DNA from: Deltaproteobacteria bacterium
Lineage (GTDB): Bacteria > Desulfobacterota > WTBG01 > JAGOGO01
DNA length: 33,763 bases
NCBI GenBank assembly: GCA_017996625.1
Contig: JAGOGO010000015.1
Span: 1 to 33,763 of the forward strand
Direction: 5' to 3'
Position 1 is the stretch's first letter, and each line of letters starts with the position of its first letter. This document shows, piece after piece, positions 1 through 33,763 of this stretch. Under the pieces are notes generated by a model. That model worked only from the letters and a program-made list of their open reading frames with translations. It had not been told where the DNA came from and did no database searches. The translations under genes were made by a program, and so were the position numbers.

Positions 1-134
1 CCCACGGCACTCTGTTCATGCTGGGGAGCCACGATCCAGACTTCGCCGATTTCTTCGAGCGCTTCTGCCAGCACCTTAATTCCTTCCGAGTAAATGCCGT
101 CATCATTCGTCACCAGGATAGTCTTTTTGCTCAT
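1..134 (-). CDS. surE: 5'/3'-nucleotidase SurE, N-terminal fragment
   Basis: The window cuts this gene; only the first 44 codons are present. The peptide begins [20 protein letters not shown], which carries the SurE metal-binding signature (paired Asp in TNDDG) and the GI of the usual 'DDGI.SPGI' block, followed by [10 protein letters not shown], the next conserved SurE strand. SurE is a metal-dependent survival phosphatase acting on nucleoside monophosphates. The start is the ATG at 134-132, with AAGG about twelve bases upstream. The next gene upstream on the same strand ends at 328, leaving a 193-base gap that holds a repeat. Identity is clear from the N-terminal motif; the rest cannot be checked here. 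Confidence 0.9.
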
Positions 135-260
135 AGCGGATTGTACCTTTTTGTTTGCCGCCGGACCATACACCGAACACATTGAAACGGGTTGTTCAAG
201 AGCCTGCGCTAAGCGGGATAGCTCTACCCTTTTCCTGCATCACCCCATGCTCGCTGCTCG

Positions 261-312
261 TTGAGGATTCGGGCTTCAGCACGAATCCGAAATCACGCGC
301 CACGCGGGACTC
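261..312. repeat. REP-like palindromic repeat (copy 1)
   Basis: A short stem-loop (ATTCG..CGAAT around GGCTTCAGCA) followed by CGAAATCACGC and a second small palindrome. A diverged copy lies at about 26376-26431, with a compensating hairpin (ACTTCG..CGAAGT) and the same CGAAATCACGC tail. It sits in the gap between surE and the PP-loop gene. No coding potential is seen. Confidence 0.5.
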
Positions 313-327
313 CGCTGCTCTCTGCAT

Positions 328-1344
328 CTACTCTTTGCTCCGCTGCTCCGTGCTCTTTGCTTCCCGTGTCAGCTTCATACTTTCAACAACTTCCTCGCTC
401 ATGGGGCAAGGAGTGATCTGCTTGCCAGGTGGATAGATCTGCTCAAGTGCGGGCGGAGGCTGCGAGTATCGTGCATCGCTGTACCGCACTCCCAGTCCGG
501 CTGCCTTTTCGATCACATTCCGATCGCCACCACCGCATACCAGAACCACGGGACCGGGAAGATGCTCGGCGGAAAGCAGTGTGTCGTGCTTCGCAGCCAA
601 GGCCGTGATGATCTGGTTTTCCTGCCGGTTTCTTCCCACAATCACTTTGATGCCATCAATGCGGAAGTGGCGACCCACCTTGAGCAGCTCGATCTCCTGA
701 TGCGAGCATTCACCATTGTGCTCGAACAATTCACGAAGTCGCTTGGCAAAGTTAGGGTCCGTCAAGAGACATCCGCCCGCAGGAGCTGGGAACTGCGTAA
801 TGTCGTACTGCGCTGCCAAAGCCAGCTGCCTTTTGCGCGAACGACCCTGAATATCAAGCAGCCTGGTCCGGTCCACCAGGCCTCTTTTTTCGGCAGCGGT
901 TTCCGCGAGCAGCTTTGCACTGAGAGGGCGAAGCACGTACTCTTTGTATCCTGAGAGTTTCGCTACCTGGATAAGTGAATTTCGTGTCTGAGACATGGGT
1001 CGCTCATTGAGCACTTCGCCGGTGAAAAGGAAATCGTATCCTTCGGCCTCCATGATTTTTCCTGCTTCAGCCAGCATCAGTGCATGGCAGTCAATGCAGG
1101 GATTCATATTTGATCCATAGCCATGCGGAGGATTTTTCACCAGAGCGAGCTGCGGCAGCGAAATGTCTCTGGTGATAAGTGGAAGACCGATAGCATCAGC
1201 TGCAGAACGCGCCTGCTCGGCACTGAAGAACAGCGAAGCAAAGGAAATACCCGTTACGGCAATACCCTGTTCCATGAGCACCTTGGCAGCAAGGATACTA
1301 TCCAGTCCACCCGAAAAAAGCCCAAGGCCTTTAACCTCTTTCAT
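328..1344 (-). CDS. PP-loop ATPase / tRNA-thiolase-like protein (MnmA/ThiI-related) with NFACT-like C-terminus
   Basis: The protein (338 aa) opens with GLFSGGLDSILAAKVL, a PP-loop ATP-binding motif as in MnmA and ThiI, which adenylate a tRNA uridine before sulfur transfer. A conserved NPCIDCH block follows at about residue 80, then TGEVLNERPMSQ. A PAGGCLLTD motif around residue 190 could supply a catalytic Cys. The last third resembles the NFACT RNA-binding region found in a delta-proteobacterial MnmA-like family. The start is the ATG at 1344 rather than 1413, because it begins just before the PP-loop. The last residues (KSTEQRSKE) are written by a low-complexity island that supplies the stop codon, so the native C-terminus may once have been shorter. 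Family assignment is fairly sure; the exact tRNA target is not. Confidence 0.75.
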   Translation of the reverse strand: MKEVKGLGLFSGGLDSILAAKVLMEQGIAVTGISFASLFFSAEQARSAADAIGLPLITRDISLPQLALVKNPPHGYGSNMNPCIDCHALMLAEAGKIMEAEGYDFLFTGEVLNERPMSQTRNSLIQVAKLSGYKEYVLRPLSAKLLAETAAEKRGLVDRTRLLDIQGRSRKRQLALAAQYDITQFPAPAGGCLLTDPNFAKRLRELFEHNGECSHQEIELLKVGRHFRIDGIKVIVGRNRQENQIITALAAKHDTLLSAEHLPGPVVLVCGGGDRNVIEKAAGLGVRYSDARYSQPPPALEQIYPPGKQITPCPMSEEVVESMKLTREAKSTEQRSKE

Positions 1345-1392
1345 ACAAACTACTCTCGGAGAAAAATAATTGCTTCTCTGGCGTTGTCTGAA

Positions 1393-1409
1393 GTGAGCGA
1401 TACGCTCAC
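1393..1409. promoter_or_regulatory. Perfect 7-bp inverted repeat in the leader of the PP-loop gene
   Basis: GTGAGCG and CGCTCAC flank ATA. It falls just downstream of the predicted transcription start of the minus-strand gene, where either an operator or a 5'-leader hairpin would act. No matching repressor is encoded nearby, so its role is unknown. Confidence 0.4.
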
Positions 1410-1421
1410 GCATCAGATACT

Positions 1422-1450
1422 CTTATAGTATAGATCACCATTGCAGACAA
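1422..1450 (-). promoter_or_regulatory. Sigma-70-like promoter for the PP-loop gene
   Basis: On the minus strand, TTGTCT (1445-1450) and TATAAG (1422-1427) are separated by 17 bases. Initiation would fall near 1415, giving a leader of about 70 bases. The surrounding 335-base gap (1345-1679) separates two divergent genes and otherwise holds nothing I can name; no convincing promoter was seen for the plus-strand flavoprotein gene. Confidence 0.5.
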
Positions 1451-1679
1451 GGAATTGTCAGGCAGCAGCGACCATGAGAAAAGACGCTCTTCTTTTTTCA
1501 CAACAGCCGTACTGTCGCAGGTGCATCCTTGCGTTTTGCTCATGTAATTACTACACACTCTCTCGGGCAGCGAAACCTCTTGAGTCGCAGGCTGTCTCTT
1601 CTGGCAGAATTCAGCGGATGATAACCAGTATTGTATTGCTTTCAGTGAATGATTAACACGTGAAGGTTGGCAAGCCGAT

Positions 1680-2162
1680 ATGGAAATCAAAAAGATCTCT
1701 TCGCTGACCGAATCGGAATGCAGGCGGTTGCTTACGGAAAACTATACCTGCTGTCTGGCATTCAAAGGTGATACGCACCCTTTTGTCGCACCCCTGCTCT
1801 ACAGTTTCGATGGATTGCATTTGTTTTTTCTGGCTACCCGGTATGGCCGCAAGATCGAACTGTTCTATGCCGACCCTCACGTTATGGTGGAAGTGGAGGA
1901 GAAAAGCCGTGACCTTTCCGTGTTCAATCTGGTAACCCTCGCCGGATGTCTGACTGAAGTAAAAGATCCCCATGAGAACCAAGTGGTTCGGAACCGATTC
2001 GTCCGGCTCTTCACCGAAAAGAATATTTCCTCCAACTTCTTGGTCGCGCTCGGTCATTCACCGGAGGACACGCCTCAGATACTTGAGCAGAGCGAGCACA
2101 TACTGGTCTGGAAACTGGTCGATATCGTAGAAATGCGGGGACTGGGCCGAGAACGAACTTAA
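1680..2162 (+). CDS. Pyridoxamine 5'-phosphate oxidase-family (FMN split-barrel) protein
   Basis: A 160-aa protein with the pattern of small PNPOx-like flavin-binding proteins. An N-terminal helix with SxxECxxLL leads into a beta strand (CCLAFKGDTHPFVAPLLYSF), where the PFVAP turn is typical of the split barrel. The next strands are LHLFFLATRYGRKIELF and VMVEVEE, then NLVTLAGCLTEV. Family members bind FMN, F420 or heme and have varied, often unknown substrates. The C-terminal segment (LVWKLVDIVEMRGL) matches the usual last strand. It stands alone on the plus strand, with a GAAGG motif about a dozen bases before the ATG. No specific reaction can be assigned. Confidence 0.75.
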   Translation: MEIKKISSLTESECRRLLTENYTCCLAFKGDTHPFVAPLLYSFDGLHLFFLATRYGRKIELFYADPHVMVEVEEKSRDLSVFNLVTLAGCLTEVKDPHENQVVRNRFVRLFTEKNISSNFLVALGHSPEDTPQILEQSEHILVWKLVDIVEMRGLGRERT

Positions 2163-2170
2163 ATCAGGCA

Positions 2171-2198
2171 AAAAAAATGCCCTCTCAGGAGAGAAGGC
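2171..2198 (-). terminator. Rho-independent terminator of tRNA-Pro
   Basis: Read on the minus strand, GCCTTCTC and GAGAGGGC form an 8-bp stem (one G-T pair) around TCCT, followed by A and seven T. It lies 7 bases past the tRNA 3' end. Confidence 0.8.
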
Positions 2199-2205
2199 GA
2201 ACAAA

Positions 2206-2279
<74 letters not shown>

Positions 2280-2303
2280 CGCTATTCCTGCTAAGGTTTT
2301 TTT

Positions 2304-2332
2304 ATACTACACCGCTTGATTACCCAGGTCAA
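2304..2332 (-). promoter_or_regulatory. Sigma-70-like promoter of tRNA-Pro
   Basis: On the minus strand, TTGACC (2327-2332) and TAGTAT (2304-2309) are separated by exactly 17 bases, placing initiation about 17 bases before the tRNA 5' end. Confidence 0.75.
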
Positions 2333-2373
2333 GCAGAGAAGACAACCCTGATCGCCAAGAAAGCACGATCTGT

Positions 2374-2550
2374 CCCGCTTCGCGGGCCAGAAGAGGTGAT
2401 GGGTAACCCGCTTCGCGGGCCAGAAGAGGTGATGGGTAACCCGCTTCGCGGGCCAGAAGAGGTGATGGGTAACCCGCTTCGCGGGCCAGAAGAGGTGATG
2501 GGTAACCCGCTTCGCGGGCCAGAAGAGTAACCCGCCTTCGCGGGGGCAGG
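2374..2550. repeat. 33-bp tandem repeat (minisatellite), about 5 copies
   Basis: Four perfect 33-bp units start at 2374, 2407, 2440 and 2473. A truncated fifth copy starts at 2506 and a degenerate hairpin follows to about 2550. Each unit holds the palindrome CCCGCTTCGCGGG, then a 20-base linker CCAGAAGAGGTGATGGGTAA. The repeat is contiguous, with no spacers, so it is not a CRISPR array. It is upstream of the tRNA-Pro promoter. The unit length is a multiple of three, so frames on both strands stay open, but none has a convincing start or ribosome site. Confidence 0.9.
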
Positions 2551-2771
2551 TTCTGATGCTTTGCTGGTGATCGGGGACAGTAGCTAACCATCCGACTTGC
2601 AAAGGCAACCGTGTATTAGATGGTGGATTTGAAACAACCGGTCACCGACAAAGCATCTGCAAGAGTTCAAGGTTCGCAATACAGTAGGAGTTAAAAGACG
2701 AGGTGTGATTCGTGCCTATTCGCCCTCACTTCTGCCTTTTTACTCCTTACTCTTCACTCCTTGCATCACTC
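2551..2771. other. Intergenic region ending in a short-word island
   Basis: No gene is visible. From about 2726 to 2774 the minus strand is an iterated AAGGAGTGA/GAGTAAGGAG-type island that starts at the TGA stop codon of the next gene (2774-2772). Confidence 0.5.
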
Positions 2772-3002
2772 TCAGTCGCGGTCATCGATCCCGCCGATTA
2801 AATTCTCCTGAATGAAAACATTGAGAATGCCAATCCATTCGAGCTCGTTTTCCAGGTCGGAATATTCAAACAGCCAATCACCATCCTTATACTTACCGAT
2901 CACCAAAAGCTCGTCAACATCTTCAACTTCGTTTTGAAGATCTTCCATCAGCTCCTTAACCGAACGCTTGGACTTATCGAAAGGTATAACTTTTTTTCCC
3001 AT
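2772..3002 (-). CDS. Small acidic protein of unknown function
   Basis: 76 aa, not recognised. It starts with a basic segment (MGKKVIPFDKSKRS) and becomes strongly acidic (DLQNEVEDVDELLVIGKY), with a central aromatic strand-like stretch (DGDWLFEYSDLENELEWIG). No signal peptide, membrane segment or cysteine is present. GGAG lies 6 bases before the ATG, a good ribosome site, which supports real translation. It is the first of three unassigned minus-strand genes between here and 4034, but tRNA-Ala on the opposite strand lies between the first and second, so they are unlikely to form one transcript. The stop codon lies inside a low-complexity island. Confidence 0.6.
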   Translation of the reverse strand: MGKKVIPFDKSKRSVKELMEDLQNEVEDVDELLVIGKYKDGDWLFEYSDLENELEWIGILNVFIQENLIGGIDDRD

Positions 3003-3162
3003 ATCGTCTCCGGAACTTCATCCTGCTGTTATCACTGGAACTTTTTCAATTCAACCTTTCACCCGAAAATTTTCACTCACGATCTGCTTCCCAAAGCTTG
3101 AAAAATCTTGCAGAGAGTGCAAATATAAAGAATTCTTAGTCGTGTTACAAGAAAAATCTTCT

Positions 3163-3234
3163 GGGGATGTAGCTCAGTGGGAGAGCATCGCGTTCGCAAC
3201 GCGGGGGCCGTGGGTTCGAATCCCATCATCTCCA
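3163..3234 (+). tRNA. tRNA-Ala(CGC)
   Basis: Acceptor GGGGATG pairs with CATCTCC (one G-T). Then come a standard D-arm, anticodon stem TCGCG/CGCGG around loop TTCGCAA (anticodon CGC), the T-loop TTCGAAT and discriminator A. CCA is not encoded. An AT-rich stretch with TTGAAA and TATAAA lies upstream, but the spacing is long, so no promoter is claimed. Confidence 0.93.
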
Positions 3235-3279
3235 TTCATTTTCAGGTCGGACAGGCCGGAGTGCTGTACGGAGCGCATT

Positions 3280-3498
3280 TCATTTTTTCTTCGTTCTTGG
3301 CGATACCACATAGTCCCGGTCCAAGTCGGCGAGCTTCTCATTGAAGTCCTTCGCAATTCGATCCAGCGTACCTTTCAGCAGAAAACACATCCCTTCCTGG
3401 CTTTCTTCGCACACCGCATTCAAAGCCTTTGACGTCTGTTCAATCTCTTTCACCAAGGGCATGAGTTCGGTCACAAAAAAGGAATCTTTGTTTCTCAT
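3280..3498 (-). CDS. Small helical protein of unknown function
   Basis: 72 aa when started at the ATG at 3498, not recognised. The sequence is mostly charged and likely helical (LVKEIEQTSKALNAVCEESQ, then LDRIAKDFNEKLADLDRDYV) and ends in a basic tail (SPRTKKK). No membrane segment or known motif is seen. The upstream ATG at 3540 would add a basic 14-residue leader without clear support; an AAGAAAAGAG purine run precedes 3498. It is convergent with tRNA-Ala. It may be real but could be a fortuitous frame. Confidence 0.45.
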   Translation of the reverse strand: MRNKDSFFVTELMPLVKEIEQTSKALNAVCEESQEGMCFLLKGTLDRIAKDFNEKLADLDRDYVVSPRTKKK

Positions 3499-3596
3499 CT
3501 CTTTTCTTGATCTCCCGTGACGTACATTCATAGGTGTCAAGGGGTAACCGCCTCAAATGTATCCTATCGAGATAACAAAACGCTGACAGAATGGTA

Positions 3597-4034
3597 TCAG
3601 TGCGCTTCCGGTGCTGCAGCGTCTGGTTCAGCGGTCCCTTTTGCCGACGCTGGGTCATTAAGCATTTTCGTCACTGTTTCGCGCGCATACTGGATCTTGA
3701 TCCGCTCATAGTCAGCTTTGGCATCAGCGAGTTCCTGGTCGGTCTTGCTGATAAGCTGCGGCAGTTTGGCAAAATCATTTTCAGCAAACCACTCCGGATG
3801 TTCTTGAGCCAAAGCCAAAAGGCGTGCTTTTCCTTCCAGGTTAGCCATCTTCTCAGAAATGAGTAAAAGCTCCATGCTTACCTTATCAAAAGGCTGGTTC
3901 TCGTCGGCCTTCTGTTGGTTTTCTGATTGTCCATCAGACTGAAACTGCGAGTCAATGGTGCTGCGCAAGGGAGTGAAATAGTAGAGAACTACAAAAACGA
4001 TACTTATGATTAAAAAAATAGGTAGTCTATGCAT
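3597..4034 (-). CDS. Predicted single-pass membrane protein of unknown function
   Basis: 145 aa. Residues 5-23 are a hydrophobic segment (FLIISIVFVVLYYF), giving a signal-anchor topology. A polar Gln/Asp/Glu-rich linker follows, then a long helical region (about residues 50-125: MELLLISEKMANLEGKARLL and QELADAKADYERIKIQYARE) and an Ala/Pro-rich tail (PDAAAPEAH). The helical part looks coiled-coil-like and would face the periplasm. I recognise no family. A TATACT hexamer lies about 37 bases upstream of the ATG, without a matching -35. Confidence 0.6.
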   Translation of the reverse strand: MHRLPIFLIISIVFVVLYYFTPLRSTIDSQFQSDGQSENQQKADENQPFDKVSMELLLISEKMANLEGKARLLALAQEHPEWFAENDFAKLPQLISKTDQELADAKADYERIKIQYARETVTKMLNDPASAKGTAEPDAAAPEAH

Positions 4035-4077
4035 AAGGGTCTCAGTATCTCCTAAAAAAGTTTTCGATTTAGTATAG

Positions 4078-4293
4078 CACGCTTTTGCTCGAAGGGGAAT
4101 TCCTGGCAGTGAATTTGCTGCTTTTGTCCAGTCTTGGATAGGTCTTAAGGAACGCGAAGCTCTTAATCTATTTCCAGATCAGCCGGTTCTACTCTCAAGA
4201 AGAGACGATTCGGGCAACGTCTCTGAGCTGGTTACTGACCGGAGTGCGGCAAGACATACGCTCGATCTGTTAGAAAGCAGAGAAGCTTTGTGA
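4078..4293 (+). pseudogene. Possible C-terminal gene remnant (no start codon)
   Basis: Within the 305-base gap 4035-4339 the plus strand holds an open stretch of 71 codons bounded by stops at 4075 and 4291, with no ATG or plausible GTG/TTG start near its beginning. The translation is protein-like (FAAFVQSWIGLKEREALNLF, then a charged segment and RSAARHTLDLLESREAL). It may be the tail of a deleted gene. I do not recognise a family, and chance is possible. Confidence 0.25.
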
Positions 4294-4339
4294 GTCAGCT
4301 CCTTTCAACGTTCACTTCTTTATCTTTCACTGTTTTTCA

Positions 4340-4471
4340 TCAATCTATCGCTCGATCAAGTGCTTCTCCCGCCTTCTGAATATCCTTACCAAGGCCTTTT
4401 ATCGTATTACACCCCGAGAAAACAAAACACATCAAGGCAGCCAGCATTACACATACAACAGCGACTTTCAT
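4340..4471 (-). CDS. Entericidin-like small lipoprotein
   Basis: A 43-aa reading frame too short for most gene finders. It has a basic start (MKV), a hydrophobic run (VVCVMLAALMCFVF), a lipobox FSGC with the lipidated Cys at residue 21, and the mature segment CNTIKGLGKDIQKAGEALDR. This closely follows the entericidin EcnA/EcnB pattern 'CNT..G.GKDI...G..I..A'. Entericidins are outer-membrane lipoproteins described as toxin/antidote peptides linked to stationary-phase lysis; many genomes carry a single copy of unclear role. AAGGATT lies about 12 bases upstream of the ATG. It is divergent from the metallophosphoesterase gene. Confidence 0.8.
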   Translation of the reverse strand: MKVAVVCVMLAALMCFVFSGCNTIKGLGKDIQKAGEALDRAID

Positions 4472-4594
4472 CTTTACAAGCCAATCCTTTCCCATCATAA
4501 GCAAAACCGCACCTCAGAAATTTTCATTCTGACTATTTCCGGTTTGCTAGTATACTGGGAGAATGTCCAGAGTGTCAAACTTTCCTGGTCGACT

Positions 4595-5713
4595 ATGTGG
4601 AAATTCTTTGCCGCCTTTATAACCGTCTATAGTCTCATTCACCTCGTACTCTTCTTCCGGGTGAAGGTCCTTTTACCTGATTCTCGGATCGCCTACGGAA
4701 TGGTTCTGCTTGCTTTCGCAGCACTGATCCTCGCTCCCCTGGTTACTCACAAAGTTGAGGCTTGCGGTTACCCTCAGGCAGCGCGTACTGTCGCTATGGT
4801 TGCCTTCCCATGGATGGGATTTGTTTTTTTTGCCTTTTTGGCAACTATGGTCATGAATATCTTTGACGTTTGTTTCTGGCTTGGCCGAAGCGTTGCATCA
4901 ATTCCCCTTCCTTCTCTGAACGGAAGGAAGCCGGTCCTGGTCATGCTTATTCTTGTTGTCGGTTTGTGCTGTTACAGTCTTCTGGAAGCTCGCCAGCTTC
5001 GCATCGAGCGTCTTTCACTGACAACCGATAAACTTCCTCCTGGAAGCAACCGCCTGAGGATTGTTCAGATTTCCGATGTCCACCTGGGCTTGCTTTCCCA
5101 ACGGAAGCGTCTTGACGCTGTACTGCAGAAGGTCCGCGCCGAAGCGCCCGATATTCTTGTGTGCACCGGTGATCTGGTCGATGCGAGTGCCCATTCTGTC
5201 GATGGCCTTTCCGATGCACTTCGGCAGACCTCAGTACCAGGTGGAAAGTATGCAATCATTGGTAATCATGAGGTATATTCCGGGCTTGAGCACTCACTAG
5301 ATTTTCTTGAACAAGCTGACTTCACCATACTGCGTGGAAGGGCGGTAATTCTTGATTCCCGGCTTGCCATCGTCGGAATTGACGATCCAGCTGTTCCGAC
5401 CACCGTCGACGAAGCGGCCCTTCTGTCGTCCATACCCGCCGGCCTTTTTACAATTCTGCTTAAACACCGGCCAGATGTCTGCGATGAGAGTATCGGCCGC
5501 TTCGACCTTCAGCTTTCCGGCCATACGCATGCCGGCCAGCTGTATCCCTTTCGTTATATTGTGGCCTTGCTCCATCCGTACATTGCGGGTTTCTATTCTT
5601 TAGGACACGGATCATCACTGTACACCAGTCGCGGCACCGGCACGTGGGGCCCACCGATGCGGTTCCTCGCACCCCCTCAGATTACGGTTATCGATATCGT
5701 CAGTGAGGAGTAA
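4595..5713 (+). CDS. Membrane-anchored metallophosphoesterase (YaeI/YkuE-like)
   Basis: 372 aa from the ATG at 4595. Four hydrophobic segments occupy about residues 5-23, 35-50, 65-92 and 113-130. A calcineurin-like phosphoesterase domain then holds QISDVHLG (161-163 DxH), TGDLVD, GNHE, a KHRPD motif and SGHTHAGQ, all the metal-binding signatures of the family. The domain after the membrane part is typical of YkuE/YaeI-type enzymes, some of which act on lipid or nucleotide phosphoesters; the substrate here is unknown. No clear ribosome site precedes 4595. An in-frame TTG at 4544 would add 17 residues. The last codons (SEE then TAA) match the GAGGAGTAA word seen in nearby intergenic islands. 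Confidence 0.85.
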   Translation: MWKFFAAFITVYSLIHLVLFFRVKVLLPDSRIAYGMVLLAFAALILAPLVTHKVEACGYPQAARTVAMVAFPWMGFVFFAFLATMVMNIFDVCFWLGRSVASIPLPSLNGRKPVLVMLILVVGLCCYSLLEARQLRIERLSLTTDKLPPGSNRLRIVQISDVHLGLLSQRKRLDAVLQKVRAEAPDILVCTGDLVDASAHSVDGLSDALRQTSVPGGKYAIIGNHEVYSGLEHSLDFLEQADFTILRGRAVILDSRLAIVGIDDPAVPTTVDEAALLSSIPAGLFTILLKHRPDVCDESIGRFDLQLSGHTHAGQLYPFRYIVALLHPYIAGFYSLGHGSSLYTSRGTGTWGPPMRFLAPPQITVIDIVSEE

Positions 5714-6288
5714 GCACAGCCTCTGGCCGGGGCCAGGTTGATCGCAGAAAAAATTGCCCTCGACCTACCCTGATTCTCGCGCTGAGGCGCGGAGGGCGCA
5801 GGGGGAAAGAAATTCGTTATTGCGAGCATCAGAACCCGCGGCCCGAAAGCGGGTTTATCCATGGGAAGTACCATGAGAGCTGAAAACGTTCGAGGACTCC
5901 TCGTCCTGAAACCTGTGCTGAACGTGTTTCAGTACTTGTTTCAGGACCGACACTCAAGCTCTAGTCGTCCTGAACTTGTTTCAGGACCTATCGACTTCGG
6001 CTAGCACAGAAATAGATCTCGAAAGCAGATCCCGAAACTAGTTCGGGATGACACTGCTCTGGCACCATCGCTCGCCTTTGGACACAGCAGTTGCTTACGT
6101 GGGGGCGACGCGGCAATTTCACAAACCCCTTTTCTCCGCGCCCTCTGCGTCTCTGCGCGATAATCATCAGGGTGGTCGCCGGGCTGTCTTCTCACTTCTC
6201 ACTATTCACTATTCTCTGTTGCTTTCACCCTGCCAGGATGATAATTTCTTAAAATACATATAGTCGAATTGGTCAACGTTTCACTCAC
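5714..6288. repeat. Repeat-rich intergenic region (575 bp)
   Basis: No gene is supported. It contains an inverted pair of CTCGCGC..GGCGCGGAG..CGCAG-type elements at 5772-5814 and 6121-6165, and AACCCGC/GCGGGTT at 5833-5855. It also has two GTCCTGAA..TTCAGGAC palindromes at 5903-5947 and 5967-5987, the perfect palindrome ATCCCGAA-ACTAG-TTCGGGAT at 6029-6049, and a TTCTCACTATTCACTATTCT island near 6188-6216. A related copy of the first element is at 11620-11659. Short open frames here are made only of repeat sequence. Confidence 0.8.
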
Positions 6289-7266
6289 ATGTCTTTTTCG
6301 GAATCTGCTATGCAAGCGTTACTTTTTGATGGTGAACTCAGGCTTGATCGAAATCATCCGCTTCCGGAGCGAAAGCCCTTTGAAGTGCTGATTCGGGTCC
6401 TTTCCGCAGGCATCTGCCGAACAGATGTCGAGGTCGTGAAAGGCTACCTTGACTTCCAAGGGATCTTGGGACATGAGTTTGTCGGCGTAGTCGAGGAAAG
6501 CCCTGACCCTAATCTCGTTGGAAAGCGGGTAGTGGGCGAAATCAATATCTCCTGTGGAAAATGCATCTACTGCCTGAAAGGAATGTCAACTCACTGTGAA
6601 AACCGCTCCACCCTCGGCATTCAAAACAAAAACGGCGTCTTCGCTGAATTTGTTTCCTTGCCCTTGGAGAATGTGCATCCCCTACCCGAAAAAGTAAGCA
6701 ACGATCAGGCCATCTTTGTGGAACCTCTGGCTGCTTCCCTCCAAATCCTTGCCCAGGTGCACATTACCCCGGCTGATCAGGTAATCGTGCTTGGAGACGG
6801 CAACCTCGGATTGCTCTGCGCTCAAGTACTCGCTATGACCGGAGCCCAGGTTCTGGCAGTAGGACGGCACGAAGAGAAACTGGATATTGTGAGAAATCTG
6901 GGCATCAGAACCTGCCTCATCGACGAATTAAGCCGGGAGAAGGTGGATTTTGTTATCGAATGCACTGGCTCACCGTCCGGTCTGGAAGAAGCGTTCAAAC
7001 TGATTCATCCCCGGGGCACGATTGTCTTAAAGAGTACGTTCTTCGTCCAGCCGAAGCTAGACCTTGCTCCCCTGGTCATCAACGAGATCAACTTGATCGG
7101 TTCGCGTTGTGGTCCCTTCTTTCCCGCCATCCGACTACTGGAAGCACATGGGGCCACGGTAGAGCCTCTTATTTCTGATCGATTCGATCTAAAAGATGGC
7201 ATAAAGGCTCTGCAGGCAGCGAAAAGAAAAGACACTCTGAAGATTGTCCTGGACATCGGGCAGTGA
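6289..7266 (+). CDS. Zinc-binding alcohol dehydrogenase-like protein (MDR superfamily)
   Basis: 325 aa. The N-terminal catalytic zinc ligands are in GICRTD and GHE (LGHEFVGVVEESPD). The structural-zinc loop is complete, with four Cys in SCGKCIYCLKGMSTHCEN. The NAD(P)-binding Rossmann motif is VIVLGDGNLGLL. These define a medium-chain dehydrogenase/reductase oxidising an alcohol or polyol; the substrate is not evident. It is slightly shorter than the 340-350 aa usual for the family. Translation could start at 6289 or at the ATG at 6310 (MQALLFDGE, closer to the family's usual start and preceded by a weak GGA); neither has a strong ribosome site. The stop codon TGA is embedded in a GTGAATAGTGAGAAGTGA island. 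Confidence 0.88.
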   Translation: MSFSESAMQALLFDGELRLDRNHPLPERKPFEVLIRVLSAGICRTDVEVVKGYLDFQGILGHEFVGVVEESPDPNLVGKRVVGEINISCGKCIYCLKGMSTHCENRSTLGIQNKNGVFAEFVSLPLENVHPLPEKVSNDQAIFVEPLAASLQILAQVHITPADQVIVLGDGNLGLLCAQVLAMTGAQVLAVGRHEEKLDIVRNLGIRTCLIDELSREKVDFVIECTGSPSGLEEAFKLIHPRGTIVLKSTFFVQPKLDLAPLVINEINLIGSRCGPFFPAIRLLEAHGATVEPLISDRFDLKDGIKALQAAKRKDTLKIVLDIGQ

Positions 7267-7448
7267 ATAGTGAGAAGTGACCAGTAAGGAGTATAAGGTA
7301 TGAATCTATTGCGAGTTGCAGGTTGCGAGTTCATGTTTAAACTCAACGAACCCAAGTAACCCAACGAACCCTCCTGCCTCAGCGCAGCGCGAATCGACGA
7401 TTACTCTAATCCAATCGGTGAACGGTCAACGGATAACGGTGAACGATT
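7267..7448. repeat. Short-word islands between convergent gene ends
   Basis: Three iterated-word stretches: GTGAATAGTGAGAAGTGA-type (to about 7297), AACGAACCCAAGTAACCCAA-type (7340-7370), and GGTGAACGGTCAACGGATAA-type (7418-7448), the last abutting the stop codon of the minus-strand cysteine-synthase gene. No hairpin terminator is seen. Confidence 0.7.
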
Positions 7449-8357
7449 CTACGGTCGGCAGGATGCACAGATAGAGGTAAACAGCGCTGTGCTCAGGTAA
7501 CGATCGCCGCGGTCTGGAAAGAGGACGACAATAGTCCCTGATTTCATATTCCGGGCCATTGTGTAGGCACCGACCATAGCGGCTCCGCTGCTCATGCCTA
7601 CGAAGATACCCTCTTCAAGAGCCAGCCGGCGGGTCATTTCAAAAGCACTCTCGTCATCGACAAGAATATGTTCATCCAGTCTACTGGGATCGAAGATCTT
7701 GGGCACCATTGCCTCCTTCATATTCTTCAATCCTTGAATACGATGGCCAAGCATCGGCTCCACCCCCACGATTTTGATGGCCTTGTTATATTCCTTCAGC
7801 CGCTTTCCAGTCCCCATGAGCGTAGCGGTAGTGCCCATACCTGCCACGAACACATCTATTTCTCCGTTGGTCTGTTTGATGATTTCCACGCCGGTGCCCT
7901 CATAGTGGGCAAGGACGTTGTAGGGATTAGAGTACTGATCGGGCATACAATAGACGTCAGGATGGGTTTCCGCTATGCGATAGGCTCGCCGGATAGCACC
8001 GTCAGTACCGTCAGCTGCCGGTGTCAGCTCTATCTCAGTACCGAATGCTTCCAGAATTCTTCGCCGTTCCTCACTGACACATACCGGCATGATCAGCTTT
8101 GCCTTGTACCCCTTGGCCGCCGCCACCATGGCGAGTCCGATTCCGGTGTTGCCGGAGGTGGGCTCCAGAATGATCTTACCGTTGTTTAAAAGTCCGCGCT
8201 GCTCCATGTCTCTTACCATGAAATAGGCAGCTCGATCCTTGACTGAACCGCTGGGATTGTTGCCCTCCAGCTTCGCCAGAATTTTCACTCCCTTGTGCGG
8301 GACGATTTTTTGCAGCTCCACGATAGGAGTATTTCCAATAAGATCAACAATACTCAT
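7449..8357 (-). CDS. Cysteine synthase-family PLP enzyme (CysK/CysM-like)
   Basis: 302 aa from the ATG at 8357, chosen because MSIVDLIGNTPIVEL is the family's normal start and GGAAAGG lies just upstream; the frame's extra 29 residues are not credible. The PLP lysine is Lys40 in NPSGSVKDRA. The phosphate/substrate loop PTSGNTG is at about 67-72, and VFVAGMGTTATLMGTGK and SSGAAMVGA are the other PLP-binding segments. The enzyme joins O-acetylserine (or O-phosphoserine) with sulfide or another thiol donor to make cysteine. After the usual ending (FPDRGDRYLSTALF) it has an extra tail TSICASCRP with a CxxC pair. It is divergent from nikR, sharing a 168-base control region. Confidence 0.9.
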   Translation of the reverse strand: MSIVDLIGNTPIVELQKIVPHKGVKILAKLEGNNPSGSVKDRAAYFMVRDMEQRGLLNNGKIILEPTSGNTGIGLAMVAAAKGYKAKLIMPVCVSEERRRILEAFGTEIELTPAADGTDGAIRRAYRIAETHPDVYCMPDQYSNPYNVLAHYEGTGVEIIKQTNGEIDVFVAGMGTTATLMGTGKRLKEYNKAIKIVGVEPMLGHRIQGLKNMKEAMVPKIFDPSRLDEHILVDDESAFEMTRRLALEEGIFVGMSSGAAMVGAYTMARNMKSGTIVVLFPDRGDRYLSTALFTSICASCRP

Positions 8358-8472
8358 GATACCTTTCCTTAGCTGAAAGTCAGCGCAGCTTCCTCCGGCT
8401 AAAACTAGGATACGGAATGTACCACACGTTCCCCCCAAATGCAAAAATGTTTCTCCCGATTGAAAGATCGGG

Positions 8473-8498
8473 CGTTATCTGCTACCTTCTTGATAACG
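8473..8498. promoter_or_regulatory. Candidate NikR operator upstream of nikR
   Basis: A perfect inverted repeat CGTTATC-N12-GATAACG lies 28 bases before the nikR ATG. It overlaps a weak promoter (TTGAAA at 8460, 17 bases, TACCTT at 8483). Long-spaced dyads of about 26-28 bp are the usual NikR target form, so autoregulation is plausible but inferred. Confidence 0.5.
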
Positions 8499-8525
8499 TT
8501 TCATTCTTGCTTGGGAGTTACCACT

Positions 8526-8948
8526 ATGAAGCTTATTAGATTCGGTGTTTCCATGCCTGAGGAGCTTCTCGGTGATTTTGACCGTTACATCACTGCGAGG
8601 AATTATCAGAACCGATCAGAGGCCCTTCGAGACATGATTCGCGACAAACTCGTGGAGAAGGAGTGGGCCGATGCTCAGCAGGGGCAGGAGGTAGTGGGTG
8701 CGATTACCTTTGTCTATGATCACCACAAACGAGAGCTGGTGAACGCTCTTATCGACATTCAGCACGACTATACCGGCCTTGTTTTGGCAAGTCAGCACAT
8801 TCACCTCGACCACGATCACTGCCTCGAAGTCTCCGTAGTTCGAGGCAGCACTGAAGCCATTCGTACGCTGACTGACCGGATCAAATCAATGAAAGGCGTC
8901 AAACATACCAGCCTCAGCATGACCACAACGGGAAAACGACTCACATAA
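8526..8948 (+). CDS. nikR: Nickel-responsive regulator NikR
   Basis: 140 aa. The N-terminal ribbon-helix-helix (LIRFGVSMPEELLGDFDRYI then NRSEALRDMIRD) binds DNA; the C-terminal ACT-like domain senses nickel. All four square-planar nickel ligands are present: His80, His91, His93 and Cys99, each shifted by exactly four from the E. coli NikR ligands (His76, His87, His89, Cys95). The ATG at 8526 is preceded by GGGAG nine bases upstream; the longer frame from 8439 would add an unrelated 29 residues. No nickel transporter or hydrogenase gene is nearby, so the regulated targets are probably elsewhere. It is divergent from the cysteine-synthase gene. Confidence 0.95.
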   Translation: MKLIRFGVSMPEELLGDFDRYITARNYQNRSEALRDMIRDKLVEKEWADAQQGQEVVGAITFVYDHHKRELVNALIDIQHDYTGLVLASQHIHLDHDHCLEVSVVRGSTEAIRTLTDRIKSMKGVKHTSLSMTTTGKRLT

Positions 8949-9111
8949 TATAGGATTCAAGATTCCATATTCAAGATTCAAGATTGAATTTCGTGATGAA
9001 TCTTGGACATTCACTACCTGCGACCGTGAAGGCCGTCTCTTGCTTTTGGCACCTTATGATTCTGTTAGTGTCCAATCTGCAGAATGTTGAATGTTGAATG
9101 TTGAATTCGTC
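8949..9111. repeat. ATTCAAGATTC / GAATGTTGAAT word islands
   Basis: Just after the nikR stop an iterated ATTCAAGATTC island runs to about 8995. Near 9081-9107 an iterated GAATGTTGAATGTTGAAT island ends beside the stop of the convergent MBL gene. The centre is unremarkable. Confidence 0.65.
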
Positions 9112-9939
9112 CTACGTTACCGGCACATCTGCCGGGCTGGCAATGGTATGGTACATATCATGAGGGAAGATCACCCTCAGCTTCTTCTCGCGGATCTCCC
9201 GGTACAGCTTTTTCCGCATCTCCAAGGTGATGAGCGGATGAGTGTCATAGCCCATGATGTACGGCAGCGGCAGATGCGTGGACGTTGGAACGAGGTCCCC
9301 GATGTGTATGGCGCCCTTCCCGTTGCTTTCAAAGAACACAACCTGATGACCCTGCGTGTGCCCTCCGGTCTTTACTACTCTCACTCCTGGAACGATCTCT
9401 CGATCTCCATCCACTAAGGTTAGGTTACCGGCTTCCTGCAAAGGCAGGAAATCATCGGAGTGGTAACTTGCCGCCGTCCGTTCATTCGTGGCACAGGCAA
9501 CTTCAAATTCCTCCTGCTGCACAACGTACCGAGCATTGGGAAACACCGGCTTCACGGTGTTGTTGCTCATTTTTGTCGAGCCTCCGGCATGGTCGAAATG
9601 AAGGTGCGTAAGAATCACCCAGTCAATATCCTGAGGTGTGAGGGCAAAGGGCTGAAGAGCCTGCAAAGGGGACTGGTACGGCATAAACCGTACGTGACGC
9701 TTTTCTTTGTCGGTTAGCTTGGATCCCACACCCGTTTCAACGAGGATATGCTGATTATTGACTCGCACCAGCAGTGACGTGCTGCAGAGGGTAATTCCAT
9801 TTTCTTCGTTGGAATGATAGAGGTGGCTCCATATGGCTTTGGGGATAATGCCGAACATGGCTCCTCCATCCAGCGCAAATGTGTCGAGCTGCAGAAGGGC
9901 AGCTTCAAAATCACCAATGCGAAATGATCGTTGATTCAT
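9112..9939 (-). CDS. MBL-fold metallohydrolase, AHL-lactonase/YtnP-like
   Basis: 275 aa from the ATG at 9939 (MNQRSFRIGDFEAALL), with GGAACG a few bases upstream; the frame is open to 10389 but the upstream part is not protein-like and overlaps the his promoter. Metal ligands are complete: THLHFDHAGG (HxHxDH, residues 112-117), GGHTQGH (His about 193), HIGD (Asp about 215) and a late PHDMYH. The opening and the 'DGGAMFGIIPK' segment match the subfamily containing AHL lactonases and YtnP. These hydrolyse lactone or ester rings in a dinuclear-zinc site. The true substrate cannot be read from sequence. It is divergent from hisB. Confidence 0.85.
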   Translation of the reverse strand: MNQRSFRIGDFEAALLQLDTFALDGGAMFGIIPKAIWSHLYHSNEENGITLCSTSLLVRVNNQHILVETGVGSKLTDKEKRHVRFMPYQSPLQALQPFALTPQDIDWVILTHLHFDHAGGSTKMSNNTVKPVFPNARYVVQQEEFEVACATNERTAASYHSDDFLPLQEAGNLTLVDGDREIVPGVRVVKTGGHTQGHQVVFFESNGKGAIHIGDLVPTSTHLPLPYIMGYDTHPLITLEMRKKLYREIREKKLRVIFPHDMYHTIASPADVPVT

Positions 9940-10158
9940 GATCGTTCCATACATCGTAAGGTTAGAAATATCAGGGAGACCGTCTGAAAGGGACGCTTTG
10001 ATTCCTGGTTCCCTGAAGCAGCTTTTCGCCGCAGCCACCACCCTCTGGCACTCAGTCAATTCAGCCTCTGAGCTGTATAGATACTCAAAACCGGAGATAA
10101 TGCAAGGAAGAACTGCAACTCGGGTCGACGTCAGCCGACCAGAAAAATTCAGTATGGG

Positions 10159-10187
10159 TTGACATTGCAGGAACAGTTTGATATATA
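10159..10187 (+). promoter_or_regulatory. Sigma-70-like promoter of the his segment
   Basis: TTGACA (10159-10164), 17 bases, TATATA (10182-10187). Initiation near 10194 gives a 26-base leader to hisB, too short for a classical his attenuator; no His-rich leader peptide is seen. Confidence 0.8.
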
Positions 10188-10219
10188 AGAAATTTTTAAC
10201 CATTTCAGAGGTACTGACC

Positions 10220-10807
10220 ATGGTGCGTGAAGCAGCCTTCAGCCGCAAAACCACTGAGACCGACATTGCCGTCCGCTTGAATCTGGACGGACAGGGAACA
10301 TACCAGATCGAAACCGGCATACCATTTTTCAACCACATGCTGCAGTTATTGACCAAACACGGCCTTTTCGATCTCACACTGAACGCCAAAGGCGACGTTG
10401 ACGTTGATTTTCACCATACGGTAGAAGACATCGGCATCGTGTTGGGTGATGCATTCCGGCAGAGTTTAGGAGATTATCAGGGAATTCGCCGCTATGGCTT
10501 TGCCACTGTTCCTATGGATGAAGTGCTGGCCTCCGTGACCGTCGATCTCTGCAAGCGCCCGGTGCTGGTGTACCACGTGCCGGTTTCGAGCGGAAAGGTA
10601 GGCACATTCGATGTTGAGCTTATCAGAGAGTTCTTTATTGCTTTTACCAATGCTGGCGGCATTACTCTGCACGTCAACGTACCATATGGTACCAATAGGC
10701 ATCATCTTATCGAAGCAGTGTTCAAAGCTTCGGGCCGGGCATTGAGTGAAGCGGTTTCTTTTGATCCGCGTATTCACGGTGTCATGTCTACTAAGGGTAT
10801 GCTGTGA
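10220..10807 (+). CDS. hisB: Imidazoleglycerol-phosphate dehydratase
   Basis: 195 aa, the normal length for a monofunctional HisB. It starts [20 protein letters not shown] and carries the two duplicated Mn-binding His motifs, [11 protein letters not shown] and RHHLIEA, plus GIPFFNHML. It removes water from imidazoleglycerol phosphate to give imidazole-acetol phosphate. The ATG at 10220 has AGAGG about 8 bases upstream; the frame could start at 10178 but that lies before the predicted transcription start. First gene of hisB-hisH-hisA-hisF. No HisB phosphatase domain is fused, unlike in enteric bacteria. Confidence 0.96.
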
Positions 10808-10824
10808 GCGTCAACGATTTCATG

Positions 10825-10865
10825 GTTCACCGTTGATCCCGCGTGGCGCGGGATCAACGGTGAAC
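10825..10865. repeat. Perfect 19-bp stem-loop between hisB and hisH
   Basis: The arms at 10825-10843 and 10847-10865 are exact reverse complements around TGG. No T-run follows, so it is not a standard terminator. Its core (CCCGCG..CGCGGG with ACCAACGGTGAACGG flanks) recurs at about 23092-23120 upstream of the NUDIX gene, which marks it as a dispersed repeat. It could alter message stability between hisB and hisH. Confidence 0.85.
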
Positions 10866-10915
10866 GGATAACGGTGAACATTCTAAGTGAATCAGGAGAA
10901 TAATTACGAGGAATC

Positions 10916-11560
10916 ATGGGCAGGGGAAGATACGTTGCGATCGTTGATTATGAAATGGGTAATCTCCGGAGCGTGCACAAGGGGCTCGAAAAAATAGGTG
11001 CCTCAGCCATGGTAACCCATGACCCAAGTTCGATCAGAGACGCGCACGGCGTCGTTTTGCCGGGAGTGGGATCGTTTATCGATTGCATGCGCAACCTCGA
11101 ACGATACAATCTGATCGATCCTATCCTCTCTTCCATCCGAAGCGGAAAACCGTTTCTCGGCATTTGCTTGGGGCTCCAGGTGCTTTTTGCTGAAAGCGAG
11201 GAATTCGGCCGGCATCCGGGGCTGAATGTGCTGCCGGGCCGGGTAGTGCGTTTTCCCCTTCATCACCTACCGGATCACCGCCTAAAGGTACCCCATATGG
11301 GATGGAATCAGGTAAAGATTCACCAGCGGCCGCCCGTTTTGGCTACCATCCAGGATGGGTCCTATTTTTATTTCGTCCACTCCTATTACGTCGTACCGGA
11401 CAGCCCGGATGTCGTAGCCACTACGACCGAATATGGCATCGAGTTTGTTTCCAGCATCTGGAAAGAGAACATCTTCGCTAGTCAGTTCCATCCGGAAAAA
11501 AGCCAGTCCCTAGGTCTGGAGGTACTGCGGCAATTCAAGAAGATGGTGGACAAAAACTAG
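10916..11560 (+). CDS. hisH: Imidazole glycerol phosphate synthase, glutamine amidotransferase subunit
   Basis: 214 aa, class I glutamine amidotransferase. IVDYEMGNLRSV is the standard N-terminus and VVLPGVGSF the oxyanion-strand region. The catalytic nucleophile is the Cys in FLGICLGLQVLF. The remaining triad members are in SQFHPEKSQ (His and Glu). It frees ammonia from glutamine and channels it to HisF. GAGG sits 7 bases before the ATG. A 109-base gap with a long stem-loop separates it from hisB, and its TAG stop begins a low-complexity island. Confidence 0.96.
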   Translation: MGRGRYVAIVDYEMGNLRSVHKGLEKIGASAMVTHDPSSIRDAHGVVLPGVGSFIDCMRNLERYNLIDPILSSIRSGKPFLGICLGLQVLFAESEEFGRHPGLNVLPGRVVRFPLHHLPDHRLKVPHMGWNQVKIHQRPPVLATIQDGSYFYFVHSYYVVPDSPDVVATTTEYGIEFVSSIWKENIFASQFHPEKSQSLGLEVLRQFKKMVDKN

Positions 11561-11693
11561 TAAGGAGTGAAAAGTGAGGAGCTAGGAGTAACGAGTAAAT
11601 GCCCTCACTACCTGCCTTGTTCTCGCGCAGGGGCGCGGAGCACGCGGAGAAAAAAAAGGATCTCCCTACTCCTTACGATATGTGAGAACCGAC
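11561..11693. repeat. Short-word island and CTCGCGC-type element
   Basis: AAGGAGTGAAAAGTGAGGAG-type words run from the hisH stop to about 11599. At 11620-11659 is a copy of the GC-rich element that forms an inverted pair at 5772 and 6165; alignment extends to the preceding TGCCCTC..CTACC. The region lies inside the his segment. Confidence 0.65.
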
Positions 11694-12425
11694 ATGCTGA
11701 TTATACCGGCAATTGACCTAAAAAATGGAAATTGCGTCCGTCTCGAACAAGGCTTGATGGAACGGGAAACCGTGTTTTCTTCTCATCCATCTGAGATGGC
11801 GCAAAAATGGGAAAACCTTGGCGCCGGAATGCTGCATCTGGTGGATCTGGACGGTGCCTTTTCCGGCAATCCACAGAACCGGGAAGCGATTGCTTCGATC
11901 CGGCAGGCAATCCGGATACCTATTGAATTAGGGGGAGGTATTCGTGACCTCGACACTATCGAAGCGTACGTATTGCTCGGCATCAATCGCGTCATCCTGG
12001 GCACTGTAGCGTACCAGAATCCTGATTTTGTCAAAGCAGCCTGCAGCGCTTTCCCCGGTCACATTGCCGTGGGCATTGATGCGCGCAACGGAATGGTCGC
12101 TGTCAAAGGATGGGCCGAGCAAACCGACCAGAGAGCACTCGATCTTGCCCAGAGATTGGAGCAGGCAGGTGTAGCAGCGATAATTTATACAGATATCAGC
12201 CGCGACGGCATGCTTACCGGAGTGAACGTCAAGGCCACTCAGGAGCTGGCGCGGACCATATCGGTGCCGGTAATTGCCTCCGGTGGCGTGGCTAGCCTTG
12301 ACGATATTCTGCGGCTTCTTCCGCTCGCCAAAGACAGAGTCCAAGGCGTAATCATCGGCCGGGCCCTTTATGCGGGGACGATCAGACTCGAGGAAGCGCT
12401 TCAGTTGGCCGGGGAGGGGAAGTAA
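11694..12425 (+). CDS. hisA: Phosphoribosylformimino-5-aminoimidazole carboxamide ribotide isomerase
   Basis: 243 aa. The half-barrel repeats of the HisA/HisF fold are visible. The catalytic Asp are in [17 protein letters not shown] (start) and [12 protein letters not shown] (about residue 170), with phosphate-binding IELGGGIRD and VIASGGVAS loops. It opens the ribose ring of ProFAR to give PRFAR, the HisF substrate. The ATG at 11694 is preferred over the in-frame GTG at 11682, as MLIIPAIDL is the usual start; the ribosome site (GAGAACC) is weak. It sits between hisH and hisF. Confidence 0.96.
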
Positions 12426-12470
12426 CCGTTCGAACGGTTCAATCGGCTTGAACGGTTTGAACGACGCCGG
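12424..12470. repeat. Palindrome and GAACGGTT-type words after hisA
   Basis: AACCGTTCGAACGGTT is a perfect 16-bp palindrome overlapping the hisA stop codon, followed by CTTGAACGGTTTGAACG, a further iteration of the same word. No T-run follows. Confidence 0.6.
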
Positions 12471-12578
12471 AAATGAACAAGTATCGCCGTATGCTGTCTT
12501 TACTCAGTAAAATCTCTCAGAACCGGCCTCTTGCATTGACAATGATACGTCGAGTGCTGCAAATACGATAGAACCTCT

Positions 12579-13349
12579 ATGTTAGCAAAACGAATCATTC
12601 CCTGTCTTGATGTCAAGGACGGCAGGGTAGTGAAAGGGATCAATTTCATCAACCTTCGTGATGCCGGCGATCCGGTAGATAACGCGAAGATGTACGACGG
12701 CCAGGGGGCTGATGAACTGTGTTTCCTGGACATTACGGCCTCGCACGAGAAACGCAAGATCATTCTGGATGTCGTTGCTCGGACCGCGGAAGAGGTGTTT
12801 ATGCCGCTCACCGTGGGAGGAGGTATCAACACCCTGCACGATATCCGTGATCTCCTCAATGCTGGTGCCGACAAGGTATCGATCAACACCGGCGCAGTAA
12901 AGCAACCGGGATTTGTGCAGGAGGCAGCCGAGCGATTCGGAAGCCAATGCATTGTTGTGGCCATCGACGCTAAAAGAGTCAGCACAGGTGTATCCGGCGA
13001 ATTACACTGGGAAGTGTATACCCATGGCGGACGAGAACCTACCGGCATTGACGTACTGGAGTGGACGAAACGCATCGTCAGCTATGGAGCGGGAGAAATT
13101 CTGCTCACGAGTATGGATTCTGATGGCACAAAAGAAGGCTTCGATATTGCCCTTACCCAGGCTGTCTCCGAATGTGCTTCGGTACCGGTGATTGCATCTG
13201 GCGGCGCCGGAACATTGGATCATCTTTATCAAGTCCTGAAACAAGGCAAAGCTGATGCAGTTCTAGCAGCATCGATATTTCACTATAAGGAATTCAGCAT
13301 CGGCGAGGTAAAGCGCTATCTCCGCGAAAGAAGCATTCCCGTCCGGTAG
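12579..13349 (+). CDS. hisF: Imidazole glycerol phosphate synthase, cyclase subunit
   Basis: 256 aa with the standard start [20 protein letters not shown] (catalytic Asp in CLDVKDG) and the second catalytic Asp in [13 protein letters not shown]. Phosphate-binding loops are LTVGGGI and VIASGGAGT. With HisH it converts PRFAR and ammonia to imidazoleglycerol phosphate (the HisB substrate) and AICAR. The ribosome site is weak. It is the last his gene here: the hisI/hisE functions that often follow are absent, and an M48 protease gene starts 60 bases later. Confidence 0.97.
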
Positions 13350-13409
13350 CGCTGGTATGTATCCTTTTTGAAGGATCATTGAGCAGATCCTTCCTCAGGT
13401 AAGACGCAT

Positions 13410-14477
13410 ATGAATCGATTAGCACTAGGCCGCGTCATCCAGGGGCTTGCCTTGCTCCTGCTCCCTCTGGTTCTTTCCTGTACCGTCAATCCGGTTACCC
13501 TGGAAAAAGAATTCAATATTATCAGTGAAGATAAGGAAATCTCTCTCGGCCGCAATGCCAACAAAGAGATTTCCCAGAGTTTTGGAGGCCTTTATGACGA
13601 TCAGGAGCTGCAGCGCTATGTGTATCGCATCGGCCAGGCTCTGGCCAAGAACAGCGACCGTTCGTACCTCCAGTATCATTTCTATGTTATTGACAGTCCT
13701 ATCCTAAACGCCTTCGCTCTTCCCGGAGGCTACATCTATATAACCAGGGGGCTGTTGGCAGAAATCGAAAATGAAGCGCAGCTGGCTGGAGTATTGGGAC
13801 ACGAGATCGGCCATGTCGCTGCCCGTCACAGTGCGATTCAGCTTTCGGAAGCGCTGGGGTACCAGATGCTGACCGTGGCAGCAATGGCGGCGCCCAATGC
13901 CGGCGAAATGCTTCCGGTTGTAGCCACACTCTCCCAGACAATGATGCTCGGCTACAGCCGGGAGCGTGAGTTTCAGGCCGACTCCATGGGACTCACATAC
14001 ATGTTTCGATCCGGTTATGATCCGCTGGAAATGAGCAACTTTCTCTACCAGCTCAGCCGCAAAGGACAGGGGCCTGCTGGTTATGGCATCTATAGCTCAA
14101 CTCATCCGGATATTTTTGAGCGCGTCCAGGAAACCCGCAGCAAAGCAAAGCTGATGGTTGCCCTTAATCTGACCGAGAAGAAAATTCGACAGCAGAACCA
14201 AGTCGGCGAAGCCGAGGTAACCAGAGAGGATGTTAAAACCCATGCGGGTAAAGTTCTCGAATCAGAATACCGATCTCATTTAGAAGGACTGCTGTATGGT
14301 CCCCGAGATAATCCCCGGCGCCTGCATATCTATACAATACAAGAAGACGATTCAATTCTGTCTGTTGCAGAAAACGTGGCCGGAGATAAGGACCTGGCCG
14401 AAGAAATAGCTGATTTGAACAATGTTCAGATCGATGATCCTCTGGAACCGGGAACAAAAATTAAGGTAGCCTACTGA
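13410..14477 (+). CDS. Lipoprotein M48-family zinc metalloprotease with C-terminal LysM-like region
   Basis: 355 aa. A signal peptide ends in a lipobox (LVLSC, Cys24), so the protein is lipidated. The zinc site is HEIGH at 131-135, with the third ligand in EFQAD at 187-191. ALPGGYIYITRGLL precedes it, as in BepA/Oma1-type M48 proteases that handle outer-membrane protein quality control. A C-terminal stretch (about residues 305-355: IYTIQEDDSILSVAENVAGD then NNVQIDDPLEPGTKIKV) resembles LysM, suggesting contact with peptidoglycan; classical BepA has TPR repeats there instead. Start ATG with AGG upstream. Its stop faces the DUF2065 gene two bases away. Confidence 0.88.
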   Translation: MNRLALGRVIQGLALLLLPLVLSCTVNPVTLEKEFNIISEDKEISLGRNANKEISQSFGGLYDDQELQRYVYRIGQALAKNSDRSYLQYHFYVIDSPILNAFALPGGYIYITRGLLAEIENEAQLAGVLGHEIGHVAARHSAIQLSEALGYQMLTVAAMAAPNAGEMLPVVATLSQTMMLGYSREREFQADSMGLTYMFRSGYDPLEMSNFLYQLSRKGQGPAGYGIYSSTHPDIFERVQETRSKAKLMVALNLTEKKIRQQNQVGEAEVTREDVKTHAGKVLESEYRSHLEGLLYGPRDNPRRLHIYTIQEDDSILSVAENVAGDKDLAEEIADLNNVQIDDPLEPGTKIKVAY

Positions 14478-14479
14478 TG

Positions 14480-14677
14480 TCAAAAACGGCTGCGGACGAA
14501 AAAAAGCAGCGTCATTCCGGCCCACAAGGCCAAGAACCCGGCAAGGCGTAGAAAGTGATCAGGAATACCGGAAATAGCGGCCAGCCATTTTTTCATTGTT
14601 TCCGGAAAAGCGGCATAGGGAAGTCCTTCAAGGACCAGAACCAAACCCAAGACACTAAGAAAGTAGTCGAAATTCAT
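14480..14677 (-). CDS. DUF2065 (YjeT-like) small membrane protein
   Basis: 65 aa with two hydrophobic helices: residues 3-22 (containing VLGLVLVLEGLPYAAFP) and 43-61 (LAGFLALWAGMTLLFFV). The motif 'LVLVLEGL.Y..FP..MK' and 'LR..GF.AL..G..LL' matches the DUF2065 family, found beside envelope genes in proteobacteria and of unknown role. Starts at the ATG at 14677. It is convergent with the M48 protease and divergent from the lytic transglycosylase. Confidence 0.85.
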   Translation of the reverse strand: MNFDYFLSVLGLVLVLEGLPYAAFPETMKKWLAAISGIPDHFLRLAGFLALWAGMTLLFFVRSRF

Positions 14678-14797
14678 ACCCTTTGAAGAGCTTCACGAGT
14701 TCATGTACACTAAAATCAGGATTTCTGATCAAAGAAAACATGCTACGGCTTTCATCAGGCATCTGTCAACGAGAACAGCAAGCTTTGAATGGAAATA

Positions 14798-15412
14798 ATG
14801 AACACAGATACCACGACTGACAACGCCTGTCGCCTGCTTTGGATGATGGTTTGTGCGAGCCTAATGGTGTTCTTTTTTTTGTCTCCTACAGAGGCTGATG
14901 TCTATCGGTTTGTGGACGAACAGGGCGTGATCCACTTCACGAATGTGCCTTCCGACGCACGTTACAAGCTCTATCTTCCCAGTCGTAAACATCCTCACAG
15001 TCGCGGCACTCCCAGCCAGTACGATCCGATAATTCAGGAAATGTCAAAGAAGTACGAGGTAGACCACAATCTGGTGCGCGCCGTGATTAAGGTGGAATCG
15101 GATTTCAATCCATCCGTGGTTTCAACCAAAGGGGCAAAAGGTCTCATGCAGCTCATGCCTGAAACCGCTTACGACATGGATGTTGACGATGTCTTCAACC
15201 CCCGTCAGAATATCGAGGGTGGTGTGAAATATCTTCGCCGCCTCTTGAATATCTTTGAGAACGATCTGACACTTACGCTGGCTGCCTATAATGCCGGAGA
15301 AAATACCGTCAGGCAGTACAATCTCCAAATCCCCCCTTATAAGGAAACGCAGGATTACGTAAGAAAGGTGATGAGATACTTCAAAGACTACAAAGGCAGC
15401 GGTTCAATTTAG
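14798..15412 (+). CDS. SLT-domain lytic transglycosylase with N-terminal DUF4124-like segment
   Basis: 204 aa. A hydrophobic signal segment (about residues 13-30) leads to a DUF4124-like strand region (VYRFVDEQGVIHFTNVP). The SLT lytic-transglycosylase domain follows: AVIKVESDFNP carries the catalytic Glu100, then KGAKGLMQLMPETA, the FNP/NIEGGVKYL block and LAAYNAGENTV. It cleaves the MurNAc-GlcNAc bond of peptidoglycan with 1,6-anhydro formation. The ATG at 14798 is preferred over 14789 because GGA lies five bases upstream. The next gene starts 2 bases after its stop, so the two are likely co-transcribed. Confidence 0.9.
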   Translation: MNTDTTTDNACRLLWMMVCASLMVFFFLSPTEADVYRFVDEQGVIHFTNVPSDARYKLYLPSRKHPHSRGTPSQYDPIIQEMSKKYEVDHNLVRAVIKVESDFNPSVVSTKGAKGLMQLMPETAYDMDVDDVFNPRQNIEGGVKYLRRLLNIFENDLTLTLAAYNAGENTVRQYNLQIPPYKETQDYVRKVMRYFKDYKGSGSI

Positions 15413-15413
15413 C

Positions 15414-17348
15414 ATGCATGGCCTACCACAGAGGCTGTGCGCCCCTCATGAATCAAGCATGATTGACCAGCATACCTCAGTAACACGCCCTTTTTCCCCC
15501 CTCTGGTGGGGTCTGCTGCTTTTTCTGTTCTGCATTCCACTTGTTTTCTCCACCTCGCTGTATCGGGGCTTTGAAATTCCCAAAGCGGTTCTTCTTCGCG
15601 CAGGCATAGCGATTCTCCTTGCCGGGTGGGTTCTCAGGGTTTCTGACATCCGGTTATTGAGCTGCGGTATGCCGTCGGACGCAGCACGGTCTTTGTGGCT
15701 TTTTCTTTTAGCTGGTGTGATCTCAACAGCCACTTCCCTCGATCCTATACTCAGCACTTTCGGTCTTTATGATCGGCAAATGGGACTACTCAGCGTTACG
15801 GCTGCAATCATCTTCTGTTTTCTGATTGGAACGATCGTCAGTACTGACCGCAGCCACAAGACAATGCTGGCACTGAGGGTGATGACAGCAAGTAGTACGC
15901 TGGTTGCAGTATATGCGCTTCTTCAGGTCGGAGGGCTGGATCCGATTTTCTGGTCTGCCGCGTTCGGTACCCGGCCATCATCCACCCTCGGCCACCCCGA
16001 TTATCTGGGAGGATTGCTGGCAATGACTCTCCCCCTGGGAATCGGTCTTTCTTTTGCAGAGTGCCGCACGTACAGGCGAATAGGATGGATAACCTGTAGC
16101 CTGATACAAGGTGCCGGCATCATTGCCAGCCAGACGCGCGGAGCCTGGATCACCGTTGCACTAACGGTTCCCGCCCTTCTTCTGGCCAAACCCTTCCTTC
16201 TCCGACGGGATCGCGCGGGCTTCCGCCGACAGCTACGCGTATCGCTATTATTTCTCCTGCTCTTGGCCGGACTTATTGGCACACCATTCTTAGCTCATCC
16301 CGGCCTGCGACAGCGGGCAGCAACTATTACCCGAATCAGCGAACAGACTCGCCTCTATCTTTGGCAGGATACATTCAAATGTATCAAAGGGGATCCTCTG
16401 CTTGGATCCGGCCTGGAAACATTCCGAATTGCATTCATGCCGTGCAAAAGCATTACGTTGGCCCGTCTGGAGAAGAATACCAACTATGACACTCCGCACA
16501 ACCACTACCTCCATCTCTGGGCAGTGAGCGGAATCCTTGGGTTACTGGCATTCTTGTACCTGCTCTTCTGCCTTTTCCACGCTGGTATACGCGTGCTGAA
16601 GTGCCCTCAAAGCCTGCCGGCCGATATATCGCTCAGTCTCATTGTGTCGCTGAGCGCCTACTGTATCGCCATGGCAACGGGGTTTGACACCATTACTACT
16701 CTGGTTTATTTCTCTGCTGTTGCCGGACTACTCGCAGCAAGGGCTGATGGGCAATCACAGGTGAAAGGAGTGCCATGGTACGGGTGGAAGCGCTGGCTGG
16801 CTGTTTTGATCACTGTGCTTGCAGCCGGGTGGGTGATTCTCGACTCCTGGCGTCTTGTGCGTGCCGATCAGTGTGCTCTAGCCGGATTGCGGGCGCGGCA
16901 GAGCGCTACCGCGGCTAGTATCGAAGATGAACAAAGGCTTTTCCGCAAAGCAACGCAGACACTTCCCCGGGAAAGCTTTTACAGTTTGCAGGCAGGAGTG
17001 GCAGCGCTCAATGCCGGATCGCAGCATCAGGTCTCGAAAGAGTATCTCAAAGAAGCAGTTACCTGGGGCCATCGTTCTCTGGTTCATGGATGGGCACCGG
17101 AAAACAGCTGGAGTCTCATCAGCACCGCCTGGTTGAATCTGGAATCCTGGCCTGAAGCAGAAGATGCCGCCCGCAGGGGACTAATGCTGGATCCCTACAA
17201 TGTCCCACTGCTTTTTAATCAGGCCAAGGCGCTAAGACACCTGAACCGGCTCGCTGAAGCGGTGAGTGCGCTGGATGTACTTCTGGCCATCGATCCGCAA
17301 TTCACGCCGGCGCTGGAGCTTAGGCGGCGCCTAGCAGTGGAGCGGTAA
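15414..17348 (+). CDS. O-antigen ligase/polymerase-family membrane protein with C-terminal TPR region
   Basis: 644 aa with about 11-12 hydrophobic segments between residues 30 and 480. The Wzy_C/WaaL region carries DTPHNHYLHLWAVSGILGLL (the conserved periplasmic His loop) and upstream QTRGAWI, WQDTFK and LLGSGLETF. The last 150 residues are soluble and TPR-like (WPEAEDAARRGLMLDPYN, LNRLAEAVSALDVLLAIDP). Such proteins attach or polymerise polysaccharide on lipid-linked carriers; whether it acts on O-antigen, a pilin or another glycan is not visible. The start at 15414 follows the transglycosylase stop by 2 bases; the ATG at 15459 (MIDQHTSVT) is an equal alternative. No ribosome site decides. 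Confidence 0.8.
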   Translation: MHGLPQRLCAPHESSMIDQHTSVTRPFSPLWWGLLLFLFCIPLVFSTSLYRGFEIPKAVLLRAGIAILLAGWVLRVSDIRLLSCGMPSDAARSLWLFLLAGVISTATSLDPILSTFGLYDRQMGLLSVTAAIIFCFLIGTIVSTDRSHKTMLALRVMTASSTLVAVYALLQVGGLDPIFWSAAFGTRPSSTLGHPDYLGGLLAMTLPLGIGLSFAECRTYRRIGWITCSLIQGAGIIASQTRGAWITVALTVPALLLAKPFLLRRDRAGFRRQLRVSLLFLLLLAGLIGTPFLAHPGLRQRAATITRISEQTRLYLWQDTFKCIKGDPLLGSGLETFRIAFMPCKSITLARLEKNTNYDTPHNHYLHLWAVSGILGLLAFLYLLFCLFHAGIRVLKCPQSLPADISLSLIVSLSAYCIAMATGFDTITTLVYFSAVAGLLAARADGQSQVKGVPWYGWKRWLAVLITVLAAGWVILDSWRLVRADQCALAGLRARQSATAASIEDEQRLFRKATQTLPRESFYSLQAGVAALNAGSQHQVSKEYLKEAVTWGHRSLVHGWAPENSWSLISTAWLNLESWPEAEDAARRGLMLDPYNVPLLFNQAKALRHLNRLAEAVSALDVLLAIDPQFTPALELRRRLAVER

Positions 17349-17489
17349 AACGGATAATCGGTAAATTGGTTAAATGACATATTCGTCACACAGGACGACT
17401 GGGGAAATGCTCAAAATTTAACCATTCCGCTGTTTGATCAATTCTCCATTCCAGCCATTCCCCATTTAACCAGTTCTCCATTTCACTAC
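17349..17489. repeat. TTAACCATTC-type island between convergent stops
   Basis: Plus-strand ACGGATAATCGGTAAATTGG words follow the ligase stop. From about 17415 iterated TTTAACCATTCC / TTCTCCATTCCAGCCATTCC words run into the amidohydrolase stop codon and last codons. No terminator hairpin is present between the two convergent genes. Confidence 0.7.
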
Positions 17490-18356
17490 TTAACCATTCG
17501 ACCAAAATCCGAACAGCTCACAGGCATTCTTGAACCCGATGCGCTCGCTCACCTTCTGATCCTTTACGAGGTCCCTGATTGCTTCGTAGTTCTTTCGTAT
17601 TCCCGGTACGCCAGGAAAATCGGAACCGAAAAGGTACTTGTGGCAGTACTTTTTCATCGAGGGAAAGTAATCAAGGAGGTTTCTTGGAGGAAGGCCGGAT
17701 ACATCGATATACACGTTCTCGAAGTGTTTGACCATGAACTCGGCGATATGATACCAGAAGCCTCTGCCGCCGTGACAGAGGATCACTGTGAGATTCGGAA
17801 AATCGCTGATCACGTCATCGAAGGTGTAAGGATCAGAGTAACGCATTTTCACTCCCGGAAAAAGACTGTTTCCGGCATGAAACATGACCGGTATTCGCTC
17901 CCGTTCGCAGCGGGCATATACCGGGTAGAGCACCGGATCATTTGCGTAATAGAAGTCGTGAATAGGATGAAGCTTCAGCACCTTCGCCCCAGCCGCCAGC
18001 TGTTCCTCAAACGCCGGCAAGAGCTGAGCATGATACCGGGGATTCAGAAAGGCCGCTGGCATAAGCTCCGGGTGAAGGGTATGGATTTCAAGCGCTCGTT
18101 CCAGCGGCATTACACCGGAGGTAAGCGGCGAGTATTCAGGAAGCAGAAGCCCTCCGAACACGCCTTCTTGTTTGATTGCCTCACCATACCGATCAGGTCT
18201 CTGCCGCCCCTGCTCGTCAAAAATCTCGACAACATATGGTCCGGTATCCATCCACACTTCTTTTGCCCGGTCACTCCATTCGAACCGATGGCCGACATGA
18301 ATATGAATATCCACGATTGGGTCCATACTATCACTATCCTCTTTGGTGGCTAACAT
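17490..18356 (-). CDS. Amidohydrolase-2 family metal-dependent hydrolase
   Basis: 288 aa TIM-barrel hydrolase. DIHIHVGH is the N-terminal HxH metal motif. KLHPIHDFYY, VMFHAGNS and ILCHGGRGF supply the barrel His residues, and FGSDFPG the terminal Asp, as in PF04909 enzymes (aminocarboxymuconate decarboxylase and related). Members perform hydrolysis or non-oxidative decarboxylation; the substrate is unknown. The ATG at 18356 is chosen because GGAGG lies five bases upstream; ATGs at 18368 and 18389 are in frame but without that spacing. The last codons (WSNG then TAA) coincide with the TTAACCATTCGACC word of the adjoining island. Confidence 0.85.
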   Translation of the reverse strand: MLATKEDSDSMDPIVDIHIHVGHRFEWSDRAKEVWMDTGPYVVEIFDEQGRQRPDRYGEAIKQEGVFGGLLLPEYSPLTSGVMPLERALEIHTLHPELMPAAFLNPRYHAQLLPAFEEQLAAGAKVLKLHPIHDFYYANDPVLYPVYARCERERIPVMFHAGNSLFPGVKMRYSDPYTFDDVISDFPNLTVILCHGGRGFWYHIAEFMVKHFENVYIDVSGLPPRNLLDYFPSMKKYCHKYLFGSDFPGVPGIRKNYEAIRDLVKDQKVSERIGFKNACELFGFWSNG

Positions 18357-18495
18357 TAAGTCCTCCATAGACTTGATCCTGGCCACCAAAAGAACGGTCA
18401 GGAGTGATCTGCACTATCGCAACAGAATACCATTTGTCTAAGAGGACTCGTGTAAGGGTATCTCGACATACAATCATTTACTGTCGGACCTCCTT

Positions 18496-18539
18496 AAAAA
18501 AGACAGGGGACTGTACGCTGCAGCGTGCAGTCCCCTGTC
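18496..18539 (-). terminator. Rho-independent terminator of the tRNA-Gly/tRNA-Cys transcript
   Basis: A 38-base hairpin (18502-18539) with arms built on GACAGGGGACTG, one mismatch, and a central GCTGCAGC, followed on the minus strand by six T (18501-18496). It is 18 bases past tRNA-Cys. Confidence 0.85.
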
Positions 18540-18557
18540 AAAACCTGTGGGTCTAAG

Positions 18558-18630
18558 AGGCGGCACCCGGACTCGAACCGGGGAATAAAGGTTTTGCAGA
18601 CCTCTGCCTTAGCCTCTTGGCTATGCCGCC
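18558..18630 (-). tRNA. tRNA-Cys(GCA)
   Basis: Acceptor GGCGGCA pairs with TGCCGCC, discriminator U (characteristic of tRNA-Cys), anticodon loop CTGCAAA (anticodon GCA) and T-loop GGTTCGAGT. CCA is not encoded. It lies 6 bases after tRNA-Gly on the same transcript. Confidence 0.95.
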
Positions 18631-18636
18631 CGAAGG

Positions 18637-18708
<72 letters not shown>

Positions 18709-18727
18709 CTGTAACTGGTGTCACTTT

Positions 18728-18756
18728 TATTTAAAACACAAAGACAACTTTGTCAA
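18728..18756 (-). promoter_or_regulatory. Sigma-70-like promoter of the tRNA-Gly/tRNA-Cys unit
   Basis: On the minus strand, a perfect TTGACA (18751-18756), 17 bases, and TAAATA (18728-18733), about 20 bases before tRNA-Gly. The pair can therefore be transcribed apart from pgsA. Confidence 0.75.
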
Positions 18757-18936
18757 TAGAAATACGATGCAGAGAATTCACCGTCGTTAACAAATTTTTC
18801 TCAAAAAATCTGACTGCTTGGTATGGAAAGCTCAGCCGACAAATCCGGCCAACAGCGCCGCAGGTTCTTTCGCGATGGAGAGGATAAGGCCATCAGTAGT
18901 ACAGCGATTCTTCACTGCACGCTGCCTGCTCAAATC

Positions 18937-19503
18937 TCATTTGCTTAGCAGATCTTGCTGATGAACCTTCATATAAAACCGATACGCATAGGCGAGTCCG
19001 GATACTACGCCGAGAATCATGGCAATCACCAGCAATATCATGCCGATGCTATGAAAGTTGATGCCGGCATACGTATAATGAATGAGAAGACAAATGATAG
19101 CCACATCCTGAAACGCGGTCTTTTGTTTTCCGAGAGTATCGGCTGGCATGACCATACCTTCTATTGCCGCAACGCCTCGCAATCCGGTGATCGCAATTTC
19201 GCGTGATATGATGACTGCAACAATCCCGGCATGTACATTATGGAGAGGTATCAGCATAATCAAGCACACTGCGACCAGCAGCTTATCAGCCAGAGGGTCC
19301 AAAAATTTGCCGATGCGGGTAATGGCGTTGTGCCGGCGGGCGAGAAAACCGTCCAGAAAATCCGTCAGTGATGCAATGAGAAAACAGACTACAGCCATCA
19401 AGCCAGCTGTTCTTCCTGAATCAAGCAGGAGAACATAGAGAACCGGAATAAGCGCAATACGAATAAGTGTCAGAGAGTTGGGCAAGTTAAGCATAATCAG
19501 CAT
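18937..19503 (-). CDS. pgsA: CDP-diacylglycerol-glycerol-3-phosphate 3-phosphatidyltransferase
   Basis: 188 aa inner-membrane enzyme making phosphatidylglycerol phosphate from CDP-diacylglycerol and glycerol 3-phosphate. NLPNSLTLIRI is the typical PgsA start. The CDP-alcohol transferase signature (DG..AR........G...D...D) is complete in FLDGFLARRHNAITRIGKFL followed by DPLADK. Four or more hydrophobic helices are visible. Starts are possible at 19503 or 19494; neither has a clear ribosome site, and both lie a few bases after the lptG stop, suggesting coupled translation. It is downstream of lptF-lptG and upstream of tRNA-Gly and tRNA-Cys, an order like E. coli pgsA-glyW-cysT. Confidence 0.95.
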   Translation of the reverse strand: MLIMLNLPNSLTLIRIALIPVLYVLLLDSGRTAGLMAVVCFLIASLTDFLDGFLARRHNAITRIGKFLDPLADKLLVAVCLIMLIPLHNVHAGIVAVIISREIAITGLRGVAAIEGMVMPADTLGKQKTAFQDVAIICLLIHYTYAGINFHSIGMILLVIAMILGVVSGLAYAYRFYMKVHQQDLLSK

Positions 19504-19506
19504 CAA

Positions 19507-20586
19507 CTAGTATCGGATTTGTAGAAGCATCCAGACGCCTAAGAACGCAAAAACAAGGTTTGCGATCCATGCGGAAAGGATAGGAGGCAGTGCTCCACTA
19601 TGCCCAAGGGCCAGGCAGACGCTAAAAAACACCCAGTACCCGAAGCCCACGAAGAAACTGAGTGTCACTCCCAGCGCAAAGCCACCATGTCTTCCGATAC
19701 GGATGGCAAAAGGAATGCCCAAGAGAGCAATAACGAAGTTTATCCAGGGGCTAGAAATCTTGGCGTATAGATCCGCCAGATATGGTACCGTATCATACCC
19801 TTCCTTGGTCGTTTTTTCAATGTATTCCTTAAGCTCCTGAAAGCTCATTTCTTCAGGTTCACGCACTTCCTGCTTGAATGTCGCCGGCGTCTCCTGCAGA
19901 TGAATAGTGCACGATTTCTCGAAAGTGCGTGCAAATTCCCGCTCAGATAAAAAGGTGCGGCTGGTAACGTTAGCAAACACCCACTTATTTTTTTCCCAGT
20001 CAGCTCGTTCGGCATCGATTCTTTTCACCAACCGGAAATCGTCGTCAAAAAAATAGAGCGTTACCCCTTCTAAAACATTAGTCTGAGGATGAAAGAATTT
20101 AATATTATAAATGACACCTTCTCCCCGGTACCACAGCTGGCTTTGCGAGTAAATGCTTCTGCCATACAGCTTGCCTTTGATATGCTGAAAGGTTTGTTCA
20201 GCCATGCGGTTGGTGTATGGGGCAATCAATTCATTGCTCATCAGGGAGGCAAGGCTGATAAAAAAAGTACAGGCGAGAATCGGAAAAACAACACGATACA
20301 GACTCACGCCGTTTGCGCGCAGAGCAAGAATTTCCTGGTTTCGGGAAAGGATGCCGATGGTGATAAACGAGGAAAGCAGCACAGCGACCGGACAGAGGAG
20401 AATGATAGTACCAGGAATCAGATATCCCAGATAGCTGGCGATTGCTACGATACCCGCCCGATGTTCGATGAACTCGTCCAGCTGCCCGAAGAGTTCGATA
20501 ATCATAAAGAGCGTTACCGCTACAGCCAAACTGTAGATCAGGGTTTTCAGAAATTCCCGCAGAATGTATCTGGAAAGAATGGTCAT
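19507..20586 (-). CDS. lptG: LPS export ABC transporter permease LptG
   Basis: 359 aa, YjgP/YjgQ family. Three N-terminal membrane helices, a periplasmic jellyroll (about residues 130-270, including GVTLYFFDDDFRLVKRIDAE) and three C-terminal helices form the known permease layout. SRYILREFLKTL is the usual N-terminal amphipathic start and NQEILALRANGVS the cytoplasmic coupling region that contacts LptB. With LptF and LptB it extracts LPS from the inner membrane. GGAAA lies upstream of the ATG. It is 43 bases downstream of lptF. No LptA/B/C gene is in the window. Confidence 0.93.
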   Translation of the reverse strand: MTILSRYILREFLKTLIYSLAVAVTLFMIIELFGQLDEFIEHRAGIVAIASYLGYLIPGTIILLCPVAVLLSSFITIGILSRNQEILALRANGVSLYRVVFPILACTFFISLASLMSNELIAPYTNRMAEQTFQHIKGKLYGRSIYSQSQLWYRGEGVIYNIKFFHPQTNVLEGVTLYFFDDDFRLVKRIDAERADWEKNKWVFANVTSRTFLSEREFARTFEKSCTIHLQETPATFKQEVREPEEMSFQELKEYIEKTTKEGYDTVPYLADLYAKISSPWINFVIALLGIPFAIRIGRHGGFALGVTLSFFVGFGYWVFFSVCLALGHSGALPPILSAWIANLVFAFLGVWMLLQIRY

Positions 20587-20629
20587 TCAATTTCCATTGT
20601 TGTGGGTGGGTGAACGAGTCGAGCCGTGC

Positions 20630-22093
20630 TCAATCCAGAGCATGCTCTTTAATCGTCCTGAAGACCGCGTCGTCAATGCCAGGCACCTTCCTTAACTCAT
20701 CGAAAGATTTAATTTCACCCTGGTGCTTGCGATACTCTGTGATCTGTGCAGCAATATCCGCGCTGATTCCCAACTTGAGCATAAGCATCTGTTCACCGTC
20801 ATTATTCAGATCTTGCAGAACAGTGACTTGTTCGGCATCACCGCGGGCCGATCCTTCCAGAAGCATATTGAATACATTCTGAACAGATTTTAGGCCGTGT
20901 GACAGGTGCTCAATGAGTGCGATGGAGGACTCCTGCTGACCCTTCCGGAAAAGGTAAAAGGCAAGCAAGAGAAATACTCCATTCGGGATCCACATGGCAA
21001 CCAGCGGATCAACAACTCCGGTTCCGCCCAGATTTTTCCCAAAGGAGAAGAGTACGTAATAGATCAGAACAATAATCAGGCCGATCACAAAGCCATACGA
21101 ACGGCCCGATCGGGGAGAATACACACCAAGAGGAACAGCAACGAGGCCGAAAACCAGACAAGCAAATGGTATGGCAAACCGACTGTGAAAGTTGACCAAA
21201 AGCGGGTACTTTTTTGGAGAGTGCTGCTGCGCGGCAGCTTGCGCCAGGAGTTCGGAATTCAGCATTTCTTTTTCATCCTTAGAAGAGCTCCGCCGTTTGG
21301 TCAGCGATTGTCGCAGATCGAGGTTGAGGCTATACGTCGCAAAGTCAATAAGCTGATATGTCCTTCCCTTGCGGTCGAGCCGATGAATGCTTCCGTTTTC
21401 CAAGTGGAGAGTCAGCTCAAGCTTATCGGGCTCTGAAATAAGGAGACCTTCTTGGGCAACGATGGTAGCTGGGCTATCGGTCTGCCGGGTGTCGGAAATC
21501 AGGACTCCCTTCAGGCGCTGTCCATGAATCGGAATTTCATCGACATAGATCATGAGTCCGCTGAAATTAGTATTGAAGATCCGTTCCTTGAGTCCGATTT
21601 CCGCCTTGGTTCGAGCAATGTTATACAAAAACCGCTTGAGCGCATAGCTTGTTCGTGGCACCATGTAAACGGTAAAAAGCGTAGTGATGAGATAAGCAAT
21701 GAGAGAGACGAGCAAAATGGGACGAAAGAGGCGCCTCAGGCTCATTCCTGACGCTTTGGCAGCAATAATTTCTCCATCCGAGGACATGCGTCCCAGCGTA
21801 ATCAAACATCCGATCAGAAAGCTGATAGGAATAACGAATCCGAGTAGCGAAGGAACAAACAGAACAACAAGAATCATGGCTTCACGCAGTCCAAGGCCGG
21901 CATTGACTATCATCTCCGTAAGCTTGAAGATCTGGCTCATGAAGGCGGTGAACGTGAAAACCAGCGTACAAATACCGAAATTTGTAAGACATTCGGTAAA
22001 CAGGTATGAACTGAATATTCCTATTCTGAACAAGGAACGACTTCGTTTCACAGAGTGCCTAAAAATGAAGGATGACCGCTCGCGAAAAAACAC
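20630..22093 (-). CDS. lptF: LPS export permease LptF with a C-terminal helix-hairpin-helix domain
   Basis: 487 aa, about 100-120 longer than usual LptF. Residues from about 24 to 390 follow the YjgP/YjgQ plan: three helices, coupling segment DGEIIAAKASGMSLRRLFRP, periplasmic jellyroll, three helices. After the last helix an amphipathic linker leads to residues about 423-487 (20630-20827), which match a ComEA-type helix-hairpin-helix: ISADIAAQITEYRKHQGEIK then SFDELRKVPGIDDAVF. LptF ends in the cytoplasm, so this DNA-binding-type fold would lie there. The frame opens at GTG 22093; the N-terminal 20 residues are atypical and the real start may be a TTG slightly downstream. It is upstream of lptG and pgsA. 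Confidence 0.88.
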   Translation of the reverse strand: MFFRERSSFIFRHSVKRSRSLFRIGIFSSYLFTECLTNFGICTLVFTFTAFMSQIFKLTEMIVNAGLGLREAMILVVLFVPSLLGFVIPISFLIGCLITLGRMSSDGEIIAAKASGMSLRRLFRPILLVSLIAYLITTLFTVYMVPRTSYALKRFLYNIARTKAEIGLKERIFNTNFSGLMIYVDEIPIHGQRLKGVLISDTRQTDSPATIVAQEGLLISEPDKLELTLHLENGSIHRLDRKGRTYQLIDFATYSLNLDLRQSLTKRRSSSKDEKEMLNSELLAQAAAQQHSPKKYPLLVNFHSRFAIPFACLVFGLVAVPLGVYSPRSGRSYGFVIGLIIVLIYYVLFSFGKNLGGTGVVDPLVAMWIPNGVFLLLAFYLFRKGQQESSIALIEHLSHGLKSVQNVFNMLLEGSARGDAEQVTVLQDLNNDGEQMLMLKLGISADIAAQITEYRKHQGEIKSFDELRKVPGIDDAVFRTIKEHALD

Positions 22094-23170
22094 AGGGGGC
22101 TAAGAACAGGCAGTCTTCAGATAATGCTCGCACGATCCCGACAACATTGTTGCGCCCGCTCCAAGCGGGAAAGATCCTGTTTTGGCTTGGCATATACAAT
22201 CTCTGACTTCGGCGCGCACGTCAAGCAGGCATAGCCGGAGCAACTCGAACTGCCTGAGTTCTGCCATCTTTCCACTGACTACCAACGGTGGCAACTCCTG
22301 CTGGATACGGGCCGGGGCAAGCACATCGGCCGCCCCTTATCGAGCTTGACTCGCAAGCAAATGTATAACAAGATAGTTCTCATGCGTCAAGGCCTTCCCG
22401 CGCTTGCGGGGGTTTGTGGTTAGCCTTCGAACGACAATTGAGAAAAATGGATACTTGGTGAATGGGAAAATGGAATAATGGAATAATGGATGTTCTCTCG
22501 ATGCCTGAGAGGGCAGCAGAGGCAAATCCCAGATCCTAATTTCTAAGCTCTACGCAAATTCCAAATCCAAGGGCTCCAAGGAAGTCTGGATCCCCGCCTG
22601 CGCGGGGATGACGGAATGTCCATGCAATGGTTTGTGTGGCCATTAAGCACGATGACACCCTTCCCTGTCGCTAACAATCCGGGTGATGTCATTCCCGCGC
22701 AGGCGGGAATCCAGTCGTTGGAGTTTTGAACTTAGGTAGTGTTTAGGATTTCTTGACCATCTTTTTCGCTATAGCTATACACAGCGACACAAGTCGCAGG
22801 CAGATTGTCATTCCGGACTTGACCCGGAATTCAGTATGTGCCTGGATTCCCTTCGGGTGGATAAAGAGCAGAAGCGCACAATACTTTGACCGTCATTCCC
22901 GCGAAGGCGGGAATGACATCTCAGTAGAATGCCGCCGGCGCGGGTCACGCCTCAGCTCTTTATCCACTGAAGGAAGAGAAGAATGACATTTTGTTCGTTG
23001 ATGTATGGCGCTCTGTATAAATCAAACGAATCCTCCTATTCTCCGTTTCCCAATTTTCCAGTATTCCATCATTCCGCTATTCCTTTGGTGAATCCCGCGA
23101 AGCGCGGGACCAACGGTGAACGGATAACGAGCAAGAACGATGAACAACCAACAGTGAACGGAACTATGCT
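22094..23170. repeat. 1.1-kb repeat-rich intergenic region
   Basis: I support no gene. It holds CCCGCT-CCA-AGCGGG at 22155-22169, CCCGC-GCTT-GCGGG at 22397-22410, and an AATGGAATAATGG word island at about 22452-22495. An inverted REP doublet is at 22586-22612 and 22688-22714, a TTCCGG..CCGGAA element at 22805-22835, and a single perfect REP at 22892-22917. A TTTCCCAATTTTCCAGTATTC island is at 23040-23080, and a CCCGCG-AAG-CGCGGG hairpin with GGTGAACGGATAACG words at 23092-23165. A 74-codon minus frame at 22100-22324 is not protein-like enough to call; it may be a decayed gene. Confidence 0.75.
22586..22714. repeat. Inverted REP doublet A
   Basis: CTGGATCCCCGC..GCGGGGATGAC at 22586-22612 faces its reverse-orientation copy GTCATTCCCGC..GCGGGAATCCAG at 22688-22714, with 75 bases between. 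The same layout with a 76-base gap occurs at 28433-28562. Confidence 0.85.
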
Positions 23171-23674
23171 ATGACTAACGAGAAAAAAAGATGCCCGCAC
23201 TGCGGTGGAGAGTTAAAGGAATATCGAAACCCAGCCCCTACCGTCGATATCATCATCCAAATGGCCGGTCAGGGCATTGTCCTGATAAAGCGAAAGAATC
23301 CGCCTTACGGCTGGGCATTGCCCGGCGGGTTTATCGATTATGGTGAGACGGTGGAACAAGCGGCTCAGCGGGAGGCACTTGAAGAAACCGGTCTCAGAGT
23401 AGAATCTCTGCAGCAGTTTCATGTGTATTCGGACCCTGGCCGTGATCCGCGTCTGCACACCATTTCCATGGTATTCACCGGAAAGGCCTCAGGCATCCCT
23501 AAGGCCGGCGACGATGCTGCTGAACTGGGAATTTTCGCCGAAGGGGACTTGCCCGTACCGCTTGCTTTTGATCATGGTCGCATTCTTGCTGATTTTTTCT
23601 CATGGCGACAGAATATCTGTGATCAAGAAAAGGAATCACCGTCGAAGGGTAAGAACACGGGAGGGCTTACGTGA
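23171..23674 (+). CDS. NUDIX hydrolase with N-terminal zinc ribbon
   Basis: 167 aa. A CPHCGG knuckle near the start gives one half of a ribbon. The Nudix box is complete: [20 protein letters not shown] then ETGL (G x5 E x7 REUxEExGU). GWALPGG precedes it as in ADP-ribose and NADH pyrophosphatase-type members. It hydrolyses a nucleoside diphosphate linked to X; the family members with this layout clean up ADP-ribose or similar, but the substrate is not proven. The ATG is at 23171, with CGGAAC upstream. The tail after about residue 150 is charged and probably disordered. It stands alone after a long repeat region. Confidence 0.88.
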
Positions 23675-23692
23675 AAAAAATCAGTCTAACGC

Positions 23693-23721
23693 TTGCCAAA
23701 CCTGTTCGCATATGGTACTAA
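23693..23721 (+). promoter_or_regulatory. Possible promoter of rpmB
   Basis: TTGCCA, 17 bases, TACTAA, about 60 bases before the rpmB ATG. The -35 is good, the -10 weak. Confidence 0.3.
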
Positions 23722-23782
23722 TAACTATTTTACGATTCTGATGATGAAAGTTCACCGATAATGTACGCAAGAGGGTTTTTCC

Positions 23783-23974
23783 ATGAGCAGAAAATGCGAG
23801 ATTTGCGGAAAAGGGCCGCAGGTTGGATACAGCATCAGCCATGCCCACAATAAAACCAAGAGAGTTTGGTATCCCAACATCCAAAAAGTGCGCGTAGGGT
23901 CACCAGGCTCTCGCCGGCGGGCGAGGGTCTGTACGCAGTGTATACGATCCGGTGCCTTGTCTACTCTTTCTTAG
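23783..23974 (+). CDS. rpmB: Ribosomal protein bL28
   Basis: 63 aa, normal bL28 length. The start [20 protein letters not shown] carries CxxC, and the second pair CTQC completes a zinc-ribbon version of bL28. [16 protein letters not shown] is the family core. It is a large-subunit protein. AGAGGG lies 7 bases before the ATG. It stands alone and is convergent with rel, whose stop is 8 bases away; no terminator hairpin is visible between them. Confidence 0.97.
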
Positions 23975-23982
23975 CCACCATA

Positions 23983-26220
23983 TCATATCCGTAGCCTGCT
24001 TACCTCAGACACTCCTTTAATCTTACTGAGAGCGCGGATGATGTTCTCCAGGTGCTCGGCATTGGTAACCTCTACCTCGAATATGCTAACACTCCGATGC
24101 CGGTCAGAGGGGGCAATGTGCGCCCCACGGATATTGGCGTGCTGACGAGAAATAGCGCCACTTACCTTGGCTAGCAGCCCAGGCCGGTCTTGGCATACGA
24201 CTTTGATTTTTGCAGGCCGGGTAACGTCATCACTCGACTTCCAAGCCACCTCCACTCTTCGTTCAGGATCGGTTTCCAGCAGCCGAGCACATTCCATACT
24301 GTGAACGGTAACACCTCTTCCTTTGGTGATGTACCCAAGAATATCTTCACCTGGAAGCGGATTGCAGCATTTGGCAAAATTGACCAGAACATTGTCCAGT
24401 CCTTTTACCTGTACACCGCTTGATGAGGTGCGTCCGATGCCTTCTTTCTTTTGATGCTGCCGGTGCGGAAGCGGCCGCTGCTGTTTTTCGAGCTTTTCGG
24501 CCGGGACGAATTTCAAAACAATTTGATTGACCGTTATATGACCGTAGCCGACGGCAGCAAGCAGATCCTGTACGTCCTGAAAACTATACTCCTTAGCCAG
24601 CTTATCGAACTCTCCCGATTTCAGCAGCCGGGCAAAGTCAACGCCGTACTTCCTCAGCTCCTTCTGACACGCCTCCCGGCCAGCCTCAATGTCCTCCTGA
24701 CGCTGCTCCATGCGGAAATATTGACGGATCTTTGTCTTCGCGCGGGAAGTCTTGACGGTCTTGAGCCAGTCCTTCCGTGGCTTCTGGTGGTGAGAGGTAA
24801 TGATCTCAATGGTATCGCCGTTGCGGAGCTGATAGGTAAGCGGAACCATCCGGCCGTTGGCCCGGGCGCCGCTGCACTTGTTGCCCACATCGGTATGAAT
24901 GCCGTAGGCAAAATCGATCGGAGTCGCTCCCTGAGGAAAAGCTTTGACATCGCCGCGAGGAGTAAAGACGTATACCTCATCCGGATACAGATTGATTCGA
25001 AATGTTTCAAGAAATTCAGCCGGATCTTTCAAATCCTGCTGCCATTCCAGCATCTGCCGCAGCCAGGAGAAAAGCTGATCATCGCGCTTGTTGATCTCTC
25101 TGCCTTCCTTGTACCGCCAGTGCGCAGCAATGCCTTCCTCAGCAATGCGATGCATCTCGGGAGTACGAATCTGGATCTCCATCCGCTCACCATACGGGCC
25201 GATCACTGTGGTATGGAGCGACTGGTACATGTTGGCTTTCGGCATCGCGATAAAATCTTTTATTCTTCCCGGCACCGGCTTCCAGACCGAATGGATGGTG
25301 CCCAGCGCTGCATAGCAATCCCGTATTGAATCCACGATAATACGAAATGCGATCAGGTCATGAACCTCATCAAAATCAATCTGCTGATTGAGCATCTTCT
25401 TGTAGATGCTGTAATAGTGCTTTAGCCTGCCAGTTACCTCGTCACGAAGATTAACCTGGCCTAGCTTCTCAGTAATGATTGCTTTTACCTCTTTAATATA
25501 CTGGTCGCGCTCGGCTCTCTTGGAAGCGATTTTCCGTTCCAGCTCAGCAAACTCCTGAGGGTGAAGATATCTGAAGGATAGGTCTTCGAGTTCGGTCTTC
25601 ATCCAATCCATACCCAACCGGCTGGCGATTGGCGAATACACATCCATTGTTTCCTGAGCGATGATCCTCTGTTTTTCTACCGGCAAAAAGCACAGCGTAC
25701 GCATATTGTGAAGCCGATCACCAAGCTTGATGAGGATGACGCGTATATCCTCAGCCATGGAAAGAAGCATTTTTCGGAAGTTCTCTGCTTCTCGCTCCTC
25801 CGAGCTGCGGAAGTTGATCTTGCTCAGCTTGGTGAGGCCGTTCACCAGCGTGGTAATTTCCTTTCCGAACAAAGCCTCGATTTCTTCCAGCGTCGCATAC
25901 GTGTCTTCTACAGCATCATGGAGCAGCCCGGTGGCAATAGACACCTCGCCCAGCTTCATCTGCGTGAGGATGTAAGACACATTTAGGGGATGAATGAGGT
26001 ATGGCTCTCCTGAAAGACGCACCTGTCCCTGGTGGACCTTGGCAGAATAGACGTAGGCCTTTTCAATCACATCCACAGAAGCAGCCGGATGGTACGCCCG
26101 GAGATTGTCAATAACATCTTTGATGCGGATCAATGTAGACCGCGGGCAGGAGAGGTATGATTCTCCTGTGTCCGGTCTGCTCACTGCAGTGCGCATGTCG
26201 GGTTGCGCTGAAAGTTCCAT
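23983..26220 (-). CDS. rel: Bifunctional (p)ppGpp synthetase/hydrolase (RSH, Rel/SpoT type)
   Basis: 745 aa. HD hydrolase: HPLNVSYILTQM and LLHDAVEDT (His101, Asp102). Synthetase: FDEVHDLIAFRIIV, then RIKD at 319-322 and MYQSLHTTV; the basic RxKD form is typical of bifunctional enzymes, as opposed to ExDD in synthetase-only RelA. TGS domain follows at about 405-470 (VYVFTPRGDVKAFPQGATPI), then a conserved-cysteine region (FAKCCNPLPGEDI) and a C-terminal ACT domain (CQDRPGLLAKVSGAISRQHA). The start is the ATG at 26220 with AGGAC six bases upstream; the frame runs to 26397 but that part is repeat sequence above the promoter. It makes and removes the stringent-response alarmone. Confidence 0.96.
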   Translation of the reverse strand: MELSAQPDMRTAVSRPDTGESYLSCPRSTLIRIKDVIDNLRAYHPAASVDVIEKAYVYSAKVHQGQVRLSGEPYLIHPLNVSYILTQMKLGEVSIATGLLHDAVEDTYATLEEIEALFGKEITTLVNGLTKLSKINFRSSEEREAENFRKMLLSMAEDIRVILIKLGDRLHNMRTLCFLPVEKQRIIAQETMDVYSPIASRLGMDWMKTELEDLSFRYLHPQEFAELERKIASKRAERDQYIKEVKAIITEKLGQVNLRDEVTGRLKHYYSIYKKMLNQQIDFDEVHDLIAFRIIVDSIRDCYAALGTIHSVWKPVPGRIKDFIAMPKANMYQSLHTTVIGPYGERMEIQIRTPEMHRIAEEGIAAHWRYKEGREINKRDDQLFSWLRQMLEWQQDLKDPAEFLETFRINLYPDEVYVFTPRGDVKAFPQGATPIDFAYGIHTDVGNKCSGARANGRMVPLTYQLRNGDTIEIITSHHQKPRKDWLKTVKTSRAKTKIRQYFRMEQRQEDIEAGREACQKELRKYGVDFARLLKSGEFDKLAKEYSFQDVQDLLAAVGYGHITVNQIVLKFVPAEKLEKQQRPLPHRQHQKKEGIGRTSSSGVQVKGLDNVLVNFAKCCNPLPGEDILGYITKGRGVTVHSMECARLLETDPERRVEVAWKSSDDVTRPAKIKVVCQDRPGLLAKVSGAISRQHANIRGAHIAPSDRHRSVSIFEVEVTNAEHLENIIRALSKIKGVSEVSRLRI

Positions 26221-26269
26221 TGTTGTCCTGATGTCGTGCCGGTAATAAGAGAACGTGTACGCATAATTT

Positions 26270-26298
26270 ATTATAAAGGCACTATGGAGCGAAAACAA
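26270..26298 (-). promoter_or_regulatory. Sigma-70-like promoter of rel
   Basis: On the minus strand, TTGTTT (26293-26298), 17 bases, and a perfect TATAAT (26270-26275), about 45 bases before the rel ATG. Confidence 0.75.
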
Positions 26299-26617
26299 GC
26301 ATGTAAAGGAGTAAGGAGTGAAGCGTGAGGAGTGAGGAGTGAAAAGTGAAAAAATTCCTCTCTTCGGGTGAGTCGTTGAGACTTCGTGCTTCATCACGAA
26401 GTCGAAATCACGCCGCAGGCGTGGCTACCCGCCCTTTATCTCAGAAGGTAGGTTATGTTTCATCCCGCCAGACATGTTCTTTGCAGCGGGACTCAACCCA
26501 ACCTACCCTCTGCGCTCTCTTCTGTCATTTCGAGCGCAGCGAGAAATCTCGGGTGGGCATCAGGGAAGAATCTCCTGACTCCTGACTCCTGACTTCTAAC
26601 TTTTTACTTCTAACTTT
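26299..26617. repeat. Repeat-filled gap between proS and rel
   Basis: AAGGAGTAAGGAGTGAAGCG-type words at 26308-26348; the second copy of the 261-312 repeat at about 26376-26431; a CATTTCGAGCGCAGCGAGAA element at 26525-26552; and a CTGACTCCTGACTCCTGACT-type island from about 26570 that runs into the proS stop codon. No gene is seen. Confidence 0.75.
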
Positions 26618-28327
26618 TTACTCCTTATAGTAGTCCCGCACGTAATCGGCCGTGTCGTTCAACCGCACCAGTTCGACTTTGCCCGTTTTCCGCTCTCGTA
26701 CTTCAACCTTTTCTTCCGCAAGCGTTTTCATGCCGACAGTAATGCGCAGAGGAACGCCGATAAGGTCTGCATCCTTAAACTTGATGCCGGGTCGCTCATC
26801 ACGATCATCAAGAAGAACATCCATGCCACGCTCAGTGAGCTGAGCGTAAAGGGAAAAAGCGGCAGTGTGTACCGGTTCATCTTTGAGGCTGATCGGAAGA
26901 ATATATGCATGAAACGGGGTAAGTGATTTCGGAAAGATGATGCCGTCCTTATCGTGGCTCTGTTCGATTGCAGCAGCCACCGTGCGACCGACGCCAATAC
27001 CGTAGCAGCCCATGATAATCAGCTGCTCTTTGCCCTGTTCATCAAGATAGGTTGCGTGCAGGGCTTCGCTGTATTTCGTGCCCAGTTTAAAGATGTGGCC
27101 TACTTCAATGCCCTTGCGGATATTGAGTGAACCACCGCAGCGGCCGCAGGGATCACCAGCGCCAGCCTGCCGCAGATCGGCATACTGAGTAACCGTGAAG
27201 TCTCGAGGCGTGTTGACGTTAATAAAATGCACATCTTTTTCATTGCCGCCGGTAACCATGTTGACAGCACCAATGAGGCCGTTATCGGCATAGATTTTCA
27301 CAGACAATCCCACCGGCCCGGCAAAACCGCGTGGAGCAGAAGTCACTTCTTCCACCACCGCATCGTCCGCCAGAGCAATTTCACTCGCACCCAGCATGTT
27401 TCTGAGCTTGATTTCATTGATCTCATGGTCTCCCCGTACCAGGGCGGCCACAGGACCCCGATCAGTAGAGAAGATAAGTGTCTTGATTAGCTTCTGAGAA
27501 GAAACACCGAGAAACCCGGTTACTTCTTCCACCGTTCTTTGGCCCGGGGTGGCAACTGCCTTTCGTTCCTGAAGCGACTCCTCAGCCTGAGCACTCGGCG
27601 GAGCCTGGATCTCGGCCTTTTCCTGATTGGCCGCATATCCACATGCATCACAGTAGATAATAGTGTCTTCTCCCGAGTCAGCCAAGACCATGAACTCATG
27701 GGAAAAACTACCGCCGATAGTGCCGGTATCAGCCTCAACCGCTCGAAACTCCAAGCCGCAGCGCTCAAAAATCCGCGAATAGGCCTCATACATATCTCGA
27801 TAGCTGGATTCAGCTCCAGCTTCAGTACAGTCAAAGCTGTAGGCGTCCTTCATGAGAAACTCCCGGGAACGCATGACTCCGAACCGGGGCCGGATCTCGT
27901 CTCGGAACTTGGTTTGGATCTGGTAAAGCAATAACGGAAGCTGACGGTATGATCGAACTTCCCGGCGCACCAGATCGGTTATGACTTCTTCATGAGTGGG
28001 CCCGAGACAAAAATCCCGACTATGACGGTCCTTGAAGCGCAGCAGCTCTTTTCCATAAAAATCCCACCGCTTGCTTTCAACCCAGATTTCTGCCGGCTGC
28101 ACTGCCGGCAGCACGACCTCCTGGCCGCCGGCACGATTCATTTCCTCACGGATGATGGTTTTGAGCTTCTGGAGAGTGCGCTGGGCAAGGGGAAGATAGG
28201 AATAGATTCCAGCAGCCAGCTTGCGGATCATCCCCGCGCGCAGCATCAGCTTATGGCTGACGACTTCGGCATCGGCCGGGACTTCCTTGAGTGTGGGCAA
28301 CAACAGTCGTGAATACAGCACGTGCAT
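26618..28327 (-). CDS. proS: Prolyl-tRNA synthetase (bacterial type, with editing domain)
   Basis: 569 aa, the usual size of bacterial Pro[22 protein letters not shown] is the standard start. Class II motif 2 is [20 protein letters not shown], and motif 3 lies in [11 protein letters not shown]. An insertion between motifs 2 and 3 (about residues 225-390) matches the YbaK-like INS domain that removes alanine from tRNA-Pro. The anticodon-binding domain ends the protein. AGGAGG precedes the ATG by 4 bases. The last codons AAG GAG TAA coincide with the AAGGAGTAA word of the island behind it. A 318-base repeat-bearing gap separates it from ispG. Confidence 0.97.
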
Positions 28328-28645
28328 TTTCCTCCTGTTCTATGAGCATCGGATTACGATCATGTTTTGGCTCGTACCGAGGCATTTTTCAGCGTAAACG
28401 AGGCTTGGGTAGTACCGGTATCGGTGGAGTACCTGGATTCCCGCTTTCGCGGGAATGACGGCCTCGTTTACTCATATATGGTTACGAGTCCGTCAGAATT
28501 GGTGATGGCATAAAGAATAAAAAAACAACAACAGTGTCATTCCCGCGAAGGCGGGAATCCAGAAAAAAATAATTTCTCCTCACAATCCTTGAAACGAGCA
28601 AAACGATTTCTTGGGAATTTATCAGCAGGGTTGTCGTTCATGACA
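28328..28645. repeat. Gap between ispG and proS with inverted REP doublet B
   Basis: No gene. CTGGATTCCCGC..GCGGGAATGAC at 28433-28459 and its inverted copy GTCATTCCCGC..GCGGGAATCCAG at 28536-28562 are 76 bases apart. Nothing else stands out apart from an A-rich stretch near 28520. Confidence 0.85.
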
Positions 28646-29698
28646 TCATTTCAAGCTGCGAATCTCTTCCATTAAACGTTCCAGCAGCTGCTCCCGGGGT
28701 ACTTTTCCGATAAGCTGACCTTTTTTAAAGAGAATGCCGCTTTCCTTCCCGCCGGCAATTCCAATGTCCGCCTCCCGGGCTTCGCCAGGGCCATTAACGG
28801 CACAGCCCATGACCGCAACCGTGATCGGTTTCGTCACTTCTTCCAGACGGTTTTCAAGTTCATGCGCCAAGCCCTGGATATCCATTTCGCATCGCCCGCA
28901 GGTAGGACAGGACACCAGTACCGGTCCCCAGCGGCGCAGATTGAGTGCCTGCAGGATACGCTTTCCCACTCTTACTTCTTCCAGAGGCGGAGCAGTCAGT
29001 GAAACGCGGATGGTATCGCCGATACCATCCGCTAACAAAATCCCTATGCCAATGGACGACTTCACGATTCCGGTCAGACCAGGGCCGGCTTCAGTCACTC
29101 CTACATGAAGTGGGTAATGGCTGACAGCCGCAAACAAACGATAGGCAGCAACGGTGGAGCACACATCTGATGCTTTGATCGAAACTTTGATGAGGTCAAA
29201 ATCATGCTTTTCCAGAAGCCGCACATGGCGCAGGGCACTGTCCACCAGCGCCTGAGGAGTAGGATGACCGTACTGTTCGAGCAGATCCTTTTCTAAACTC
29301 CCGGCATTGACGCCAATACGAATCGGTACAGTGCACTGGCGGGCTTTTTTGACCACTTCGGCCACCTTGGCTTCGCCGCCAATGTTGCCGGGATTGATCC
29401 GTAATCCGCCAACCCCGGCATCAAGAGCCATCAGCGCCAAGCGATAATCGAAGTGAATATCGGCAATGAGAGGAATAGTAATACGGGAGGTAATCTGATC
29501 GAGCCGGCGAGCTGCCTCGGCATCCGGCACAGCCACCCGGATGATCTCACACCCAGCCTCTTCCAGCTGGTGAATCTGATCGACGGTGGCATCACAATCA
29601 CGTGTATCTGTCTTCGTCATTGACTGTATCGAAACCGAAGCGCCGCCGCCGACTGCTACCGATCCGATGTTAATGACTTTTGTCGCATTTCTGATCAT
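28646..29698 (-). CDS. ispG: (E)-4-hydroxy-3-methylbut-2-enyl-diphosphate synthase
   Basis: 350 aa, the short two-domain bacterial IspG/GcpE form. The N-terminal TIM barrel starts VGGGASVSIQSMTKTDTRD and includes IPLIADIHFDYRLA and LRINPGNIGG. The [4Fe-4S] ligands are in CPTCGRCEMD and MGCAVNGPGE. It converts MEcPP to HMBPP in the MEP isoprenoid pathway. The ATG at 29698 overlaps the end of pyrD by 29 bases with no strong ribosome site, suggesting translational coupling. The usual partner genes of the MEP pathway are not nearby. Confidence 0.97.
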   Translation of the reverse strand: MIRNATKVINIGSVAVGGGASVSIQSMTKTDTRDCDATVDQIHQLEEAGCEIIRVAVPDAEAARRLDQITSRITIPLIADIHFDYRLALMALDAGVGGLRINPGNIGGEAKVAEVVKKARQCTVPIRIGVNAGSLEKDLLEQYGHPTPQALVDSALRHVRLLEKHDFDLIKVSIKASDVCSTVAAYRLFAAVSHYPLHVGVTEAGPGLTGIVKSSIGIGILLADGIGDTIRVSLTAPPLEEVRVGKRILQALNLRRWGPVLVSCPTCGRCEMDIQGLAHELENRLEEVTKPITVAVMGCAVNGPGEAREADIGIAGGKESGILFKKGQLIGKVPREQLLERLMEEIRSLK

Positions 29699-30614
29699 GA
29701 GTGTTGATTCTCAGACTTCCTCGAAGCTCGGATATACTAGCGATGGCATGATCAGCCAGGTAGGCTTCAATGCCGGTAATTATTTCGGCACATACCCCAG
29801 GATTAATAAAGTTGGCGGTGCCTACCTGAACCGCGTGAGCGCCCGCAATGATGAACTCCAAAGCATCGCGGCTGCAGCTGATCCCACCGACTCCGATAAC
29901 CGGAACGGAGACTACCTGAACAATGTCCCACACCATTCTCAAAGCGAGGGGTTTTATGGCCGGACCCGATAAACCGCCCGTAACCGTAGCCAGGAGCGGC
30001 GTTCGCGTGTCGACATCAATTGCCATGCCGATAAACGTATTAATGAGCGAAATACAGTCTGCGCCTGCATCTTCTACCCGCAAAGCCACCTCACGAATCC
30101 GGTCAGTATTAGGCGTAAGTTTCACTATGAGCGGCAACGACGTTGCCTGGCGGACCGCGCTGATGAGCTGGCCGGCCTGCCGGGGATCTTTTCCAAACTG
30201 GATGCCACCAGCTTTGATGTTCGGACAGGAGATATTCACCTCCAGTGCCGTGATTCCTTCTGCCTCCGACAGCCTTCGGGCAACTGTGCTGTACTCTTCC
30301 ACAGTGCAGCCGTAAATATTTGCAATGATCGCCACATCAAAGCCACGCAGGGCTGGAAGCTTCTCTTGGATAAAGGCCTCCACGCCGATATTCTGCAGAC
30401 CGATCGCATTCAGCATGCCAGCGGGTGTTTCGATAATCCGTGGCGGAGGGTTGCCGGCGGATGGAGCCAGGGACAGCCCTTTTACGATAATACCTCCCAA
30501 CAGATTGAGATCTATGAGGGATCTATACTCGAGGCCGTACCCAAAAGTGCCCGATGCGGTCATAACCGGGTTTTTCAGCACCAGCGACCCTAAACGCACT
30601 GAGAGATCTACCAT
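29670..30614 (-). CDS. pyrD: Dihydroorotate dehydrogenase, catalytic subunit (class 1B)
   Basis: 314 aa. VDLSVRLGSLVLKNPVMTAS is the typical start, and EVNISCPN holds the class-1 catalytic Cys. GGLSGPAIKPLAL and VIGVGGI are FMN-phosphate-binding segments. It oxidises dihydroorotate to orotate in pyrimidine synthesis; pairing with pyrK makes it the NAD-linked 1B heterotetramer. The ATG at 30614 has AGGAA six bases upstream, better than 30653. Its start overlaps the pyrK stop by 7 bases and its end overlaps ispG by 29. The last 10-15 residues are polar and non-conserved. Confidence 0.96.
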   Translation of the reverse strand: MVDLSVRLGSLVLKNPVMTASGTFGYGLEYRSLIDLNLLGGIIVKGLSLAPSAGNPPPRIIETPAGMLNAIGLQNIGVEAFIQEKLPALRGFDVAIIANIYGCTVEEYSTVARRLSEAEGITALEVNISCPNIKAGGIQFGKDPRQAGQLISAVRQATSLPLIVKLTPNTDRIREVALRVEDAGADCISLINTFIGMAIDVDTRTPLLATVTGGLSGPAIKPLALRMVWDIVQVVSVPVIGVGGISCSRDALEFIIAGAHAVQVGTANFINPGVCAEIITGIEAYLADHAIASISELRGSLRINTHDQKCDKSH

Positions 30615-31423
30615 GCTATTTCCTGAATATCGAAGACCGGTCCCTCCACGCAAACTCGGTCATAGCGGTGAACACATGCAGACATCGTATCCGGAGAAAT
30701 CTTTTCTACCACGCATCCCAGACACACTCCGATACCGCATGCCATTCGGGCCTCTAAAGAAACCTGGCAGGAAAGCCGGTACTTTTCGGCAATTCGTGCC
30801 ATGCTTTTCAAAAACGGTTGTGGACCGCAAGCAAAGCAAGCGGTCTGATCGACGGCGAGGTGATGATCGTGTTGGAGAGCGTACTCCAGGCAATCGGTAA
30901 TCAAGCCGCGAAATCCACGGGAGCCATCTTCAGTAGCAATGTGGAGAGAATCGCCAAGTTCGTCCATTTCATCAAGAAAGAGCAGGTGATCGGCAGAGTG
31001 AGCACCCAAAAAAACGTATAGCTTCTTTGTGCCGAGATGGGAGAGATGCTCAATCAAGCCACGCAGGGGCACAATGCCCATTCCGCCTGCCACCAGAAGC
31101 ATAACCGGTTTTTCAGGCGGAACTAAAAATCCTCTGCCCAAAGGTCCCAGCACTTCCAGGGAAACGTTCACAGGCAGCGAAGCGAGCAGCGCTGTGCCTC
31201 TTCCCACAACCTTGTAGTAGATCTCAAGTATGGAACCCTCTGCGCTGTTATGAGCCAAAGCGGCAAAAGGACGACGCAGCAAAGGATCGAAAGAGTTCCC
31301 TACCCTGAGCATTACAAATTGTCCGGGCTGCATCGAGAACTCAGGAGGACCCAAAAGCACCAGCCGGAAAATGTGCGGGGCAATCTCCTGGTTGCTGCGA
31401 AGCATGTAGCGAAAGTTCTTCAT
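30608..31423 (-). CDS. pyrK: Dihydroorotate dehydrogenase, electron-transfer subunit
   Basis: 271 aa. A ferredoxin-reductase-like FAD domain (PGQFVMLRVGNSFDPLLRRP is the FAD site) is followed by an NAD domain (LLVAGGMGIVPLRGLIEHL). The C-terminal [2Fe-2S] Cys cluster is complete: RMACGIGVCLGC and the distant CVEGPVF. It passes electrons from PyrD to NAD. The ATG at 31423 has GGGGA just upstream. It overlaps pyrD by 7 bases and follows rimI after 33 bases, so it is likely in one transcript with them. Confidence 0.96.
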   Translation of the reverse strand: MKNFRYMLRSNQEIAPHIFRLVLLGPPEFSMQPGQFVMLRVGNSFDPLLRRPFAALAHNSAEGSILEIYYKVVGRGTALLASLPVNVSLEVLGPLGRGFLVPPEKPVMLLVAGGMGIVPLRGLIEHLSHLGTKKLYVFLGAHSADHLLFLDEMDELGDSLHIATEDGSRGFRGLITDCLEYALQHDHHLAVDQTACFACGPQPFLKSMARIAEKYRLSCQVSLEARMACGIGVCLGCVVEKISPDTMSACVHRYDRVCVEGPVFDIQEIAW

Positions 31424-31456
31424 TGTCCCCAATCGTACCAAAAAGCTACTGCATAG

Positions 31457-31972
31457 TTACCCGTACTGCTGAGGAGATGAAAAGAAGCGCGGGTCACTTT
31501 TGTATTCGTCAAGTTTCAGCTCCAGGAGCAGAGCATGTTCACCTGTGTCCTGATAATATCCTTTCCGAATTCCAACCTGCCGAAATCCGACTCTTGTATA
31601 GAGGCGCTGTGCTGCATAGTTTCGTTCACGCACTTCCAACATGGCTTTGTACAGGTTTCGTTGTACGCCATAGTGCAGAGCAACGGCTAGAAGCGTCGAG
31701 GCCACTCCCTGGCGCCGGCAACTGCTTCTCACCGCCAGATTGAGAATATGCAGTTCATCCACGACCTCCCAGAAGCAAATATAGCCCTTCACCGAATCGT
31801 AGTGCTCTTCATCATTCTTGAGGAGCAGAATTTTGCTTCGGGGGTTGGAGAGCTCCTGCAAAAACATGGCGTGCGTCCAAGGGGTAGGAAAGGAATAATT
31901 TTCTATTTCCAGCAGCGCCCCAATATCTTCTTTGTGCATTCGAACGATACGGCAATGCCTTTGTTTATCCAT
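31457..31972 (-). CDS. rimI: Ribosomal-protein-alanine N-acetyltransferase RimI-like (GNAT)
   Basis: 171 aa GNAT protein. MHKEDIGALLEIENYSFPTP is the RimI-type opening and PWTHAMFLQEL the next helix. The acetyl-CoA pyrophosphate loop is SSCRRQGVAS (R/QxxGxG/A). EVRERNYAAQRLYTRVGF is the family's late signature. RimI acetylates the N-terminus of bS18, and relatives act more widely. The ATG at 31972 overlaps the EIIA stop (ATGGATAA), so translation is probably coupled; the longer frame to 32080 is only the EIIA antiframe. It is flanked by PTS and pyr genes, not by tsaB as is common. Confidence 0.9.
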   Translation of the reverse strand: MDKQRHCRIVRMHKEDIGALLEIENYSFPTPWTHAMFLQELSNPRSKILLLKNDEEHYDSVKGYICFWEVVDELHILNLAVRSSCRRQGVASTLLAVALHYGVQRNLYKAMLEVRERNYAAQRLYTRVGFRQVGIRKGYYQDTGEHALLLELKLDEYKSDPRFFSSPQQYG

Positions 31973-32384
31973 CGCTCGGTTTCTTGCTGAGAATGTCGCT
32001 GGCGAGACAGATGTTCTTCTGGCCGATCGACTGCAGGTGCTGAGCGAATTCAGCAATGGTTTTGCCTTCGCTCCTGCCATCCAGGGCTTCGATCAACATC
32101 GGCAAATTGAGGCCGGTCAGCACTTCCAAATGCCCTTCGTTGAGAAAGGGCATACTCATGTTACACGGAGTTCCGCCAAACATATCGGTAAGGATCAACA
32201 CACCATCCGGGCTGCTCACCTGCTTAATGGCATTCATGATATCTTCATTGATGCTGAGCACTTCTTCGTTGTAGTCGATACCGACGGCGATGATATTCTT
32301 TGGTGTTTTCCCCACGATGGCGGTTGCTGCTTCCACGAATTTCTCCCCAAGGCCGAAATGGGCAACAACAACGATTCCTATCAT
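31965..32384 (-). CDS. PTS mannose-family EIIA component
   Basis: 139 aa. IGIVVVAHFGLGEKF carries the phosphorylated His9. LILTDMFGGTPCN is the conserved EIIA-Man loop, with VLTGLNLPMLIEAL next. The protein takes phosphate from HPr. In delta-proteobacteria such single EIIA-Man proteins sit after rapZ in a regulatory PTS that often lacks sugar permeases; no EIIB/C/D is in the window, so a regulatory role is likely here too. GGGAG lies 7 bases before the ATG. It is 108 bases downstream of rapZ and overlaps rimI by 8 bases. Confidence 0.93.
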   Translation of the reverse strand: MIGIVVVAHFGLGEKFVEAATAIVGKTPKNIIAVGIDYNEEVLSINEDIMNAIKQVSSPDGVLILTDMFGGTPCNMSMPFLNEGHLEVLTGLNLPMLIEALDGRSEGKTIAEFAQHLQSIGQKNICLASDILSKKPSDG

Positions 32385-32463
32385 AGATAATCTCCCAGGT
32401 TAGCGGTTAACCTCGATGATCTCGTAAGCATCAAAGATGACCCGGCAAAGCAAAGAACTCCAG

Positions 32464-32480
32464 TTCCGCCGCAGGCGGAA
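32464..32480. repeat. TTCCGCC-GCA-GGCGGAA stem-loop between rapZ and EIIA
   Basis: A perfect 7-bp stem with a 3-base loop, without a T-run. It could be an mRNA-stability or repeat element. Confidence 0.6.
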
Positions 32481-32492
32481 TTGATGATGCCG

Positions 32493-33365
32493 TTAACCTT
32501 TGTCCTCATCACGGTGCAGCACTCGAAGACTGTATGTCTTGTTAAAAAAGAATTCCCGAAGCGCATTAACAATGCTCACTGACCGGTGGCGTCCACCGGT
32601 ACACCCGATAGCGATTGTCAGGTTTGATTTTCCCTCTTTCTCATACAGGGGAAGCAGAAACTGCAGAAGATCTTTGAACTTCTGCAAGAACACCGCGGTT
32701 TGCTCTTTTTCAAGCACGAACGTCTTTATTTTGTCGTTATTACCGGTCAAAAACCGAAGTTCCTCGACAAAATAGGGATTGGGCAGAAATCGTACATCAA
32801 CCAGAAGATCCGCATCGTAGGGGATGCCGTAACGAAAACCGAAGGAAATCAGATTGACACTCATGCGAGGTTTGTCATGAGGCTGGTGAAATGTTGCATA
32901 GACCTCTTCTCTCAGATTATGAACCGTATAGCGTGAGGTATCGATGATAATGGCAGCGGTTTTCTTCAGTTCCGACAGCTGTTCCCGCTCCAGCCGGATA
33001 CCGTCGAGCAGCGATCCTTCGTCTGACAACGGGTGCTGCCTTCTGGTCTCACTGAAGCGTCGAACCAGGATCTCATCAGACGATTCAAGAAAAAGAATTT
33101 CCGGCTCGTAGCCCTCCAATCGTAACTGCTCAAAAATACGCGGGTACTCACGAAGGAATTCCCGTTCCCGGATATCCATTCCTATTGCAATGCGAGATAT
33201 CTTCTGCCAGGTAAACCCTTCGCAAAGCTGAATAAAGACCGGGAATAATACCGGAGGAAGGTTGTCAACACAATAGAATCCCAGGTCTTCGAGAACCTTC
33301 AGGGTAGTTGTTTTCCCTGAGCCGGAAAGACCGGTGACAATAACGATCCTGACGTTTTTTTCCAA
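32493..33365 (-). CDS. rapZ: RapZ/YvcJ-family nucleotide-binding protein
   Basis: 290 aa. The Walker A is GLSGSGKTT (residues 12-20) and the N-terminal kinase-like domain includes DLGFYCVDNLPP. The C-terminal domain holds ISFGFRYGIPYDADLLVDVR and the RapZ signature IGCTGGRHRSV. RapZ binds small RNAs and controls glucosamine-6-phosphate synthase in E. coli; in other groups it hydrolyses GTP/ATP and its target is less clear. The start is a TTG at 33365 with AGGTAGAG upstream; no ATG is available in frame before the Walker motif. It has its own promoter after a terminator that closes ptsN. Confidence 0.95.
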   Translation of the reverse strand: MEKNVRIVIVTGLSGSGKTTTLKVLEDLGFYCVDNLPPVLFPVFIQLCEGFTWQKISRIAIGMDIREREFLREYPRIFEQLRLEGYEPEILFLESSDEILVRRFSETRRQHPLSDEGSLLDGIRLEREQLSELKKTAAIIIDTSRYTVHNLREEVYATFHQPHDKPRMSVNLISFGFRYGIPYDADLLVDVRFLPNPYFVEELRFLTGNNDKIKTFVLEKEQTAVFLQKFKDLLQFLLPLYEKEGKSNLTIAIGCTGGRHRSVSIVNALREFFFNKTYSLRVLHRDEDKG

Positions 33366-33445
33366 GTCTCTACCTGTAATAACAGTTCTGGCTGAATCAA
33401 ACGCTGAAAAAGCGCCCCGTGTCTCGGTACGCAGCTGAAATTGTT

Positions 33446-33474
33446 ACTGTAACCTCTTTACTTACATAAATCAA
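33446..33474 (-). promoter_or_regulatory. Candidate promoter of rapZ
   Basis: On the minus strand, TTGATT (33469-33474), 17 bases, TACAGT (33446-33451), about 80 bases before the TTG start and just past the ptsN terminator. Confidence 0.5.
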
Positions 33475-33481
33475 TAAAAGA

Positions 33482-33514
33482 AAAAAGGGCTTGAGTACCA
33501 CTCAACCCCTTTTT
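33482..33514. terminator. Bidirectional-looking terminator between ptsN and rapZ
   Basis: Arms AAAAAGGG-x-TTGAGT and ACTCAA-x-CCCTTTTT pair with one C-C mismatch around ACC, and a T-rich tract follows on the minus strand (TTTTTTCTTTTATT). It would end the ptsN transcript about 125 bases after its stop. The remaining sequence up to 33639 holds only a small GGAATATTCC palindrome. Confidence 0.8.
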
Positions 33515-33639
33515 CTCTTCTCCGTTACACAATTTACTCCTGCGTTGGACGAACCGGTCGCGGGAATATTCCTGCCTATTGGCATAGCGGTATGGCCTCT
33601 GGATACGAGGCTTAATAATATCTCCCCCTCAGCACCCCG

Positions 33640-33763
33640 CTAGTATTTTTCATCCTCCTGAACAATAATCTGATACATCTCTTCAGCACTAGCAGCCTCC
33701 ATAAGACCCTTACGAAATGCTCCGTCTTTCAGTAGACGGGAAATGCGGGCGAGAGCCTTGAGG
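33640..33763 (-). CDS. ptsN: PTS EIIA-Ntr (PtsN), C-terminal fragment
   Basis: Only the last 40 codons are in the window. The peptide LKALARISRLLKDGAFRKGL then MEAASAEEMYQIIVQEDEKY matches the closing helices of the fructose/nitrogen-type EIIA family ('LK.LA.ISRLL.D...R..L..A.s.eE'). The active-site His is outside the window. Its place before rapZ and EIIA-Man fits the rpoN-hpf-ptsN-rapZ neighbourhood; hprK, often between ptsN and rapZ in this group, is absent here. Confidence 0.85.
   Translation of the reverse strand, partial: LKALARISRLLKDGAFRKGLMEAASAEEMYQIIVQEDEKY

Follow-up and report, generated by a model that had tools for sequence, protein, structure and literature searches.

A ComEA-type helix-hairpin-helix domain at the predicted cytoplasmic end of LptF in two related genera, and its possible reuse as a protein-contact module

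The LptF protein encoded in the window (the whole 33,763-nucleotide stretch of DNA analyzed here) ends in a ComEA-type helix-hairpin-helix (HhH) domain, and the same architecture was found in a sister genus of the same small family of uncultured deltaproteobacteria. While the fusion itself was seen directly in these two genera, its function is what we infer, and we tentatively suggest that the Lpt machine has put a captured HhH domain to new use as a module for protein contacts on the cytoplasmic side, probably with the LptB ATPase. The relevant features of the window are as follows.

20630 to 22093, minus strand: lptF gene, an open reading frame of 487 aa assigned with Pfam and NCBIfam.
20942 to 22006, minus strand: LptF permease core, residues 30–384, delimited by PF03739, hydropathy and alignment to solved LptF chains.
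20852 to 20941, minus strand: juxtamembrane cytoplasmic segment, residues 385–414, delimited by pairwise comparison with the sister protein.
20822 to 20851, minus strand: variable linker, residues 415–424, delimited by comparison with the sister protein.
20642 to 20821, minus strand: ComEA-type HhH domain, residues 425–484, delimited by HHH_3, an AF2 model, Foldseek and residue mapping.
19507 to 20586, minus strand: lptG gene, 359 aa and of ordinary length, directly downstream of lptF (TIGR04408, 306 bits).

The lptF frame runs without an internal stop across all 487 residues, from a GTG at 22093 (an uncertain start) to the stop codon at 20630–20632. The LptF_LptG family (PF03739) matched residues 30–384 with 314.7 bits in Pfam, and the score against the NCBIfam LptF equivalog TIGR04407 (267 bits vs a cut-off of 230) places the protein within LptF. 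Hydropathy analysis predicted six transmembrane (TM) helices with a periplasmic domain between TM3 and TM4, and since the large loop separates the third and fourth of the six hydrophobic segments, the C-terminus is predicted to lie on the cytoplasmic side, in agreement with homology to the solved LptF chains. In its full-length core, which aligns to the solved LptF chains (362–375 aa), its six TM helices, its lptF–lptG gene order and its equivalog-level score, the window protein resembles the LptF of the LptB2FG exporter, whereas it differs in being about 100 residues longer than the solved chains and in carrying the HhH domain at its end. The juxtamembrane segment that precedes the linker resembles the C-terminal tail that LptFs without a fusion normally have. 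Elsewhere in the window, positions 10178–13349 hold a run of histidine-synthesis genes (hisB-, hisH-, hisA- and hisF-like frames), as judged from the translations only.

Profile searches revealed an HHH_3 match at residues 428–483 of the window LptF (35.1 bits against a Pfam cut-off of 27, E 1.4e-8), and a genome-wide scan recovered the same family at 20645–20812 (39.2 bits, E 2.2e-9). The original prediction had placed a ComEA-type HhH domain on the LptF tail at 20630–20827; its coordinates proved right, and the HhH profile match that it called for is significant. The two hairpins correspond to LKLGISADIA and VPGIDDAVF. An AF2 model computed from two sequences reached a pLDDT of 82 overall and of about 90 over the HhH domain, while a single-sequence model of a longer tail was poor (pLDDT 60). 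Foldseek comparison of the former returned, as best matches, HhH domains from KIF22 and TEFM, followed by ComEA (8dss; TM 0.65, rmsd 1.6), these three at probabilities of 1.00, with PsbU and Tex further down; E-values were above 0.001, as expected for such a small domain. By this model the tail has the HhH fold, and by its Pfam score it belongs to HHH_3. The tail is neither a chance match nor read-through, because both other frames of the minus strand contain stops across this stretch and the lptF frame alone is open, the same fusion occurs in another genus, and the modeled domain reaches a pLDDT of about 90.

Among known proteins, ComEA (HHH_3 PF12836, TIGR00426) is the best-related sequence family, shares the two HhH motifs and is found among the fold matches. 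The tail also matched the NCBIfam ComEA models TIGR01259 and NF045978, in both cases under the whole-protein cut-offs (29.1 bits vs 152 for TIGR01259), so that the protein is not a ComEA as a whole. Indeed, it has no signal peptide, SLBB domain or oligomerization domain, its DNA-binding signature is degraded, and its tail is predicted to be cytoplasmic, whereas ComEA is secreted or membrane-anchored outside the cytoplasm. The best sequence match among solved structures was human EEPD1 (E 2.6e-6), which carries tandem ComEA-like HhH motifs but is a nuclease-family protein unrelated to LPS export; ComEA was second.

The same HhH fusion is present in the LptF of a sister genus (genome G002), which shares 53% identity with the window LptF, and JAFGRE010000191.1 (Deltaproteobacteria bacterium isolate Zod_Metabat.815, a metagenome assembly) gives the same LptF match as G002. 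The gene order is also as in the window, with lptG directly after lptF and NUDIX-type and RelA/SpoT-type frames upstream, and neither a stop codon nor a separate gene, either of which would have spoken against the fusion, is present at the junction in the sister. The HHH_3 score of the sister tail (53–57 bits) exceeds that of the window tail. Identity between the two proteins is highest in the core (57.7%) and still 45.8% in the HhH domain, but falls to 33% in the juxtamembrane segment and to none of the 10 linker positions; LMLKLGI and IKE are among the residues shared by both tails. The HhH domain has thus been retained, under constraint, while the linker diverged.

Outside these two genera the fusion was not encountered in the genomes covered. 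Besides the window genome, two genomes of the family were covered, the sister genome and a third, 76% complete (G001), whose bin contains neither lptF nor lptB. An HHH_3 match in this third genome was considered as a fused LptF and rejected; it lies on contig C159 inside a 367-aa protein that looks GspK-type, beside general-secretion-type genes. For LptFs from the remainder of the class and from about 275 genomes of the phylum, the alignment reaches no further than about residue 421, and no HhH fusion was found outside the family. Searching 198 genomes with the tail alone gave no other fused LptF among the matches listed, a search of genome contigs for the fusion returned only the sister and one distant LptF, and a plasmid search with the tail gave no match. 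Taken together, these searches suggest that the HhH–LptF fusion arose once, at the base of the family. A literature search, which covered few subscription journals, did not find an LptF with a helix-hairpin-helix domain, and earlier notice of the architecture is possible.

To judge the DNA-binding signature, we relied on Bacillus subtilis ComEA, whose lysines K164 and K199 are critical for transformation, with a contribution from K193 and K197 (PMC9747964). Alignment mapping of ComEA G159/G161/K164/G189/G191/K193/K197/K199 gave G, S, I, G, D, A, T and K in the window protein, such that the second glycine is lost in both hairpins (to S and D) and three of the four lysines are lost (I, A, T, K); the net charge of the domain is −2. 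At the same eight positions the sister tail reads G, G, K, G, G, K, K and K, retaining all of them, including K164, and it passes the ComEA HhH-repeat model TIGR00426 (53.3 vs 53.1 bits). The signature of hairpin glycines and DNA-contact lysines is therefore incomplete in the window and complete in the sister, and because of this difference, DNA binding in the ComEA manner appears unlikely for the window domain and possible for that of the sister.

As to the origin of the domain, the scanned flanks of unfused relatives showed no HhH frame next to lptF, and the window genome still has three further HHH_3 genes at other places. For these reasons a distant paralogue is the more likely donor than a neighboring comEA-like gene, as far as the sequences indicate; the donor tree of the HhH domain comprised 60 columns and gave a support of 59. 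The three remaining HHH_3 genes also led us to reject a loss of free ComEA genes. The interpretation offered by the original prediction thus held in part: an HhH module is fused to the LptF tail, and for the window protein a role in protein interaction is favored over DNA binding, given the loss of the signature in both hairpins, while the proposed fusion with an adjacent comEA-like gene found no counterpart in the scanned relatives.

A second change in the same genomes concerns LptB. The window genome encodes a single LptB (contig C134, 1435–2256 of the extracted locus) that scores 343 bits against TIGR04406 (cut-off 240); the sister LptB also scores as an equivalog, and in both genomes the neighborhood reads lptA-like, lptB, rpoN-like. 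In E. coli LptB, R198 contacts the C-terminal carboxylate of L241 and forms one genetic network with D175, F239A and R198E abolish function, and the C-terminal lock is said to be conserved among LptB orthologues (PMC6703430). Most other LptBs compared here end in YLGxxFxx. The C-termini of the LptBs of the two genomes with a fused LptF are YLGTRSLRDSAEKTIARELGTGK (window genome) and YLGKKSLNGIGKVTAELKNLREDL (sister), in which the YLGxxF lock is replaced by YLGTRS... and YLGKKS..., respectively; the switch-helix R198 is changed to L in the former and to Q in the latter. By E. coli numbering both carry F239S, V197Y and D175E, and both are extended by about 16 C-terminal residues. Among the comparison LptBs, R198 is kept in 59 of 60 and F239 likewise in 59 of 60, and the combination of R198 loss, F239 loss and C-terminal extension was observed only in the two fused genomes. 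The extension alone is not unusual, as five other LptBs with a long C-terminal extension keep F239. The changes are enriched in the above network with P between 0.02 and 0.10 depending on the conservation threshold, a post hoc value, since the network was examined after the changes had been seen.

Further LptB variation was noted in other genomes. One genome (G132) encodes an LptB with R198G and E199A that keeps F239, and another (G130) carries two LptB-like genes (contigs C95 and C15), both over the LptB cut-off. The C-terminal extension of the sister LptB contains a hairpin-like stretch, NGIGKVTAEL, possibly by chance.

On the reading that we favor, with some reservation, the family ancestor acquired a ComEA-type HhH domain by in-frame fusion to the cytoplasmic end of LptF, as the two genera with their shared gene order show, and the domain has been kept folded; in the window species it would most likely serve the Lpt exporter in protein contacts and not bind DNA. 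Protein contact is preferred because the window domain has lost the second glycine of each hairpin along with three of the lysines that contact DNA. The LptB ATPase dimer would be the likeliest partner, since the cytoplasmic end of LptF adjoins LptB2 and the coincident change lies in LptB, whose normal lock (R198, F239 and the free C-terminus beside it) is lost in exactly these genomes; in such an arrangement the LptF tail may assume or modulate control of the LptB ATPase cycle. A bolder version, in which the LptB lock was dismantled and its role handed to the HhH domain on LptF, so that a former DNA-binding module would gate ATP-driven LPS export, strikes us as doubtful. Against the link to LptB, the changes in LptF and in LptB are found together in a single family and hence amount to one evolutionary coincidence, and the clustering of the LptB changes in the network is weak. 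The loss of F239 is also possibly compensated inside LptB by the aromatic residue at position 197. In a genome with an ordinary LptF tail and no HhH domain (G104), LptB carries F239V, V197W and a shortened C-terminus, and for this reason an aromatic side chain at 197 may be able to stand in for F239 when LptF has no HhH domain.

The same observation also fits a different account, in which the tail recruits another cytoplasmic protein, such as an LPS-synthesis or regulatory factor, or dimerizes exporters, and the LptB changes are unrelated and compensated internally. HhH domains can act as structural protein subunits: PsbU is a structural subunit of a membrane complex, photosystem II, and as an HhH-fold protein it matches the window domain, although it is a separate lumenal protein of a different machine. 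Additionally, the LptFs of families f19, f103 and f38 and of genome G015 of the window's class, in all four families of the phylum, end in a cysteine-bearing Ada_Zn_binding-like domain that sits after the last TM helix (loci L019 in G015, L057, L090–L094 in f19, L095–L097 in f103 and L103 in G353), with scores of 30.9 bits at best and several under the 23-bit cut-off. Like the HhH tail, this is a small module of a DNA-related fold at the same cytoplasmic position, but it is a zinc-type domain unrelated to HhH, and in these four families LptB is canonical, keeping F239 and R198, where its C-terminus is readable (the G015 LptB is cut by a contig end). The literature search, with its limited coverage of subscription journals, did not find an LptF with Ada_Zn_binding either. 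Judged by these profile matches, small modules have been added to the LptF tail more than once. Against a partner other than LptB stands the confinement of the R198 and F239 losses with the LptB extension to the two fused genomes, and we consider this account improbable.

It is also rather unlikely that the window lineage simply tolerates the tail as a neutral passenger in decay. Such decay would fit the HHH_3 score of the window domain, which falls under that of the sister (35–39 vs 53–57 bits), and its long branch, yet the tail has stayed open and foldable, sharing LMLKLGI and IKE, while the linker lost all identity. Less probable still is a DNA-binding tail that anchors the exporter to the nucleoid or links it to chromosome position. 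The intact GGKGGKKK set and the TIGR00426 match of the sister agree with this possibility and count against a protein-contact role, but the window domain argues against it: its hairpins carry S and D instead of their second glycines, one of the four lysines is left, and the net charge is negative. Finally, an artefact of assembly or annotation that linked lptF with a comEA gene, conceivable for a draft genome of 261 contigs and a sister record from a metagenome, was in practice rejected as extremely improbable by the second genus, in which different contigs show the same junction and gene order at 53% identity.

Many Gram-negative bacteria cannot do without the Lpt exporter, which is also a drug target. 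A natural lineage that lacks the LptB lock but possesses an added LptF domain would reveal how rewiring of the ATPase cycle is possible, and it offers a direct test. Together, the HhH and Ada-like tails, a pattern that the papers searched do not mention, mark the cytoplasmic LptF tail as a place where modules are added repeatedly.
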